Of a stretch of 64,000 bases of DNA, positions 1 through 64,000 are shown one piece after another (the first letter of the stretch is position 1; each line of letters starts with the position of its first letter). Position numbers and translations under genes: made by a program. Origin of the DNA: Bdellovibrio sp. (GTDB taxonomy: Bacteria > Bdellovibrionota > Bacteriovoracia > Bacteriovoracales > Bacteriovoracaceae); contig DZBG01000002.1 in assembly GCA_022729855.1 (NCBI GenBank), positions 1 to 64,000 on the forward strand, given 5' to 3'. The notes under the pieces were generated by a model. It ran no database searches, was not told the origin of the DNA, and was given only the letters and a program-made list of their open reading frames with translations.

Positions 1-171
1 TTATTGCATGCTCCCTCATATGGATGAAGGTTGGCAAATGAGGACACGCCCTAACTTCATTAAAATATCCTCACAAAATTAAATATAAAGCGCTTATATT
101 GAACTTCGTGGCGCGTGGCAAGAATAGCTTTGTGGTTTGTAATACTTTCATGGATTTTTGCTGAGGTGGCT

Positions 172-200
172 TTGACTTTGCTTTGAGTTCCTATTAGGAT
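172..200 (+). promoter_or_regulatory. Sigma-70-type promoter of the SRP RNA gene
   Basis: TTGACT at 172-177 and TAGGAT at 195-200 are separated by 17 bp, a close match to the housekeeping consensus. The predicted start, about 207, coincides with the first paired bases of the SRP RNA hairpin, which supports both calls. Upstream, 1-171 holds no gene or structure I can support. Confidence 0.7.
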
Positions 201-204
201 GCTT

Positions 205-308
205 GACGGTAGTCTGGATTAGGCGAGCGATTTTCCTACAAACCCCGCCAGGCCGGGAACGGAGCAACGGTAGTAGTGTGGTCGTTGTGTCTAACTCCAG
301 ACTGCTAC
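205..308 (+). ncRNA. ffs: Signal recognition particle RNA (4.5S type)
   Basis: The region folds as one long hairpin. AGTCTGGATTAG (211-222) pairs with CTAACTCCAGACT (291-303), with weaker GU-containing pairs outside. The apical part carries the conserved SRP domain IV sequence, GCCAGGCCGGGAACGGAGCA at 247-266, which corresponds to the Ffh-binding symmetric and asymmetric loops of 4.5S RNA. The length of about 100 nt fits the short bacterial form without an Alu domain. It lies directly upstream of dnaX, a common bacterial arrangement. The remaining 150 bases before dnaX show no gene and no clear terminator, so read-through into dnaX is possible. Exact ends are estimates. Confidence 0.85.
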
Positions 309-458
309 TATTTCTCTCTGAAAACACCCCTTGTTTAGCTCTTTCTTAAATCTTCTTACATTTATCGTTTTCACTCTTAATCTTAGCGTTTGCGACATGA
401 CTTCCTGAGGGGAGTCCCCTATTTTCCGCTCAGTTAACCAATTTGTTACTGGAGAGAT

Positions 459-2171
459 ATGGCCTATCAGGTACTCGCTCGTAAATGGCGGCCTAAGCAG
501 TTTGAAGATGTCGTGGGACAAATACATGTCACACGAGCTCTGCAGAATTCTATTAAGTTAAAGAAATTAGCTCACGCTTATCTGTTCACTGGAACACGCG
601 GAGTTGGAAAAACATCTATCGCACGCCTTTTCTCAAAGGCCATTCGTTGTGAAAATCCTAAACCAGATTTTAATCCATGCTTAGTTTGTCAAAACTGCAA
701 AGATGTAGATATCGGTAACTCACTTGATTATATTGAAATTGATGGAGCTTCGAATAACTCTGTTGATGATGTTCGTGCGTTGATTGAAAACGTAAATTAT
801 TTGCCGGCCAAAGGTCAGTACAAAATTTATGTTGTCGATGAAGTTCATATGCTCTCAGTGTCGGCTTTTAATGCCCTTTTAAAAACACTTGAAGAGCCAC
901 CTGCTCACGTTATTTTTATTCTTGCAACAACTGACCCACATAAGCTTTTAGGAACTGTGATTTCACGTTGTCAGCGTTATGATTTTAAAAACGTTCCTGC
1001 TGATATTTTAGTGAATCATATTAATTTCATCGCACGTGAAGAAGGCATTAGCTTTCAATCACCTTGGCTCATTCAAAAATTGGCCGAACTTGGTGCGGGA
1101 TCTGTGCGAGATACTCTTTCGCTTTTTGATCAAATCTTGGGTCTTTCTGAAAATAACAAAGTCACTGATGATTCATTCACGCTTGCCCTTGGTTTAGCAA
1201 GAATCTCGGCCGTGAGAGATCTTGTAAGCTCAATACTGATGGGTGATGTGAAGCAGGTCAGTGCTTTGTATAAACAAATTCTTGAAGAAAATGTTGATAT
1301 CAAAAAATTAACTGATCAAGTTCTTGAGCACTTATTTCAAACTATCCAGAATATTGATTCGAGAAACTTTTTATTCGAACAAAATATTGTCACTGAAGAA
1401 TCGTTGAAAGAAATAACACTCTCAGAAATTCTGTGGGTTTATGAAACTCTAGTCAAAGATTTGGGATGGGCCCAAACATCAATGAATCCTGAAAAAGTGA
1501 TTCTGGTATGTTTGCAAAAACTGACTTTAAGACGAACAATTCTGGTCGGTGATGACTTAAAACTCTCAGATATCCCTCAAACGGAAGCTTCGGCTTCACA
1601 AAAAAAAAATACATCAGTAGTTGAAGAAACGAAGAGTATTAAAATTCCAGAAGTCATTGAAGACGTCATACCGGAAGTTGAATTAACTCCTGAGCCTGTT
1701 GTGGCAAAAATTGAAAAGAAAGCTCTCTTAGTTCCTGTAGGTCCAAAAACATGGATTGGTTTTTTAAATTTTCTTCGTGAAACCTCTCCTTCAACGGCAA
1801 CGAACCTAGAGCATGGAAATATTTTAGAAGAAGAATCAATCGGACAAAAACCACTGGAGCTAAAAGTGGCTTTTTCTGAAGAAGCATCAGTTTTTAAAGA
1901 GTTCTTAGAAGAAAAAGAAATTTACGGACGTTTAAAGCAAGTTGGTCTTCAGTATTTTAATCTAAAAGAAGATGAATTTAATTTTCGTTTTATTGTTTTA
2001 AATGATGAGGAAAAAGAAGCCTCTAATTTTAGATCGAAGGTAGAGCTTGATGATGAGCAAAGAGCTTCAGTCATTGAGGGGCGTCGTGAGAAAATATTTA
2101 ATGATCCATTTGTAAAAGAAGCTGAGAAAATATTTAACGCAAAAATTGATAAGATAGTTTTAAAAGACTAA
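459..2171 (+). CDS. dnaX: DNA polymerase III subunits gamma/tau
   Basis: This is the clamp-loader ATPase of the replicative polymerase. The 570-residue protein opens with the family signature MAYQVLARKWRP and has Walker A GTRGVGKTS at residues 45-53. A four-cysteine zinc module lies at about 64-79, and a Walker B VVDEVHML follows near 125-132. The C-terminal 180 residues are acidic/charged and poorly conserved, as expected for the tau-specific region. The ATG follows a GGAGAG ribosome site. A run of ten A residues at 1600-1609 falls at the junction between the ATPase/collar part and the tau region. Both other frames stop within about six codons of it, so a short gamma product is plausible (see findings). 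It begins the dnaX-ybaB-recR operon, the usual bacterial order. Confidence 0.96.
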   Translation: MAYQVLARKWRPKQFEDVVGQIHVTRALQNSIKLKKLAHAYLFTGTRGVGKTSIARLFSKAIRCENPKPDFNPCLVCQNCKDVDIGNSLDYIEIDGASNNSVDDVRALIENVNYLPAKGQYKIYVVDEVHMLSVSAFNALLKTLEEPPAHVIFILATTDPHKLLGTVISRCQRYDFKNVPADILVNHINFIAREEGISFQSPWLIQKLAELGAGSVRDTLSLFDQILGLSENNKVTDDSFTLALGLARISAVRDLVSSILMGDVKQVSALYKQILEENVDIKKLTDQVLEHLFQTIQNIDSRNFLFEQNIVTEESLKEITLSEILWVYETLVKDLGWAQTSMNPEKVILVCLQKLTLRRTILVGDDLKLSDIPQTEASASQKKNTSVVEETKSIKIPEVIEDVIPEVELTPEPVVAKIEKKALLVPVGPKTWIGFLNFLRETSPSTATNLEHGNILEEESIGQKPLELKVAFSEEASVFKEFLEEKEIYGRLKQVGLQYFNLKEDEFNFRFIVLNDEEKEASNFRSKVELDDEQRASVIEGRREKIFNDPFVKEAEKIFNAKIDKIVLKD

Positions 2172-2181
2172 GGAGAATTTT

Positions 2182-2493
2182 ATGTCAAACATCGGTAACC
2201 TTATGAAACAAGCTCAACAAATGCAGGCGAAAATGGCCATGCTTCAGAATGAACTTGGTGATAGAGAAGTGGAAGCTTCTGCAGGCGGCGGAATGGTTAA
2301 AGTAAAAGTAAATGGTAAACAAGAACTTCTTAGTGTTTCTATAAACAAAGAATGTGTTGATCCAGAAGATGTTGCGACACTTGAAGAATTAGTTTTCACT
2401 GCAGTAAATCAAGCAATGAAACAGTCACAAGATATGGTTTCTCAAGCTATGTCAAAGGTAACTGGTGGACTTAACATTCCAGGTCTTTTTTAA
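2182..2493 (+). CDS. ybaB: YbaB/EbfC family nucleoid-associated protein
   Basis: This small 103-residue DNA-binding protein starts with MSNIGNLMKQAQQMQAKMA, the typical amphipathic N-terminal helix of the family. A glycine-rich turn (SAGGGMVKVKVNG) and a C-terminal helix with a Met/Gln-rich segment follow. YbaB/EbfC dimers bind DNA with little sequence preference and are almost always encoded between dnaX and recR, as here. The gene begins 10 bp after dnaX with an AGGAG ribosome site and ends 8 bp before recR. Its precise cellular role is still debated in model bacteria. Confidence 0.93.
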   Translation: MSNIGNLMKQAQQMQAKMAMLQNELGDREVEASAGGGMVKVKVNGKQELLSVSINKECVDPEDVATLEELVFTAVNQAMKQSQDMVSQAMSKVTGGLNIPGLF

Positions 2494-2501
2494 GAGGCAA
2501 A

Positions 2502-3095
2502 ATGCAACTTCCAGATATCATCAAAAATGCAGTTGAGGCCTTGACAAAACTCCCTGGTGTAGGAGAGAAGACAGCGTTCAGAATGGTTTTATCTATGACG
2601 CGCTGGCGAGGATCTGAATTGCAGCAAGTTGGAGAAGCATTAATTCACTTACAAGATTTAAGTTTTTGTAAGGAATGCGGTGTTTTCTGTAACGATAATA
2701 TCTGCGATATATGCTCATCGGAAAATAGACAAACAGAACGATCACTTTGTGTGGTTGAGAGTGTTTCTGACTTGATGGCAATAGAACGCTCAGGTCAGTT
2801 TAAAGGCCTCTACCACATCCTTGGTGGGGTTCTGAATCCGCTTCTTGGTGTTGGGCCTGATGAACTTAGGTTGAATGATCTTGAAGAGAGAATCAAACGA
2901 AGAGAAATTGCTGAAATTATTTTAGCAGTGAATCCATCGGTTGAAGGAGACGCAACTTGCGCTTACATCAGAAGTTTAATTGATGAGAGTGTTCGAGTTG
3001 AAAGAATTGGTTTTGGTGTGCCCATGGGGGGAAGCCTAGAGTATCTCGACTCGATGACCATTACGAAAGCATTAGAGAATAGGAAAAAGTTTTAG
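2502..3095 (+). CDS. recR: Recombination mediator protein RecR
   Basis: RecR acts with RecO (and RecF) to load RecA on gapped DNA. The 197-residue protein shows the N-terminal helix-hairpin-helix (LTKLPGVGEKTA). A four-cysteine zinc finger follows around residues 57-72 (CKECGVFC...CDIC). Next comes a Toprim domain starting at LCVVE, with an alternative ATP-like loop VNPSVEGDATCAYI. The C-terminal GVPMGGSLEYLD motif is diagnostic. Length is standard. The ORF is tightly packed between ybaB and a Roadblock gene, so the replication/repair block and the MglA module probably share transcripts. Confidence 0.95.
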   Translation: MQLPDIIKNAVEALTKLPGVGEKTAFRMVLSMTRWRGSELQQVGEALIHLQDLSFCKECGVFCNDNICDICSSENRQTERSLCVVESVSDLMAIERSGQFKGLYHILGGVLNPLLGVGPDELRLNDLEERIKRREIAEIILAVNPSVEGDATCAYIRSLIDESVRVERIGFGVPMGGSLEYLDSMTITKALENRKKF

Positions 3096-3096
3096 A

Positions 3097-3582
3097 ATGA
3101 TAGAAGTGATTCGTCCTCTTATTCAGAAAAAAGAATCGGTGCTTAAGGCCCGTTTATTTTTCGTCCGTAATGATGGAATTTCAATTTATGATTCTGGCCA
3201 TGATAACTCTACTCAAGCAGTGGGAGCTTTATCAGGTGGGTTATGGCAAGCAGCTGAAGCATTGATGAATATGATCGATGCGAAGACTGGGCCAATGGAG
3301 TTTAGACTTGGTTTTGATACATCATCTCAAGGGGTGATGATTGTTCCGGTGAACTACAAAGGAACAGCTTATTTTTTAGGTGCAATTTATCATGAGTGCT
3401 TGAATCCTGCTCTTCTCAAAAGACAAGTGATTCAATTGCAAGATGAATTAGAGAAAAAGTTATTAACTATTAAAACAACAAAAAAAGTAGCACCTAAGGT
3501 GACTACAACTCGAGCGGGTTATTTGTTTGATTATATCAGTGATGAAGAGATAGATCGTCTTTTCTCATTGGGTGGAAATTAG
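3097..3582 (+). CDS. Roadblock/LC7-like protein, possible MglB counterpart
   Basis: The 161-residue cytosolic protein has a central alpha/beta region (about residues 15-110) consistent with a Roadblock/LC7 fold. It includes a central helix with [16 protein letters not shown] and strands around [17 protein letters not shown]. The C-terminal 45 residues are charged and helical. Roadblock proteins of the MglB type act as GTPase-activating partners of MglA-type small GTPases. The gene starts 1 bp after recR and is followed 1 bp later by mglA, which strongly suggests a functional pair. The fold call rests on pattern and context rather than a strict motif. An unrelated small alpha/beta protein cannot be excluded. 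Confidence 0.6.
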
Positions 3583-3583
3583 T

Positions 3584-4174
3584 ATGTCATTTGTGAATTA
3601 TCACACGAAAGAAATTAACTGTAAGATCGTTTACTACGGGCCTGGCCTTGGTGGGAAGACGACTAATATTCAGTATATCTATCAAAAAACAAATGCAGGT
3701 AATAAGGGGCAAATGATTACCCTTAATACTGAAAATGAAAGAACACTCTTCTTTGATTTTCTTCCTTTAGATTTAGGTGAGATTCGTGGTTTTAAAACTC
3801 GTTTTCATCTTTATACAGTTCCAGGCCAAGTTTTTTATGAAGCTTCAAGAAAGCTTATCCTTCGTGGTGTGGATGGAATTGTTTTTGTTGCAGATTCTCA
3901 GGTTGAAAGAATGGAAGCCAATATCGAAAGTCTTTTAGGACTTGAGAAAAATTTATTAGATCAAGGTTATGATCTTTCAAAAATTCCTCTGGTTATGCAG
4001 TGGAATAAGCGTGATCTTCCCAATATCGTTCCGACGGAAGATCTTCAGTACCAATTGAATAAGAAAAAACATACTGCCTTTGAGGCCGTGGCCACAAATG
4101 GTGCAGGTGTGTTTGAAACGTTAAAACAAATTTCGAAAGCTGTTCTGTTAAATATTAAAGGTGGACTTGAATAA
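3584..4174 (+). CDS. mglA: MglA-type Ras-like GTPase (polarity/motility regulator)
   Basis: MglA GTPases set cell polarity and control gliding or twitching motility in myxobacteria and related predators. The protein begins [19 protein letters not shown] and carries the P-loop GPGLGGKTT at about residues 18-26. It has a switch-II region with [11 protein letters not shown] and the base-recognition motif WNKRD. I chose ATG 3584 over GTG 3572 because it gives the family-typical N-terminus and follows a GGGTGG ribosome site. It lies just after the Roadblock gene, its likely partner. The family normally has CGKTT where this protein has GGKTT, a mild substitution. Confidence 0.92.
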
Positions 4175-4194
4175 ACCTTAAAGGAGCTATTGTT

Positions 4195-4635
4195 ATGTCA
4201 TCTCTTGAAGTTAAGGCGCTAACATCGAATCAACTTGATATTCTTAAAGCTAAATTGCTTGAAGAAAAGAAAGGTCTTGTATTCACGATGAGCGAAATTG
4301 ATGACCTTGGGCTAGCAAATAAAGACAACGCTGATGAAGTAGATGCAGCGATGAATGATTATGAATCATCTCATCAGCTTCGTTTCCGTAACCGCGAAGT
4401 TATTTATGCTAAGAAAATTGATAAGGCCCTTAAGAAGTTCGAAAAAGAAGAATACGGTCTTTGCCAAGAGTGTGCAGGTCCAATTCGTTTTGAACGTCTT
4501 CTGGCGCGTCCAACAGCTGAAATGTGTATTCTTTGCAAAGAAGAAACAGAAAAAGAAGAAACAAGTAACTTTTTTGGACGTCAGTCTAAGTCACTTGCAA
4601 AAACAGTAGATTTAACAGGAATGTTTGTTCGTTAA
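4195..4635 (+). CDS. DksA/TraR family RNA-polymerase-binding protein
   Basis: DksA-type proteins enter the RNA polymerase secondary channel and tune transcription with ppGpp. This 146-residue protein has an N-terminal coiled coil whose tip carries DEVDAA, matching the DxxDxA motif needed for DksA activity. A C-terminal zinc finger (CQEC about 20 residues before CILC) and the RLLARPTAEMC signature follow. An AAGGAGCT ribosome site precedes ATG 4195. The extra residues after the zinc finger (NFFGRQSKSLAK...) are not typical. The conserved tip residues argue for a DksA-like role rather than an inactive TraR relative. Confidence 0.88.
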   Translation: MSSLEVKALTSNQLDILKAKLLEEKKGLVFTMSEIDDLGLANKDNADEVDAAMNDYESSHQLRFRNREVIYAKKIDKALKKFEKEEYGLCQECAGPIRFERLLARPTAEMCILCKEETEKEETSNFFGRQSKSLAKTVDLTGMFVR

Positions 4636-4653
4636 TAGAAAGAGAAAAATTTT

Positions 4654-5499
4654 ATGAGCAAGATTAAAGTTGCGGTTATTGGTGGAAGTGGAATTTATAA
4701 ACTTGATGCGATCAAAGTAAAAGAAAGCATCAAGGTTGAAACTCCTTTTGGAAATCCAAGTGCAGAGATTATGATTTGTGAAGTTGATGGAAATGAATTT
4801 TATTTCCTTCCTCGTCATGGACATGGCCATCACTTTACTCCTACTGAAGTTAATTACCGTGCAAATATTTTTGCTCTTAAAAAACTTGGTGCCGATACAA
4901 TTTTAAGTATCTCTGCAGTGGGGTCTCTTCAAGAGCAATATGCTCCTAAGAATTTTGTTGTTGTAGACCAATTTATTGATTGGACTAAGGGACAACGTAA
5001 AAGAACATTTTTTGATGAAGGAATGGTTGGACATGTTTCAACTGCTAATCCTGTTGAAAAATCACTTCAAGAACGTCTTTATAAACACTGTAAAGAGGCA
5101 GACATTACAACTCACCTAGGTGGGACTTATGTTTGTATTGAAGGCCCTCAGTTCTCAACAAAAGCTGAGTCTCAAATCTATAGAAGTTTCGGTGCTTCAG
5201 TCATCGGTATGACTAACGTCCCAGAAGCCTATCTTGCCAAAGAGGCAGGTATGGCCTACTCAACTGTGGCGATGGTGACTGATTACGACTGTTGGAAAGA
5301 AGAGCATTGTACAGTTCAAGAAATTATGGACGTCATGAAATCAAATTATGTTTCAGTTCAACGTTTTATTGTAAAGGCCATTCCTGATTTGGTGAAAAAT
5401 CCAATTAAATTTGAAGCTGAAAATAAATATGCTGTGATGACAGACCCAAAACTTTTAACAGAGCACCATAAGGCAATCTTAGAAGTTGTTTTAAAATAA
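4654..5499 (+). CDS. mtnP: S-methyl-5'-thioadenosine phosphorylase
   Basis: This enzyme cleaves methylthioadenosine, a by-product of polyamine synthesis, to adenine and methylthioribose-1-phosphate. The 281-residue protein starts with the nucleoside-phosphorylase phosphate loop VAVIGGSGIY. It contains FLPRHGHGHHFTPTEVNYRA and the substrate-binding CIEGPQFSTKAES and IGMTNVPEA motifs, which follow the MTAP pattern. It overlaps rsmH by one base (TAATG). It occupies the place where many bacteria carry mraZ, so the dcw cluster here begins with a purine/methionine salvage gene. Confidence 0.93.
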   Translation: MSKIKVAVIGGSGIYKLDAIKVKESIKVETPFGNPSAEIMICEVDGNEFYFLPRHGHGHHFTPTEVNYRANIFALKKLGADTILSISAVGSLQEQYAPKNFVVVDQFIDWTKGQRKRTFFDEGMVGHVSTANPVEKSLQERLYKHCKEADITTHLGGTYVCIEGPQFSTKAESQIYRSFGASVIGMTNVPEAYLAKEAGMAYSTVAMVTDYDCWKEEHCTVQEIMDVMKSNYVSVQRFIVKAIPDLVKNPIKFEAENKYAVMTDPKLLTEHHKAILEVVLK

Positions 5500-6440
5500 T
5501 GTCAGAATATTTATCTCACTACTCAGTTATGCTCAAAGAATGTTTGGATGCTATGGAGCTTGGCTCTAAGGACTCAGGCTCTCTTCTTTTTGCAGATCTT
5601 ACCTTTGGTGCTGGTGGACATACTTTTGCTCTGTCGGACCGGATAAGTGGTTCTACGATTTATTCAACCGACCAAGATCCTGATGCTTTAAAAAACGGTC
5701 ATGCCAATATCCAGAGTAAAAACCTCCAGAATAAAGTCAATCTACTCGCGATGAATTTTAACGAATTCCCGCAGTGGTGTGCTGATAATAAAATGGAAGG
5801 AAAATTTGCTGGGATTCTTTTGGACCTTGGAGTTTCTTCTCACCAATTTGATAAAATGGATCGCGGTTTTAGTTTTAGGGCCGATGCTCCTTTAGATATG
5901 CGGATGAATTATGGGGATGATTCAATTGCGACAGCAGCGGATCTTCTTAATACTCTTGATGAGGAAGAGATTGCTAATATCATTTTTACCTATGGTGAAG
6001 AGCGACTTTCTCGAAAAATTGCCTCGAGAATTTGTGAACTTCGCTCAAAAGTGAAGATTGAAACCACTGGGCAGATCGAAGAAATTTGTTTCTTGGCCTA
6101 TCCTCCACAAAATCGTCACAAGGGTATTCATCCTGCGACTCGTACATTTCAGGCCCTAAGAATCGCCGTGAATGACGAATTAAGAGTGATGGAGAATACC
6201 TTACCAAAATTGTTGCCTCTCCTCGCACCCGGTGGAGTGGTGGCCGTTATCAGTTTTCATTCCTTAGAAGATCGTATTGCTAAAAAAACTTTTAAAGAAC
6301 TGATGGAGATTCACGAAATTCCTGTTAAAATTTTAACTAAGAGACCAATGACGGCTTCTGAAGAAGAATTAGCAGAGAACTCTCGTTCACGAAGCGCCAA
6401 ACTAAGGCTGCTTCAGAGAGGACCAACCATGGAGGGTTGA
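5499..6440 (+). CDS. rsmH: 16S rRNA (cytosine-1402-N4)-methyltransferase
   Basis: RsmH (MraW) methylates N4 of C1402 in the ribosomal P site and is the classic first gene of dcw clusters. The 313-residue protein opens with YLSHYSVMLKECLDAM, has a SAM loop ADLTFGAGGHT, and contains GILLDLGVSSHQFD and RGFSFRADAPLDMRM. ISFHSLEDRIAKK lies near the C-terminus. All are family signatures. The start overlaps mtnP by 1 nt and the stop overlaps ftsL by 1 nt, so the three genes are translationally coupled. Confidence 0.95.
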   Translation: MSEYLSHYSVMLKECLDAMELGSKDSGSLLFADLTFGAGGHTFALSDRISGSTIYSTDQDPDALKNGHANIQSKNLQNKVNLLAMNFNEFPQWCADNKMEGKFAGILLDLGVSSHQFDKMDRGFSFRADAPLDMRMNYGDDSIATAADLLNTLDEEEIANIIFTYGEERLSRKIASRICELRSKVKIETTGQIEEICFLAYPPQNRHKGIHPATRTFQALRIAVNDELRVMENTLPKLLPLLAPGGVVAVISFHSLEDRIAKKTFKELMEIHEIPVKILTKRPMTASEEELAENSRSRSAKLRLLQRGPTMEG

Positions 6441-6754
6441 TGGCACTAAGAAAAAAAGGCAAAAGCCTTGAATTTAACAATCGCCTGCTCCACTTTTTAT
6501 TTAATCCACAAGCACTTCCATTTACTTTAAGCTTCACTATTCTTGCAGTTCTCTTTGTTGCCTTTCGTATGAAAGGGATTGAACAAGCTTATGCTTCAAA
6601 TAAGCTGAATAGTGAAATTGACCGTGCAGTTATTCATAATAAAGAACTCCGTGCTCAAAGGGCCCGCGAGATGTCTGTTCAGAAGCTTCGTGAGTTTGCT
6701 GTAACTTATGATTTGAAAGAACCAGGCCCATCACAGATTATTTTTATTCCTTGA
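6440..6754 (+). CDS. ftsL: FtsL-like cell division protein
   Basis: The 104-residue protein has a short basic cytoplasmic N-terminus and one membrane segment (about residues 25-43, TLSFTILAVLFVAFRM). A periplasmic coiled-coil-prone stretch with heptad-like hydrophobic spacing follows. This is the FtsL topology. Primary sequence conservation in FtsL is low, so the call rests on topology and on its place between rsmH and ftsI. FtsL joins FtsB and FtsQ to regulate the FtsWI septal synthase. ATG 6440 overlaps the rsmH stop (TGATG) and is preferred to TTG 6437. Confidence 0.8.
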   Translation: MALRKKGKSLEFNNRLLHFLFNPQALPFTLSFTILAVLFVAFRMKGIEQAYASNKLNSEIDRAVIHNKELRAQRAREMSVQKLREFAVTYDLKEPGPSQIIFIP

Positions 6755-6784
6755 TGATCTTTAATCATTCTATAATGGTGAATA

Positions 6785-8701
6785 GTGAAAAATCGTATTG
6801 TAATTAGTTTCTTTATTTTCTGCTTCTTATTTACTCTAGTTTTGAGTAAGGCCTTCTATATTCAGGTCGTAAACAAAACTAAACTACTGGCCTATGCTAA
6901 AAGTCAGTTTGTTCGCGAAGTAAAAGAATACCCTAATAGAGGTAATATTGTTGATCGCAATGGAAATCCATTAGCGATTAATACTCACGTTTATAATGTC
7001 TTCACAATTCCGAAGAATAAAAATCAAAACTATTATAATGAATTGAAAGCACTCTCTCAGCTTGTGCCTGAGCTTGGATACAACAAGTTAAAGGCAACCG
7101 TTGCGAAAAGAAATAAGTACACGTGGCTTGCTCGCAAAATTAAATTGGATGAAGAGCAACTTCGTCGAATTAAAAAACTAGAAAATGTTTTTGTTGAATC
7201 ACACTCTCAGCGAATTTATCCAAATCATGAACTCATGGCCCAATCTTTAGGATTTGTGGGAATGGATAATACTGGTCTGGCCGGAGTGGAGTTTAGTTTA
7301 AATAAAGAGCTTCAAGGTGAACCTCAGGTTTCAAAATATCTTCACGATGCCAAAGGTCGCCCTGTTAAATATGAAACACAAGCTTCAAATTTAAAAGTGG
7401 ATGATATTACGCTGGCGGTAGATAAAGATATTCAAGGTGCCCTTGAGAGTTATTTAAAAGAGACAGTTGATCACCATCAAGCTCTACGTGGTGGAGCAGG
7501 TGTGATGGATGTTGAGACTGGAGAAATTTTGGCCATCGCCAATTATCCAAGTTATGACCCCAATGATATTTCTAAATCATCATCAGAATCAAGAAAGCTC
7601 GCCTTTGTGACTGATCCCTTTGAACCGGGTTCAATTTTTAAAGCGATGACTGTTGTTTCAGCTCTTGAACATAAAGTGGCCAATCCTGAAACTCGATTTT
7701 TTTGTGAATACGGAAAAATGAAAGTTCAGAATCACTGGATTTCTGAAGCAGAAACTCATGAAAAATTTGAATGGCTAACTCTAGGTGAAATCCTAAAGTT
7801 TTCATCTAACGTAGGAACTACAAAAGTCGCTTTTGCAGTTAAATTTCCTAAGTTCTATGAAACTTTGAAAAAATTCCATTTCGGAGAAAAGACTGGTCTT
7901 GAAGTAAGAGGGGAATCAAAAGGGATTTTTTCTTATAATGAAAAAAGTAAAGTGAAGCCTTTGACTCTAAGTAATATCAGTTTTGGACAAGGGATTGCGA
8001 CAACAGCAATGCAGATCATGCGTTCATACGCAGCGATTGCCAATGGTGGTTATCTTGTTAAGCCAACACTTTTAAAGACAGATGTTTCTCAGATTAAAGA
8101 AGAGAATAGAATTATTTCAGCTAAAACAGCGAGTGCAGTTTCAAAAATGCTCGTAGGAGCAGTTCATGAAGGAACGGGCGGAAATGCCATCATTCCTCAT
8201 TATGAAATCGCTGGAAAAACAGGAACGGCTCAACGTGTCTCACCTAAGGGTGGATACGAGGGCTATATTTCAAGCTTTGTGGGTTTTCCTGTTAATGTGA
8301 GTCGCAGATTTGTGGTGATGGCCTATGTCGAAGCTCCTACAAAAAATGGTTATTATGGTGGGGCAGTAGCTGCACCGATTTTTAGAAAAATCACTCAGTA
8401 CATTCTTTACAAAAAGAAAGATTTCGCTCAATTTGCTATCTATAATGAAAAATCTAATCAAAAAAATCTGGATGAAGTTTCTGTTCAGATGTCTTCTCGT
8501 GCAAAATTCTCGGCCACTGAGACACCAAGCTTCTTAGGCATGGATAAGTCTTCGGCACTTGAATTAGCAGAGAAACGTCAGCTAAAAGTAGAGATGTATG
8601 GTTTTGGAGTTGTCCAAAAACAATCTATTGAACCTGGAACAACTCTTAATTCAGAGCTTACTGTGAAGCTCTATTTCGAAGCTCCTTCTTATGCTGAGTA
8701 A
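6785..8701 (+). CDS. ftsI: Penicillin-binding protein, FtsI/SpoVD type with PASTA domain
   Basis: This is the septal peptidoglycan transpeptidase. The 638-residue protein has an N-terminal signal anchor (IVISFFIFCFLFTLVLS) and a dimerisation domain with RGNIVDRNGNPLA. The transpeptidase domain shows all three motifs: SIFK after FEPG, SSN in FSSNVGT, and KTGT. The last 60 residues (PSFLGMDKSSALELAEK through VKLYF) fit one PASTA domain, more common in Gram-positive PBP2x/SpoVD than in proteobacterial FtsI. The GTG start has no good ribosome site. A TATAAT at 6771-6776 lies just upstream, but I found no matching -35. It overlaps murE by 11 nt. Confidence 0.93.
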   Translation: MKNRIVISFFIFCFLFTLVLSKAFYIQVVNKTKLLAYAKSQFVREVKEYPNRGNIVDRNGNPLAINTHVYNVFTIPKNKNQNYYNELKALSQLVPELGYNKLKATVAKRNKYTWLARKIKLDEEQLRRIKKLENVFVESHSQRIYPNHELMAQSLGFVGMDNTGLAGVEFSLNKELQGEPQVSKYLHDAKGRPVKYETQASNLKVDDITLAVDKDIQGALESYLKETVDHHQALRGGAGVMDVETGEILAIANYPSYDPNDISKSSSESRKLAFVTDPFEPGSIFKAMTVVSALEHKVANPETRFFCEYGKMKVQNHWISEAETHEKFEWLTLGEILKFSSNVGTTKVAFAVKFPKFYETLKKFHFGEKTGLEVRGESKGIFSYNEKSKVKPLTLSNISFGQGIATTAMQIMRSYAAIANGGYLVKPTLLKTDVSQIKEENRIISAKTASAVSKMLVGAVHEGTGGNAIIPHYEIAGKTGTAQRVSPKGGYEGYISSFVGFPVNVSRRFVVMAYVEAPTKNGYYGGAVAAPIFRKITQYILYKKKDFAQFAIYNEKSNQKNLDEVSVQMSSRAKFSATETPSFLGMDKSSALELAEKRQLKVEMYGFGVVQKQSIEPGTTLNSELTVKLYFEAPSYAE

Positions 8702-10064
8702 ACTGACCCTCGCAACAATCCTAGGTATTGCTATTGATGAGTTAAATACATCAAAGGAGGAGTTTTCTGATTTGAATTGGAAAACTCAATCCTCAACTGA
8801 GCATACTGTTTTATTTTATAAGCTTAATGGTGATGAAAAAACTGAAGCTCTCTTTTGGCAGAGAATTCAATTCACTCACTATGGGCTTCTCATTTTAAAT
8901 CGCTTGCCTGCTAAAAAGCTGCCATTAAATTCGGTAGTGATTGAAGAAGATAAATGGCCATCACTTCAAGTGAAGCTTCTAGATTTCTTTTATCCGATTC
9001 CAAAAGAGCTCAAGCTCATTGCGGTCACTGGAACAAATGGCAAGACGACAACGACTGATTTCATTCTTCAATTAGGTGAGCAGTGTGGGAAAAAGGGATT
9101 AAGCATTGGAACTCTTGGTGTCCGTGAAAATGGAAAAACCTTGGATGATTTTGGTCTTACTTCTCCTTCGTTAATTGATACAAGAAAATATATTCATGCT
9201 TATGCTGCCAATAAAGATTTCTGCGTGATGGAAGTGAGCTCACATGCTCTCTCACAAAAACGAATTTTTGGTCTAGAGTTTTCTGTGGCTGCCTGGCCCA
9301 GTTTTTCGCAAGATCATCTGGATTATCACCAGACGATGGAGGAGTATTTTGAAGCAAAGTGTTTGCTTCTTAAGTACCTCAAGCCTCATGCGGCTCTTTA
9401 TATTCCTGCTGAACAAGAAGAGCTTTTTGGAAAACTCCATAAAAGATATGAGTCGACTAAAAAAGCTAAAAAAATCAACACGTCTTTACCATTATTTTTT
9501 TCAACAAAGTTTAATCGTCAAAATCTAGAGATTGCTATTGGTGCCATTGAAGATTTATATGGTGAGCATTGCTGGAATTTTGAGGGACTGATCCCTCCTG
9601 ATGGTCGTTTTTATATTCAGCCTTATAAATCAAATTATATTGTTGTGGATTTTGCTCATACACCTGATGCTTTGGAAAATATTTGCCAAGGTATTAAGGA
9701 CTCATTTCCCTCTCATAAACTGAAAGTCATTTTTGGGTGTGGTGGAGATCGTGACAGAAAAAAACGTCCACTCATGGCACAAACAGTAGAAAAATTTGCT
9801 GATTATATTTATGTGACTTCTGATAACCCTAGAAGTGAGAATCCGGATCAAATTATTGATGATGTGATTACAGGTTTAAAATCAAAGAATTTTGAGCGAG
9901 TCACTGAACGTCCTATGGCAGTTCGAAAGGCATTTCTTGAATTAGGAGAAAATGAAGTTCTTCTCTTAGCAGGCAAAGGTCACGAGGATTATATTCTTAT
10001 CAATGGTGTAAAACATCCTTATTCAGATATTCAAGAAGTAGAACAATTTTTAAATAGAGCGTAG
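8691..10064 (+). CDS. murE: UDP-MurNAc-tripeptide synthetase (meso-DAP adding)
   Basis: MurE adds the third stem-peptide residue to UDP-MurNAc-L-Ala-D-Glu. The 457-residue ligase has the ATP loop TGTNGKTTT, the SSHALSQKR motif and DHLDYH. The specificity motif TSDNPRSE contains DNPR, which is associated with meso-diaminopimelate rather than lysine, as expected for a Gram-negative wall. The N-terminal domain is somewhat short. The ATG lies inside the last codons of ftsI, indicating coupling, and the stop is 2 bp before murF. Confidence 0.94.
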   Translation: MLSKLTLATILGIAIDELNTSKEEFSDLNWKTQSSTEHTVLFYKLNGDEKTEALFWQRIQFTHYGLLILNRLPAKKLPLNSVVIEEDKWPSLQVKLLDFFYPIPKELKLIAVTGTNGKTTTTDFILQLGEQCGKKGLSIGTLGVRENGKTLDDFGLTSPSLIDTRKYIHAYAANKDFCVMEVSSHALSQKRIFGLEFSVAAWPSFSQDHLDYHQTMEEYFEAKCLLLKYLKPHAALYIPAEQEELFGKLHKRYESTKKAKKINTSLPLFFSTKFNRQNLEIAIGAIEDLYGEHCWNFEGLIPPDGRFYIQPYKSNYIVVDFAHTPDALENICQGIKDSFPSHKLKVIFGCGGDRDRKKRPLMAQTVEKFADYIYVTSDNPRSENPDQIIDDVITGLKSKNFERVTERPMAVRKAFLELGENEVLLLAGKGHEDYILINGVKHPYSDIQEVEQFLNRA

Positions 10065-10066
10065 TT

Positions 10067-11476
10067 ATGATTTTATTAGAAAATATTGAATTGTGTCCCT
10101 CTGTCATGAGCCATGATTTCCATTTCTCTTCAGGGAAAATGTTAAATTTTTACACAGATACAAGGGCCTTTAAATACCCTGGTGCATTTGTGGCCATTCC
10201 TGGAGCGAAGGTTAATGTTTTAGATTTGATTAATCCACTCTTGGATCTTGGGTGTGAACTGATTATTTATCAAGATAGTTCTGAGAATAATAAAAAAGCG
10301 GACCAATTATCAGAAGCATATCCGGCCGTTCAATTTATCAAAGTCAGTGATAGTGTGGATTTTTTGCAAGAGATCACACATTATCATGCCACGGATTGGC
10401 AGTCACAAAACCCGGCCCATGTTTTATTTGGAATTTCTGGGTCAAATGGAAAAACAACTCATAAAGAAATGTTGAATTTCATTCTTAATAAAGTTTTTCC
10501 TGGTGAAATCGTTGGAACAGAAAAAAATAATAATAACCATTTAGGTGTACCTCTTACTTTATTAAATATTAATCCTTTAACAAAATTTGTGATCTTAGAA
10601 CTTGGAAGTAATCATCCCGGTGAAATTAAAGTTCTTTGTGATATTGCGGCTCCAAACGCAGGACTTACAACAAATATTGGTGCCACTCATTTAGAGTTTT
10701 TTGGAGATGAGAAAGCTGTTTTTGATGAGGAAGCCTATCTTTATCATGCGGTAAAAGATCAAACGAGTAGCAAAGGTTTTTATCTTATTAATGAAGATGA
10801 TAGTTTCCTTAAAACTCTTGCCTCAACGAAAGGGTCAATTCGCTACGGAAGTTCAGCCAAGGCCCAAGCGAAAGTTTCTTATTTAAAAGATGGAGCCATT
10901 TTAAAATTTGATGGAAAAACTTATAAGGCCACAAATTCAAATATTACAGGAAAACATAATTTCCTGAATCTTGTGACGACTGTTTTCATTGCTTCACATT
11001 TCTTTCCTTCAAAAAAATCTCAAATTATGAAGGCCGCCAGTGAATTTGTTCCTACCAAAAATCGCTCTCAGTGGATTGATGTGGAGAAGGCCAAAATTTA
11101 TTTGGATGCTTATAACGCAAATCCTTCTTCAATGAAGGCCGCCCTTGAAGGATTTAAAGATAGCCTTGCGCAAAAAAATCTCAAACCAAGTGATTCATAT
11201 ATTGTCTTGGGCGATATGAATGAATTAGGTGAAAATGGCCCATCGTATCATGCTGATCTTGGCCACTTTATCAAAGAGTTAGGCTTCACACATGTCTGCT
11301 TTGTCGGGCGTTTTGCTAAGGACTATATCAAAGGCTACGGAAATGGTGCTGAATCTGCTCCCACAAGCAGTGATTTTCGTCCCACTTACAGAGCAAAAAT
11401 CCTCTCTCAATATGCTTATCATTTTGTAAAAGGAAGTCGTTCTTTACAATTGGAGTCCCTGTTCGATATAACTTAA
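10067..11476 (+). CDS. murF: UDP-MurNAc-tripeptide--D-Ala-D-Ala ligase
   Basis: MurF attaches D-Ala-D-Ala to finish the cytoplasmic pentapeptide precursor. The 469-residue protein shows the ligase P-loop GISGSNGKTTHKE with intact lysine. It also has ELGSNHPGEI, TNIGATHLEFFG, and the C-terminal LDAYNANPSSMKAAL and VLGDMNELGE motifs. The N-terminal substrate domain keeps DTRAFKYPGAFVAIPG. Length and motif order are normal, in contrast to the neighbouring murD. No D-Ala-D-Ala ligase gene is in this window, so the substrate must be made elsewhere. Confidence 0.94.
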   Translation: MILLENIELCPSVMSHDFHFSSGKMLNFYTDTRAFKYPGAFVAIPGAKVNVLDLINPLLDLGCELIIYQDSSENNKKADQLSEAYPAVQFIKVSDSVDFLQEITHYHATDWQSQNPAHVLFGISGSNGKTTHKEMLNFILNKVFPGEIVGTEKNNNNHLGVPLTLLNINPLTKFVILELGSNHPGEIKVLCDIAAPNAGLTTNIGATHLEFFGDEKAVFDEEAYLYHAVKDQTSSKGFYLINEDDSFLKTLASTKGSIRYGSSAKAQAKVSYLKDGAILKFDGKTYKATNSNITGKHNFLNLVTTVFIASHFFPSKKSQIMKAASEFVPTKNRSQWIDVEKAKIYLDAYNANPSSMKAALEGFKDSLAQKNLKPSDSYIVLGDMNELGENGPSYHADLGHFIKELGFTHVCFVGRFAKDYIKGYGNGAESAPTSSDFRPTYRAKILSQYAYHFVKGSRSLQLESLFDIT

Positions 11477-11503
11477 GGTTATCTTTTTTTAGGAAGGAAT
11501 CTT

Positions 11504-12580
11504 ATGCTCTATCACTGGCTCTATCCGCTTAGCGGAAGTGTCCCTCTATTCAATGTTTTCAGGTATATTACCTTCCGTTCATTCCTCGCATTTATTGTGG
11601 CCTTCGTGGTTTCTCTTCTTTGGGGAAAACGCTTTATTGCTCTGATGAAACTTAAACAATTCGGACAATCTATTCGTGAAGAAGGCCCAGAGTCTCATAA
11701 AAAGAAGAAAGGAACCCCTACTTTTGGTGGTGTCTTCATTCTTGGGAGTACGTTTTTAGCTTGTTTGATTTGTGGAAATCTTTTTTCTTTTCCTCTCCTT
11801 CTCACTCTTTTTGTCACAGCTTCATATTTCTTTTTAGGTGGTCTTGATGACTACTTTAAAGTGCTTCTAAAAAATTCAAAAGGTGTGAGTGCGAGACAAA
11901 AATTGGCGTGGCAGTTTGCGACGGCGATCTTGGCCTCGTTTGTGATGGTGAAGTTCAATATCATCGATACAAAACTTTATTTACCATTCTTGAAAGATCC
12001 AATTGTAGATCTTGGTTGGGGATATGTGGCCTTTGCTTCTCTCGTTATTGTGGGATCTTCTAACGCACTTAATCTTACAGATGGTTTAGATGGTCTAGCG
12101 ATTGGCCCAACTATTACCTCTGCTGCCACTCTTGGTGTTCTTGCTTATTTTGCAGGCCATGTTGAGTTTGCAAACTACCTTCTCATTCCCCATGTTCCAG
12201 ATGTAGGAGAATTACTTGTTCTTGCTGCTGCAGTTATTGGAGCAGGAGTTGGCTTTTTATGGTATAACGCTTATCCAGCAGAAATTTTTATGGGAGATGT
12301 GGGATCTCTTTCTCTTGGCGGGGCCTTGGGAACGATTGCTGTGTTAACTAAAAACGAATTTCTTTTTGTTTTAATCGGTGGGATTTTTGTTATCGAAGCG
12401 CTTTCAGTAATTTTACAAGTGGCTTCATTTAAAACTCGTGGAAAAAGAATTTTTAAAATGGCTCCCATTCACCATCATTATGAATTGAAGGGATGGCCTG
12501 AAACAAAAGTGATCGTACGCTTTTGGATCATCAGTTTGATATTTGCAATCTTGGCACTCGCTACACTTAAACTTCGTTAA
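11504..12580 (+). CDS. mraY: Phospho-MurNAc-pentapeptide translocase
   Basis: MraY moves phospho-MurNAc-pentapeptide onto undecaprenyl phosphate, giving lipid I at the inner membrane. The 358-residue protein has about ten hydrophobic segments and the family motifs KKKGTPTFGG, GGLDDYFK, NLTDGLDGLA and FMGDVGSLSLGG. It also has the HHHYELKGW loop near the C-terminus. Aspartates of DD and DGLDGL match the catalytic/magnesium site. An AGGAAGG ribosome site precedes ATG 11504. Length is typical. Confidence 0.96.
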   Translation: MLYHWLYPLSGSVPLFNVFRYITFRSFLAFIVAFVVSLLWGKRFIALMKLKQFGQSIREEGPESHKKKKGTPTFGGVFILGSTFLACLICGNLFSFPLLLTLFVTASYFFLGGLDDYFKVLLKNSKGVSARQKLAWQFATAILASFVMVKFNIIDTKLYLPFLKDPIVDLGWGYVAFASLVIVGSSNALNLTDGLDGLAIGPTITSAATLGVLAYFAGHVEFANYLLIPHVPDVGELLVLAAAVIGAGVGFLWYNAYPAEIFMGDVGSLSLGGALGTIAVLTKNEFLFVLIGGIFVIEALSVILQVASFKTRGKRIFKMAPIHHHYELKGWPETKVIVRFWIISLIFAILALATLKLR

Positions 12581-12596
12581 TTTTTTTGGAGGAAAT

Positions 12597-13979
12597 ATGG
12601 AACAATATAAAGGTAAAAAGGTACTCGTTGTAGGACTTGGTAAAACAGGTTTTGCTTTGATTAATCTTTTTAATCATATCGGTTGTGAAATTAAAGTAAC
12701 TGATATCAAGCCGATCTTTGACCTTAACAAGCAAGTTAAGCGTCTTAAGAAGGTCAATCCAAATCCTACAATGACTCTAGGTGAACATAAAGATGAAGAC
12801 TTCATTGAAGCTGACATTATTGTTTATAGCTCATCTGTTGATCCTCATCTTCCACAGTTAAAAGTTGCCCGTGATCACGGAAGACAAGTTTTCTCTGACT
12901 TTGCATTTGCTTATGCTAATTGCAAAAAACCTATTATAGCCGTTTGTGGATCTTATGGACGCACAACGATTGCTCATATGGTTGGTTACGCTCTTAAGAT
13001 GGATAAGAAGAATGTTTTTGTGGGTGGAACTTCTGAAGAGCCATTCATTAATTTTCTCACTCTTCCCAATCAAGATGAAATTGATTATTGCGTTGTTGAG
13101 GTTTCACCACTTCAGCTTCAGACGATTGATAATTTTAAACCAGTGATGGCGATCTATCCAAATATTGAAGAGAAAAATCTTCAAGGAAGATTTAAGTCAT
13201 CTGTAGAATATTTAGATGTTGCTCTTAAAGTGGCAAGAGAACTTGGTCCTGAAAACTTCTTGATTGCAAACTTTGATAAGCTTGCTTCAAATTCAGTTCT
13301 TAGAAATTCTAAGGCCCAAGCATTTTGGTATTCACGTAAATCATTTGTCACAATGGGAGTAATTGGAGAAATTCAAGGAACTCATTTCCATGACAAGCGT
13401 ATTCATAACAATATTCATTATCATTCAGACTTTAAAGTGACTGATATGAGAATTATTGGTCAGAACAATCGTGAAAATCTTCTGGCTTCAATTACAGCTT
13501 GTAAGGCCCTTAAAGTTTCTGATCAGGCGATTCAGTACACAATTGAGAAATTCCCTGGGATTCCTCACCGTAATGAATTCGTCGTTGAGAAAAACGGCGT
13601 AAAATTCTATAACGATTCAAAATCTGAAACGATGGAACAATTAAGAATTACTTTAGAGGACTATAAAGAGCCTGTGATTTTGATCGCTGGTGGTAAAGAA
13701 ATCGAAGGTATCTCATACGAAAAATACACTGAAGTGATTCAGGATAAAGTTCGTGTTCTCGTTCTTGTAGGTGAGGTAAAAGAAAACATGAACCGTGTTC
13801 TAGGTGATTTTACACAAACTTACCTTGTGGGTTCTTTTGATGAGTCAGTTCTTCTGGCCTATCAAAAATCAAGAACTGGTGACAGCATCGTGCTTTGCCC
13901 AGGGAATGATTCATCAGATGTGTTCCGCGATTTCGAAGAGAAAGGGAACTACTACAAAAAACTCATCTTCCAACTTTAA
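12597..13979 (+). CDS. murD: MurD-type ligase with altered active site
   Basis: By position (mraY-murD-ftsW) and overall layout this is UDP-MurNAc-L-alanine--D-glutamate ligase. The Rossmann-like N-terminus VLVVGLGKTGFA, GQNNRENLLASI, GIPHRNE, NDSKSE and LIAGGKE all follow MurD. ATG 12597 follows GGAGG and gives 460 residues. The ATP loop, however, reads GSYGRTT, with arginine at residue 122 where Mur ligases have lysine. The usual EDH(M/L)DR stretch reads EEKNLQGR, so the metal-binding histidine is asparagine near residue 194. The C-terminal SPACASFD-like motif is CPGNDSSD. It may be a divergent active enzyme or an inactive paralogue. The sequence alone cannot decide. Confidence 0.82.
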   Translation: MEQYKGKKVLVVGLGKTGFALINLFNHIGCEIKVTDIKPIFDLNKQVKRLKKVNPNPTMTLGEHKDEDFIEADIIVYSSSVDPHLPQLKVARDHGRQVFSDFAFAYANCKKPIIAVCGSYGRTTIAHMVGYALKMDKKNVFVGGTSEEPFINFLTLPNQDEIDYCVVEVSPLQLQTIDNFKPVMAIYPNIEEKNLQGRFKSSVEYLDVALKVARELGPENFLIANFDKLASNSVLRNSKAQAFWYSRKSFVTMGVIGEIQGTHFHDKRIHNNIHYHSDFKVTDMRIIGQNNRENLLASITACKALKVSDQAIQYTIEKFPGIPHRNEFVVEKNGVKFYNDSKSETMEQLRITLEDYKEPVILIAGGKEIEGISYEKYTEVIQDKVRVLVLVGEVKENMNRVLGDFTQTYLVGSFDESVLLAYQKSRTGDSIVLCPGNDSSDVFRDFEEKGNYYKKLIFQL

Positions 13980-13984
13980 TCTCC

Positions 13985-14034
13985 AAAAGGTGCCAGCTAC
14001 CTTTCAGAATTCTGAAAGGTAGCTGGCACCTTTT
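13985..14034. repeat. Perfect 50-bp palindrome, probable bidirectional terminator
   Basis: Each 25-base arm (13985-14009 and 14010-14034) is the exact reverse complement of the other, centred on GAATTC. The 5' arm starts AAAAGGTGCCAGCTACC and the other ends in CCTTTT followed by another T. The RNA of either strand would be a long hairpin with an A tract before and a U tract after. It sits between murD and ftsW, 5 bp after the murD stop. No second copy is visible in the window. Its extreme symmetry recalls dispersed REP-like palindromes, but that needs a genome count. Confidence 0.85.
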
Positions 14035-14086
14035 TAAATTTCGCGTTACAATTTAGAGAAGAATATAATTTCTAGGTGTAACAGCG

Positions 14087-15256
14087 ATGACAAAAAAACA
14101 AATAAACGATACTGGACTAGAGAAGTTAAGTAATTATTTTCTCATTACTGTCTTCTTCCTCTGCCTTTTTGGCGTGATCATGGTCTTCTCGGCCAGTTAT
14201 ATGTACGCCAAAGAAAATATGGGCAGTTCATATTTCTTCCTCATTAAACAACTTATTTATATGACTTTAGGAGTTGGGATTGCTTACGCTTTTTCAAAAC
14301 TTAAAATTTTATTTCTTTATAGAAATGCTTATAAACTCAACGCTCTTGTTTGTTTTGTTCTCACAATGACTCTCGTTCCAGGGATCGGTGTGATGATGAA
14401 AGGTTCAAGAAGATGGTTGAATCTTGGTTTTATGAATCTTCAGCCGGGGGAATTTATTAAATTCTCACTGATGCTTGCGGCGATTCGCTATTTTGAAAAT
14501 TTTCAAAACTATACTCCAAAGCAGAGACTCATCTATATTTTGGGACTTGTTTATCCGCTTGCGATTTTTGTGGTTCAGCCAGACTTTGGAACATTTTTTA
14601 TTTCGGCGATGATTCTTGGGTTTATTGCTTTCTTAAGTACATTTCCAAGAAAGTATTTTTACTCTGCCATGTTTAGTGGATTTATAGTGGCCGTTGGTAT
14701 TCTGTTTGCGGCTCCCTACCGAGTGAAACGTATTCTTACTTTCCTTGATCCATGGAGAGATCCTCGTGGTTCAGGATTTCAAATCATTCAATCATTCTTA
14801 GCTTTTGCCAACGGTGCGGTTTTTGGAAGTGGACTAGGTAATAGTAATGAAAAATTATTTTATCTTCCTGAGGCCTATAACGATTTTATTTTTTCAGTAG
14901 TGGGAGAAGAGCTGGGACTTGTTGGTGTCATCGCCGTGGTCTTAATGTTCATCTCATTTATCTATTTTGGCCTTCGTATCAGTATGTCTCTGCGCTCGCG
15001 CGTGGGAAGTATCATGGTGGCCACAGTTGTCTTTAGTATCGGTCTTCAGGCCTTCCTTAATATGGGTGTCGTTCTTGGAATTCTTCCAACTAAAGGTCTT
15101 AACCTGCCATTCATCAGTTATGGTGGATCAAGTATTGTGGCCAATTTAGCGGCCCTTGGTGTGATCTTTGCTTGTTTAAAAATTGTTCCAGGCAAGAGTG
15201 AAGAACCTAAAAAATCATCACGTGGAATGGGACAGCTCAAGCCCGCAACTCGGTAA
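14087..15256 (+). CDS. ftsW: FtsW lipid II polymerase (SEDS family)
   Basis: FtsW polymerises glycan strands at the septum with FtsI. The 389-residue protein has about ten membrane segments. It shows the SEDS motifs VFSASYMYA, GSRRWLNLGFMNLQPGEF, QPDFGTF, PYRVKRILTFLDPW and the C-terminal GVVLGILPTKGLNLPFISYGGSS. The latter two contain the conserved extracytoplasmic residues of the family. The cytosolic C-terminal tail is basic. The gene restarts after the strong palindrome behind murD, so it may depend on read-through or on its own promoter, which I could not identify. Confidence 0.95.
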   Translation: MTKKQINDTGLEKLSNYFLITVFFLCLFGVIMVFSASYMYAKENMGSSYFFLIKQLIYMTLGVGIAYAFSKLKILFLYRNAYKLNALVCFVLTMTLVPGIGVMMKGSRRWLNLGFMNLQPGEFIKFSLMLAAIRYFENFQNYTPKQRLIYILGLVYPLAIFVVQPDFGTFFISAMILGFIAFLSTFPRKYFYSAMFSGFIVAVGILFAAPYRVKRILTFLDPWRDPRGSGFQIIQSFLAFANGAVFGSGLGNSNEKLFYLPEAYNDFIFSVVGEELGLVGVIAVVLMFISFIYFGLRISMSLRSRVGSIMVATVVFSIGLQAFLNMGVVLGILPTKGLNLPFISYGGSSIVANLAALGVIFACLKIVPGKSEEPKKSSRGMGQLKPATR

Positions 15257-15262
15257 TTAACT

Positions 15263-16327
15263 ATGAATAAACCACTCTGTGTTTGTGTTGCTGGTGGAAC
15301 TGGCGGTCATATCAATGCCGCCTTGAGTGTTGGAGAGGCCTATAAAGAGAAAGACTTTGAAGTTCTTTATCTCACTGGCAAAAGACATCTTGATTATAAA
15401 CTTTTTAAAGATCAAAAAACGATTCACCTCGATTCAAAGCCACTACGTACAAGTAATCCTCTGACCCTTATTAAAAATATACTTTTAAACCTTAAAAGTT
15501 TTATGAGTATTCTTTTTCTTTTTTTAAAGAGAAGACCAAAAGTTATTGTGGGAGCTGGAGGCTATGTCTGCGGGCCAACTCTTATGGCCGGATTTTTACT
15601 TGGAGTTCCTGTTTATATTATTGAGCAAAATGCCGTGATGGGACTGACAAATAAACTCTTAGGCTGGATTTCGACTAAGATTTTTGTTCATTTTTCAAAG
15701 ACCAAAGGTCTCTCAGAAAAACTTAAAACTAAAGTTGTCGTAGTGGGAAATCCCACTCGAAAAAGTATCCAGTCTGTTAGTCATTCACCGATTTCAAATC
15801 CACTCAAAATTCTGGTTTTTGGGGGAAGTCTTGGGGCCAAACAAATTAATAATGTTATTTTTGATTTGATTCAAGATAGTGAAATACAAAATATTATCAT
15901 TCATCATCAGATTGGCACGGATCAACAAACACCAACTCCAGTAAATGCTTCAGTTAAGTATGTTCCTATGAGTTATATTGATTATATTCAAGGTGAGTAT
16001 GAATGGTGTGATGTGATTATAGCGAGATCTGGGGCTTCAACTGTTTCAGAGCTAGCAATCATCAAAAAGCCAACGTTGATATTTCCTTTTCCTCAGGCCA
16101 CGGATAATCATCAGTTCTTTAATGCTCAAATATTCAAAGAGGAATCAGATTTCGATGTGATTGTTCTTGATCCTAAACAAACTCATCTTGAGAGTGTAAT
16201 AAGTGCTAAATCATTTATTAGCAAAGCTCAAAAGGGTGAATTAAAGTTGACTCAATCGCCATTGGGTGAGAATCAAGCTTGTAACCTCATTATTAAAGAG
16301 ATTGAAAATCATGTTAGGAATAGCTAA
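15263..16327 (+). CDS. murG: Undecaprenyl-PP-MurNAc-pentapeptide GlcNAc transferase
   Basis: MurG converts lipid I to lipid II on the inner face of the membrane. The 354-residue GT28 glycosyltransferase has the N-terminal glycine loop VAGGTGGHINAAL and GAGGYVCGPTLMAG. It also has IIEQNAVMGLTNKLL, FGGSLGAKQIN and the donor-binding IIARSGASTVSEL followed by PFPQATDNHQ. These are all diagnostic. It starts 6 bp after ftsW and runs 17 nt into murC. Confidence 0.95.
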   Translation: MNKPLCVCVAGGTGGHINAALSVGEAYKEKDFEVLYLTGKRHLDYKLFKDQKTIHLDSKPLRTSNPLTLIKNILLNLKSFMSILFLFLKRRPKVIVGAGGYVCGPTLMAGFLLGVPVYIIEQNAVMGLTNKLLGWISTKIFVHFSKTKGLSEKLKTKVVVVGNPTRKSIQSVSHSPISNPLKILVFGGSLGAKQINNVIFDLIQDSEIQNIIIHHQIGTDQQTPTPVNASVKYVPMSYIDYIQGEYEWCDVIIARSGASTVSELAIIKKPTLIFPFPQATDNHQFFNAQIFKEESDFDVIVLDPKQTHLESVISAKSFISKAQKGELKLTQSPLGENQACNLIIKEIENHVRNS

Positions 16328-17699
16328 AAATCTAAAACTTCATTTTATTGGTATCGGCGGAATTGGCATGAGTGGTATTGCTGAGGTCTTAGTAGATCTT
16401 GGATACCGAGTGAGTGGTTCCGATTTGCAATCCTCATCAGTGACTGAACATCTTCAAGAAAAAGGTGCCACGATCTATCTTGGTCACAAGGCCGAGAATA
16501 TTGAGGATGCCTCACTTATTGTTTGCAGCTCTGCTATTGATACAAAAAACCCTGAAATTCGTCGTGCTCAAGAATTAAATATTCCCATTATTAAACGTGC
16601 TGAAATGCTCGCAGAACTGATGCGTCTTAAATACGGAATTGCTATTGCCGGCTCACATGGTAAAACGACGACGACAAGTTTAGTGGCCACTATCTTCAAA
16701 GAAGCTGAACTTGATCCCACTCATATTATTGGAGGGATTGTTCATAATCTTGGAGGGAATGCTCAAAAAGGTGATGGACAATTTTTAGTCGCTGAAGCTG
16801 ATGAGTCTGATGGATCTTTTCTTTTCTTAAATCCCATTCTTTCGGTGGTGACAAATATTGATAATGATCATCTTGATCACTATGGCTCAGAAGAAAATAT
16901 TCAAGCGGCCTTCGTTGAATTTGTGAATAAGGTTCCATTTTATGGGCGAGTTGTTCTTAACGCTCAAGATCCGAATACGCAAAAAGTGAAACATAAAATT
17001 AAAAGACCAATGCTCTGGTTTGGAGTCGATGCTCATCCTCAAAATCTTCTTGAATTTGAATATGGGGCCTCGGCCTTAGTTGAATCGCCGGCCGGTGTTG
17101 AGTTTGATCTCTACGAGAAAGGTGACAAGAAAGTTAGACTCACTCTTACTATTCCAGGTCTTCATAATGTAAAGAATGCTTTGGCCGCCATTGCCATCTC
17201 TCGAGAAGTGGGAATTGATTATACCGTCATTGAAAAAGCGTTAAAAAAATTTACGGGAGTTGGACGCAGACTAGAGAAGCTTTATGCTCACAATGATTTT
17301 TTAATCATTGATGATTATGGCCATCACCCAACAGAAATTGGGGCCACTCTCACGACTTTACGTACGGTCTATCCAAATCATAAATTAGTGGTTGTTTTTG
17401 AACCACACCGGTATACAAGAACGAAACAATTATGGAATCAGTTCATTACGAGTTTTGGTTGTGCTGACGAGGTGTATATCACACCTATCTATGCTGCCAG
17501 TGAGATTAGTATTGAGGGGATTAGCAGTGATAAACTGGTTCAAGAAATAAACAAAAACGGTATTAAAGCCTCTTATCTTGAAAGTTTAGATCTCATGAAA
17601 GACTTAGTGATTAATCATAAAAATCACAAAACATTATTAGTTACTTTAGGTGCTGGGGCGATTTCAAAAAAAATGAGAGCAATCATTAAGGAATTATGA
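16311..17699 (+). CDS. murC: UDP-N-acetylmuramate--L-alanine ligase
   Basis: MurC adds the first amino acid to UDP-MurNAc. From ATG 16311 the protein has 462 residues and begins MLGIAKNLKLHFIGIGGIGM, the standard MurC start, so the longer in-frame reading inside murG is not used. The P-loop AGSHGKTTTTS is intact, as are EADESDGSF, NIDNDHLDHYG and DDYGHHPTEI. EPHRYTRT lies toward the C-terminus. The 17-nt overlap with murG and 4-nt overlap with murB (ATGA) indicate translational coupling. Confidence 0.95.
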   Translation: MLGIAKNLKLHFIGIGGIGMSGIAEVLVDLGYRVSGSDLQSSSVTEHLQEKGATIYLGHKAENIEDASLIVCSSAIDTKNPEIRRAQELNIPIIKRAEMLAELMRLKYGIAIAGSHGKTTTTSLVATIFKEAELDPTHIIGGIVHNLGGNAQKGDGQFLVAEADESDGSFLFLNPILSVVTNIDNDHLDHYGSEENIQAAFVEFVNKVPFYGRVVLNAQDPNTQKVKHKIKRPMLWFGVDAHPQNLLEFEYGASALVESPAGVEFDLYEKGDKKVRLTLTIPGLHNVKNALAAIAISREVGIDYTVIEKALKKFTGVGRRLEKLYAHNDFLIIDDYGHHPTEIGATLTTLRTVYPNHKLVVVFEPHRYTRTKQLWNQFITSFGCADEVYITPIYAASEISIEGISSDKLVQEINKNGIKASYLESLDLMKDLVINHKNHKTLLVTLGAGAISKKMRAIIKEL

Positions 17700-18589
17700 G
17701 CTGGAAAAAAGAAGTTTCGGAAATTTCAGATTGTATCTTAAAAGAGAATATTGATCTCTCAAGTTATACCACGTTTAAATTAAGTGCCACGGGTACTGTG
17801 CTTGAAATTCAAACCAAAGAAGCTGTTAAAAAAATTCTTCCTATTCTTGTGAAACATAAATGTGATTATCGTTTAGTCGGATGGGGGGCCAATCAGATTC
17901 TCCCTGATCATTCTGAACTTATTTTTATTAAATTAGTTTTTAATTTTGATCACCAAGATTATTTTAGTTCTTCAAAAAATGAATATATTCTCCCCGCCTC
18001 TCTTGGCCTAAATCACCTGACCTCGCACGCCTCAAAGTTTAATCTTGAAGGATGGGAAGTGTTCACTGGTATTCCTGCTTCATTAGGTGGGGCGATTTAT
18101 ATGAATGCTGGAACGGCACTCGGTGAAATTGGACCACTGGTAAAAGATGTCACACTAATTACTCCTGATGGATCTGAGCGTGTTGAAATCATCAACGAGA
18201 AATCTTTTAGCTATCGAAAAAATCATTTCGTAAAAGCTGGTGAAGTGATCGTAGGGGCAACTCTCATTCATCGTGGGACCAATCCTGAGATCGCTGGAAA
18301 GATAAAAACATATCTTGAATACCGAAAATCAAGTCAGCCACTGGCCACTAAAAATTGTGGATGTGTTTTTAAAAATGCGACGACCTATTTTCAAGCAGGC
18401 CGATTGATTGATCATATGGGACTTAAGGGCCTGAATTCAGGGCATTTAAAAGTCAGTCCAAAACACTCTAACTTTATGGAAAACACAGGTGGTGCCAAAA
18501 AGGACGACTTTGTAAATCTCGTGCGTGTAATAAATGCTTACAGTGATAGATATCTGGGGATTGAGTTTGAACTCGAAGTAAAAATTTAA
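17696..18589 (+). CDS. murB: MurB-type UDP-N-acetylenolpyruvoylglucosamine reductase, divergent
   Basis: MurB is the FAD enzyme that reduces UDP-GlcNAc-enolpyruvate. The 297-residue protein retains FTGIPASLGGAIYMNAG, QPLATKNCGCVFKN and GLKGLNSGHLKVSPKHSNF, which identify the family. The catalytic serine normally found in YRxS is replaced: the sequence reads SYRKNHF, with Asn at residue 176. The FAD-loop GxGSN is WGANQIL, and the N-terminal TF(x)GG reads TFKLSA. A glutamate near the C-terminus (FELEV) is still present. It sits in the right place after murC, so it is either a functional enzyme with changed chemistry or a decayed copy. Confidence 0.8.
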   Translation: MSWKKEVSEISDCILKENIDLSSYTTFKLSATGTVLEIQTKEAVKKILPILVKHKCDYRLVGWGANQILPDHSELIFIKLVFNFDHQDYFSSSKNEYILPASLGLNHLTSHASKFNLEGWEVFTGIPASLGGAIYMNAGTALGEIGPLVKDVTLITPDGSERVEIINEKSFSYRKNHFVKAGEVIVGATLIHRGTNPEIAGKIKTYLEYRKSSQPLATKNCGCVFKNATTYFQAGRLIDHMGLKGLNSGHLKVSPKHSNFMENTGGAKKDDFVNLVRVINAYSDRYLGIEFELEVKI

Positions 18590-18595
18590 TATAAT
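18567..18595 (+). promoter_or_regulatory. Sigma-70-type promoter predicting a leaderless transcript
   Basis: TTGAAC (18567-18572) and TATAAT (18590-18595) are spaced by 17 bp inside the end of murB. Transcription would start near 18601-18603, exactly at the ATG of the FtsQ-like gene (18602). No ribosome site precedes that ATG. Confidence 0.6.
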
Positions 18596-18601
18596 ATTGT
18601 A

Positions 18602-19354
18602 ATGAAAGCATGGATGATTTCAATACTTACAATTTTTCCCCTCACATCAGCACTGGCCACAGTACCCTCTACATTTAAACAAAACAATGTAACGTATCGT
18701 TCGTACTTTGGTGAATGTCCTTCTAAATCATCAGGAGCACTTGCCCTGACTGTGATGAAAGAATTTGAAAAAAACCACTCGCTTAAAGACGTAAAAGAAA
18801 AAATCTTAGAGGGGAAACTCGATGAGAAGCATTTCCTGAGCGTTTATAAAATTAACTACAATCCAGTTATTAAAACTTTGAATATGCATTTTGAGTGTCC
18901 AGCACCCTTGATGAAAGTTCAGGTTTATAAATCAAATGGTCTTGAACAATATTCAGCCATCATGGCCGATAATGGAAAACTCTACGATCCAAGCTATGAG
19001 CACCTGATGCGTGCTGAAAAGAAGCTCCTTTTTGAACTTCCACTGCTAGCGATGTCAGTTGATCAGCTCGAAGGATCAGCCGCTCAGGAACTTGTGGAGC
19101 TGGTTAGACAGACTCCCATGGAGTTCCGCCAGAAGATTTCAGAGATCATTGTGAACAAAAATGCCGAACTCACTATCATTTTTGGACTTGGTGGTAAGGC
19201 CACTTCCGTTTTTATGGGAGCTGATATTTGGGAAGAAAAGATGCGTAAGTTGATAAAAGTAATAGGGTATGTGGAACAAAACCGACGTTACCCATCAAGT
19301 ATTAGTTTGGTCAATGCGAAAAAAGTTGTTGTCAAGTTTTCCGACAAAATCTAG
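18602..19354 (+). CDS. FtsQ-like cell division protein, divergent
   Basis: The 250-residue protein has an N-terminal hydrophobic segment (MISILTIFPLTSALA) and is otherwise periplasmic. A POTRA-like beta/alpha region could span about residues 60-115. The last 70 residues (AELTIIFGLGG through VVVKF) fit the FtsQ beta-domain pattern, in which a shielding helix (KLIKVIGYVEQNRRYPSS) is followed by short strands. FtsQ normally sits between murB (or ddl) and ftsA, exactly this slot. There is almost no cytoplasmic N-terminus, and the hydrophobic segment could be a cleaved signal peptide ending ALA. Homology is inferred from position and fold pattern, not from strict motifs. Confidence 0.55.
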   Translation: MKAWMISILTIFPLTSALATVPSTFKQNNVTYRSYFGECPSKSSGALALTVMKEFEKNHSLKDVKEKILEGKLDEKHFLSVYKINYNPVIKTLNMHFECPAPLMKVQVYKSNGLEQYSAIMADNGKLYDPSYEHLMRAEKKLLFELPLLAMSVDQLEGSAAQELVELVRQTPMEFRQKISEIIVNKNAELTIIFGLGGKATSVFMGADIWEEKMRKLIKVIGYVEQNRRYPSSISLVNAKKVVVKFSDKI

Positions 19355-19432
19355 GATTTTAGAGAGAGTTATTCTCTCCGAAAAAAAAGGTCAGAATGAA
19401 TCTGACTTATAAGGTTTGAGAAAGGAATCTCA

Positions 19433-20668
19433 ATGAATACGAAAAATGTCATAGTTGCACTAGACATCGGGACCACGAAGGTCTGCACCCTCATCGCGCA
19501 AAAATCCGGTCAAAATTTAGAAATTTTGGGAGTGGGATCACACCCAAGTATAGGTCTTAAAAAAGGCTCAGTTATTAATATTGAAAAAACAGTTGAATCA
19601 ATTAAAGCGTCTATTGAAGAAGCAAAGCTTATGGCCGGTCTTCAACATTTAGAATCGGCCACAGTTGGTATCGCCGGAAATCATATCTATTGTTTCAACT
19701 CTTCAGGGGTTGTTCCTGTTAAAGGAAAAGAAATTACTCAAACTGATGTTGAGAGAGTGATTGAAGCCGCAAAAGCTGTACTCATTCCTTCAGATCGTGA
19801 AGTGATTCATGTGATTCCACAAGAATTTAAAGTTGATAATACGACAGGAATTAAAAATCCTGTGGGAATGTGTGGATCTCGACTTGAGGTCTATGTTCAT
19901 ATCGTGACTGGAAAAACACCTCTTATCCACAACCTGGTTAAGTGTGTTGAGCTTGCAGGAATCGAAGCAAATTCAATCGTGCTTCAGCCGATTGCTTCTT
20001 CTCGTTCTGTTTTATCAAGCGAAGAAAAAGAACTTGGAGTTGTTCTTATTGATATCGGTGGGGGAACGACTGATATTGCTGTTTGGAAAGAAGGCTCTTT
20101 AGTCCATTCACAAATTGTTCCAGTGGGTGGAAGTCATTTTACAAATGATTTAGCGATTGCCCTTAAAGTTCCTCAAAATGAAGCTGAAAAAATTAAACTC
20201 TCGCACGGATCAGTGATCCCAGATGCGAAAGGAAATGAAACTTATATTACTGTTCAAGGTCTTTCTGGAACTAAGCCTCGCGAAGTTTCAGTAGGATTTA
20301 TCTCTGAAATCCTTAATGCGAGAGCAGAAGAGCTGATTTCAGTCGTGAAAGAAGTTATTACAGAAAAAAATCTCAGCATTGATATAACTGGTGGATTTGT
20401 TCTCACTGGTGGTGGATCTTTGATTCGTCATCTTCCAGAAATGGCAGAATATATGCTCGAGAAACCAGTAAAGCTTGGTTATCCGCTTCCTTTCGGAGGC
20501 ATGACAACAGTTATGCAACATCCGAAGTTCTCAACCGTCCTTGGTCTTTTGCAAGAAGGTGTCACAACCGGAGCAGAAGCTATTGCCAATGAGGAAGAGA
20601 CGAATGAAAATGATATGTTTGATAAAATTGGAAAATCTTTGAAGAATGCATTCAAAGAGTTATTTTAA
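19433..20668 (+). CDS. ftsA: Cell division protein FtsA
   Basis: FtsA is the actin-like protein that ties FtsZ filaments to the membrane. The 411-residue protein has the phosphate-1 loop [15 protein letters not shown], the SHS2/1C insertion and the second phosphate loop [13 protein letters not shown]. It also has the adenosine motif [12 protein letters not shown]. It ends in a basic amphipathic helix ([16 protein letters not shown]) for membrane binding. An AAAGGAAT ribosome site precedes the ATG. Two small hairpins lie just upstream, GAGAGA/TCTCTC at 19362-19378 and GTCAGA/TCTGAC at 19390-19406. They could be processing or regulatory structures. Confidence 0.96.
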
Positions 20669-20678
20669 GGGGACACCT

Positions 20679-22115
20679 ATGTTTGATATCGCCGACAACT
20701 CAAATCTTCCTGCAGGAGCCAAAATTAAAGTTATTGGTGTAGGTGGGGGCGGATGTAACGCTGTAAACACAATGATTCGCTCAGGCCTTACTGGTGTTGA
20801 GTACATTGTTGCTAATACAGATTCTCAAGCACTAAATGCAAGTTTAGCTGGAACAAAAATCCAGTTAGGTTCAGCAGTGACTAAAGGTCTTGGGGCCGGA
20901 GCTAATCCGGAAATTGGTCGTAAGGCCGCAATCGAAGATTACGAAAAACTATCAGAAGTTCTTGATGGTGCAGATATGATTTTTGTGACTGCCGGTATGG
21001 GTGGTGGAACAGGAACAGGAGCGGCTCCCGTTATTGCGAAGCTTGCTCGTGAACTTGGTGCACTTACTGTTGGTGTTGTAACTAAGCCTTTCTCTTTTGA
21101 AGGTAAAAAACGTACACGCCAAGCAGATGAAGGAATTAAATCACTTGAAGAAAGTGTCGATTCACTAATCTGTATTCCAAATCAACGTCTTCTTCAACTT
21201 GCTGGTGAATCACTATCTCTTATGGATACATTCAAAGCAGCTGATGAAGTTCTTTTAAATGCAGTTCAAGGTATTTCAGACCTTATTAATAATACAGGTC
21301 TTATCAATGCTGACTTTGCAGATGTTTCTACAATTATGAGTAATAAAGGTCTGGCTCTTATGGGGACTGGATCAGCAACAGGTCCTGATCGCGCTATCAA
21401 AGCTGCGACTCAAGCTATCAGCTCACCACTTCTTGAAGACGTTACTATTGATGGAGCTACGGGCATCATCATTAACATCACAGGAAATGCCTCTCTTACA
21501 ACTCATGAAACTAATCAAGCCGTTTCACTTATTATGGAAGCAGCTGATGAAGATGCTGAAATTATTTTTGGAACAGTTATTGATGACACAATGTCTGAGA
21601 ATATTAAAATTACTGTGATCGCTACTGGTCTTAAAAATGCTCGCGCAGAAGTAAGAGCTCCTATGATGACTCAATCAAGAGTTGTTGAAGCTGCTCCTGA
21701 ATACGTGGCTCCTCGTTACGAAGCACCAAAAGCTCCGGAGGCTCCAGCAGCTACTGTGACTCGTCATACAGACTATGCAGTTAAATCTGAAATCACTTTT
21801 GAAATGACTGAAGAGCAAGAAGAAGTCATCATGGCCGAAGAGAACACACCAGTTCGTCCTTCATGGGCAGAAAAACTTCAAACTGCTGCTTCAAAATATG
21901 AAACTCAAGCAACTCATGCACCAGTTGAAGAATACAAAGCTGCTCCAAAAGCTCCCGAGGCTCCAGCTGCTCCAGCAAAGTCTGCGGCAGATGCTTCTAG
22001 AGAAAGCCGAATTAAATCAATTGCTGAAAAACTTGGTTTCTTCAACTTTGATGAAGATGAGTTTGATACTCCTTCATTCATGAAAAAAGAAAGACAGTCT
22101 GATTCACAACTTTAA
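20679..22115 (+). CDS. ftsZ: Cell division protein FtsZ
   Basis: FtsZ is the tubulin-like GTPase that forms the division ring. From ATG 20679 (ribosome site AAGGGG) the protein has 478 residues. It shows [22 protein letters not shown], the tubulin signature [11 protein letters not shown] and the synergy-loop region FADVSTIM. A linker of about 110 residues rich in Ala, Pro and Glu, with repeated [10 protein letters not shown] units, precedes an acidic segment and a tail ending in DSQL. The tail is not an obvious match to the common FtsZ C-terminal peptide, but [12 protein letters not shown] is likely the partner-binding part. A terminator follows. Confidence 0.96.
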
Positions 22116-22121
22116 GAAAAT

Positions 22122-22147
22122 ATAAGGCCCATTTCGGGGCCTTTTTC
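22122..22147 (+). terminator. Rho-independent terminator after ftsZ
   Basis: AAGGCCC (22124-22130) pairs with GGGCCTT (22137-22143) around a six-base loop and runs into five T residues. It closes the dcw cluster before the Mla-type genes. Confidence 0.85.
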
Positions 22148-22166
22148 AATTAGAATCTTATTTAAT

Positions 22167-22997
22167 ATGAATCAATCCCTCGCCTATATTGATGAACTTG
22201 GAAACAAGGTCGTAACTCTCTTTTCTTTTTTAAAAGAAATATTTTTTCTTATTTATCTCTCAATCAGAAATTTTACAAAAATCTTTCTTCACCCTTTTCT
22301 TCACTCAGGAAAATTGCAATCCATCCATAGAGTGATTGTGATGCAAATTTACTTTACTGGAATTCAGGCCTTGCCACTAGTGGGCCTAATGGCCATTGCC
22401 ACAGGAAGTTTTACAGTGCTTCAGGTAACTGAGAAGCTCTCAATTTTGGGGCAAGTGGATCTAGTGGGGAAAGTCCTTGTGGCGGTGATTTTAAGAGAGA
22501 TCGCTCCTCTTTTCACTGCCTTTGTAGTGGTGGCAAGATCAGGGACTGCTATTGCAGCGGAACTTGGTTCAATGAAAGTGAATCGTGAATTTCAAGCTCT
22601 TCAGGCCATGGGAATTGATTATCCAAGCTTTATTGTTTTCCCCAGACTCTTCGGCGGAACACTGAGCTTACTCTGTTTAACCATCTATTTTGTGATGATT
22701 AGCTTTGGTGGTGGTTATATTGTTGCCGATCTCATCTCACCACTACAATTCTCAACATACTTAGAATCAATTTCTGCCAATCTTCAGTTCACAGATATTC
22801 TTAATGTTATTTTAAAATGCTTAGTTACGGGCCTTACGGTTTTTGCGATCTGCTGCCAATGTGGACTGTCAGTCAAAAGAAGTTCGCATGAGGTTCCACA
22901 GGTCACAACGAAAGCGATGGTGTGGAGTATCTCGATGATGGTCGTCATCAATATTTCATTAACACTCATCTTCTATCTTTTTATAAAGGGCCTATGA
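22167..22997 (+). CDS. mlaE: MlaE-type ABC lipid-transport permease
   Basis: The 276-residue protein has five to six membrane segments and the YrbE/MlaE signature. This includes QIYFTGIQALPLVGLMA, REIAPLFTAFVVVARSGTA, the coupling-helix region AAELGSMKVNREFQAL, and QALQAMGIDY. MlaE dimers move phospholipid between the inner membrane and an MCE ring. The stop overlaps the start of the ATPase gene (ATGA). Together with the MCE gene they form a minimal three-gene Mla/Mkl-type importer or exporter. No mlaA, mlaB or mlaC is next to it. Confidence 0.9.
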   Translation: MNQSLAYIDELGNKVVTLFSFLKEIFFLIYLSIRNFTKIFLHPFLHSGKLQSIHRVIVMQIYFTGIQALPLVGLMAIATGSFTVLQVTEKLSILGQVDLVGKVLVAVILREIAPLFTAFVVVARSGTAIAAELGSMKVNREFQALQAMGIDYPSFIVFPRLFGGTLSLLCLTIYFVMISFGGGYIVADLISPLQFSTYLESISANLQFTDILNVILKCLVTGLTVFAICCQCGLSVKRSSHEVPQVTTKAMVWSISMMVVINISLTLIFYLFIKGL

Positions 22998-23668
22998 TTG
23001 ATTCAATAGAATTTTCTAATATCAGTTTTGGCTACGAATCTAAGAATCAGGTCTTTGATAAGGCTTCCTTTTCTCTCCCTTTAAACTCTTGGGTTATCGT
23101 TAATGGTGAACTTGGAAGTGGAAAATCAACTTTTGTAAAATTACTTTTAGGGCTTCTCACTCCAACAGGTGGAGTGATTTCTTATAATAAAGAAGATATT
23201 CATGAACTAGGTTTTGAAAAATTCTCAGATTATCTTGGAAATATTGGCCATGTCTTAGACGGCGAGGGCCTTCTCTCCAATCAAAGTCTTTTTGAAAATT
23301 TAAGTCTCCCTCTGATTTATCACAAAAATATGGGGCTCACAGAACGTGAAGAGTGGATCGAATATTGGCTTAAAAAGTTTAATATTCTATCTCACAAAAA
23401 TGATCGTCCCGCCTTTGTGACTGAAGAAGTGAAAAAAATCGTCTCAATCCTCAGGGCCTTGATATTAAAACCAGAGATGGTTCTTCTTCATAATCCTCTT
23501 AATGATTTAAGTGGATATAATCAAAGAAGAGTTTTTGAAATGCTTGATGAATTTGAAGCTCAACATAATTTGAAACATATTATTATTGCTTCAGACACTG
23601 ATATAAAATTACCAAATAAGAACTTAAAAACATTATTGCTGAGTCAGGGAAAAGTGAATGAAATATAA
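22994..23668 (+). CDS. MlaF-type ABC ATPase, catalytically degenerate
   Basis: The 224-residue protein is placed and sized as the ATPase partner of MlaE and has a normal Walker A, GELGSGKST, at residues 38-46. The other nucleotide-site motifs are missing. The Q-loop position reads HVLDGEG. The LSGG signature is replaced by VTEEVKK. Walker B ends LLHNP, with His166-Asn167 instead of Asp-Glu. The switch-histidine region reads IIIASDTD. The reading frame is intact and overlaps both neighbours, so this is not simple decay. ATG 22994 overlaps the mlaE stop. It may bind but not hydrolyse ATP, or another ATPase may serve the transporter. Confidence 0.8.
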   Translation: MIDSIEFSNISFGYESKNQVFDKASFSLPLNSWVIVNGELGSGKSTFVKLLLGLLTPTGGVISYNKEDIHELGFEKFSDYLGNIGHVLDGEGLLSNQSLFENLSLPLIYHKNMGLTEREEWIEYWLKKFNILSHKNDRPAFVTEEVKKIVSILRALILKPEMVLLHNPLNDLSGYNQRRVFEMLDEFEAQHNLKHIIIASDTDIKLPNKNLKTLLLSQGKVNEI

Positions 23669-24431
23669 AATCTCAAATATGGAACGCAAAGTAGGTCTTT
23701 TTGTTCTTATCAGTTTTGCTGCTTTATTTGCAGTGATGGTAACACTCGTGGCCAAGAGTCATTTTTTTAACAAAACAGTTACCTATCTCATCGAAGTGGA
23801 AACAGTTAACCAATTACAGAAAGGGACAAAGATTCAAGTCAGAGGTCTCACCATAGGTGCCGTGTCTGATATTAACGTGAATGAATCAGGCGTTTTTAGT
23901 GTGCAGTTTGATGTTGATCAAAAATATCATGGCTTCTTTAAAACAGGATCATCAGTACATTTTAAAAACCCACTGATTGTTGGTGAGAAAGTTCTAGAAG
24001 TGGTTATTGGTCCAGGGCCTGAACTCATGGAGGAGGGATCAATCCTTCCAGTAAATGAAGGTGAGGATCTCATCAAAAAAATTGGTGATATTAACTGGCA
24101 AAAAATTAACTCAATTATTGAAAAATTCGATTCAACTATGGGCCACACAAATATTCTCATGGCCGCTCTCAGTAAAGATCTTCCTAAGGCCACTAGCAAA
24201 GCTCCAAAGATCGCTGCCGACGCAGAGAAGGCCGTGGCAGAGCTAAATGTCTTGATTAAAGGACTCACAGAACTTCAACCAGACTTAAAGAAAACAGTCG
24301 GTGGACTTCCAGGTATTTCTGATAAAACAGATAAGGCCATCGCTGAAGCCATTATTGTTTTAAAAGCTGCACAGAAAACATGGCTTTTAAAAAGTAATGT
24401 GAAAGAAGTGAAGAAAGAGCAAGGGAACTAG
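23658..24431 (+). CDS. mlaD: MCE/MlaD family lipid-binding protein
   Basis: The 257-residue protein has an N-terminal membrane anchor (VGLFVLISFAALFAVMVTLVA) and one MCE domain at about residues 40-120 (VNQLQKGTKIQVRGLTIGAV). A C-terminal helical region suits packing around a hexameric channel. MCE rings carry phospholipids across the periplasm. The start at 23658 overlaps the ATPase gene by 11 nt, and an in-frame ATG at 23679 is an equally good start. Its stop shares a CTAG palindrome with the stop of the convergent gene. Confidence 0.88.
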   Translation: MKYKISNMERKVGLFVLISFAALFAVMVTLVAKSHFFNKTVTYLIEVETVNQLQKGTKIQVRGLTIGAVSDINVNESGVFSVQFDVDQKYHGFFKTGSSVHFKNPLIVGEKVLEVVIGPGPELMEEGSILPVNEGEDLIKKIGDINWQKINSIIEKFDSTMGHTNILMAALSKDLPKATSKAPKIAADAEKAVAELNVLIKGLTELQPDLKKTVGGLPGISDKTDKAIAEAIIVLKAAQKTWLLKSNVKEVKKEQGN

Positions 24432-24880
24432 TTCAAAACCTCATCACAATCAGGAAGCTCTTTGACGGCCTTAATCAGACGTCTCTGAGCACCTTCTTTA
24501 GTGGCTCCAAAGATAACAATATCACCAACACCATATTCCATATCGATATAAGATTCATTCATAAGAGCGCAGTGATTCTTTTCACTGCTGGCAATGACAT
24601 GATCCCCTTTAGAAAGTTTAACGACTGATTTTGAATCAGCAATTTCACCTCTGAGGGCCCCACGTTTATAAGAAATATCAAGTTTAAGTTCGAGTGTATT
24701 TTCTTTGAGTTCATCAACAACGGTGTAGCCTTTCTTTTTGAGAATTTTTAAAAGCTTCTTTTCTTGTTTTTCACTGAGTTTAACCCCCCAGCTTTCTGAA
24801 TTTATTTTTGTTTCACAAGAGTTGGCAAAACTCACCGATGAAAAAGCTAAAATAAATGCAAATACAAAAAACTTAGTCAT
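24428..24880 (-). CDS. Secreted protein of unknown function
   Basis: The 150-residue protein has a clear signal peptide (FFVFAFILAFSSVSFA, probable cleavage before NSCET). Two cysteine pairs are possible in the mature part (one near the N-terminus, others around NHCAL and PDCDE), suggesting periplasmic disulfides. The mature region is lysine-rich at first and contains a short strand-rich segment. I do not recognise a family. It is convergent with the MCE gene, and the two stops overlap in CTAG. It lies downstream of the RNase J group with a gap of about 107 bp that shows no strong terminator. Confidence 0.75.
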   Translation of the reverse strand: MTKFFVFAFILAFSSVSFANSCETKINSESWGVKLSEKQEKKLLKILKKKGYTVVDELKENTLELKLDISYKRGALRGEIADSKSVVKLSKGDHVIASSEKNHCALMNESYIDMEYGVGDIVIFGATKEGAQRRLIKAVKELPDCDEVLN

Positions 24881-24987
24881 AGGATCCCCTCATTGATTTG
24901 TTTTTATTAATACAAGACGGGTGCCAATGAAAATGGGGTTAGCTTACTGAAATTATATGTAGGAATTGTCGTTCAATTGGTCAGTGA

Positions 24988-25575
24988 CTAAGATTCAGGC
25001 GTTATATCAAGGTCTTGAACCTTGAGTTTTACTTCGGCAAGTTGGGCCTTCGTTGAAAACAGGACGAGATAGGTTTCGATATAGTCTTGGTCGATATTGA
25101 TTTTATAATGAGTCTCAATATAGGTCGGAAGTTGATCTTTATCCCACCACTTCTGTTTTGTCTCAATGAGTTTCACTCCGGCCTCGGCATCATCAGTATG
25201 AGATTTGATGGTCGCCACTTCCACCCATTCATTACTCATGACAAGACCCAAATGCTCTTTACAAAAATGCATGGTTTTAAAAGGACGTAGGCAAGCCTTA
25301 CAAAAAAACTTTCCACAGATGGCACAAGTGGTTTCACCAACTTCTTCAGGATGGTTGGGACAGAATACACTTGGTTTTTTTATATTCTTTTTAAGAAATT
25401 TTGCTTCTTGAATTCGAAGAGCAATATCTGGATGAATTGAGCTATTTAATTCTTCACTTGGTGCACTTGTTTTTTGTTGCTTAAGGAGTTTAAAAACAAG
25501 GACAAATAGTAATCCTATGACTCCTATGAGAATAAGGATGAGGATAGCGAGAATGAGATAGAGAGCTTGATTCAT
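24988..25575 (-). CDS. Membrane-anchored B-box-like zinc-finger protein
   Basis: The 195-residue protein has an N-terminal membrane segment (LILAILILILIGVIGLLFVLV) and then a cytoplasmic cysteine/histidine cluster. The cluster reads CPNHPEEVGETTCAIC, then FFCKACLRPF, then HFCKEHLG. The spacing fits a two-zinc B-box-like finger, as found in several predicted bacterial rhomboid- and transporter-linked proteins. The C-terminal 90 residues resemble no family I know. The ATG follows the RNase J stop with no gap (TAAATG), so the two are probably coupled. Confidence 0.7.
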   Translation of the reverse strand: MNQALYLILAILILILIGVIGLLFVLVFKLLKQQKTSAPSEELNSSIHPDIALRIQEAKFLKKNIKKPSVFCPNHPEEVGETTCAICGKFFCKACLRPFKTMHFCKEHLGLVMSNEWVEVATIKSHTDDAEAGVKLIETKQKWWDKDQLPTYIETHYKINIDQDYIETYLVLFSTKAQLAEVKLKVQDLDITPES

Positions 25576-27195
25576 TTATATTAAGTGTACTTCGGCCACT
25601 GGCTTGTAGCCAAGAAAGGCATTAAAGTACTGCCTAGTCATAATTCTGACTTGATCACGATAGTATTCATCCTCTCTCGAGTGGAGATTCTCTTTGATTT
25701 GATGAAGGATGTTTTTCTTGAGTGTTTCAATCTTGGATTCCACTAATAAAGGGAGTCCGTAATGAGTGATATGAACTTTCTGATTCTTCTTTTCTACTGA
25801 AACAAAGACGATCCCTTGAGTGGCGAGTTTTCGGCGCTGAGAGATTTGTGAACGCTCAATTTCAAGATTTTTCCCGTGAATAAGCTTGGGTTCCAAGGCT
25901 GGATACTCAACGATTTTTACGGTGCCGTCTTTTTTCATATTAACGGCGTTATAGTTATAGAAAACTTCAGTTTTTATATCGGGATAGTTTTTATTAATAA
26001 AGGCCGCATGTTTTTTAAGGAAATAACTTTCACCGTGAATGGGGAAATAATAATCAGGTCTAAAATCTTTTAAAAGAAGTTTTAAATCTTCTTGCCCAGG
26101 GTGACCTGAAGCATGGATTTTTAGATCGTAGGCCGTGATAATCTCTGCCCCAAATTCTGTGAGCTTATTATAGATGCGGTAAATCTTTTTCTCGTTTCCT
26201 GGAATCACTTTTGAACTGAAAACCACGAGATCATCAGGACGTGGTTTAAAATTTGAATCTTCTCCAAAACTAAAACGGCGAAGGGCCGAAAGAAAATCTC
26301 CCTGACATCCAGAGAGAAGTACCAGCATCTTTCCTTCATACGTTTTCACTTGATCAGGAGTTGACCATGCATCTGAGACAAATTCTGTTTGTTCAGTGAG
26401 AGAGGCCGCTTCAATATAAGTTTTAAGAGAGCGCCCCATGACCACAAGTTTGCGCCCGGCCTTGTCGGCGAGTTTGGCAATTGTGTTCACACGGTGGATA
26501 TTTGAGGCAAACATGGTGACAAAAACTCTTTGATTCGATTTTTCCATCACGCGCTTAAGGTCTGCTTCAAGTTCAGACTCAGAAGTCGTCTTTCCTTCGT
26601 TTAAGATATTTGTACTATCGATATAGTAAGCAGATTTCTCACATGGCATAAGAAGAGAGCTGATCTCTTTCATATTCATGGGCTTTTCTTGGTTACTTAT
26701 AGGATCAACTTTAAAATCAGAAATATAAAGAGCACCCCATTTCATTTCCTTATCTCTGATAACGAGCCCATGAGTTTCAGGAATTGAATGGTTCACGTGA
26801 ATGGGGTTCACCACAAGATCAGAGAAAGTCAGGGTATCCCCGGCCTTATAAGTTTTAAACTCAAAATTAATGCCGAACTCTTCGCTCTTTCTGCGAATGA
26901 GCTGCTGAGTAAATTGAGAAGCATAAATATTTAGATGAGGAAATTGGCGCATCAAATGCCCAAGGCCACCAATATGATCTTCATGTCCGTGAGTGATAAT
27001 AATATTTTTTGTACGTTCAGGATCAATGGTCGCAAAATCAGGAATGAGATAATTGATGTCAAAAGCTTCTTCGAAAGGAAAGAGAAGCCCGCAGTCGATA
27101 ATAAGATCTTCATGGGCCGATTTGACTAAAATCATATTAGAGCCGATTTCACCGACTCCACCTAAAGGCATAAGAGAGAATGCGAGATTTTTCAA
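25576..27195 (-). CDS. rnj: Ribonuclease J
   Basis: RNase J is a beta-CASP metallo-beta-lactamase with 5' exonuclease and endonuclease activity on mRNA. The 539-residue protein has PLGGVGEIGSNM at the start and the zinc motif HGHEDHIGG. HVNHSIPE, ISDFKVDP and the C-terminal ASGHPGQEDLK plus YFPIHGESYFL complete the active site. Length is typical. It overlaps the uridine kinase gene by 4 nt (ATGA). RNase J in a Gram-negative is consistent with Bdellovibrionota and other delta-type lineages. Confidence 0.93.
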   Translation of the reverse strand: MKNLAFSLMPLGGVGEIGSNMILVKSAHEDLIIDCGLLFPFEEAFDINYLIPDFATIDPERTKNIIITHGHEDHIGGLGHLMRQFPHLNIYASQFTQQLIRRKSEEFGINFEFKTYKAGDTLTFSDLVVNPIHVNHSIPETHGLVIRDKEMKWGALYISDFKVDPISNQEKPMNMKEISSLLMPCEKSAYYIDSTNILNEGKTTSESELEADLKRVMEKSNQRVFVTMFASNIHRVNTIAKLADKAGRKLVVMGRSLKTYIEAASLTEQTEFVSDAWSTPDQVKTYEGKMLVLLSGCQGDFLSALRRFSFGEDSNFKPRPDDLVVFSSKVIPGNEKKIYRIYNKLTEFGAEIITAYDLKIHASGHPGQEDLKLLLKDFRPDYYFPIHGESYFLKKHAAFINKNYPDIKTEVFYNYNAVNMKKDGTVKIVEYPALEPKLIHGKNLEIERSQISQRRKLATQGIVFVSVEKKNQKVHITHYGLPLLVESKIETLKKNILHQIKENLHSREDEYYRDQVRIMTRQYFNAFLGYKPVAEVHLI

Positions 27196-27875
27196 TTCGT
27201 GAGTCCTGCCGCCTCTTGCATCATCTCTGGTACTGGGCGAGTTTGTGTTAACAACTCTTTAATTCTAGCAGAGAGGATATGAGAAGCAACATCAGTTTCT
27301 TCACCAACAATAAAGTCGGCATACTGACGTTGAGGATCTAGGTAGCGTTGATACATAGGACGAACTGTGTCGTAGTACTGAGCAATAACGGATTCAAGTG
27401 AGCGACCACGCTCTTTTACATCGCGGTGAAGACGGCGAGTAAAACGAATATCTGAATCCACATGGAGAAAACTTTTGATATCGAGCATTTTTCTAATTTC
27501 TTGATCGTAGAGAGAAAAGATTCCTTCAAAGATCACAACTTGGCATGGGCCGATTTCCTCAAACTCCCCTGTTCTTCCACTGCTCGAGAAATCGTAGATA
27601 GGACATTTGATTCCAAGTCCTGCTTTAAGATCACGTAAATGTTCACGAAGAAGTTCCCAGTCAAAAGCGTTGGGATGATCGAAGTTTGGTTTGCCTGAAG
27701 TTGTATAATTATTTTTAGGTTGAGTAGGTAGATAGTATGAATCCATATGGAGCATACACGACTGAGGTGAGTTGATGTTCTTTAAGACCTTTTTCGCAAA
27801 AGTTGTCTTTCCAGAGCCTGATCCACCTGCGATACCAATTAAAAATACTTTGTTCATGGGGTCGACTTGTATCAT
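27192..27875 (-). CDS. udk: Uridine kinase
   Basis: This salvage enzyme phosphorylates uridine or cytidine. The protein has a P-loop GIAGGSGSGKTTFAKK, HMDSYYLPTQPKNN, FDHPNAFDW and DIRFTRRLHRDVKERGR, all family features. It encodes 227 residues from ATG 27875. An internal ATG at 27857 (MNKVFLIG) would give the more usual N-terminus, but it lacks a ribosome site, so I keep the longer form with reservation. Its stop overlaps rnj. The 100-bp gap to divergent prmA must hold both promoters. Confidence 0.9.
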   Translation of the reverse strand: MIQVDPMNKVFLIGIAGGSGSGKTTFAKKVLKNINSPQSCMLHMDSYYLPTQPKNNYTTSGKPNFDHPNAFDWELLREHLRDLKAGLGIKCPIYDFSSSGRTGEFEEIGPCQVVIFEGIFSLYDQEIRKMLDIKSFLHVDSDIRFTRRLHRDVKERGRSLESVIAQYYDTVRPMYQRYLDPQRQYADFIVGEETDVASHILSARIKELLTQTRPVPEMMQEAAGLTN

Positions 27876-27978
27876 AGAAATCCGCCAAGACCAAGGTAGG
27901 CCTAAGGTATTCGTGTAAATTTTTTAGCCTCTCAAAGGCCTATGTTTAGTGTATAACCGGCGCACAAAAGGAATAAGT

Positions 27979-28938
27979 ATGTCTAATCACTTCTATATAG
28001 TGACTCTTTATAATCTTCAGCTCGATTTGGATGGGATGGAGGAGCTTCAGGGCCAGGCGATCCACGAGTTTGGGGCACAGGGCATTGAAGAATATAGCCT
28101 CGAGGAGTCAGAGGTGGATGCTATCTTGGGCGATAGATCATATTCAGGTGGAGATCTGCCTGATGAACTGATTGAAGAGGTAGATCTTCTGATGAAATCA
28201 AAACCTCAGCATTTACGTTTTTATTTTGAAGAGACTCAGGAAGCTGATGCCCTTAATTTTTATAATTACGGAAAAGATAAAATTCTTTGTGAATCTGATT
28301 TTCAAAAAGCAGATACTCAAGATTGGAATGCAGAATGGAAAAAGCATTATAAAGCGATTCCTGTTCATGCTGAACTTTGCATCGTTCCTGCTTGGGAGAA
28401 AACAGCAAGTTCTGCAGAGAAGGATTTATTCATTAATCCAGGGATGGGGTTTGGAACTGGTTCTCATGAAACAACTTTTCTCTGTTTGAAATTATTTATG
28501 GAAGAGCTTCCGGCCTTTACAAATATTTTAGATTTTGGTTCCGGATCTGGTATTTTGGGTCTTGCCGCTCTTAAAAGAAATAAAAAAGCTCTTGTGGATT
28601 TTTACGATATCGATCTGGAAGCGAATAAGAATTGTTACCACAACGCTCAGATCAATGAACTCGATCAATTATCATTTAGACTCCTTCTTCCGACTCATAG
28701 AGAGCTTATAAAGGGTCCCTATGAATTAATTTTTGCCAATATTCTTCAGCCGATTTTGCATCTTGAATGTTTAAACTTAAAAGAACTTCTTCCTCTTCAA
28801 GGAAAGATTATTCTTTCGGGTCTTTTAAAACACCAAGTTCCAGAAACTCAGGAGCTTTATGAAAAGTCTGGTTATAAAACTCTTAAAGTCGAAATCAAGG
28901 GTGATTGGGGTGCGATCCTCATGGAGAAAAATTCTTGA
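27979..28938 (+). CDS. prmA: Ribosomal protein L11 methyltransferase
   Basis: PrmA methylates ribosomal protein L11. From ATG 27979 (ribosome site AAGGAA) the protein has 319 residues. It contains INPGMGFGTGSHETT, the SAM loop LDFGSGSGILGLAA and the FANILQPILH catalytic strand, in the order and spacing typical of PrmA. The N-terminal third, rich in acidic residues, corresponds to the L11-binding domain. It overlaps rsmE by four bases, so two translation-apparatus modification genes are coupled. Confidence 0.9.
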   Translation: MSNHFYIVTLYNLQLDLDGMEELQGQAIHEFGAQGIEEYSLEESEVDAILGDRSYSGGDLPDELIEEVDLLMKSKPQHLRFYFEETQEADALNFYNYGKDKILCESDFQKADTQDWNAEWKKHYKAIPVHAELCIVPAWEKTASSAEKDLFINPGMGFGTGSHETTFLCLKLFMEELPAFTNILDFGSGSGILGLAALKRNKKALVDFYDIDLEANKNCYHNAQINELDQLSFRLLLPTHRELIKGPYELIFANILQPILHLECLNLKELLPLQGKIILSGLLKHQVPETQELYEKSGYKTLKVEIKGDWGAILMEKNS

Positions 28939-29630
28939 GGGCCATTTTTGAACCAACTCTTATGAATGCCGAAGTCGGGGCCAGTATTGTGGTTAAGAAT
29001 GATTCATTTCATCATCTGGTGAATGTTGTCCGTGTGAAGAAAACTGAATCCGTTAAAATATTTAATGGCAAAGGACTTGAGGTTCTTTGTGGAATTTCTA
29101 GTATTGAGAAAAAACAATTAACCCTTGTGGCCCATGAAGTTCAAGTTCATCAAAAACCTAAACTTGGGATTGATGTTCTGATTGGAACGCCTAAAAAAGA
29201 GGCCCTCGAGCAATGTCTTAAGGCGGTTGTTGAGCTTGGTATCGGAGAACTCTATTTAGCCGAAACTGAGTATGCTCAAAAAAATACTATCAATCCTGAA
29301 CGCCAGATGAGTCTTTTGACCTCTTCAATTGAGCAGTCAAATAACCCCTTTTTCCCTGTGATTCATGAAATTAAATCTCAAGAAATTGATCTTTCGGTTT
29401 ATGAACAGGTTGTTCTGTTTGATTCGGTAAATACTGGGACTGAGAATTTTAAAGTCGGTACGAATAAGGTTTTAATTGTTGTGGGGCCTGAGGGAGGATT
29501 CTCCGAATCTGAGCTTAATTGGTGGAAGTCACATCCACAAACCACAACAGTTCATCTGCCAACGGCGATAATGAGAACTCCGACAGCACTTTCTTGCGGT
29601 ATAGGATTTACACTTGGAAAACTGAGCTGA
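28935..29630 (+). CDS. rsmE: 16S rRNA (uracil-1498-N3)-methyltransferase
   Basis: RsmE is a SPOUT-fold enzyme that methylates U1498 in the decoding region. The 231-residue protein has the N-terminal PUA-like HHLVNVVRVKKTE, LIGTPKKEALEQCL, and the knot motifs VVGPEGGFSESEL and LPTAIMRTPTAL. I choose TTG 28935, overlapping the prmA stop as TTGA, because it gives the standard RAIFEP start. Longer in-frame readings inside prmA are unlikely. ATG 28962 is the fallback. Confidence 0.9.
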   Translation: MRAIFEPTLMNAEVGASIVVKNDSFHHLVNVVRVKKTESVKIFNGKGLEVLCGISSIEKKQLTLVAHEVQVHQKPKLGIDVLIGTPKKEALEQCLKAVVELGIGELYLAETEYAQKNTINPERQMSLLTSSIEQSNNPFFPVIHEIKSQEIDLSVYEQVVLFDSVNTGTENFKVGTNKVLIVVGPEGGFSESELNWWKSHPQTTTVHLPTAIMRTPTALSCGIGFTLGKLS

Positions 29631-29671
29631 TACAATAAATAGACTAGTAAACTGCATAAAGGCGGAAAGTG

Positions 29672-30370
29672 ATGAATTTGGACAAACAAAATACTCAAAA
29701 AAAATCTCCAGTTCTTTCTGATAATGAACTAGATAAATTTTTAGATGATGGTTTTGAATTCAAACCTCTGACTTCAGGACTTGGATTCCATAATGAGTCT
29801 AAAACGATTGAAGTGAAAAAAACTCCAAATCCAGTTTCAAAACCTGTTGCCCGTAAGACACACTTAGAGATGGATCCCTATGCTAGTGATCTTTCTATTT
29901 TCTACGGAAAGACTGAACCACTGACTCCTGTTCAATTTCCTGAAACAAAAAAAGAAGAAGTCATTTTAAGAAAAGCATCATCTTCAGAAAGAGTTCTTTC
30001 ATATTTCATTGATCTCTCTTTTTTAGTGGCCTTGAATTCTCTGATCATGGTTTTTGTGGCTTGGAATGTGAATATGGATCTTCAAGATTTATTCTTCCTT
30101 TATCCTGATGAGATGACACCTATTGCAGTCACTCTCTTCTGTGGAACATACTTAATTTATTTCAGTGTATTTGAAAAAACAGCCTCTTCTACTATTGGAA
30201 AATCATTCTTAAATTTGAGAGTGGTTGATCAGAGACAAAGAAATGCAGCATGGAGCACACTTCTTGCTCGTGCGGCCTTAGGACTTGCAAATTTTGTAAG
30301 TCTTGGACTGTTTTCATATTTTGATCTTGCTAACAAAGTAACAAATACAAAAGTAGTGAGAGCAAAATGA
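29672..30370 (+). CDS. RDD family membrane protein
   Basis: The 232-residue protein has a hydrophilic, low-complexity N-terminal half (about 105 residues, lysine/proline-rich). A C-terminal RDD domain with three to four membrane segments follows. The RDD hallmarks are present: an Arg in [13 protein letters not shown], and the [10 protein letters not shown] pattern in [18 protein letters not shown] proteins are poorly characterised; some act as sodium/proton antiporters. ATG 29672 follows GGCGGA; a GTG lies one codon upstream. It overlaps the next gene by 4 nt. Confidence 0.82.
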
Positions 30371-30819
30371 GTTTTACTCCTGCGCTGACGGAATTTCTAA
30401 AAGCTAACGCTGGTAAAAAAATAGTTTTTACTAATGGTTGTTTTGATATTCTTCACCGCGGGCACGTTACTTATTTAAATCAAGCAAGATCTCTTGGTGA
30501 TTTATTAGTGATGGGAATGAACTCAGATGAATCTGTTAAACGTCTTAAAGGACCTGAGCGTCCCATCAATAAAGAAAACGATCGCAAATTTGTTTTAGAA
30601 AATTTGAAGTGTGTCGATTTTGTTGAAATCTTTACAGAAGACACTCCTCTTGAGCTTATCAAAGTTGTTAAACCTATGGTCTTAGTCAAAGGTGGCGACT
30701 GGAGTATTGATAAGATTGTTGGTGGTAAAGAAGTGATCTCTTGGGGAGGAGAAGTTTTCTCCCTCTCGTTTGTTGATGGTTATTCAACCACAGGAATTAT
30801 TCAAAAAATTCAGCACTGA
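30367..30819 (+). CDS. D-glycero-beta-D-manno-heptose-1-phosphate adenylyltransferase
   Basis: This enzyme makes ADP-heptose for lipopolysaccharide core. The 150-residue protein is a stand-alone cytidylyltransferase-fold domain with [14 protein letters not shown] (the HxGH nucleotide site). It also has [25 protein letters not shown] and the C-terminal [11 protein letters not shown], which matches the HldE C-domain (RfaE2). The HldE kinase half is not here and should be a separate gene. It overlaps its neighbours on both sides. Confidence 0.9.
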
Positions 30820-31178
30820 TGATTTTTTCCTTTAATAAAAATAAAATTCTTTCTCTTCCGATTTTCCCCACTGAAAAAGCAGATATTTTTTGTTTTTTTT
30901 CAACTGATCACGCCATTGATCTCTCTCATTTGCATTCTGAATTTATACTCTCAATCATGAGTAGTTTAAGAGCTAAAAGAGCTGTTCTCATTCTCTCTGA
31001 GTCTATTAGTGAGAGTGAAAAATTTGATTTTAATTATGGTGTTCGAGCTTATGAAGGGAGTGGGTATCTCTATCTTGCTCCTCATGCCCTTTCACTACTT
31101 CGCCCTTTTACCCTAAGAGAAGCCCCCAGTTTTGAAGCACTTAGGGCCTTATTTCACGAGTCTAAGTTGTTAAAATAA
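30819..31178 (+). CDS. Unknown protein, 119 residues
   Basis: The start overlaps the stop of the heptose adenylyltransferase by one base (TGATG), suggesting coupling. The protein is cytosolic with no signal peptide or membrane helix. It has hydrophobic strands such as KADIFCFFS and RAVLILSES separated by short helices, giving an alpha/beta impression. Because it follows an ADP-heptose gene and precedes flagellin it could belong to either module. I do not recognise a family. Confidence 0.55.
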   Translation: MIFSFNKNKILSLPIFPTEKADIFCFFSTDHAIDLSHLHSEFILSIMSSLRAKRAVLILSESISESEKFDFNYGVRAYEGSGYLYLAPHALSLLRPFTLREAPSFEALRALFHESKLLK

Positions 31179-31199
31179 CAAGTAAATTAAATTTTTAGG

Positions 31200-31326
31200 T
31201 CAAAGTAGTCGAGGAAAGTACTCAAGGTTTCAACTGAGTAAAACGATACGCTATTTGATCGACTCTATTAGTCGGTTTTTTCAGATACTTTCATCTGGAG
31301 ACTACGGTGTTCAAGGAGTACGTTAG
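31200..31326 (+). promoter_or_regulatory. Structured flagellin mRNA leader, possible attenuator
   Basis: TCGACT (31259-31264) can pair with AGTCGG (31270-31275) to give a 6-bp hairpin followed by six T, a terminator. The same bases can instead pair perfectly with AGTCGA (31207-31212), an anti-terminator enclosing an ACTCA/TGAGT hairpin (31220-31239). A further stem, CAGAT/ATCTG, lies at 31282-31297. The ribosome site region GAGTAC (31316-31321) is complementary to GTACTC (31218-31223). A weak sigma-28-like match (TAAA at 31188, GTCGAGGA at 31208) is possible but not convincing. Confidence 0.45.
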
Positions 31327-32163
31327 ATGGGCTTAAGAATCAACACCAATGTTGCCTCGTTAGAGGTTCAACGAAATGTGCGGGCAAATGCCTCACAACA
31401 AGAAACAGAGTTTGCTAAATTATCATCAGGTAAAAGGATTACTAAGTCCGCTGATGATGCTGCAGGTTTAGCGATCGCTAAAAAAATGGATGCAGTAACT
31501 AAGGGTTTACGAGTCGCCGGCCGAAATGCCAACGACGGTATTTCTTTAGTACAGGTAGCTGAGGGGGGATTAAATGAATCTACCAACATCTTGACCAGAT
31601 TGCGTGAGCTCTCTGTGCAAGCCGCTTCAGACACCGTAGGTGATCAAGAGCGTGGCTATCTAAACTTAGAGTACAACCAGCTCGTGCAAGAGATGGATCG
31701 TATTGCTAAGACCACTTCGTTTAATGGTTTATCACTTTTAAAGGGTGAATCTAAAAACGGTGTACTTGAGTTTCAAGTAGGTGCCTATGGTGGAGAAGAG
31801 AATAAAATCTCATTTGATGTCAGCTCTACTGATGCCACAGTGGAAGCACTGGGTATGGATGGCTCATCAATTAAAGACAAAGATGATGCTGTATCAAATC
31901 TTCAAAAGATTGATAAAGCAATTGAGACTGTGTCTGGTCAGCGTGCCAATTTTGGTGCGATCCAGTCTAGACTACAGTCTACGATTAATAACTTAGATAT
32001 TGCAGTAGTGAATCAAGAAGCTGCTCGTTCACGTATTGAAGATGTAGATGTGGCGGACTCGACTTCAAAACTTGCTTCTCAGCAAATTCGAAGTGCTGCT
32101 GCTACTTCAACTTTGGCACAAGCGAATGCTTTAGGCCAAGGGGCCCTGAGACTTATTGGTTAA
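31327..32163 (+). CDS. fliC: Flagellin
   Basis: This is the flagellar filament subunit. The 278-residue protein starts MGLRINTNVASLEVQRNV and has the conserved D0/D1 helices (LSSGKRITKSADDAAGLAIA, LRELSVQAASDT). It ends with LASQQIRSAAATSTLAQANA. The variable central domain is short, so this is a compact flagellin of about 29 kDa. An AAGGAG ribosome site lies 9 nt before the ATG. It is the only flagellin in the window, and the cap and chaperone genes (fliD, fliS) lie 9 kb away on the other strand. Confidence 0.97.
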   Translation: MGLRINTNVASLEVQRNVRANASQQETEFAKLSSGKRITKSADDAAGLAIAKKMDAVTKGLRVAGRNANDGISLVQVAEGGLNESTNILTRLRELSVQAASDTVGDQERGYLNLEYNQLVQEMDRIAKTTSFNGLSLLKGESKNGVLEFQVGAYGGEENKISFDVSSTDATVEALGMDGSSIKDKDDAVSNLQKIDKAIETVSGQRANFGAIQSRLQSTINNLDIAVVNQEAARSRIEDVDVADSTSKLASQQIRSAAATSTLAQANALGQGALRLIG

Positions 32164-32204
32164 AACGTAGTTCTCCAGATGTAGTGTTAATTAATTAAGC
32201 CCAG

Positions 32205-32232
32205 TCCTTCGGGGGCGAAAGCCTTCGAAGGA
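32205..32232 (+). terminator. Hairpin after flagellin, probable terminator
   Basis: TCCTTCG (32205-32211) pairs with CGAAGGA (32226-32232), with an inner GGC-GAAA-GCC stem. The trailing sequence TTTAT is only weakly T-rich, so it may terminate partially or stabilise the flagellin mRNA 3' end before the PilZ gene. Confidence 0.55.
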
Positions 32233-32248
32233 TTTATAAGGGAATGAA

Positions 32249-33001
32249 ATGAAAGAGTATAACAAACTTAAAAAAATTAATGATCAAAGTTTGATTTATA
32301 CCCTACTTCAAACGACGAAAGATCAAAACCATGAGGTTTGGTTCTGGCGTATGGTTGGAGAAACAAAACATCTGGTTCCAGTAAAAGTTGAAGTGATTCG
32401 TAAAGCAAGATCCGACTTTGCTATTGTGGCCGAAAAAGGTCACGAAGCAGCAGTGAAAGATCTTATCGGTGGCAGTTCTTTTATGGATATCTATGTTCCA
32501 GAATCCGTACTCCTTCTTCGTGCTACTATCAAGCAGTTTGAACAAGAGACGGGCAGGTTTTACTTAGAGATTCCACAATTTATTGCTCAAGTCGAGAGAC
32601 GAAAAAACTTCAGGCTTAATGTTTTTGACCGTGATCAGGTCATGATTCAGTTTACAAAAAATATTTTGCTGCCTAGACCGCAATCACAACTTTTTTTAAA
32701 GTCGTGTTTTGATATTAGTGCTGGTGGCTTTTCTTTTCTTGTTTCTAAGGTTGAAGCAAAATACTTTAAGACTGGTGACAAGGTTTCATCAATGCAGTTA
32801 AAGATTGGTGATAGGAATGTAAAGGTTGATGCCAGTGTGGTTCTGATTCGAGAAATCGAGCCCACTACAAGTAATGGTCTCAACTATAAAGTCTGGCGAA
32901 TCTGCTGTCAGATGGATGAAATTGACGAACTTCAAAAAAAGTTTCTCGAGCGTTATATTTTTGAGCGGATTAAAGACGAATTGAGTGTTATAAATGGTTA
33001 A
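32249..33001 (+). CDS. PilZ-domain protein, YcgR-like
   Basis: PilZ domains bind cyclic di-GMP. The 250-residue protein has an N-terminal region of about 110 residues of the YcgR type. The PilZ motifs follow: an arginine patch VERRKNFRLNV near residue 115 and SCFDISAGGFSF (DxSxxG) near 155. YcgR proteins brake the flagellar motor at high c-di-GMP, and the position just after flagellin supports a motility role. An AAGGGAATG region provides the ribosome site. Confidence 0.85.
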   Translation: MKEYNKLKKINDQSLIYTLLQTTKDQNHEVWFWRMVGETKHLVPVKVEVIRKARSDFAIVAEKGHEAAVKDLIGGSSFMDIYVPESVLLLRATIKQFEQETGRFYLEIPQFIAQVERRKNFRLNVFDRDQVMIQFTKNILLPRPQSQLFLKSCFDISAGGFSFLVSKVEAKYFKTGDKVSSMQLKIGDRNVKVDASVVLIREIEPTTSNGLNYKVWRICCQMDEIDELQKKFLERYIFERIKDELSVING

Positions 33002-33003
33002 TC

Positions 33004-33729
33004 ATGAAGTTTGTAGCTATCTCAGATGTCCATATTAAACACTCAAAAGACGACGCTAGTCGTTTGTTGATTCATTTTCTTGAATCTTCAGAAGCTCAGT
33101 CAGCAGATAAAATTTTTCTTCTGGGTGATATCTTCGATTTGATGTGTGGCCCTCATAAAGAATATTACGACCGTTTTATTGATGTTTTTCAGGCCATGGA
33201 GAAGATCATCATTTCTGGGAAAGAAATTCATTATGCTGAAGGTAATCATGACCTCCATCTTGAAAAATTATTTTCAAATCATCCAACTTTTAAAAATATT
33301 TTTGTTCATAAAAAACCTTGTCTCTTTGAAACGGACGGGAAGATATTTTATCTCTCACACGGAGATGAACATGAACTTGATAATCATGCCTACCATCGTT
33401 ATATGGGATTGATTAACTCTGCTCCCCTAACTTTTGTGGCCAATTATATGATGCCACTTGCTGTTTTAGACTGGATCGGGAATAGGGCCTCAAAGATGTC
33501 TCGTAAAAAAGGGGCACGCCATTTTGATAGCGAAAAAGTTCGTCAGACTTTTAGATCTGGTGTCGAAAGCACTTTAACAGGAAAAGCTGATGTGGTGATT
33601 GGTGGACATAGCCATGTGAAAGACGATTATCAGTCACCTCAAATTCGTTATCTAAATAATGGCTATGCCCAAAATTCTAAAACTTTTATTCTAGTGGATG
33701 AGGGTAAAATTTCTTTTGTTCCACTTTAA
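33004..33729 (+). CDS. LpxH-like metallophosphoesterase
   Basis: The 241-residue protein has the calcineurin-like metal motifs DVHIKH, GDIFDLM, EGNHD, SHGDEHELDNHAYH and GGHSHVKD. It ends with YLNNG, matching UDP-2,3-diacylglucosamine hydrolase (LpxH/LpxH2) of lipid A synthesis. With the heptose enzyme nearby, it fits an LPS-related context. A broader phosphatase role cannot be excluded. It starts 2 bp after the PilZ gene and its stop overlaps the stop of convergent recN by 4 bp. Confidence 0.78.
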   Translation: MKFVAISDVHIKHSKDDASRLLIHFLESSEAQSADKIFLLGDIFDLMCGPHKEYYDRFIDVFQAMEKIIISGKEIHYAEGNHDLHLEKLFSNHPTFKNIFVHKKPCLFETDGKIFYLSHGDEHELDNHAYHRYMGLINSAPLTFVANYMMPLAVLDWIGNRASKMSRKKGARHFDSEKVRQTFRSGVESTLTGKADVVIGGHSHVKDDYQSPQIRYLNNGYAQNSKTFILVDEGKISFVPL

Positions 33730-35357
33730 ATATGTCCATGCATTGCTTGAAGTTCTTTTTTCATTAATTTTCCAAGAACTTCCCTTACGGAAGATTCAGT
33801 TCTTGTAATTTCACCTTCATGATAAATTTCTTTTTGAACAATAATCATCTTATCTGCAAATTGCGCAATTTGCGGAAGATGGGTAATGGCAATCACTTGT
33901 CCGTGAAGAGCAACTTCGTTTAGGGCCTCGCCAATAGTGATAGCCGTCTCTCCACCTACACCAGTATCAATTTCATCAAAAAGAAAGATACTGATAGAAT
34001 CATAAGCAGAAAGTATCTGTCGAACGGCGAGTAAGATCCTTGAAAGTTCTCCGCCAGAGGCGATATCCTTAATTCGATAAAATCCTTCTCCAGGATTAGT
34101 CTGGGCCTTAAAGTAGACACGGCTTTTTCCCCATTCTTGTAATTCATCGACTTCCTCCACTGTGATTTGAACTTCGGCCCCTGTCATTCGAAGGCGCTGA
34201 ATACGTTCAGTTAGTTTATTTGCCAAATCAAGAGAGGCTTTAACTCTCTTTTTATGAAGTGATTTGGCCTTAGCGTGCAGATCTATTAATAATTCTTTGG
34301 ACTTAATTTCCATCTCAGATAAGTCGATGTCTAATTCCTGAAGAGATTGTTTCTCTCTTCTGAAATCCACTGCGGATTGCATAATATGATCGACTGTTCC
34401 ACCAAACTTTCTTTTGAGTCTTTGATAAGTATCAAGTCTCTCAATGACTTTTTCTAATTCTTCTGGGTCGTGTTCGAGATTTACGTATTGCTCTAAATGA
34501 TTTTTAAGATCCATCAAGTGATCTTCTGATTGAGTAATAAGTATTTCTTTATTTTGGATAAACTCATTATTCTTAAGCATAAGAGAGCGAAGCTGTCTCA
34601 AGGCCGGGAGGATTCCTTGAGACTCATCTTCACCATCAAGTAATGACATAAACTGATAGGCCAGTTTTAAGTGTTTTTCGTAATTTACAAGAATTGCTTT
34701 CTTTTGCAGAAGAAGTTCTTCATCTTCTGGAGTGGGAGCAAGCTTATCAATCTCTTGGAGTTGAAACTCAAGATAATCAAGGCGCTGCTCTCTCATCTGT
34801 TTTTGCTCAATCAATATTTCTTTTTTGTTTTTGATTTCATTATATTGATTCAAAACAGCATTATAGTTATTTCTTTCATCCAGAATTTTTGCAAAATGAT
34901 CGAGAAGATATAACTGGTAACCTTCGCTTAATAATTTTTGATTTTCAAACTGTCCTACTAGATCAATACATTTACGTGCAAAACTTCCTAGATTATGAAG
35001 GCTGCATGAGAGATGATTAATATAGGCTTTTGATGATCCGTTTTTATAAATCATTCTTTTGATAGTGATTTCATTGTTCTCACAAGGAAACCCTTCGGCT
35101 TCTAGCCACGCAATAACATTTTGATCATGACATTCAAAAGTAGCCGCCAGAAGTGAATAATCAGTTTCTCTGCGTACAACTTTTTTATCCGCTCTTGCTC
35201 CCAATAAAAGTTGAAGAGCATCAAGAATTAAACTTTTTCCTGAACCTGTTTCACCAATAAGTGCATTAAGGCCAAGTCCAAACTGAATGGATTGGTTCTT
35301 AAACGTGGCGAAGTTTTGAATGGTCAGGTCTTTAAGATAAAAAGTTGGTGCGCTCAT
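33726..35357 (-). CDS. recN: DNA repair protein RecN
   Basis: RecN is an SMC-like ATPase for double-strand break repair. The 543-residue protein has Walker A IGETGSGKSLILDALQ, a long coiled-coil middle, the ABC signature DIASGGELSRILLAVRQIL, and Walker B IFLFDEIDTGVGG. Length is typical. It is last in the minus-strand run after nadK, but it has its own promoter-like sequence and an inverted repeat upstream, so it may be separately induced. Confidence 0.95.
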   Translation of the reverse strand: MSAPTFYLKDLTIQNFATFKNQSIQFGLGLNALIGETGSGKSLILDALQLLLGARADKKVVRRETDYSLLAATFECHDQNVIAWLEAEGFPCENNEITIKRMIYKNGSSKAYINHLSCSLHNLGSFARKCIDLVGQFENQKLLSEGYQLYLLDHFAKILDERNNYNAVLNQYNEIKNKKEILIEQKQMREQRLDYLEFQLQEIDKLAPTPEDEELLLQKKAILVNYEKHLKLAYQFMSLLDGEDESQGILPALRQLRSLMLKNNEFIQNKEILITQSEDHLMDLKNHLEQYVNLEHDPEELEKVIERLDTYQRLKRKFGGTVDHIMQSAVDFRREKQSLQELDIDLSEMEIKSKELLIDLHAKAKSLHKKRVKASLDLANKLTERIQRLRMTGAEVQITVEEVDELQEWGKSRVYFKAQTNPGEGFYRIKDIASGGELSRILLAVRQILSAYDSISIFLFDEIDTGVGGETAITIGEALNEVALHGQVIAITHLPQIAQFADKMIIVQKEIYHEGEITRTESSVREVLGKLMKKELQAMHGHI

Positions 35358-35360
35358 ATG

Positions 35361-35408
35361 AGTTCTCCGTAATAGAACTTATGATACGCACATTTTCCGT
35401 AGTATCAA
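35361..35408 (-). promoter_or_regulatory. recN promoter with inverted-repeat operator candidate
   Basis: On the minus strand TTGATA (35408-35403) and TATCAT (35386-35381) are spaced by 16 bp. The predicted start, near 35374, lies inside an inverted repeat AGTTCT-N7-AGAACT (35361-35379) just before the recN ATG at 35357. The repeat overlaps the ribosome site GGAG. Confidence 0.5.
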
Positions 35409-35411
35409 GAT

Positions 35412-35438
35412 AAAAATACGTACGTTTTACGTATTTTT
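35412..35438 (-). terminator. Terminator between nadK and recN
   Basis: AAAAATACGT and ACGTATTTTT form a 10-bp stem with a 7-nt loop, giving a T run in the minus-strand RNA. The stem is AT-rich, so strength is uncertain. Confidence 0.55.
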
Positions 35439-35452
35439 AAAAATGAAACAGA

Positions 35453-36358
35453 CTAAGATCTTCTGTTGTCGATGAATTTTTCGCTAATTGTTTGAAAATA
35501 CAGGCGATTTGGATTCTTGATAAAAAGAATCTTCTTCGTTTTTTTGCGGTTGATAACGATAGTGTCGTTTTCATCGATGCTGATAGCAATTTGGCCATCT
35601 AGAGTAAGGCTTGCACTTTGATAAGGCGGCATGAGTTTAATTGTCATGACAAAGTTTTCAGGAATTACAAAGGGTCTGTGAGACAAAGAATGAGGGCAAA
35701 TAGGAGTGACAAGAAGGGCCTTCACATCAGGGTGAACAATAGGCCCACCTGCTGCTAAAGAGTAAGCTGTAGACCCCATAGTCGTGCTTATAATAATTCC
35801 GTCACCGGCCAGATTATAAACATGTTCATCACCAGCTTCTGCTCTGAGATATAACATACGAGCAATTTCATTCTTAGCACAAACAGAATCGTTGAAAAAA
35901 TACTCTTGAAAATGGGCCTTCCCCTTTTTTTCAACACTCACGTGATAGAGAGGCTTTGAGTGAGTTTGGTATTGGCCATTGATAATAGTTTCTAGAGAGT
36001 CAAAAAATTCGTGTTTATTATATTCTGTAATAAATCCTAGTCTTCCTAGATTAATTCCAAGAACAGGAATCTTAGGATTGATACGACGACAAACTCCAAT
36101 AAGAGTTCCGTCTCCACCTAAAGAAAGCATTAAATCTACATTCTTATGAAAATCTTTATCTTCAAAAAACTCAATATTTGGAAGTTGTTTTGATTTAAAG
36201 AATTTATGCACTCTTTCTTTTTCTTCAATACGGAAGACAACAGTTCTTTTGCGTTTAATGAGCCACGTACAAAGATTAGGGATGAGACTGTAATAATCTG
36301 TGGTCGATGTTGGCTTAAGGGTAATTCCAATAATTTTAGCAGCAGAATTTTTACTCAT
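35453..36358 (-). CDS. nadK: NAD kinase
   Basis: NAD kinase makes NADP. The 301-residue protein has the GGDG motif in MLSLGGDGTLIGVCR and GINLGRLGFITEY. It also has NDSVCAKN, the NE/D region AGDGIIISTTMGSTAYSLAAGGPI, and PICPHSLSHRPFVIP. All are diagnostic for PpnK/NadK. It starts 7 bp downstream of the response regulator gene, so it shares the flagellar/two-component transcript, an unusual neighbourhood for this enzyme. Confidence 0.95.
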   Translation of the reverse strand: MSKNSAAKIIGITLKPTSTTDYYSLIPNLCTWLIKRKRTVVFRIEEKERVHKFFKSKQLPNIEFFEDKDFHKNVDLMLSLGGDGTLIGVCRRINPKIPVLGINLGRLGFITEYNKHEFFDSLETIINGQYQTHSKPLYHVSVEKKGKAHFQEYFFNDSVCAKNEIARMLYLRAEAGDEHVYNLAGDGIIISTTMGSTAYSLAAGGPIVHPDVKALLVTPICPHSLSHRPFVIPENFVMTIKLMPPYQSASLTLDGQIAISIDENDTIVINRKKTKKILFIKNPNRLYFQTISEKFIDNRRS

Positions 36359-36365
36359 AATTTCC

Positions 36366-36725
36366 TTACTCAGTCATTAAACAAAGGGCCTGTTCTAAAT
36401 CATCAAAAGGCTTATTAAGAACACGGCATTTATAAGAGTTCGCTCGTGCTAAAACTTGGGGTGAATTATAGGCCGTCATAATAACAAATTTTTGTCCAAT
36501 TTCTTCCAAAGTATATTTTCTCTTAGCCTCTTCAATAACGTCAAAACCAGAGATATCTTGCAACATGAGATCACAAATTATTCTATCATAGTTATTTTGA
36601 ATCAAAAGATTGATTCCATTTTTCCCACTGGCACTGGTATCAACCTTAAAACCCTTTCTTTCGAGCATTTTTTTGAGTGATTGCTGAATGAGGATTTCAT
36701 CTTCAATGATGAGAATATCTTTCAT
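36366..36725 (-). CDS. Single-domain response regulator
   Basis: The 119-residue CheY-like receiver has acidic residues in IIEDE, the phospho-acceptor Asp in RIICDLMLQDIS (near residue 51), a Thr in IMTAYN and the conserved Lys in LNKPFDD. No output domain is present, so it acts by protein contact or as a phosphorelay step. It overlaps the histidine kinase gene by 4 nt (ATGA), so the two are a cognate pair. Confidence 0.9.
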   Translation of the reverse strand: MKDILIIEDEILIQQSLKKMLERKGFKVDTSASGKNGINLLIQNNYDRIICDLMLQDISGFDVIEEAKRKYTLEEIGQKFVIMTAYNSPQVLARANSYKCRVLNKPFDDLEQALCLMTE

Positions 36726-38449
36726 GTCGGTCCTTGTATCGGGAGTGTGAGTCTAAAGTGAGCTCCTGCAGGAAGATCTGAGATATACTCTAAGTTTCCA
36801 CCCATTTTTATAGCGAGGTTTCTTGAAAGGAGAAGGCCAAGCCCTGTCCCATAGGACTTCGTCGTAAAAAACGGCTTAAAGAGGTATTGAAGCTTATCCG
36901 GTTTGATCCCTGGGCCATTGTCAGTCATATCAATGATAATATTATTATCAAAGAAGGTCGTTTTGAGATTAATTTCAGGTCTTGTTTCTTGATCTCTCAT
37001 CGCCTGGGCCGCATTCACTATAAGATTGAAGATAATTTGAACAATAAATATTAGTGGCTGATTCACCATAAGGTTTTCAGTATCATTAAGGTACTGAATA
37101 TCTTTTTTTACTTCACGAATTTCACTCTTAGCAAGGGTCAGTGATTCATCAATAAACTTTCTTAGTGGATAAGACTTTGCCTCAGCATGTTCTTGATAAA
37201 GATTAGAAAAATTCTCAATAATCAACTGACTACGATCAATATTCTTTTCAATCTCAGTAATCATCTCCCGATGATCAGTAGAGAGTTCAAAACTTGCATA
37301 AACTTGAGACCCAAGTTTAAGTCCAAATAGCGGATTTGATAATTCATGTCTGAGTGTGTTTAAAAGTTCACCCAGTAGAGAAATTCTTTGAAAGTGAAAG
37401 AGATCAAAAGCATAATGCCTAAGTTCATCACAATCATAAAGATCTAGCGAGAAGTTCTGCTCAACTTTTTTACTAAAAAAGATATCTCGATCCTCAAGAG
37501 ACTTTTCATAAAGGTCATTTGAAAATTCATTTTCAATAAAATTAGATTTCAGTCTAAGGGGAAGAGGAAAATCCTTGAGACAGATCCTGAGTTCAGAAAT
37601 TCTTTTAGAGTTAAACTCTTGATCGATAATTCTTTCAAAGTGAGGCCCTAGAAGTTCAATGGCAGATTGAAAGAGATCAATTTCTTCTTTTTGAAAATTG
37701 AGAAAGTCATGTCTAGTTGTTAAGTAGATAAGACTATATTTTTTAGAAACAAAATCTTTCCCGAGAAAACTTCCATTAAAAGGAAGATCAAGTGTAGAAA
37801 ATGAATCTGTATGGAATGATTTTAACTTACTCTTTTTAATACTATTAAATAGAACATTAAAGTTTTTTGTCTCAAAGAGTTGAGAAAACTTTTCACTCTT
37901 CCAAAGAGTTCCAATAATCTCAGCTTTGGCCTGACCCTTGATATGAAGGATTACCAAAGATGAATGGAAGTTTTTTAAAAAAGGAAGTTCCAATATTTTT
38001 TCAGAGAGAATTCTTAGTGAACTAGAATTTTGCCCAATAGATTGAATCGTCTTAAAAATAATATCCCAATTAACTGTGGTCTCTTGAGTTTGAATATCTT
38101 CTTTTTGGTGGAAAATCTTTTTAGTAAGATTGATGGCATTTTTTGTGAAAAGAAAAACTTGTGGCGCAATCTCGGGAGACTTTAAACCCTGATGATAAGT
38201 ATTAAGCACTTGAAAAATATTCTGACGATAAAGAGGTAGGTCACAAACTTGGCCCTGAGAAGTCATCACAAAGAAGCGAGACCCTCTTTTCAAGAGGGAA
38301 ATGTCCGCTGACTCTTTAGAGTCAACAAACTCATAATACGCTTTGACTTGGTCCAAAGAAGAATAAACTTCTTCTTTTAGCTCTGGATCAAGAAAGAGCG
38401 GGATTCTTGTTGGGCCTTTTTCAATTGAGGCAGAAGATTGATTTTCCAC
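36722..38449 (-). CDS. Sensor histidine kinase, cytosolic
   Basis: The 575-residue protein has no clear membrane helix. The C-terminal 220 residues hold the kinase core: H-box TLRHELSNPLFG, N-box FNLIVNAAQAM, G1 DMTDNGPGIKPDKL, F/G2 FFTTKSYGTGLGLLLS. The first 340 residues are an unknown sensor part, possibly GAF/PAS-like around FHSSLVILHIKGQAKAEI. The start is GTG 38449, which lies 73 nt inside the upstream gene with no clear ribosome site. No ATG occurs nearby, so the start is uncertain. It is coupled to a CheY-like partner. Confidence 0.85.
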   Translation of the reverse strand: MENQSSASIEKGPTRIPLFLDPELKEEVYSSLDQVKAYYEFVDSKESADISLLKRGSRFFVMTSQGQVCDLPLYRQNIFQVLNTYHQGLKSPEIAPQVFLFTKNAINLTKKIFHQKEDIQTQETTVNWDIIFKTIQSIGQNSSSLRILSEKILELPFLKNFHSSLVILHIKGQAKAEIIGTLWKSEKFSQLFETKNFNVLFNSIKKSKLKSFHTDSFSTLDLPFNGSFLGKDFVSKKYSLIYLTTRHDFLNFQKEEIDLFQSAIELLGPHFERIIDQEFNSKRISELRICLKDFPLPLRLKSNFIENEFSNDLYEKSLEDRDIFFSKKVEQNFSLDLYDCDELRHYAFDLFHFQRISLLGELLNTLRHELSNPLFGLKLGSQVYASFELSTDHREMITEIEKNIDRSQLIIENFSNLYQEHAEAKSYPLRKFIDESLTLAKSEIREVKKDIQYLNDTENLMVNQPLIFIVQIIFNLIVNAAQAMRDQETRPEINLKTTFFDNNIIIDMTDNGPGIKPDKLQYLFKPFFTTKSYGTGLGLLLSRNLAIKMGGNLEYISDLPAGAHFRLTLPIQGPT

Positions 38450-38760
38450 TGAGTTAAATTATCTCTTAATTCATAGTTAATCAATTCTTCTTGAGCAATA
38501 GTGTCTTGGTGCTCCATTGCACTGGCCAGACCTTTAAGAATTGAAAGCAAACTAATGTGTTGGTTTCTAATACTCTCTCTTAAACTGTGCTCTTTTGGTA
38601 AAATCGCCTGAGATAATAATGAACTCACTTCAACAAATCTGCTGATTTGATCTGAGTCATAATCTTGAAGGATTTTTTCAATAAGAAGTTGAGTGAGCTT
38701 AAAGCTTTCTGCTAAGAAATCGTCAACATTATGTTGACTAAAATTCTCGATCATTTCCAT
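38377..38760 (-). CDS. Small helical protein of unknown function in flagellar operon
   Basis: The 127-residue protein is predicted from composition to be almost wholly alpha-helical, with charged and leucine-rich stretches and no membrane segment. It overlaps its upstream neighbour by 23 nt and the kinase gene downstream by 73 nt, which points to coupled synthesis. Size and composition recall four-helix export chaperones or phosphotransfer proteins. There is no strict His-phosphotransfer motif, although LRESIRNQHISLL contains a histidine in a helix. I do not assign a function. Confidence 0.55.
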   Translation of the reverse strand: MEMIENFSQHNVDDFLAESFKLTQLLIEKILQDYDSDQISRFVEVSSLLSQAILPKEHSLRESIRNQHISLLSILKGLASAMEHQDTIAQEELINYELRDNLTQWKINLLPQLKKAQQESRSFLIQS

Positions 38761-40096
38761 GACGTTCTCTTCCTTGAGATGTTTTCTCTATTTTAGAAGA
38801 GTAATTCTGAATTGTCATAGAAATTAATTCAAGTAGCGCCTTCAGCACTCCTGACTGTTCTGATAAGATAAGCATTTGGTCTTGAAGTTGATCTTTGAGT
38901 CCACTGAACTCAGACTGACCTCTGACAATTTGGTAATAATCTAGGAATGGTCTCAGTAGTGGATGATTCTCAGCAATCTTAGAAGTGGTTGTTTCAAAAT
39001 CTTGGATTTCAGTGATGGCTGCTTGAAATTTTTTGATATCAAAGTTTGTTTCATCAAAATGTTCAAGTTGATCGGCAAGGTTACTGACAATGAGATCGAG
39101 AAAACGATTTATCTTAGTGAGAACTTCTTCATAAAACTTCAGAGTTGTTTCCTGATCTTTATTAATGCCAGCAATCTCAAGATTGACATCAAAAAGATTG
39201 AGAACATATTGCCAAATCACTACATGGAACTGATAGAACGGAAAATTACTATTAGTCATTGTGAGAGGCTTGAGACTAGTCCCAAAAAGATTTTCTTGGG
39301 TCGTCTGATAGACTTCCCATGTATTGATCTCTTTACAAGGAATCTGCTCACAGAACTGAATCATAAGCTTATACAGCTCTGTAAAATCAGGATCTGCTTG
39401 GTGAGGATTGACGAGCCAATGATTATCTCCAGCAGGAGCAAAATGAAGGCCTTCAAAATTATTCTTTAAAATAAGTAATCTGTGATTCTGTTCATGCCAC
39501 AAGCTCACCTCGTGATTAGCGGGGCCAATATAAAAGCCGGGCTTATTTTCTTGAGGAGTTCCTGGAATGAATTCCCAGTTTTTATAACGCTCTTTTAGTT
39601 GTGCCACTAAAATAAGAAAGACATTCTCATTAATAAAGTGAGGACATTGCCAATAGATGACTTCGTATTTCCATGTCTTTTCTTTGGCCAGAGAGAGTGA
39701 TTTGCAACCTACAATATTTTTATAAATATCTTGAAGATGAAAGGGAAGAAATGAAGCTCCACCTTTGAGTTGTAAAAGGTAAGTACTCCAATGTCCGATG
39801 ACTTGAAGAGTATTCATCTCCGTTGAGCGTGTCCCAACAAAAAAGGGAGACTGCAAATCTTTGGCGAACTCCCAGCTCTCTTCACTCAGGGAGAGGTTAA
39901 GAATCATTTCAAAATTATTTTTTGAAATCTCTTCTTTTGAAATTTCTTTCCAGGGTCCCGAAATTTTAGATTTTGAGTTTGGAGCAAAAAGAAAGAGCTC
40001 GTATTGGACGAGCTCATGAGCATAACGTTTAAGAAATAACTTCGTTTCTGCAACAAAATGAGCATCATCTAATTGGAGAAAGAGAAGTTTTTTCAC
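38738..40096 (-). CDS. GT9-like protein with helical C-terminal extension
   Basis: The 452-residue cytosolic protein has an N-terminal half of about 270 residues that weakly follows family 9 glycosyltransferases (heptosyltransferase fold). NFEMILNLSLSEES and a VGTRS strand come first. FYIGPANHEVSLWHEQNHR resembles the donor-site segment with a histidine, and HFAPAGDNHWLV then FCEQIPCKE follow. The usual DTG of GT9 is absent. The C-terminal 180 residues are helical. Placed after fliD, fliS and a FliT-like gene, it could modify flagellin or a flagellar regulator. The fold assignment is tentative. Confidence 0.45.
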   Translation of the reverse strand: MKKLLFLQLDDAHFVAETKLFLKRYAHELVQYELFLFAPNSKSKISGPWKEISKEEISKNNFEMILNLSLSEESWEFAKDLQSPFFVGTRSTEMNTLQVIGHWSTYLLQLKGGASFLPFHLQDIYKNIVGCKSLSLAKEKTWKYEVIYWQCPHFINENVFLILVAQLKERYKNWEFIPGTPQENKPGFYIGPANHEVSLWHEQNHRLLILKNNFEGLHFAPAGDNHWLVNPHQADPDFTELYKLMIQFCEQIPCKEINTWEVYQTTQENLFGTSLKPLTMTNSNFPFYQFHVVIWQYVLNLFDVNLEIAGINKDQETTLKFYEEVLTKINRFLDLIVSNLADQLEHFDETNFDIKKFQAAITEIQDFETTTSKIAENHPLLRPFLDYYQIVRGQSEFSGLKDQLQDQMLILSEQSGVLKALLELISMTIQNYSSKIEKTSQGRERHGNDREF

Positions 40097-40098
40097 TT

Positions 40099-40446
40099 TT
40101 ATTTCACATCAGTGAGATTGTAACCTTTCACGGCCGTATGGTTACGGTGTGTCGATTCAATCTTCTTTTGAACATCGTCTTTATAGGCTTGAAGTTGGAC
40201 AACGAGTTTTTCATCAAGGCTCTTTAAATAATCAATTCGCTTTGATGTCTCGTCTTTTATTTCGGCCTTAACTTCATTCCATTCGATATTTTGTCCAATC
40301 TGATCTAGAACACCAATAAGTCTTTCACGGTTTTCTGTGAAAATCTCATAGTTGTATTCTGATTCAGGGCCCTGAGCGACAGCTTCTTCAGTCATCACAA
40401 TGGCCTTCATCAAAAATTCAGTGAACAAATCAGTAAATTGTTTCAT
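40099..40446 (-). CDS. FliT-like flagellar chaperone candidate
   Basis: The 115-residue protein is all-helical and charged, with a FliT-like segment (FTENRERLIGVLDQI) and a C-terminus ending VKGYN plus six residues. FliT/FlgN-type chaperones bind export substrates such as FliD and normally follow fliD-fliS. Here it follows fliS with a 1-nt stop/start overlap (TAATG). Low sequence conservation makes the call contextual. Confidence 0.6.
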   Translation of the reverse strand: MKQFTDLFTEFLMKAIVMTEEAVAQGPESEYNYEIFTENRERLIGVLDQIGQNIEWNEVKAEIKDETSKRIDYLKSLDEKLVVQLQAYKDDVQKKIESTHRNHTAVKGYNLTDVK

Positions 40447-40853
40447 TAAGCGCTCTTTGATGGAGTTGTTGTAGGAGTTTGTGTCTTAATTTGCTTCACA
40501 GCTTCCGTCCAACCATCATAAAGAGTGTTTAAAACTTTAAGACAGCCATCAAGATGAGACTTCTCAATTTTAATATTTGCTTGCGTACTTGCGTAAAGAA
40601 TATAGTCGTATAAAGAGGCGAGCTCTTTTGCCACATCTCCACCGATTTCAAAATCAAGACTGTTTGAAAGTTCAACAACGATGTCTTGCATCTTGCCGAT
40701 ATATTCACCTTTCTTGGCAATATTCTTCTCATCAATAGCTTCAATCGCTTTTTTACAGTTCTTGATAGCAGCTTGATATAGCATAAGAAGAATTTGTTCT
40801 TTGCTTGCTGTTTGTACTGAAGTCTTTTTATAGGCACCTAATCCGTAACTCAT
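40446..40853 (-). CDS. fliS: Flagellin export chaperone FliS
   Basis: FliS binds the C-terminus of flagellin and prevents premature polymerisation. From ATG 40853 (ribosome site GGAGGG six bases before) the protein has 135 residues and starts MSYGLGAYKKTSVQTASKEQ. ILLMLYQAAIKNCKKAIEAI follows, the FliS signature. A later helix with VELSNSLDF and the YDGWTEAV motif completes the family pattern. A four-codon longer start at 40865 is less likely. Confidence 0.9.
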   Translation of the reverse strand: MSYGLGAYKKTSVQTASKEQILLMLYQAAIKNCKKAIEAIDEKNIAKKGEYIGKMQDIVVELSNSLDFEIGGDVAKELASLYDYILYASTQANIKIEKSHLDGCLKVLNTLYDGWTEAVKQIKTQTPTTTPSKSA

Positions 40854-40882
40854 TTCGCCCTCCATGGGTCAGCGATTGACTA

Positions 40883-42268
40883 TCATAATTGTGGCATATT
40901 TCCGGCCATGTTCGCCAAGCCGGCAACTCCTGCCCCTTGTCCTTTAATTCTAGAAACTGTCTCTTCCAGTCGAGCAAATTTTTGCTTCAGAACTTCTTCT
41001 TTCTGAGCAATAACTCGTTCTTTATTTGCGATCTGACGCTCAATTTGTGTGACTTGTGTTTGTAATCCGTTCTTTCTAGTCGGAAGAATACCTGAGGGAG
41101 GAGCTAAGAGGGTTGATGCCATCTCATCGAGATGATCAATAAATCCTTTAGATTTTCCGCCTTCAATGCTGTAGCTACCAGTCAGTGCTTCTGCAACAAT
41201 CTTGTAGTCCTTATTAAGTTCGGACTCCATTTTCGCTTGATCTAGTTTAAGTAATCCGTTTCTCTGGAATGTCACTCCAAGATCCCCAATACGAATAGGA
41301 CCATTCTTAGTCATCACAGGTGTAAAAACCGCTGACCTGATTCTTGACTCAATTTGTTGAAGCGAGAGATCTCCACCAAGTGTTCTCTGAGTATCTGATT
41401 TTTCTGAAAGATTATTCTGGGCTTTAATAAACTTTAAAACTTCATTGATATTATCAACGAGAGAATTAATTTTTCCACCAATGGCCTGAACATCTTCGGT
41501 AATTTCAACATTTATTTCTTCGCCTGGTTTGGCCTTTTTTAAATCAATCGTCACTCCGGGAATAATTTCTGTGGCACGATTTGAAGGAACTTCAATTTCA
41601 AATCCATCAAGCTTGATTTTTGCGTCAACAGCATCACGCTTTTGATCGATATAAAGATCCACTTCACCATCGACTAAGTATAAATCGGGGAATTCTGCTT
41701 TATTCCCATCACCAGTATCAGAGAGGGCAAGGAGTAGTCTCCATGGCTCATCTTCACTTATTCCGTCATTCACCACTGTGGCACGCATACCAAGTTCAGT
41801 ATTTGAATTGATCAGCTTTGCAATACCGGTGAGACTTGAATGCTCTTCATCAATATAAACTTCTTTCTCATCTCCATTAGGAAGAACAGCACGAATATAA
41901 CCAACGCCAAGATAAGTTTTATCCTTATCCTCAACACCATTAGTGAAGGCCGATGATTTTTGTGCCAGAGATGTGACTTCAATTTGGTATTTACCAGGTT
42001 CTGCAATATTTTTGTCAGCTGTGATACCAATAGCATCATTACTTGAATTTACTTTTAGTTCACGGAGTGATCTGGCGTTTTTATTTTTAAGAATTTCTCC
42101 ACGCATACCTTCAACTAAGGACGTGAGTTGACCCAAGAGAGCTTTCTTCTCTTCAATCTTTCCCTTTCGTGTTTCCATTTGTTGAATCGGAACTCTTTCC
42201 GCTTCAATAATTTGCTTCACGATATCTTTCGGGAGTCCTGTATTGATGGATCCGAATGAAATTCCCAG
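40883..42268 (-). CDS. fliD: Flagellar hook-associated protein 2 (filament cap), CTG start
   Basis: FliD caps the growing filament. The 461-residue protein has the N-terminal FliD region (GISFGSINTGLPKDIV then QIIEAERVPIQQME) and a C-terminal coiled coil ending with a Met/Gly-rich tail. Between the in-frame TAG upstream and GTG 42220 there is no ATG, GTG or TTG. A CTG at 42268-42266 lies 7 nt after a perfect AGGAGG (42281-42276) and yields exactly the conserved FliD N-terminus. Starting at GTG 42220 would remove 16 conserved residues and has no ribosome site. The cap-domain middle part is variable, as usual. Confidence 0.88.
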   Translation of the reverse strand: MGISFGSINTGLPKDIVKQIIEAERVPIQQMETRKGKIEEKKALLGQLTSLVEGMRGEILKNKNARSLRELKVNSSNDAIGITADKNIAEPGKYQIEVTSLAQKSSAFTNGVEDKDKTYLGVGYIRAVLPNGDEKEVYIDEEHSSLTGIAKLINSNTELGMRATVVNDGISEDEPWRLLLALSDTGDGNKAEFPDLYLVDGEVDLYIDQKRDAVDAKIKLDGFEIEVPSNRATEIIPGVTIDLKKAKPGEEINVEITEDVQAIGGKINSLVDNINEVLKFIKAQNNLSEKSDTQRTLGGDLSLQQIESRIRSAVFTPVMTKNGPIRIGDLGVTFQRNGLLKLDQAKMESELNKDYKIVAEALTGSYSIEGGKSKGFIDHLDEMASTLLAPPSGILPTRKNGLQTQVTQIERQIANKERVIAQKEEVLKQKFARLEETVSRIKGQGAGVAGLANMAGNMPQL

Positions 42269-42499
42269 AAACTTTCCTCCTGAAAGTTGAGTGGTAGGAT
42301 CGGACTTTTGGTCCTATGATCCCATTTAAGAGTATCATTCGTAGAAGTGGTCGCAAGTGGGCAGAATTTGAGCTACGATAGGTACTAAATAAAGAAGGGC
42401 CGGTGAACGGCCGGCCCAACAATAAACAGATAAGATCTATGGTAGGATTCATCCTGTAGAACCCTACTAAACTGATCGGTTATAACGGAAAGAACTTAA

Positions 42500-44017
42500 G
42501 TGAAAAAGTCCAATATTCTATTAGAAAAATCTAAATTCTTTGTATATCGAGTAGTTATCTATTTTTCTTTCCTATTGGTTCCAGTCTGGATTCAAAAATC
42601 AATCCAGCTCCCTTTGCTGTCACAGTCGGTTCTCCTGCTCTTGTATATGCTTTTTATGGGTGGGCAGTGGTACTTATTGGGTAAAGAGATCGATCATCGC
42701 TTCAAAATTTACTTCAGGGCCAATTCTACTATTGACCGAATTTTATACCGCCTCATCATGGGAAATGCCGCCATGATGATTCTTTTTAATATCATGAGTT
42801 TTATTCCCGAAGGCATTGTGAATCACTTCTTTTGGGGATTTTTTGTTATCTTGGGTCTGTTCTACTCGTGGCCTACTCGTGGAAAAATTATTGAAGAGTC
42901 TGTCTCAACTCAATTCACTGAGTATAAATTTCTGGATTCATTTGAGAAAACGGTTCTTTTTATCAGTTTGGCACTCTTGATTATTTCGATTCCAAGTATT
43001 CCTTTCTTTAATAATCTCGAAACTCTCAAATTGATTTTAGATCCTAATGAGAAAATGAATATTCAGATTTGGAATTTTTTATCTCTGAATTTTTATCCCT
43101 TTAGAAAATTTCCTCAAATGATGAATCTCGCTCTAGGAATGTATTTTTATTTTGTCGGGATGACTTTTTATATCCTGTCATTTTACAGCATCCTTCGTTA
43201 TTTCATTTCAAGACGACTCTCAATTTTGGGTTTATTCGCTCTTGTTTCGACTTGGTCATTCTCTCTCTTTTTAAGACAAGACTTACTTAGTTGCTTTAAT
43301 ACAACATTCACCATCCTTTGGGTTTGGTCGGTCTTATGGTGTGCTAAGAGTTCTACCTACCGTGCGGGGCTTATGTATGGACTTCTTTGTTATATCGGCG
43401 TGATCATAAATTATAATTTCATTTTCTTATTCCCTGTGGGGCTTGCTCTTATTTATTTGGTCGCTCTCAGAGAGAAAACAGACTGGTTTAGATCTCAATT
43501 TGTGAAATATACATTCTTGGGACTACTGCTTGTTCTTTTAACTCTCATCACTCATATGGACTTAAGATTTTTTGATAACTCATACAAAATTTCAGAATTA
43601 GAAGTTTTTGTGAAAGAGATCTTTGAGCGTAAAGCTTTTTACGCCTTAGCGTTTTTTGGAGTCATCACAATCGCCTTCCATCTTCTTAAAAACAGATTGA
43701 AATTACCTTTAATGACCCTAGATAAATCACTCTTATCTCTTTTAAGTATGATGTTCTTTCTCATCTTGGTCTTGGGAGTTTTTGTTGATCAAGATTATCT
43801 AGGCAATTTTGCTTCTCTTTGGTGGGTAGCACTGTTTTCAATGTTGCCACTTGAATGGATTTTTCAGGCGCTCTCAAAAAGTCGCTCTCGAAGAAATTTC
43901 ATTTATATGATTTATGTTCTCGTTTGCTTATTAGACTCCCATGTTGAAGGGCGCTTCTATCAAGCCTATCGTTTTTTTAATCATCACCAGTCATCGGAGC
44001 AAAAACTGCCCCGATAG
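42500..44017 (+). CDS. Polytopic membrane protein of unknown function
   Basis: The 505-residue protein has roughly ten to twelve membrane segments spread over its length, with aromatic-rich loops (FLWFW-like, YRFF near the end). The GTG start has a GGAAAG site 7 nt upstream. The overall impression, multiple helices with short loops and a few charged residues between them, resembles GT-C type or O-antigen-like membrane enzymes. I see no diagnostic motif, so no function is given. It is divergent from fliD across a 231-bp gap that contains a GGGCCGG/CCGGCCC hairpin (42397-42417). Confidence 0.75.
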   Translation: MKKSNILLEKSKFFVYRVVIYFSFLLVPVWIQKSIQLPLLSQSVLLLLYMLFMGGQWYLLGKEIDHRFKIYFRANSTIDRILYRLIMGNAAMMILFNIMSFIPEGIVNHFFWGFFVILGLFYSWPTRGKIIEESVSTQFTEYKFLDSFEKTVLFISLALLIISIPSIPFFNNLETLKLILDPNEKMNIQIWNFLSLNFYPFRKFPQMMNLALGMYFYFVGMTFYILSFYSILRYFISRRLSILGLFALVSTWSFSLFLRQDLLSCFNTTFTILWVWSVLWCAKSSTYRAGLMYGLLCYIGVIINYNFIFLFPVGLALIYLVALREKTDWFRSQFVKYTFLGLLLVLLTLITHMDLRFFDNSYKISELEVFVKEIFERKAFYALAFFGVITIAFHLLKNRLKLPLMTLDKSLLSLLSMMFFLILVLGVFVDQDYLGNFASLWWVALFSMLPLEWIFQALSKSRSRRNFIYMIYVLVCLLDSHVEGRFYQAYRFFNHHQSSEQKLPR

Positions 44018-44140
44018 TTTGTTAAGATTCTGTATTGATTGGAATTTTAAGAATTCTTTTTGCACTCGATCCCTTTTTTTTGTTATCATAAAAGTAGAAA
44101 GGGAGAATGGATCTCCCGCATGCGCTCAAGGAGGATTCCC

Positions 44141-44368
44141 TTGTTCAAGACCACACTGACTCAAAGTCTTTTTAGTGATTTCAGCGCCTCTTACCAATCC
44201 TTCTCTGCCCCCGAAAAAGATCAAACTTCAGCCTTCGTCTATGTAGACCAGGATGGCGTGCGTCTTCTGACGAATGTGGTTGATGAGAATGAAGAAGCGG
44301 ACGGTGTCTTTGCCGTGGCCGTGGCCCAAGATGGTTGGCAAGAAATGTTGGCCATGTACGAAGCATAG
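44141..44368 (+). CDS. Small acidic protein, TTG start
   Basis: A perfect AAGGAGG (44128-44134) lies 6 nt before TTG 44141, which opens a 75-residue acidic reading frame (MFKTTLTQ... to AMYEA). An in-frame ATG at 44120 lacks a ribosome site. The protein has short strands (TSAFVYVDQ, VFAVAVAQ) and an acidic loop (VDENEEADG), suggesting a small beta-rich cytosolic domain. I do not recognise a family. A GGGAGA/TCTCCC hairpin (44101-44117) lies just upstream of the ribosome site. Confidence 0.55.
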   Translation: MFKTTLTQSLFSDFSASYQSFSAPEKDQTSAFVYVDQDGVRLLTNVVDENEEADGVFAVAVAQDGWQEMLAMYEA

Positions 44369-44480
44369 TGCCATAAAGAAAAAAGATTGGGGAAAAGTCC
44401 CTGTTGATGCTCTGACACTAAATAAGTCAGATATAGATTCGTCGCCTAAAATCGTTCTAAGATAATAGAATTTAAAGTAG

Positions 44481-44510
44481 AATCCACCTGTAAAGGTGGA
44501 TTTTCTTTTT
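44481..44510 (+). terminator. Rho-independent terminator
   Basis: AATCCACC (44481-44488) and GGTGGATT (44495-44502) form an 8-bp stem with a six-base loop, followed by a T-rich run to 44510. It ends the small acidic gene's transcript and lies immediately before the DnaA-box cluster. Confidence 0.85.
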
Positions 44511-44516
44511 CTTCAC

Positions 44517-44558
44517 TGTGGATAATCTTGTGGATAAACAACCAAAATTTGTGGATAA
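44517..44558 (-). promoter_or_regulatory. Cluster of three perfect DnaA boxes
   Basis: TGTGGATAA, the exact complement of the strong DnaA box TTATCCACA, occurs at 44517-44525, 44529-44537 and 44550-44558, all in the same orientation. Starts are 12 and 21 bp apart, so two of the intervals approximate one and two helical turns. The flanks are AT-rich. Three exact copies in 42 bp are far beyond chance in a window where I found only one other perfect copy (19923-19931). Confidence 0.75.
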
Positions 44559-45297
44559 AAAACTATTATTGGGCCCATATTTGGCCAGAATTATGAATGG
44601 CCAGCGTGAAATTTGGCGAAAACTTGTTCGCGAAACTTTAGATTTTCAGATTCAGGAAAAGTCACCAGGGGATCCTGTCACAGTCATCGACCTAGCGATT
44701 AGCCAAGATGTGAAAGAAATTTGTGAGAGAGAGGGTCTGAATTTTTATTCAGAAGAAGAGACCAGAGACTGGAAATTGCCCTTAATTATCATTGATCCTA
44801 TTGATGGAACAAGGGAGCTTATTGAAAGACGACCTGAGTGTGCTGTTTCAATTGCTCTGATTCAAAATTGGGATTTTACCTCACCTGAAAATCAGGGTTG
44901 GATTTTTAATCCTTTTACGGAAGAAACTTTCTCGCACGAGAGCCTAAAAGCTAAAAATGAAGATCAAAACCAAATAGGATATGTTTCACGTTCAGAATGG
45001 AAAGCTGGGATTTTTAATAAAATTCACCAAGAAAGTATTGAACTGAAAGCTGTGGGAAGTATTGCTTATAAACTGGGCCTCCTCTCAGCTGGAAAAATTG
45101 ATTTTGTCGTTTCGCTAAAACCTAAAAATGTTTGGGATATTGCTGCGGGAACTATACTTTGCGAAAAGTTGGGCCTTGAGTTTTACTCAGAAGGAAAACG
45201 AGTCACTAAGATCACTAAGGATCTTTACCTACCACCACTTCTTTGGTGTAAGCCTACGTCGTTTTCTTCTTTGTCAGAGGTTTTTTCACAGCACTAG
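44518..45297 (+). CDS. CysQ/inositol-monophosphatase family phosphatase
   Basis: The protein belongs to the lithium-sensitive, magnesium-dependent phosphatases that include 3'(2'),5'-bisphosphate nucleotidase CysQ. Motifs are SPGDPVTVIDLAIS, the metal triad YSEEET and IIDPIDGTRELIERR, and the C-terminal KNVWDIAAGTIL. The longest reading from GTG 44518 (259 residues) begins inside the DnaA-box cluster. The repeated VDK/VDN residues there simply translate the boxes. A later start such as the ATG of MNGQREIW, near 44594, would remove this, but the segment before it (LLLGPYLARI) fits a normal N-terminal helix. The last 44 bp overlap convergent nth. Confidence 0.82.
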   Translation: MDNLVDKQPKFVDKKLLLGPYLARIMNGQREIWRKLVRETLDFQIQEKSPGDPVTVIDLAISQDVKEICEREGLNFYSEEETRDWKLPLIIIDPIDGTRELIERRPECAVSIALIQNWDFTSPENQGWIFNPFTEETFSHESLKAKNEDQNQIGYVSRSEWKAGIFNKIHQESIELKAVGSIAYKLGLLSAGKIDFVVSLKPKNVWDIAAGTILCEKLGLEFYSEGKRVTKITKDLYLPPLLWCKPTSFSSLSEVFSQH

Positions 45298-45913
45298 GAC
45301 AAATATCATTGAGAAGACAAAGATCACATTGTGGACGTCTCGCAATACATGTTCTTCGTCCTAAAAAAATAAAAAGATGTGAGATTTCAGTCCAAGTTTC
45401 TTGAGGATAAAGTTTCATAAGATCTTGTTCAATCTTCTCTGGATCATCAAATTTAGTCAGACCCAAAAGATTGGTAATACGCTTCACGTGAGTATCAACA
45501 ACCACACCTTCATTGATATTATAAACATTTCCTAGAACAACATTGGCGGTCTTTCGTCCCACTCCAGCGAGAGAGCTGAGTTCTTGAATAGACTTTGGAA
45601 TTTCACTCTTAAATCGGCTCACTAGTTCGGCTGAGCAAGCGATGATATTTTTAGCTTTATTTCTAAAAAATCCGGTTGAACGGATAATTTCTTCCACATC
45701 TAATTGATTCGCCTTAGCTAGCTTCTCGGGAGTAGGATATTTTTTAAATAAATGAGGAGTCACCATATTCACTCTAACATCAGTACACTGAGCAGAGAGA
45801 ATGGTAGCAATCAGAAGTTCATAAGCATTTTTATGGTCTAGCTCACAGTGAGCATCAGGGTAGAGTTTGTGAAGTCTGTTATAAACTTCTGTCGCTTTTT
45901 CATTTTTTTTCAT
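45254..45913 (-). CDS. nth: Endonuclease III
   Basis: Nth removes oxidised pyrimidines as a DNA glycosylase with AP lyase activity. The 219-residue protein has the helix-hairpin-helix LSSLAGVGRKTANVVLG with the catalytic lysine. The catalytic aspartate lies in VVDTHVKR. A [4Fe-4S] ligand set C-x6-C-x2-C-x5-C follows near residues 188-204 (CIARRPQCDLC then NDIC). Standard length apart from a lysine-rich tail, whose coding sequence overlaps the convergent phosphatase gene by 44 bp. Confidence 0.95.
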   Translation of the reverse strand: MKKNEKATEVYNRLHKLYPDAHCELDHKNAYELLIATILSAQCTDVRVNMVTPHLFKKYPTPEKLAKANQLDVEEIIRSTGFFRNKAKNIIACSAELVSRFKSEIPKSIQELSSLAGVGRKTANVVLGNVYNINEGVVVDTHVKRITNLLGLTKFDDPEKIEQDLMKLYPQETWTEISHLFIFLGRRTCIARRPQCDLCLLNDICPSAVKKPLTKKKTT

Positions 45914-45982
45914 GAACTTATCCTGCCGGTAAAAGAAGGAATTACGCTAGTCTTTTTTAGCTGAGGCCGGTAAATATGGCCC

Positions 45983-46579
45983 ATGAGCGGATTTAAAGTA
46001 AAAGACCATTTTTTTAATAAGGCCAAGCAAGATAATTATCTGGCCCGAAGTATCTATAAACTTGAAGAGATCGATGATCGCTTTAAGGTTTTACGTGCTG
46101 GTAATAAAGTAGTGGATTTTGGCTATTATCCAGGCTCATGGATTCAGTACACATCACAAAAAATCACAGATAAAGGCATTGTTGTCGGCATTGATATCCA
46201 AGAAGTGAATAAAAAACTCACTGGAATTAACAATGTTCGTATCTATCAGAAGAGTATTTTTGATGTGACTGATTTGACTCAGTTAGGCGTAGAAGGACAA
46301 TTTGATGTTGTACTCTCAGATATGGCCCCTAGCACAACAGGAATTAAGTCTGTTGATCAGGCCAGAAGTCTTGATTTAGTTGAATCCGTCTTTGGATTGC
46401 TCCCTCGTTTCCTCTCACCAGGCGGAAATTTCGTTATTAAAGTTTTTGAAAGCCAAGACGCTCAAAATTATTTAAAGGCCCAAAAAGGCCTATTTAGCGA
46501 ATTTCACTATTTACGTCCGAAATCTACTCGTTCGGTCAGTAAAGAATTTTTTGTCATCGGAAAGAACTTTAAGGCATAA
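45983..46579 (+). CDS. rlmE: 23S rRNA (uridine-2552-2'-O)-methyltransferase, RlmE/FtsJ family
   Basis: RlmE methylates the ribosomal A-loop. The 198-residue protein shows the K-D-K-E catalytic set: Lys in ARSIYKLEEID, Asp in LSDMAPSTTG, Lys in FVIKVFE, Glu in SVSKEFFVIG. The SAM loop reads DFGYYPGSWIQ rather than the usual DLGAAPGGW, a moderate divergence. It overlaps the next gene by one base (TAATG). Activity on U2552 is inferred from the family. Confidence 0.88.
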   Translation: MSGFKVKDHFFNKAKQDNYLARSIYKLEEIDDRFKVLRAGNKVVDFGYYPGSWIQYTSQKITDKGIVVGIDIQEVNKKLTGINNVRIYQKSIFDVTDLTQLGVEGQFDVVLSDMAPSTTGIKSVDQARSLDLVESVFGLLPRFLSPGGNFVIKVFESQDAQNYLKAQKGLFSEFHYLRPKSTRSVSKEFFVIGKNFKA

Positions 46580-47862
46580 TGTCCTTCATGGTTTTCAAGG
46601 ATTTGAATCGCGTACCTTTAAGGATTATCTTCACGATAAGCACAATACTGCTTAGTCAGTACTCGCACGCCCAATTTAATTTTCTAAAAGACAATGTTCT
46701 CATCAACCAATCACCACAAACTCCAGAAAGCCAAGTTTCACCAGAATCTAAAACTGAAATGGAAGAGTGGACTAAAATTATGGATCTGCACCAATCGTGG
46801 GATCAGCAGATTGAATATGATAGTTCAAAATATCAGGCCCATTATTCATTTAATGATAGCTTAGAAGATTTTATTAAAAGACAGATGAATCTTTACCATC
46901 CTGATTATAGTTCAGTGGTAGTGATTGATAATGAAACAGGTTTAGTTCTTGCAGCTGTTGATCACTCAAGAGTGAAAAAAGTTTTTGGACGAGATCTTGC
47001 TTTCTCTTCTACTCACCCTGCAGCCTCGGTGATTAAAGTGATTACCGCTTCTGACTTATTAGAGAATACACATATCAATACGCATACTGAGTTTGCTTTT
47101 GCTGGTAAATCTACCACTCTTTATCGTTCGCAATTAAAAGAGCCACCTTCAAAAAGAAAGCGCTGGATCAGAAGACTTGATCTTGATCGTGCTTTTGCCA
47201 CATCAAATAATGTGATTTTTGGAAGAACGGCGATTGAAAATCTTACTCCCCATGGACTGAAGAAAATGGCGGAGCGATTTGGATTTAATCGCAGGCTGGT
47301 TGATGGAGTTGATCTTCATCCCTCAGTTTTTCCTCTGGCCGAAGATCAGTATAATTTTGCAGAACTTGCTTCTGGATTTAATACAAGAACTTTGATGAGT
47401 CCTATTCATGGTGCTGTGATTGCTTCAATTGTGGCCAATGGGGGAGTTTTAAAATTTCCCATCGTGATTAAATCAGTTGAGGAGATCAGTGGAAAGAAAA
47501 CGATTTATCCACCTCTCAGACCTGATGAAAGAGTTCTTACACCACAAACAGCTGAGGATATGCGACATCTTTTTATGTCTACTGTAGCAAGTGGAACCGC
47601 ACGAAATTCATTCCGTCGTAGTAAACTTCTCCTCTCAAAATATGAAATTGGTGGAAAGACTGGAAGTATGACTGGTGGGGAGCCATTTGGAAAAAGAGAT
47701 TGGTTTGTCAGTTATGCCAAGTCTAGCGAAGACAGTAATGACAAGGGAATTTCAATTTGTGTCATGATCGTGAATCAAAAAAAGTGGTATGTGAAATCAC
47801 CGCTGGTTGCAAAAAATATTATTGAATACTATTACGACAATATATACCCTCAAAAAAAATAA
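46579..47862 (+). CDS. Penicillin-binding transpeptidase domain protein
   Basis: The 427-residue protein has an N-terminal hydrophobic signal (IIFTISTILLSQYSHA, then probable cleavage) and a periplasmic transpeptidase domain. The SVIK serine lies in HPAASVIKV, TSNN follows in FATSNNVIF, and the KTGS motif is in GGKTGSMTGG. There is no dimerisation or transglycosylase domain, so it is a stand-alone D,D-transpeptidase-like protein. Some such proteins have roles in cell-wall remodelling during predation or division; that is inference. It begins at the rlmE stop; ATG 46588 is an alternative. Confidence 0.85.
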   Translation: MSFMVFKDLNRVPLRIIFTISTILLSQYSHAQFNFLKDNVLINQSPQTPESQVSPESKTEMEEWTKIMDLHQSWDQQIEYDSSKYQAHYSFNDSLEDFIKRQMNLYHPDYSSVVVIDNETGLVLAAVDHSRVKKVFGRDLAFSSTHPAASVIKVITASDLLENTHINTHTEFAFAGKSTTLYRSQLKEPPSKRKRWIRRLDLDRAFATSNNVIFGRTAIENLTPHGLKKMAERFGFNRRLVDGVDLHPSVFPLAEDQYNFAELASGFNTRTLMSPIHGAVIASIVANGGVLKFPIVIKSVEEISGKKTIYPPLRPDERVLTPQTAEDMRHLFMSTVASGTARNSFRRSKLLLSKYEIGGKTGSMTGGEPFGKRDWFVSYAKSSEDSNDKGISICVMIVNQKKWYVKSPLVAKNIIEYYYDNIYPQKK

Positions 47863-47871
47863 GGATGTTGT

Positions 47872-48675
47872 ATGGAAAATACTACTGCCCCTGAAAACAA
47901 AGAAAATCCTGAAGTTATTGCTGTAGCAGATACGAATAAGCCAGTTCTTAGTAAAAAAGAAAAATTCATTAAGGAATTTAAGTCATTCACTTTTATCATC
48001 ATTGGTGTTTTGGCCTTTAGATCAGTTCTTTTTGAGCCCTTTAAAATCCCATCTGGATCAATGATTCCTACACTCCTTATTGGAGATTTTATTATTGTAA
48101 ATAAATTCTCTTACGGATTTAAAGTGCCATTCTCAGATTGGTTCTCTGATCCTACTTACGTGACTGGACCATCAAAGCCTGAGCGTGGTGATGTCATCGT
48201 TTTTAAATATCCAAAAAATCCAGATTTAAACTATATCAAGCGTGTTGTTGGACTTCCGGGTGACACAGTTGAAGTGATTGATAAAGTTGTTTACGTGAAC
48301 GGGTCTCCCATTGAGGCCAAAGAAACTGACGGAAAAAAAATCTTAGAAGATATGGATGAGAAGTATAAACAATACAATTTCAAATTTTTTGAAACTCATA
48401 CAGGGAAGGCAACTCATATTTCACAAATTGATGTGGATAATGTGTATAACGCCAATTTTTACAGAACAGTGATTCCACAGAATCAATATTTTGTAATGGG
48501 TGACAATAGAGATTTCTCTGCTGATTCACGTGTGTGGGGAACTGTTCCCTTTGGTAATATTAAAGGTAAGGCCATTGCGATTTGGTTCTCACTTTCAATC
48601 CCATGGCCATTTTCACAAGACGAACAAGAAGCATGGAGCTTCCGTCCTTGGAGAATTGGTAAAATCATCGATTAG
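47872..48675 (+). CDS. lepB: Signal peptidase I
   Basis: LepB removes signal peptides from exported proteins. The 267-residue protein has one membrane segment (FTFIIIGVLAFRSVLF), the catalytic serine in PSGSMIPTLLIGD and the lysine in YIKRVVGLPGD. The C-terminal box reads VMGDNRDFSADSRVWG. The N-terminal 30 residues are hydrophilic and the second membrane helix of E. coli LepB is absent. A bidirectional terminator follows. Confidence 0.95.
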   Translation: MENTTAPENKENPEVIAVADTNKPVLSKKEKFIKEFKSFTFIIIGVLAFRSVLFEPFKIPSGSMIPTLLIGDFIIVNKFSYGFKVPFSDWFSDPTYVTGPSKPERGDVIVFKYPKNPDLNYIKRVVGLPGDTVEVIDKVVYVNGSPIEAKETDGKKILEDMDEKYKQYNFKFFETHTGKATHISQIDVDNVYNANFYRTVIPQNQYFVMGDNRDFSADSRVWGTVPFGNIKGKAIAIWFSLSIPWPFSQDEQEAWSFRPWRIGKIID

Positions 48676-48726
48676 TAAAAAAAACTTCTCCCCCACCAAG
48701 GTCAATCAAAGGGGGAGAAGTCTTAT
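48676..48726. terminator. Bidirectional terminator between lepB and dps
   Basis: ACTTCTCCCCC (48685-48695) pairs with GGGGGAGAAGT (48712-48722) over 11 bp, with an A run before and T-rich bases after. It serves convergent lepB and dps. Confidence 0.85.
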
Positions 48727-48728
48727 AA

Positions 48729-49199
48729 CTACTTAGTCTCGTTAAGAGAACTTCGTAGCATCCAAGCCGTTTTTTCATGAAATTTCATTCTTCCAATTAA
48801 CATATCAGCACTTACTTCATCATGAAGCTCTTGAGCATGACTACAGATCTCACGACATCTTTTTGAGATGATTTCGTGTCCCTCAAGAAGTTGTTTAATC
48901 ATGTCATTGGTTTCAGGAACACCTTCTTCATCTTTAATTGAAGTCAGTTTTTTAAACTCAGTGAGGCTGGCAGGTGCGAAGAAATCTAGCGCTCTAATAC
49001 GTTCTGCTAGGTCATCCACAGCTAGGGTCATTTCATTGTATTGAGATTCAAACATGAGATGAAGAGCACTAAATCTTGGTGAAACTAAGTTCCAGTGAAA
49101 ATTTAATGTCTTTAAATTAAGTGTATAAGTGTCGGCCAAGATTGATGATAATCCTGTGGCGATGTCTTTTCTTGTTTTTTCATTTAAGCCGTTGTTCAT
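48729..49199 (-). CDS. dps: Dps family ferritin-like protein
   Basis: Dps dodecamers oxidise and store iron and protect DNA in starved or oxidised cells. From ATG 49199 (ribosome site AAGGAG) the protein has 156 residues. It has the ferroxidase ligands in TLNFHWNLVSPRFSALHLMFESQY (positions 35-58 approximately) and DDLAERIRALD. A longer start at 49217 lies upstream of the ribosome site and is rejected. The 120 bp upstream should hold its promoter; I found no clear OxyR or Fur site. Confidence 0.9.
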   Translation of the reverse strand: MNNGLNEKTRKDIATGLSSILADTYTLNLKTLNFHWNLVSPRFSALHLMFESQYNEMTLAVDDLAERIRALDFFAPASLTEFKKLTSIKDEEGVPETNDMIKQLLEGHEIISKRCREICSHAQELHDEVSADMLIGRMKFHEKTAWMLRSSLNETK

Positions 49200-49338
49200 A
49201 AAAACTCCTTGTTGCATTTAGTGCTTGCTGTTTAATAAGCAGAATTGATGCCAAAAGAAGATCTTGAATAATCGGTAAGTTAGAATGTCTTTTTAATGTG
49301 TTGATTGGGGCGAGTGTGGCATAATGCCTCTTTAAATT

Positions 49339-51711
49339 CTATTTTATCGTGATTTTAGTCTCACCATCATTTCCATTTTCAGGCACGGCCCACTGAAAAT
49401 CTTGTGAACGCTTGAGATAATCTCTAAGCCATTTTTTAAGAATTCCATCACCATGTCCATGAACGATATTTAAAAATGGAACATCTCCAGAGAGTAAATC
49501 TCCGAGAGCATTTTCAACAAGATTTTGAAAATCGGAAAGTCTCATTCCGCGAACATCGTATTCAAAATTTGTATTACTTGTTTTTTGAATGCTTACACGA
49601 ACTTGATTGTGCTGATTCTGCTGATGTCCTTTATTTTTCGTGAGTGTATTGAATGAAACAGGAAATTTCATCGCACCTTTTCCAATGATCACTTCTTTTT
49701 TTCGTTGATCAAGTCCAAGCACTGTAAAATCTTTTCTCAACTTTAGAGAGTAAACAATATCTCCCACTTTGAGTTCTTCAAATTGAACATGAATCTGCTC
49801 AATGACTTCAGGAGTGATTTCTTCATCCGATGAGAGTTCTCTCACTTTTTGTTGAAGTGTGACTTTCATATCATCTACACGACGTTTCTTATGAATGTTT
49901 CCAATCTTCGCTTCATCAACAAATTGATAGGCTTCAGCAAGAATCTTTTGAACTTCTGTTTTCGCCTTGGCCACTTCTTCTTGAAGCTTGAGTCTTAAAA
50001 TACTCTCCATTGAACCTTTTTGATTACGTAAATCAAGATTCAATTGGTGCTGTTCAGTTAAAAGGGAATCAAGCTCTACTTGTTTTTGAGATACCTTTTG
50101 AAGAAGAGTTTCATAGCTAATATTTTTTGAGTTTAAATACTTTAATGCTTCATCTGGAATGGATGAGACAATAGGATGCCCATTGGCAAGCAGTCTAAAA
50201 ATATCAAGGGCCATTGAACTTCCAGGTGTTCCCCAAATCATTTTATAACTGGGTTTAAGTCCAACAGGGTCAAAGCCAAGATGGGCTGAGATATACTGCT
50301 GATCTTGATGAACTAAAGTTTTAAACATCTGATGATGGGTTGAAACAACGATATGACATTTTCCACGTCTGTGAAGTTCATTAAAATAAGAGAGTGAGAG
50401 AGCAGAGGCTTCATCTGAAGAAGTAGAATTAAAAATCTCATCAATGAGGACAAGGTTACTTTCTCTTAAATGTTCAATCAGTGAAATATAGTTTTTAACT
50501 TCACCTGAGAACGATGAAAGTCCCGATGATAGATTTTGCAGGTCATTTCCAAAATAGAATAGTCCTTCATATGGAAAGAGTTCAGCATGGGTCGCGGGAA
50601 CAAAATGTCCGTGATAATAAAAAAGATAACAAAGGGTAATTGATTTTAGAAAGACGGTCTTTCCCCCAGTATTGGGACCAGAGATAACAATACCGTGATT
50701 GTTCTCAACACATTCCACATCATTTTTAACAGCATTCTTAATCAGTGGATGGAAGAGTTTTCTAATATTAAATCCGGGTGTCGTCTTAGTCTCAGGCATC
50801 GACAAGCCCCAAGATGTCGCAAGCTCTCCTTTAGCGATATAAAGTTCAGCATCCACCATTTGTTGATAGAGAAAACGCAAATCAGGAGCAACAAAAGCAA
50901 GCTGAGTCGAGAATCTAATACAGAGAGTATTGATAAGCTCGTCAAATTTATTCAAAAGCTCCATTCGTCTATTACAAAGTTCTCTGACTATTAAAGGTTC
51001 AACATAAAGAGTTTGTCCGCTATCAGAGCGCGAAACGATAATACCAAGATCCGAGCGATAGGAATCACTTCGAACAGGAACGACATAACGGTCATAAATC
51101 ACATCATAGCTATTGAACTGTAAAACTTTTTGATGATCGTTGTTATTCAACCATTCTTGGATTGAGCGACGTAGTCTTTCCTCTAGTTCTGCAATTCTTT
51201 TTTTGAGTTCAGAAATTTCTGGGTGGCGATCATAAATAAAAGTTCCATCAGGTTCTACTAAGTAGCGAAACTCTTTTAAGAATCTTCTCTGAAAACTCCC
51301 AAAATCTTGGGCCTTAATATTAGCGAGCTCAGTCAGGGCATTTGGCTTTAAATCTGTTTTAATGAGAATGAGAGCTTCAATAAGTTTGGCCAGATCGTTC
51401 AGCTCACGCAAATTGAGAACACCAGCTTTTTCAATAAACTGAATTTTAGCAAGAATGCTCTCATCTGGGACAATCTGCTTAAAAATCTGAATAATCCACT
51501 GCCTGTCCTCATCTGAGAAGAGAGTAAGATAAAGCTGGGTTTTAGCAATTTCAGAATTTAACTCGTTAATTCGGTTAAAGTAGACTGTTTGAGTCGCTCT
51601 ATTCTTATTTTCCTCGAAATAGAAATAAGATTGTATAGAATGAGTAAGGGCATCCCATTCAATGGGAGTCTGTAAACGTTGATTAAGGGACTCTAAAAGA
51701 TTAACTGACAT
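49339..51711 (-). CDS. mutS2: MutS2 ATPase/Smr protein
   Basis: MutS2 is a MutS relative without mismatch-binding domain I. In Bacillus subtilis it has been linked to splitting of collided ribosomes. The 790-residue protein has Walker A GPNTGGKTVFLKS, Walker B LVLIDEIFNST and STHHQMF. A coiled coil and a KOW-like module (LKVGDIVYSLKLRKDF) follow. The C-terminal Smr domain has DVRGMRLSDFQ and VHGHGDGILKKWL. Its ATG (51711-51709) overlaps the ATG of the divergent NFACT gene by two bases within CATG. Confidence 0.92.
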   Translation of the reverse strand: MSVNLLESLNQRLQTPIEWDALTHSIQSYFYFEENKNRATQTVYFNRINELNSEIAKTQLYLTLFSDEDRQWIIQIFKQIVPDESILAKIQFIEKAGVLNLRELNDLAKLIEALILIKTDLKPNALTELANIKAQDFGSFQRRFLKEFRYLVEPDGTFIYDRHPEISELKKRIAELEERLRRSIQEWLNNNDHQKVLQFNSYDVIYDRYVVPVRSDSYRSDLGIIVSRSDSGQTLYVEPLIVRELCNRRMELLNKFDELINTLCIRFSTQLAFVAPDLRFLYQQMVDAELYIAKGELATSWGLSMPETKTTPGFNIRKLFHPLIKNAVKNDVECVENNHGIVISGPNTGGKTVFLKSITLCYLFYYHGHFVPATHAELFPYEGLFYFGNDLQNLSSGLSSFSGEVKNYISLIEHLRESNLVLIDEIFNSTSSDEASALSLSYFNELHRRGKCHIVVSTHHQMFKTLVHQDQQYISAHLGFDPVGLKPSYKMIWGTPGSSMALDIFRLLANGHPIVSSIPDEALKYLNSKNISYETLLQKVSQKQVELDSLLTEQHQLNLDLRNQKGSMESILRLKLQEEVAKAKTEVQKILAEAYQFVDEAKIGNIHKKRRVDDMKVTLQQKVRELSSDEEITPEVIEQIHVQFEELKVGDIVYSLKLRKDFTVLGLDQRKKEVIIGKGAMKFPVSFNTLTKNKGHQQNQHNQVRVSIQKTSNTNFEYDVRGMRLSDFQNLVENALGDLLSGDVPFLNIVHGHGDGILKKWLRDYLKRSQDFQWAVPENGNDGETKITIK

Positions 51712-53056
51712 GATTCAATACTATCTTGATTTAAAAGATTCATTTAATAATTTGTCTGAGTATATCCAGTCTCATGGGCAAATTCAAAAAATTTATAGTA
51801 CCGCGTACTATATATGTTTTACTATCCGTCGCCCTGGGCAAACCATTGGTCTGTATTTCGGTCGAGGTGGCGGATATGAAGGTGTTTGGTTAGGGAAAAG
51901 TGCTCCACCGAGTGAAATTCGTCAACGAGATACATTCTTAGAATATTTTAGACGTTATCTTTCCTGGTGCACCATGCTTGATCTGAGACTTGATGAATCG
52001 GATCGAATTGTTGCTCTTGATTATCAAAAATATGGCGTAAAAAATTCTTTTTTATGGTTCTGGAAAGGTCGTAAACTTTATTTTGTTCATTACTATAAAG
52101 AGACACCAGAATCGCCCATGAAATTATTATTAAGTTGGCATGGAAAGGCCTTTATTCCAACGGAAGATACTCCAGACTTGTTTGCGCTTTTTGACGAGAT
52201 TGGAAGAACGACGGGGAATGAGCAAATACTTAGAAGCCAAAACTTAAAACCCATTGAAGATCTTATTGAGCAAGAACTTAATGAAGTTCGGAACCAAGAT
52301 CAAGGGCCTAAAAAAGTTAATTTCCTCCAACGAAAAAAAGAAAATATTGTCGCCGATTTGAATCGAGCTAAACAGTGGGAAAAACTCCATGAATTATTGG
52401 AGTTGCGCTCAGACTTAGATGGTCACCACGAATTAAAAGTGGCCGATCAGAAAATTAAATTCACATCGGGTCTTAACTCTTATGAGAGAAGAAACTTAGT
52501 TTTTGAAAAAATTAAAAAACTAAAAAAAGGTGAAAGAATTTTAGGCGAGAGACTTAAGCAAGTAGAAGAAGATTTATTAAGTAGCCCAGTTAAAGAAGTC
52601 CTTGAGTCAAAGCTCACGATGGTTAAGCCAGTGTGGGGAATAACAAAAGAAGCTGCAGCACAGAAACCTAAGACCACAAAAAAAGATTATAGAATATTTA
52701 AAATTGGTGAGACTCAGTTTGGAGTGGGACTCAATTCGCAAGGAAATGATGCTTTGAGATCTGAGTGGGGAAAAAAAGACGATTATTGGGTGCATTTAGA
52801 TCAAAAGAAAAGTGCCCACGTGATTATAAAACTTAATTCGAATTTACCAATTCAGTCGGACATTCTAGAGAAAGCAGCCACCTTTGTAGCAGAGTATTCC
52901 GACCATAAAGATCAGTGGATTCCCATTATCTACACCCAAGTGAAAAATTTGAAAGGGGTGACGGGGGCCGCAGGTATGGTAATATATAAAAAAGAAAAAC
53001 ATATCAGCTGTTTACGGCAGGACTTGTCGTCATTATTTAAGGAAGAGGAAGTATGA
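51710..53056 (+). CDS. NFACT-domain protein, RqcH-like ribosome quality control factor
   Basis: RqcH binds 50S subunits with stalled chains and adds C-terminal alanine tails. The 448-residue protein has an NFACT-N like start (IQSHGQIQKIYS, then DLRLDESDRIVALDYQ). The DR pair there matches the residues needed for tRNA recruitment in RqcH. A coiled-coil middle and an NFACT-R domain follow (DYRIFKIGETQFGVGLNS, DDYWVHLDQKKSAHVII, GVTGAAGMVIYKKEKHIS). It is shorter than the typical 550-600 residues, mainly in the middle. The start codon overlaps that of divergent mutS2, so each promoter must lie within the other gene. Confidence 0.72.
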   Translation: MIQYYLDLKDSFNNLSEYIQSHGQIQKIYSTAYYICFTIRRPGQTIGLYFGRGGGYEGVWLGKSAPPSEIRQRDTFLEYFRRYLSWCTMLDLRLDESDRIVALDYQKYGVKNSFLWFWKGRKLYFVHYYKETPESPMKLLLSWHGKAFIPTEDTPDLFALFDEIGRTTGNEQILRSQNLKPIEDLIEQELNEVRNQDQGPKKVNFLQRKKENIVADLNRAKQWEKLHELLELRSDLDGHHELKVADQKIKFTSGLNSYERRNLVFEKIKKLKKGERILGERLKQVEEDLLSSPVKEVLESKLTMVKPVWGITKEAAAQKPKTTKKDYRIFKIGETQFGVGLNSQGNDALRSEWGKKDDYWVHLDQKKSAHVIIKLNSNLPIQSDILEKAATFVAEYSDHKDQWIPIIYTQVKNLKGVTGAAGMVIYKKEKHISCLRQDLSSLFKEEEV

Positions 53057-53850
53057 GGATTATCACATTAATTGCTATCACACTTTATTCAATGAGTTTA
53101 TTTGCGCAAGATCCAATTTCTTATCTTAATGAGTTTGATAAAAAAGTTTACTCATTAAAAACTAAAGGTGTTCAAGATTTTATTGTTGATGTTGAAAGCA
53201 ATAAGCTGACTCAACAAATTAATGAACAAGGTATTTTTGGACGCGTGAACAAACTTACTTTTAGAGTTTATTGGACGGCCAATCCTGAACGTTTGGCCAT
53301 TGATGTTTTAGGACTTCCAGAAGGATTTCGTGAAGTAAAAGAAGAAATGAAATATGGAGTACTTCAACAACTAGAATTATTGCTCCCACAAACAATTGTA
53401 AAAAAGTTTACTGGTTATAAATTTACTCCGAATCCTGGAACAAAAGATCTGATTGCAAAAGATGTTTCAGGAATTGCTTCAATTCCTGTTTTTATTTTGA
53501 AATTTGATAATCAAGATAAGCTTCAAGAAATTGTAGGTAAAAAACCTGTCGGAACAATGAATACAGCTGTCTCATATGAGAAAGAAAGTTTTGCTGATGG
53601 TAAGTATGTTCTTAAAAATCAAACAACGACAGTGAATGAGAATGGACAGACTATAACTGTGAAAAAAGAGCTCAAATACGGTAACTCAAACGGCACGGGT
53701 GTTCTTTCAAGTGTGACAACAACTACACAAACACAAATAGAGAATTCAAAGGCCAAGCCTTTCATTCTCTCTGAGACGCTAAGCTTTGATAATTACAAGA
53801 TTAATACTGGCGGAGCCATGAAGTGGTTCTTGGGTTCTGAAGGCAAGTAA
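53053..53850 (+). CDS. Secreted protein, LolA-like fold possible
   Basis: The 265-residue protein has a signal peptide (IITLIAITLYSMSLFA, probable cleavage before QDP) and overlaps the NFACT gene by 4 nt (ATGA). The mature part alternates strands with a helix (YGVLQQLELLLPQTIV). It has a run of threonine-rich strands (KNQTTTVNENGQTITVKK) that suggests a curved beta sheet, as in LolA/outer-membrane sorting proteins. The homology is not secure. No lipobox cysteine is present, so it is soluble in the periplasm or secreted. Confidence 0.65.
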   Translation: MRIITLIAITLYSMSLFAQDPISYLNEFDKKVYSLKTKGVQDFIVDVESNKLTQQINEQGIFGRVNKLTFRVYWTANPERLAIDVLGLPEGFREVKEEMKYGVLQQLELLLPQTIVKKFTGYKFTPNPGTKDLIAKDVSGIASIPVFILKFDNQDKLQEIVGKKPVGTMNTAVSYEKESFADGKYVLKNQTTTVNENGQTITVKKELKYGNSNGTGVLSSVTTTTQTQIENSKAKPFILSETLSFDNYKINTGGAMKWFLGSEGK

Positions 53851-53900
53851 TTATTACAGGTTACGGCCTTAAAGGTTCAATAAAATGATACTTTTAGGGC

Positions 53901-56900
53901 ATGAGTACACACAGTTTTTCTAAACTATTCCAAGTAGTTGGATTGGCCCTTTTGGCCATGGTGATCTCGTGTACTGGCCAGTCTCCTGCAGATTTAAAAA
54001 ATAAAATTTCAAGCACAGAAGAAAAACTCTCATCAAGTTGTAATGATATCAAGCTTGATGGTGAGCTTCTCACAAAAACAAATATCCAGAAAATTTTTGA
54101 ATGCGGAACTTGGAGCAACCAGTATCCACATTTGTATACAGCTTTGAAATCGATCCCTGAAACTCAACTGAACTCATTATTGGCCCCCTACAATAAAGAA
54201 ATTTTTTACGATAGAAATAAACAGGCCAAATTATTAAATATCTTATCTTCCCATAATACTAAGGGGGACCTGAGTGAGCTTGGTAAGTTTTTAAATAAGT
54301 TATTGGGCGAATATGATGTTCTCTCTTCTCTGGATACTGTACTGGCAGGAAAAAACTTAAACTCGATTGATAGAACTTTAGTTTTTAATGTTTTTTCTAA
54401 AAACAGTGAGGTCAATACTCAGGCAGTAAAATCACTCACAGAAGCCATCAATTTTTACCAAGAAGAAAAAGAAGCGTGGAATCTAGTCTTTTGGAGTTTT
54501 AGCAGGGACTCGTTAATTGATAACGGAAAAATAATATTAAATGATCTCTCTACAATGGATGACAGTATATTCTGGAATTCAATCTCAACGGTCTTAAATA
54601 CAAAAAATGAATTTAATATTAAAGCTTGGGCCCAAACTTCACTCTCATCCCAAAGACCAGAAGCTCTCTTGCAAAACTTACTTACTAATCCTCAGTTAGC
54701 AGAAGACTCAACTGACTTGCTTACTATTTTAGAGAAGGGCCTTGTTTGTGATAATGCAGGATCGGTTTTTGATTTTAATATCAGATCAGAAAAAGAGCTC
54801 ATTTCAAAAATGATAAGCCTAGAGAAAGTTACTCGTGATGAGTATCAAGGAGTCCTTCTTGATTCCATGAGTAAGGTTATTGCTTTTAAAAACTTTTGTG
54901 GAAATAGTGAAAACAAACACTCAATCGATGTCTTTGAAAGGATTCTTGATACTTTAATGTTGGCCTCGGACAATGAACATGATTACAAATTTATCCAATC
55001 AGTTCAGAAAACTTTTCCTAAGGGAAGAGAATTTACCCTCCTTAATCTTTTAGCAAGTCCAATGTTTCAGTCTGTATTTAGTATTGTGAAAGATGTGGAC
55101 TCAGAGGGGAAATCAAACCTTCTAGCAACAAATGCTTTTAAAGTACTTTCAAGTCTTTCAGCAGAAACTCAAACCTTTCTCTCGGAAATTTTGGGATCAG
55201 TGAAGGATGAAGGTAAAAGTAAAACATGGTTCAATAATTGGGCGATCATGTGGCAAAGTCTAAGTGAAATGGAACAACATCACTTTGTGAATTTGTTAAG
55301 TATCGTTTTTGATAATGAAATTAAAGCTGCTAGTGTGGCAAATATTATTGAAAGTGTCGTTTTAGAATATCCTAAACTCACGGCAGAGATCTCATCTCAA
55401 TTTGAAGAACAAAGCTTTTATGAATCACTACGCTTGCACGTAAGTGTCCTCTCTGATCCTTTAGTAAGAGATGATTTGGCCCGGTTCCTTTCAAATGACG
55501 GGCTTATTGGCTTCTTGAAAGTCTTTACTCAGAATAGAGAACAAGTTTTTATAACAAAGAATCCGCTTAAAATTGAAAAAGTAGAAAATCAAAACAATCT
55601 TGTCCAAAGCAGCTCGCTAAGAGCTCAGTCTTTGCAAAGACTATGTTATGAAAAATTAAAAAGTGATTATCTTAAGAATCAAGACTACTACACAATAGTG
55701 AATACATTGCCTGCAGAATGCTTAAATTCGTTAGGGAATCAGGGGCTTGTTGGACAAATTTATCTTTGGATGAATAATCTGAACAATCAGTTTAAAGACG
55801 AACTCAAAAAAGATTTTCATACAGGAACTGGTATCTGGAATCCTGGAATGCTTCAGTTTATCTTTGCTTCAGCAGTAAGGGCCGATATTTATCTAGGAAG
55901 AAGTGAAGGAAAAGGTGTTAAAGCTTGGCTACCTGAAATTCAATCAGATTTAGAAAATCCAATTATTAAAGAAAGAGCAGAGCTTCTTTTACAGATATCT
56001 GCAAAAATGGCAAAAGAGACATCTGTTCTTGATCTCGTGACTAAAGAAATGCAGTCAGCCAGCACTGAGGCCATTAAGAAATATGGAAATTCAGCCTTGA
56101 AATTAATGGGTGGAAAAAGCTCACCTTATTTTAATTCTCGGCCACAAAAAATAAGCTGTAATGATTTAAATCAAAAATTAGGGGCGAATCCTTGTCTGAA
56201 AAAAGACGAGCTTAAAAAAGGATTAAGAGAACTTTTAAGAGTATTTAAAAGAAAGAATGAAAATGGTTCTTCAGTCATAAAATCTCTTCTTTCTGCAATT
56301 CATTCTAAGGGAGGAGTTGAGCTTCCACGTCCTAATAAGAAAACCGAAAAACACGTTATTACTTTGGAAGAAGTGATCCGCTTTTCACACGATCTAAATT
56401 CTGATCAAACTCGTAAAGCCTTTAATTATTATCAAGGAAAAGAAAAGAAAGAATATCAAGGAACTGCTGTTGAAAGGCTTGAAGTCATTATTCGAGACAT
56501 TAGTTTTTTAAACGATTTCTATGGGGCATATTTTAAAAACGAAGTGGCGCAGGCAGAAAATTATCGTGAAAAATTAGAAAGTTCGAACAAGTTAATGAAC
56601 TGGCTGCAAAAGTTTAGTGGTCCGTTTAGAAGTTTTGGTGTTTTTCCAAAGGAAACGAAATGGTTATTAAAGAATGCGAGAGAATCCTATCATTCACTTA
56701 TTGAAGTTGCGGATGAGTATAAGCAACCAGAGGGAAATACGAGAAACTATGCTGATTTTATTCAAAGTGTTTTGATGATTTCTTCTTCGACTTCTCCTCT
56801 GAAAACTCAGAGCTTTGGTGCTTTTAGAAAGCCTGATCCTGATCTTATTAAAAATCATAATGGTATCTTTATTACACAGATCACAGAACTCTCAGGTCTC

Positions 56901-57737
56901 AGACATCTTAGTGCATGGGTTGAGTCTCGATTTGGAAGTCGTTATGCCGAATTTTTAAAATCTGAAGATTTTCAGTCTATTAATAAGAATCTTTTAGCAA
57001 AAACAGATCTTGAAAAATTTGAGAATGCAGGAGTTTATTTATTAGATAAATACTTCGAAGAGGATTCAGACAACTTAGGAATTATGATTGATGATCTCGT
57101 GGATTGGCTTTATCAAGCGACACCTGCAGAAATAAACAGTTTTGAAAATTTGATAGGTAAAGTACTCACACTTATGGCCTCAGAAGGAATGAGTTCAGCA
57201 AATATTGAAACACTTGCTGAGTATATTGATTTAGTTGTTAAACATTGGCCTAAAATAAAAAGCGCTTTTGGAAAGGATATTAATTTTTCAGCTGCTCTAA
57301 ATTTAGGAAATGAAGTTTTTGACCAAGTTTTGGCCAATAAGAAAGAATCTTTTGAACTTATGCCTCTTATAATTAATTTCATAAATAAAATTCCGAAGGC
57401 CGAGAGAGAAGAGTTTTTCTCTCTTAATATGCTTCAAGATACTTCTGCTTTAGTGAAGCATTTTATTAAAAATGATTTAAAAACAAATTTTGATTGGACT
57501 GCAGCATTTAGTGAAATGTTTTTTAGCAATGATGCTGAGATAGCACCCTTTAAAGAAATGTTGAGCGCAATGATCCAGTACCCGCAAAAAGAGATAACTC
57601 TGAGTGATTATGTACTTTTTTTAAGTACTAAATACCAAGGAAGAAGCAGATATGAGCTATTAGTTGAAGAAATTTTCACTAATCAACGTCAAAAATTAGA
57701 AGAATTCCTCGAGTCAACTTTTCAGGCACTCAACTGA
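53901..57737 (+). CDS. Very large lipoprotein of unknown function
   Basis: The 1278-residue protein starts with a signal peptide ending MVISC, a lipobox with cysteine at about residue 24, so it should be lipid-anchored. Thereafter it is mostly helical, with no catalytic motif or obvious internal repeat. Cysteines are scattered, including ECGTW and ISCNDLN...NPCLK pairs, suitable for disulfides. The sequence up to the next gene has no other CDS. Size and helical character recall solenoid-like outer-membrane lipoproteins. Substrate and partner cannot be guessed. It has no recognisable ribosome site, and its start codon is 50 bp after the preceding gene. Confidence 0.85.
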   Translation: MSTHSFSKLFQVVGLALLAMVISCTGQSPADLKNKISSTEEKLSSSCNDIKLDGELLTKTNIQKIFECGTWSNQYPHLYTALKSIPETQLNSLLAPYNKEIFYDRNKQAKLLNILSSHNTKGDLSELGKFLNKLLGEYDVLSSLDTVLAGKNLNSIDRTLVFNVFSKNSEVNTQAVKSLTEAINFYQEEKEAWNLVFWSFSRDSLIDNGKIILNDLSTMDDSIFWNSISTVLNTKNEFNIKAWAQTSLSSQRPEALLQNLLTNPQLAEDSTDLLTILEKGLVCDNAGSVFDFNIRSEKELISKMISLEKVTRDEYQGVLLDSMSKVIAFKNFCGNSENKHSIDVFERILDTLMLASDNEHDYKFIQSVQKTFPKGREFTLLNLLASPMFQSVFSIVKDVDSEGKSNLLATNAFKVLSSLSAETQTFLSEILGSVKDEGKSKTWFNNWAIMWQSLSEMEQHHFVNLLSIVFDNEIKAASVANIIESVVLEYPKLTAEISSQFEEQSFYESLRLHVSVLSDPLVRDDLARFLSNDGLIGFLKVFTQNREQVFITKNPLKIEKVENQNNLVQSSSLRAQSLQRLCYEKLKSDYLKNQDYYTIVNTLPAECLNSLGNQGLVGQIYLWMNNLNNQFKDELKKDFHTGTGIWNPGMLQFIFASAVRADIYLGRSEGKGVKAWLPEIQSDLENPIIKERAELLLQISAKMAKETSVLDLVTKEMQSASTEAIKKYGNSALKLMGGKSSPYFNSRPQKISCNDLNQKLGANPCLKKDELKKGLRELLRVFKRKNENGSSVIKSLLSAIHSKGGVELPRPNKKTEKHVITLEEVIRFSHDLNSDQTRKAFNYYQGKEKKEYQGTAVERLEVIIRDISFLNDFYGAYFKNEVAQAENYREKLESSNKLMNWLQKFSGPFRSFGVFPKETKWLLKNARESYHSLIEVADEYKQPEGNTRNYADFIQSVLMISSSTSPLKTQSFGAFRKPDPDLIKNHNGIFITQITELSGLRHLSAWVESRFGSRYAEFLKSEDFQSINKNLLAKTDLEKFENAGVYLLDKYFEEDSDNLGIMIDDLVDWLYQATPAEINSFENLIGKVLTLMASEGMSSANIETLAEYIDLVVKHWPKIKSAFGKDINFSAALNLGNEVFDQVLANKKESFELMPLIINFINKIPKAEREEFFSLNMLQDTSALVKHFIKNDLKTNFDWTAAFSEMFFSNDAEIAPFKEMLSAMIQYPQKEITLSDYVLFLSTKYQGRSRYELLVEEIFTNQRQKLEEFLESTFQALN

Positions 57738-57781
57738 GAATCTGACTAAAATAATCACACGCATTTAATTAAGCTAATACA

Positions 57782-57809
57782 TTGAGACTCAATCTATTAC
57801 AGATATAAT
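57782..57809 (+). promoter_or_regulatory. Sigma-70-type promoter upstream of the RlmI-like gene
   Basis: TTGAGA (57782-57787) and TATAAT (57804-57809) are spaced by 16 bp, a strong match. The expected start near 57816 leaves about 18 nt before ATG 57834, enough for its AAGGA ribosome site. Confidence 0.75.
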
Positions 57810-57833
57810 ATTAAGACTGTAAGGATGAGAAAA

Positions 57834-59030
57834 ATGAAATTAGTAAACTTGAAGAAAAATGGTCTAAATCGTATAAAATCAGGTCACGATGAACTTCGGG
57901 CCGATGATATCGAAAATAGTATAAAGTCTTTTATTCCTGGTGAATGGATTGCACTGACTTCATTAGAGGGCCAGTGGCTGGCTTTTGTGAATCCTTTAGT
58001 TGTAGCACCCAGTAGTTCAATTACAGTCTTAAGGGATTTAGATAAAGCTGAGCTCACTCAAGACATAGACATAATTGCTAAAAAATATTTAAAAGAAAAA
58101 TTAGAAAAGTCATACTCTCGACGTAGTAAATTAAAAAACTATTTAGATGGGTGTCGATTAGTTTATGGAGCCTCAGATGATCTACCTGGGCTTCAAGTCG
58201 ACTTATTTACTAATGCCTGTTTTATTCAAATCAATACAGCGGGAATTGACACTTACAGAGAGTTTGTAAAAACAACTCTGGAAACTTTAACTTCTCGCCA
58301 ATGCTATTTTCTTGATAATCAAAAATATAGAGAAAAAGAATCTCTTCCCATCTTTGAAACCGAAGCCATTCCAAGTCTTGTTATCAAAGAAAATGGACTG
58401 GATCTTTATGTAAGGTCGGAAGTGCTTCAGAAAGTTGGATACTACTATGACCATAGAGAAAATCGCCGCGTTCTCATTGATTTGATAAATAGAATGAATC
58501 ACAAATTCACCTCTGGTGTGGATCTGTTTTGTTATGTCGGTTCTTGGGGCCTTCATGCTCTTAAAAGTGGCGTAGAGCATATGAGCTTTGTTGATCAAGG
58601 TGACTTTTCCATTGAAATTAAAAAGAATCTTGAATTGAATAAGTTTGACGACAGAGGAAGCTATACACGCGCTGATGTTTTTAAATATCTTGATCAATGT
58701 GTTGCAGAAAATACAAAGTTCGATCTTATTCTCTCTGATCCTCCTGCCTTTGCTAAAAGTGCTGCTCAAAAGAAAGGGGCTATTGAGGGATATCACAAGC
58801 TTCACAAAAAAGTTCTTAAAGTCGCAGCCCCATGGTCATTAATTGGATTTTCTTCGTGTACTCATTATGTCACTCAGGAAGAATTTCAAAGAACAATTAT
58901 TGAAGAAGCGGCTAAAGAAAAAAGAAATATTCACCTCGTTTATCAAGGCCTTCAAGGTTGGGATCATCCAGTTAAAACAACAATGGATAAAGCTAATTAT
59001 ATTAAAAGTTTTTTTTATATCGTGGAGTAA
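57834..59030 (+). CDS. RlmI-like class I rRNA cytosine-C5 methyltransferase
   Basis: The 398-residue protein has an N-terminal PUA-like region (residues 1-65) and a Rossmann methyltransferase domain. The SAM motif is GVDLFCYVGSWGLHAL, and the ILSDPPAFAKS and SSCTHYV motifs are characteristic of RlmI/YccW-type 23S rRNA m5C1962 enzymes. ATG 57834 is chosen because AAGGA is spaced 8 nt before it; ATG 57825 would overlap that site. The gene ends 3 bp before moxR, so it may form an operon with the Bat genes. Confidence 0.85.
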   Translation: MKLVNLKKNGLNRIKSGHDELRADDIENSIKSFIPGEWIALTSLEGQWLAFVNPLVVAPSSSITVLRDLDKAELTQDIDIIAKKYLKEKLEKSYSRRSKLKNYLDGCRLVYGASDDLPGLQVDLFTNACFIQINTAGIDTYREFVKTTLETLTSRQCYFLDNQKYREKESLPIFETEAIPSLVIKENGLDLYVRSEVLQKVGYYYDHRENRRVLIDLINRMNHKFTSGVDLFCYVGSWGLHALKSGVEHMSFVDQGDFSIEIKKNLELNKFDDRGSYTRADVFKYLDQCVAENTKFDLILSDPPAFAKSAAQKKGAIEGYHKLHKKVLKVAAPWSLIGFSSCTHYVTQEEFQRTIIEEAAKEKRNIHLVYQGLQGWDHPVKTTMDKANYIKSFFYIVE

Positions 59031-59033
59031 GTT

Positions 59034-59978
59034 ATGACATTGAATGAAAAAGTTAATCAAGTCTTAGAACAAGCAAAAAAATGTGTTTTCGGTCAGGATC
59101 AAATGATTGAATCAATCCTTGCGGCCCTTATTTGTGAAGGGCACCTTCTTATTGAAGGGATGCCGGGTCTTGGTAAGACCTTATCAGTCTCAATCATGAG
59201 TAAGTTATGTGATCTACAATTCCAAAGAGTTCAGTTCACACCAGATTTACTTCCTTCAGACTTGATTGGAACAATGATCTATAATCAACAGAAACAAGAA
59301 TTTACAACGAAATTTGGCCCAATATTTACTCAGCTAGTTCTAGCAGATGAGATCAACCGCTCCCCAGCCAAAGTACAGGCTGCACTACTTGAGGCCATGG
59401 CCGAAAAACAAGTGACGATCGGAGATAAAAGTCACAAATTACCAACTCCTTTTGTTGTCCTTGCGACTCAGAATCCTATTGAGCAAGAAGGGACCTATAG
59501 TTTACCAGAGGCACAGTTAGATCGTTTTATGATGAAAGTTCATGTGGATTATCCCGATTTTAATTCTGAAAAAAGCATTCTTGAATTAAAACCGCAACAG
59601 ATCGATCATCTTACTCCTGTTCTGACTCAAGACGATTTTAGACAATTGAAAGAAAAAGTTGAAAGTATATATATCGATGAAAAAATTAAGGACATGATTG
59701 TTCGTATTGTTCATGCCACAAGACCTCAAAGCCAATATTTTGTTAAAAAATATGACGGTGCTATTACTGCGGGAGCTTCTCCTCGTGCTTCAATTTGGTT
59801 ATACAAAATTGCCAAGTATAAGGCCTTCCTAGAAGGGAAAGATTTTGTGACTCCTGAACACTTGTTAAGTATTGTTCCTAATGTGCTTGCTCACAGAGTA
59901 ATAATCTCTTATGAAGCACAAATTGATAAATTGAACCCAAGAAATTTAGTGAGCGCGATCGCCTCTAGCGTAATTTAA
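59034..59978 (+). CDS. MoxR family AAA+ ATPase
   Basis: MoxR ATPases act as chaperones that assemble or activate VWA proteins, often in envelope stress or Bat operons. The 314-residue protein has Walker A EGMPGLGKT (about residues 40-48), Walker B VLADEINR and the ATQNPIEQEGTY sensor region. The arginine finger region SPRASIWLYKIAK completes the pattern. It opens the five-gene Bat-type group, with the DUF58 gene beginning 2 bp downstream. Confidence 0.93.
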   Translation: MTLNEKVNQVLEQAKKCVFGQDQMIESILAALICEGHLLIEGMPGLGKTLSVSIMSKLCDLQFQRVQFTPDLLPSDLIGTMIYNQQKQEFTTKFGPIFTQLVLADEINRSPAKVQAALLEAMAEKQVTIGDKSHKLPTPFVVLATQNPIEQEGTYSLPEAQLDRFMMKVHVDYPDFNSEKSILELKPQQIDHLTPVLTQDDFRQLKEKVESIYIDEKIKDMIVRIVHATRPQSQYFVKKYDGAITAGASPRASIWLYKIAKYKAFLEGKDFVTPEHLLSIVPNVLAHRVIISYEAQIDKLNPRNLVSAIASSVI

Positions 59979-59980
59979 TT

Positions 59981-60820
59981 ATGAACTTAAAAGAAATTCA
60001 AAAAGTTGTTGGGATGATTCAGTCCCACGTCTTTAGAAATTCAAACTCATATACTTCAGGGATTTTAAAATCTCATTTTAGAGGTAGTGGACTTCAGTTT
60101 AAAGAGCATCAGGTTTATGTTCCTGGTGATGATGTTCGATTTATTGACTGGAAACTATCGGCGAAGTCTTCTCAGGCCTTTGTGAAAACTTTTGAAGAAG
60201 AGAGAAATGTAGAAATTTTTATTTGTGTTGATCTCACTCCGACACTCTATTACGGGCACAACAGAATTTCAAAGCTTCAAGGCATGGTTGAAACTGTGGC
60301 CCTCTTTTATCTTTTAGCTAAAGAAACTCAAGACTTAGTAAGAGTAGTTATCTGGGGAGCAGGAGAAGAAATTATTCTTCCTGCCAAAAAAGGGCATGAA
60401 GGATTAGTCTTTTTTGTTGCTCACTTAGAAAGATTGGGGATTTTGAAAGAAGATGGAACTCCAAATTTTGACATGCAATTTAAACTACAACCTGTAAGTG
60501 AAAAAAAGAAATTTGTCCGGTTAAAAAGTTTACTCGCCAGAAAAAAAGAAGTTATTTACCTCGGTGACTTATCAGCGATTGAAGACATAGAAGAGTTCTC
60601 AAAGCTCTTTTCTTTTAAGAATATGAATTGTTTTAGATTTTATTCACCAGTAGATAAATTAAGTAAATCTCCATTTTTTATGAAAATAAAAACAGGAACA
60701 GGAAAAGTTGTCGTTGGCGATATCCTTGTGAATAAAGAAGAGTTACTTAAAAAACAACGGTATAAAGAAATTGGCGTCCACGAACGTTATCTAGAAAAAG
60801 TTGTAAGAGAGCTAATGTGA
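59981..60820 (+). CDS. DUF58 protein
   Basis: The 279-residue cytosolic protein has the DUF58 signature SGLQFKEHQVYVPGDDVRFI and IDWKLSAKSSQ, followed by a VWA-like core with ICVDLTPTLYYG. These proteins usually sit between MoxR and VWA genes and are thought to join them in one complex. The C-terminal part has a basic patch. It overlaps the next gene by 4 nt (GTGA). Confidence 0.88.
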   Translation: MNLKEIQKVVGMIQSHVFRNSNSYTSGILKSHFRGSGLQFKEHQVYVPGDDVRFIDWKLSAKSSQAFVKTFEEERNVEIFICVDLTPTLYYGHNRISKLQGMVETVALFYLLAKETQDLVRVVIWGAGEEIILPAKKGHEGLVFFVAHLERLGILKEDGTPNFDMQFKLQPVSEKKKFVRLKSLLARKKEVIYLGDLSAIEDIEEFSKLFSFKNMNCFRFYSPVDKLSKSPFFMKIKTGTGKVVVGDILVNKEELLKKQRYKEIGVHERYLEKVVRELM

Positions 60821-61563
60821 AATTAATAGTCATCACCTTATCCATTCTCATTTCCCTATCGTGCTTTGCAAATATTGAAATGCGAGCGAATCTGCCTTCT
60901 GAAGTCACAGCGGGAGAAATGATTTCAGTAAAAGCTGAAATTACAAAGATTGAAGGCAATACAAAGATCTCTCATCTTGTTGGTCAAACATTAGATGACT
61001 CAATCTATATAAATAAAATTGGCCTTATTGAGAGAAATGCAGAATTTCCTAACGGTTTTATTGATCTATCCATCATTTTTTTGAAGGAAGTTAAGACTAT
61101 TCCACTTATAAGCTTAGACAACTCAATAAAGCTTTATATTCCTAATGTAAAAGTTAGGCCAGTGGCAGAAGTTAAGGACTATCTTCTTATCGACTGGTCA
61201 CTTCCTTTTAAATTACCTTGGTGGGTTTATCTCGTAATTATGAGTGTGTTAGCGGTTGGGCTCATTTTTTTAAATAAGTATCCTAAAATGAAAGAACGAA
61301 AACTTAAGCTAAAGGAAAAGAAGGAGCTTTGGGCCCAACTTTTAGGGGCGAGTACTGAGGAAGAAATCTTAAAAATTTGGTATGCACGAAACATCTATTT
61401 TGAACAATTCCCAGACTTAGTAAGTACTTTTAGAATTTGGGAAAATAAGGTTTATCCTTATTTTTTTAAAAAAGACCAAACGGTTGAAGATAAGACTCAA
61501 ATAAGAAATTTATATCTAAAATTTGTAAGTGAATTACCAACAAGGAGTGATTATGGAGTATAA
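60817..61563 (+). CDS. Secreted/membrane protein of the Bat group
   Basis: From GTG 60817 the 248-residue protein has a signal peptide (IVITLSILISLSCFA) and a periplasmic beta-rich region of about 105 residues. One membrane helix follows (WWVYLVIMSVLAVGLIFL), then a cytoplasmic basic tail with helices. This topology and position match the small DUF4381-like or BatD-like component found between DUF58 and BatA genes. I cannot assign the exact family. It overlaps batA by 11 nt. Confidence 0.7.
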   Translation: MKLIVITLSILISLSCFANIEMRANLPSEVTAGEMISVKAEITKIEGNTKISHLVGQTLDDSIYINKIGLIERNAEFPNGFIDLSIIFLKEVKTIPLISLDNSIKLYIPNVKVRPVAEVKDYLLIDWSLPFKLPWWVYLVIMSVLAVGLIFLNKYPKMKERKLKLKEKKELWAQLLGASTEEEILKIWYARNIYFEQFPDLVSTFRIWENKVYPYFFKKDQTVEDKTQIRNLYLKFVSELPTRSDYGV

Positions 61564-62524
61564 ATCTCCGCTTCTTGCTCTTTTAGGGATTGTCACTTTT
61601 ATCTTCTGGTCTTTAGAGTACTGGAAAGTATTTCAGACGGCCTTAGTGACTTTACCTAAAGCACATAGATCAGCTTTTAAGATTTCATTTCGCGGGCTTC
61701 TTTTTGCGATGGGTACACTCGCTTTTGGGTTTATAAGTTATTCGCTCACTCAGCCAAGATTACCTCACAAGTTTTCACCTTCATCAATTGAAGTGAATGA
61801 TATTGTTCTGTGTATAGATGTTTCTCGATCAATGCTAGCGGAAGATCTAAAGCCTAATCGTTTAGAAGTGGCTAAAGAGAAAATAAGACAATTTGCTGCC
61901 TTGAGGCCTACAGATAGAATCTCTGTTGTGATCTTTTCAGAAAAAGTTTTAACACTTCTCCCACTTACTACTGATCCGACTTTGGTTGATCAGGTCTTAT
62001 CTGATATCTCTATTGGATACTTGGGGAGTGGAACAAATATTGGGGATGCTTTAGGTCTTTCTGTAGCAAGAGCAGTAAATAGTGAAACAAAAAACAAAGT
62101 TATTGTTCTGCTAACTGATGGTGTGGCCAATGTGGGAAATCTCACTCCCATGCAGGCCGCAGAAGAAGCCAAAAAGCATAATATTAAGGTTTACACGATT
62201 GGTCTTGGAACTGATGGAGATGCTAAGATTCCAACCGGAAACTCTTTTTTTGGTAAGCAGTATCAATTAATTCCTGGTGGCTCAATCGATTATAAAGTTC
62301 TGAAAGATATTTCAAATCTTACTGGTGGGAAATTTTACCCGGCCAAAAGTGAGAAGGCCTTACAGGAAATTCTTACTGATATTCAAAGTTTAGAAAAAAC
62401 AGAAATTAAAGTTCAAAACCAAATTGTTTATGATGAAAAATATTTTGACTACCTTCTTTATGGAGTGGCCTTGCTTGTCTTAGTTGAAATCCTTCGACGC
62501 CTCGTTGTGAAGGAGGTTGCATGA
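61553..62524 (+). CDS. VWA-domain membrane protein, BatA-like
   Basis: The 323-residue protein has two N-terminal membrane helices and a VWA domain at about residues 80-270. The MIDAS motifs are DVSRSM, a Thr (PLTTDP) and LLTDGVANVG. A C-terminal membrane segment (FDYLLYGVALLVLVEIL) completes it. ATG 61553 follows AAGGAG. BatA-type proteins form complexes with MoxR and BatB in aerotolerance-type operons, with the VWA domain in the periplasm. The stop overlaps the next gene by 4 nt (ATGA). Confidence 0.88.
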   Translation: MEYKSPLLALLGIVTFIFWSLEYWKVFQTALVTLPKAHRSAFKISFRGLLFAMGTLAFGFISYSLTQPRLPHKFSPSSIEVNDIVLCIDVSRSMLAEDLKPNRLEVAKEKIRQFAALRPTDRISVVIFSEKVLTLLPLTTDPTLVDQVLSDISIGYLGSGTNIGDALGLSVARAVNSETKNKVIVLLTDGVANVGNLTPMQAAEEAKKHNIKVYTIGLGTDGDAKIPTGNSFFGKQYQLIPGGSIDYKVLKDISNLTGGKFYPAKSEKALQEILTDIQSLEKTEIKVQNQIVYDEKYFDYLLYGVALLVLVEILRRLVVKEVA

Positions 62525-64000
62525 CTTTTGTTTACGGAAATTATCTTGTAGGCATTATTGTTTTCTGGATAGTTTTAGCTCTCTTTGTTTTTAGGGGAGA
62601 ATCTCGGTTTTTTAATTTTGTGAATACTTATTGGTTCTTAAAAAGAAGATGGCGCCATTTTATTGGGACTGGCCTGTGGCTATTTGCAGTCTTGGGTCTC
62701 CTTCTTAGTTTAATGGATTGGCGTGGACCAGAAGAGAGAATAAAAACTCAGGTTTCAGAGGATAAAACCATCATCCTTATTGATACATCTGCTAGTATGC
62801 TAGCTGAGGATGTGAAACCTAGCAGACTTCAAAAAGGTGTCATGCTGGCCAAGCATTTTATTAGAAGAGCACCTGGACAGCAAATGTCTGTAGTTGCCTT
62901 TGCTGAAGTTCAGCGCAAAATTGTTCCTTTTACAACTGACATTGATCTATTGGATGCAAGACTTGATAGTTTGAAAAACTTGAGAAATCACAACGGTTCC
63001 TCGGCCTTGACAATTGCCCTTCAGGAATCAATTCAGTACTTTAAAGAAAGTGGAGATGACTCTGGCAATATCATCATTATTACTGATGGTGAGGAAACTG
63101 CCGGTGGGATCGATCTTAAAATTCCAAAAGACATTAGAGTGGCACTTGTTGGAGTGGGGACGACAAATGGTGGACGAATTCCACTTGATGATTCTCGCGG
63201 GTTTCGTCTTGGATATAAAAAGTTTAAGGGCCAGGATATTACGACGAAACTTAATCCGAAATACTTTGAAACACTTCAAAAAAGCATCCCTGTTTCTAAA
63301 ACCTGGATACTTGGGAGTTATTCACTTCCTAGTGATGAAATAGCTTCATTTTTTAAAACAGAAAAGTCCAAATCTCAAAAACAACAAGATATGGTTGTTC
63401 GCCCTGTAAAAATGGAATTAATTGTTATTCCGTCACTTCTGTTATTTATCTTGGGTCTTATTTTCAGATCAATGACCCCTTATAGACTCTCATCACTTAT
63501 TGTGGTTTTCCTTTTTAGTTCTCAGATTTTTGCACAAAATCCTGAGAAGCCGAAAAAAGAATTAAGTCCTGAAATACTTAATAAGCTTAGTCAGCTTGAA
63601 AATGGGAAGTTAAATGCTGGCGAAAGATTAAAACTTGCCGATGATTTGCAAAAAGAAGGTGAGACTGAACATTCAATCTCTCTTTATCAAGAATCTTTAG
63701 AGTCTGGGGATAATGTTCCGGTTGAAAGTATTTTTAATTATGGAACGGCACTTCTTAAAAAGGGCGATATTTCTCAAGGACTATCAGTTTACCAAAAAAT
63801 TAAAGACTCGCTTCCTAAAGATGAATTGGATTCTTATCTCGAAAAAATAGCCCAAAATACTGTCCATGCTTTAAATAAGAAAAAGCAACAGGAAGAACAA
63901 AAAAAACAAAAACAAAAAGAAGATAAAAATAAGAAAGAGGATGATTCAGATAAAAAAGGCGAAGGCCAGTCTGGATCTAATGATAAAGAGAATCAAAAAA
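62521..64000 (+). CDS. VWA-TPR fusion protein, BatB/BatC-like, cut by window end
   Basis: The open frame from ATG 62521 runs 493 codons to the window edge without stop, so the gene is incomplete. It has two N-terminal membrane helices and a VWA domain with MIDAS DTSASML, then FTTDIDLL and IIITDGEETAGG. Two more helices follow near residues 300-340. The second ends SSQIFA, like a signal peptide or anchor. After this come TPR-like helices (ERLKLADDLQKEGETEHSI, YGTALLKKGDISQG) and a lysine/glutamine-rich tail. This combines the usually separate BatB and BatC. It overlaps batA by 4 nt. Confidence 0.85.
   Translation, partial: MTFVYGNYLVGIIVFWIVLALFVFRGESRFFNFVNTYWFLKRRWRHFIGTGLWLFAVLGLLLSLMDWRGPEERIKTQVSEDKTIILIDTSASMLAEDVKPSRLQKGVMLAKHFIRRAPGQQMSVVAFAEVQRKIVPFTTDIDLLDARLDSLKNLRNHNGSSALTIALQESIQYFKESGDDSGNIIIITDGEETAGGIDLKIPKDIRVALVGVGTTNGGRIPLDDSRGFRLGYKKFKGQDITTKLNPKYFETLQKSIPVSKTWILGSYSLPSDEIASFFKTEKSKSQKQQDMVVRPVKMELIVIPSLLLFILGLIFRSMTPYRLSSLIVVFLFSSQIFAQNPEKPKKELSPEILNKLSQLENGKLNAGERLKLADDLQKEGETEHSISLYQESLESGDNVPVESIFNYGTALLKKGDISQGLSVYQKIKDSLPKDELDSYLEKIAQNTVHALNKKKQQEEQKKQKQKEDKNKKEDDSDKKGEGQSGSNDKENQK

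Follow-up and report, generated by a model that had tools for sequence, protein, structure and literature searches.

Does the head-to-head arrangement of mutS2 and an RqcH-like gene, in which the two start codons share the same letters, reflect a joint function under joint control, or does it only reflect the history of gene order around them? We addressed this question in a 64-kb window, the term being used here for the whole stretch of 64,000 nucleotides that was analyzed, where the coding sequences of mutS2 and of a gene of the NFACT type (Table 1) overlap by 2 bp. The start ATG of mutS2 is read as CAT at positions 51709–51711, while that of the NFACT gene lies at 51710–51712. In the mutS2 frame, a stop codon is found 6 nt upstream of the ATG, and in the NFACT frame, one is found 30 nt upstream, with no start codon lying between stop and ATG in either frame. 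Both start assignments are thus forced, bearing out the claim of an earlier note on this DNA that the two ATGs share one CATG. The genes upstream of mutS2 point away from it and the nearest plus-strand gene before the NFACT gene is lepB, some 3 kb off. As neither gene has a same-strand neighbor close upstream, the proximal promoter of each must lie inside its partner, a second claim of that note which the gene layout thus supports.

Table 1 Features of the mutS2–NFACT locus; positions refer to the 64-kb window and residues to the respective protein.
Feature	Positions	Strand	Evidence or remark
mutS2 (putative RqcU-type ribosome splitter), 790 aa	49339..51711	-	TIGR01069 441.4 bits (cut-off 400)
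Smr domain, residues 719-790, D719-x-R721 and H751-G-H-G	49342..49557	-	Pfam Smr 45.9 bits
Walker A GPNTGGKT, residues 345-352	50656..50679	-	Invariant or near-invariant, 25 family members
AAGATT, degenerate -10-like, 7 nt before NFACT ATG, in mutS2 codons 4-5	51697..51702	+	Weak in this genome
CATG, overlapping start codons common to mutS2 and NFACT	51709..51712	.	Kept in 41/67 distinct pairs
Compact RqcH-like NFACT gene, 448 aa	51710..53056	+	PF05670 46.9 bits; hhalign; AlphaFold2; Foldseek
TAGTAT, -10-like, 6 nt before mutS2 ATG, in NFACT codons 3-5	51718..51723	-	Motif scan
NFACT-N domain, about residues 24-112	51779..52045	+	hhalign; profile match to RqcH and PavA/FBPS N-terminal domains
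D98-R99, aligned with B. subtilis RqcH D97-R98	52001..52006	+	Present in 33/40 members
NFACT-R domain, residues 339-419, DxWxH and distal His	52724..52966	+	PF05670

The assignment of MutS2 is based on a TIGR01069 match that spans residues 12–788 and lies above the curated cut-off, and the top PDB matches are B. subtilis MutS2 on ribosomes (8qpp/7qv3, E 2e-58). In the Pfam search, only MutS_V and Smr were above cut-off, with the mismatch-recognition and connector domains (MutS I and II) being absent, and similarity to MutS1 is confined to residues 259–478. Walker B (D424-E425) is found further downstream than Walker A, and across 25 family members G345, N347, G349, G350, K351, D424 and E425 are all invariant. 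The Smr motif of the window protein reads D719-V-R721 and H751-G-H-G, with D719 kept in 22, R721 in 23 and H751 in 24 of the 25 members. For the KOW domain, which contacts uS10 in ribosome splitters of this type, a KOW-like stretch aligns at about residues 647–693, with no Pfam KOW match. Smr domains of the D-x-R class are described as splitting ribosomes without cleaving mRNA (PMC10897456) and, judged by these residues, the window domain belongs to this non-cleaving class. The genome also encodes SmpB and a separate true MutS1 (793 bits).

For the NFACT protein, the PF05670 (NFACT-R_1) score exceeds the cut-off of 29.8, and NFACT-R is the only domain that was detected in Pfam and single-sequence PDB searches. 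Pfam NFACT_N was below cut-off in the protein of a relative (26.7 vs 31). When the family profile was compared to 16 Firmicutes RqcH proteins by hhalign, the match covered residues 24–441 (probability 99.8, E 6.5e-29), and B. subtilis RqcH ranked first for the family in a profile search of PDB chains. An AlphaFold2 model of the protein (mean pLDDT 90.8) yielded RqcH, NEMF and Rqc2 as the best Foldseek matches, with significant E-values; their low global TM-scores should be read with the flexible joining of the domains in mind, as this is what lowers them. Residues W360, H362 and H370 of NFACT-R are invariant (A4 alignment), and the aligned 97DR98 of B. subtilis RqcH is the motif that selects tRNA-Ala (PMC8373112). 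The protein is, nonetheless, about 120 residues shorter than RqcH. The HhH domain, which RqcH carries between NFACT-N and the coiled coil, is absent from the model, where residues 130–182 hold only one short helix (157–164), and the HhH stretch of RqcH falls mostly on a gap in the hhalign alignment. The coiled coil/middle (M) region is predicted to be short, with helices 182–231 and 257–290 placed around a hairpin at 241–250. A search of this genome for an RqcP-like short S4 protein found none, nor was any RqcP-type S4 protein found among 39 complete clade genomes, a search which a diverged partner could escape. With the HhH domain missing, a short middle region and no RqcP found, the protein is RqcH-like and not a canonical RqcH. 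A 69-aa S4 protein was also inspected and was judged by eye to be YbcJ-like.

The NFACT gene is present in 33 of 36 same-family members, each from another genus, and named records place the lineage in the Bacteriovoracaceae/Halobacteriovoraceae, including Bacteriovorax and Halobacteriovorax. The loci of relatives were searched with a 9-row alignment subset, as the 34-row alignment was too diverse. In this lineage we found 67 distinct divergent mutS2–NFACT pairs, of which 41 show the exact 2 bp overlap (CATG) and 16 an exact 0 bp abutment (CATATG), the latter in the clade nearest to the window. The remaining pairs are mostly no more than 10 bp apart, the outliers being one 51-bp gap, one 26-bp overlap and one pair split by 1.7 kb. 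This geometry is kept despite the paired proteins being mostly 30–40% identical among relatives. For reference, the median gap is 104 bp for 26 other divergent gene pairs from the same loci, not one of which falls within ±4 bp, such that the junction geometry is more than chance. Deviations from the pattern should be considered as well: the two genes are separated in G017 and G022, G034 has neither of them at the thresholds used, an NFACT gene but no MutS2-level match was found in G007, G026 and G176, and G059 retains the CATG with both genes shortened or diverged. Outside the family, three other families of the phylum have mutS2 and the NFACT gene adjacent and divergent, 6 to 95 bp apart, and a fourth has them in tandem, while in further families, including the Bdellovibrio-like one, they are unlinked. 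That the pairing is unique to this genome, which the earlier note named as a refuting case, is thus excluded; the arrangement it described exists and shows deep conservation. Beyond the phylum, the comparison covered 21 Firmicutes rqcH-type loci and, for three of the genomes concerned, where MutS2 lies, and no mutS2 was found in the flanks of the 21 loci (up to 8 kb, less at contig ends). The literature searched holds no mention of mutS2–rqcH adjacency.

How both genes may be started from one point was considered next to the signals of the other genes in these loci. SD-like motifs precede 37–56% of genes in these loci, 23% of NFACT genes, which equals background, and 4% of mutS2 genes. We also asked whether Leu codons of mutS2 encode an SD for NFACT and dismissed this idea, given that the frequency is that of background. 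In bacteria, TANNNT about 12 nt before the start is a mark of leaderless genes (PMC3160421). The family consensus 7 nt before NFACT is TANNTT, and strict TANNNT is found there in 17 of 37 CATG junctions; before mutS2, the same junctions have TANNNT at a spacing of 6 in 16/37 and of 8 in 7/37, and the CATATG junctions have it at a spacing of 8 in 10/10. At the matching antisense positions of 497 other genes, TANNNT occurs in 1.4–5%. In two relatives, a perfect TATAAT stands 8 nt ahead of the ATG of mutS2. When spacings of 2–90 nt were scanned with a sigma-70 score, the maximum for NFACT was at 7 (z 6.8) and the maxima for mutS2 were at 6 and 8 (z 8.6 and 6.9), although these z values, like the binomial ones, are inflated by the shared ancestry of the sequences. 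A synonymous-codon test at the key spacings gave a z of about 2 only, meaning that amino-acid conservation could explain part of the promoter signal, and our promoter argument was therefore built on the antisense positions of other genes. The leaderless signature (TANNNT, no SD) is accordingly found family-wide and for the window mutS2, and is weak for the window NFACT gene. A separate -10-like element lies on each side of the CATG, such that the junction does not have the single shared -10 of a bidirectional promoter. We found no usable transcription-start map of Bdellovibrio or Bacteriovorax in the literature.

Taken together, we favor the reading that a rescue pair is fused here at its start codons and carries leaderless, crossed and mutually constraining promoters, to which we assign a probability of roughly 0.6. 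From known biology, MutS2 would split collided ribosomes and the NFACT protein would act on the resulting 50S–nascent-chain complex, as RqcH does. The promoter statistics suggest that both mRNAs are leaderless or near-leaderless and start at the fused start codons, with the promoter of each gene lying within codons 1 to ~12 of its partner. Facing polymerases would then be unable to occupy the junction together, and each transcript would run across the promoter of the other; with both effects at work, splitter and tailer would limit each other's expression, which would probably be low. At bidirectional promoters of E. coli, polymerases are known to exclude one another, and this competition lowers noise (PMC12825309); such a mechanism is plausible at the present junction. 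Reciprocal control, as proposed in the earlier note, is what we infer from the promoter-like signals. A functional pairing of MutS2 and the NFACT protein is likely; 97% of RqcH genomes have MutS2 (PMC11633108) and, in B. subtilis, Ala-tailing is MutS2-dependent (PMC10897456).

Other explanations of the junction should be weighed against this reading. RNA pairing or RNase III, and not polymerase exclusion, could exert the control, if the promoters were to lie 40–70 bp inside the opposite gene and produce two mRNAs with complementary 5' ends spanning both start codons. A generic scan of the window does place promoter-like sites at 51614–51641 (+) and 51759–51787 (-), and secondary score peaks occur at spacings of 16–38 for mutS2 and 23–50 for NFACT. 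However, two such sites are not above what is found in shuffles (1.3 ± 1.4), the strongest conserved peaks are those at leaderless spacing, and the SD that leadered mRNAs would be expected to have is absent, making this layout unlikely. Somewhat less improbable, although still doubtful, is that the compact layout arose once as a frozen accident and that the overlap is of no regulatory value; as the first codons of each gene hold the start signals of the other, the layout could then not be pulled apart. The pairs share descent, an overlap with signals both ways is hard to break, and unrelated genes are also kept in conserved order around the pair, which sits in a block of RlmE, PBP, LepB, MutS2/NFACT, a secreted protein, MoxR, DUF58 and VWA. 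Since the pair is embedded in such a block, its conserved adjacency is partly plain synteny. Synteny as the sole cause is, however, countered by loci in which the pair outlives the block: it persists in fused form with no other block gene nearby in L096, L099, L100 and L104 and with one flank rearranged in L045, L055 and L060. Other families, moreover, show other geometries, including the tandem one, and the two genomes with separated genes indicate that separation is possible. The wider block thus tempers the functional inference without removing it. The case for the dedicated rescue module that the earlier note had envisaged is weakened by the unrelated genes of the block, the missing HhH domain and the failure to find RqcP.

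The function of each protein can be read in other ways as well. As HhH and RqcP are missing, canonical tailing by the NFACT protein, in which RqcH adds Ala on the 50S subunit independently of mRNA, is uncertain, and the protein might instead be another NFACT-type factor that binds 50S subunits or tRNA and works with MutS2, for example in release or against reassociation, without adding tails. The same two absences favor such a factor, as does the divergence of the sequence to 25–40% identity; the D-R motif, kept in most members, the invariant NFACT-R core and the best matches by structure and by profile, RqcH, NEMF and Rqc2 without exception, argue against it, and we view it as a tentative alternative of fairly low probability. 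Equally tentative is a bolder version of our preferred reading, by which this would be a minimal bacterial RQC with an HhH-less RqcH, no RqcP, and splitter and tailer on crossed leaderless promoters at one start site. If true, the ratio of splitter to tailer would be set by polymerase exclusion, and both genes could, through leaderless initiation, still be translated at times when collisions disturb normal initiation. For MutS2, the historical annotation as an endonuclease could point to DNA transactions such as recombination control, with the adjoining NFACT gene being unrelated. We consider this highly improbable, given the D-x-R class of the Smr domain, the presence of a separate MutS1 and the fact that several families pair mutS2 with an RqcH-like gene. 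Together with the intact Walker motifs, the same observations support the preference of the earlier note for a ribosome role, which is a better reading of this MutS2 than DNA repair.

Support from gene content for cooperation between MutS2 and RqcH-type proteins previously consisted of co-occurrence only. A fused start site across dozens of genera of a predatory lineage adds independent support for the ribosome role of MutS2, and the composition of the pair suggests that neither HhH nor RqcP may be needed for RQC. These points are testable in cultivable Halobacteriovorax or Bacteriovorax.

Compared to known systems, the locus is close to the MutS2/RqcU–RqcH rescue of B. subtilis (PMC10897456, PMC8373112, PMC11317155), with which it shares the intact ABC ATPase and the D-x-R Smr of MutS2 and, on the side of RqcH (PMC8373112), an NFACT-N with the DR motif, a middle region, although a shortened one, and NFACT-R. 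It differs in that the window genes are adjacent and share start codons, whereas the 21 Firmicutes loci surveyed have no mutS2 within the flanks covered, at most 8 kb, and in that the NFACT protein is the shorter one, without HhH and with no RqcP found. The mRNA-cleaving collision factors SmrB and KOW-SMR (PMC10897456) likewise aim an Smr domain at collided ribosomes, but carry a catalytic D-x-H where the window MutS2 has D-x-R. With the bidirectional promoters of E. coli (PMC12825309) the junction would share opposed polymerases at one site with no joint binding; those promoters, however, have one common -10, start sites spaced by 10, 18 or 23 bp and outward transcription, whereas here two -10-like elements face each other and the predicted starts, which lie within coding sequence, abut or have a 2 bp overlap. 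Finally, the junctions of the family resemble TA-led leaderless genes (PMC3160421) in having TANNNT about 12 nt ahead of the start codon and no SD, but differ in that the two divergent genes both appear leaderless at a single point, of which the junction offers a natural case.

The arrangement of the two genes differs elsewhere in the phylum: in family f7 (loci L159, L160, L161 and L162), they form a same-strand tandem pair, NFACT followed by mutS2, with the NFACT stop overlapped by mutS2 or the mutS2 start lying 12-17 bp past that stop. In the clade closest to the window (L066-L083 and L123), CATATG, with abutting start codons (0 bp), replaces the overlapping CATG. The mutS2-side TANNNT, a -10-like promoter element, is found there 8 nt from the ATG in all of the distinct junctions tested (10/10), 2 nt further out than the main spacing of the CATG junctions.

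Where mutS2 is degenerate or was not found nearby, the NFACT gene has diverged, namely in genomes G007 (L057), G026 (L053), G059 (L167) and G176 (L168). The G026 protein contains an inserted low-complexity stretch about 60 residues long; the G059 protein has 395 aa, and its gene retains the CATG overlap. For G013 (L058), one in-frame TGA was reported within the NFACT match, possibly reflecting an assembly error or a decayed gene.

The RqcH-like gene is common in the clade, in contrast to an RqcP/Hsp15-like short S4 protein, which was not found in the window genome (contigs C8, C9, C157, C104 and C139; L177-L182) or among the 39 complete clade genomes searched. A single short S4 protein (69 aa) was inspected and, judged by eye, looks YbcJ-like.

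Downstream, NFACT is followed by the gene for a predicted secreted protein of 265 aa in 37 of 54 family loci, and the long block of conserved gene order around the pair recurs through the family.

Coordinates of the features considered (window positions unless a locus is named)
Feature	Position	Content
Conserved block	45983-62524	RlmE, penicillin-binding protein, signal peptidase, mutS2/NFACT, MoxR, DUF58, VWA
ATGA	53053-53056	NFACT stop overlapping start codon of the gene for the predicted secreted protein
Short S4 protein	L182 1456-1665
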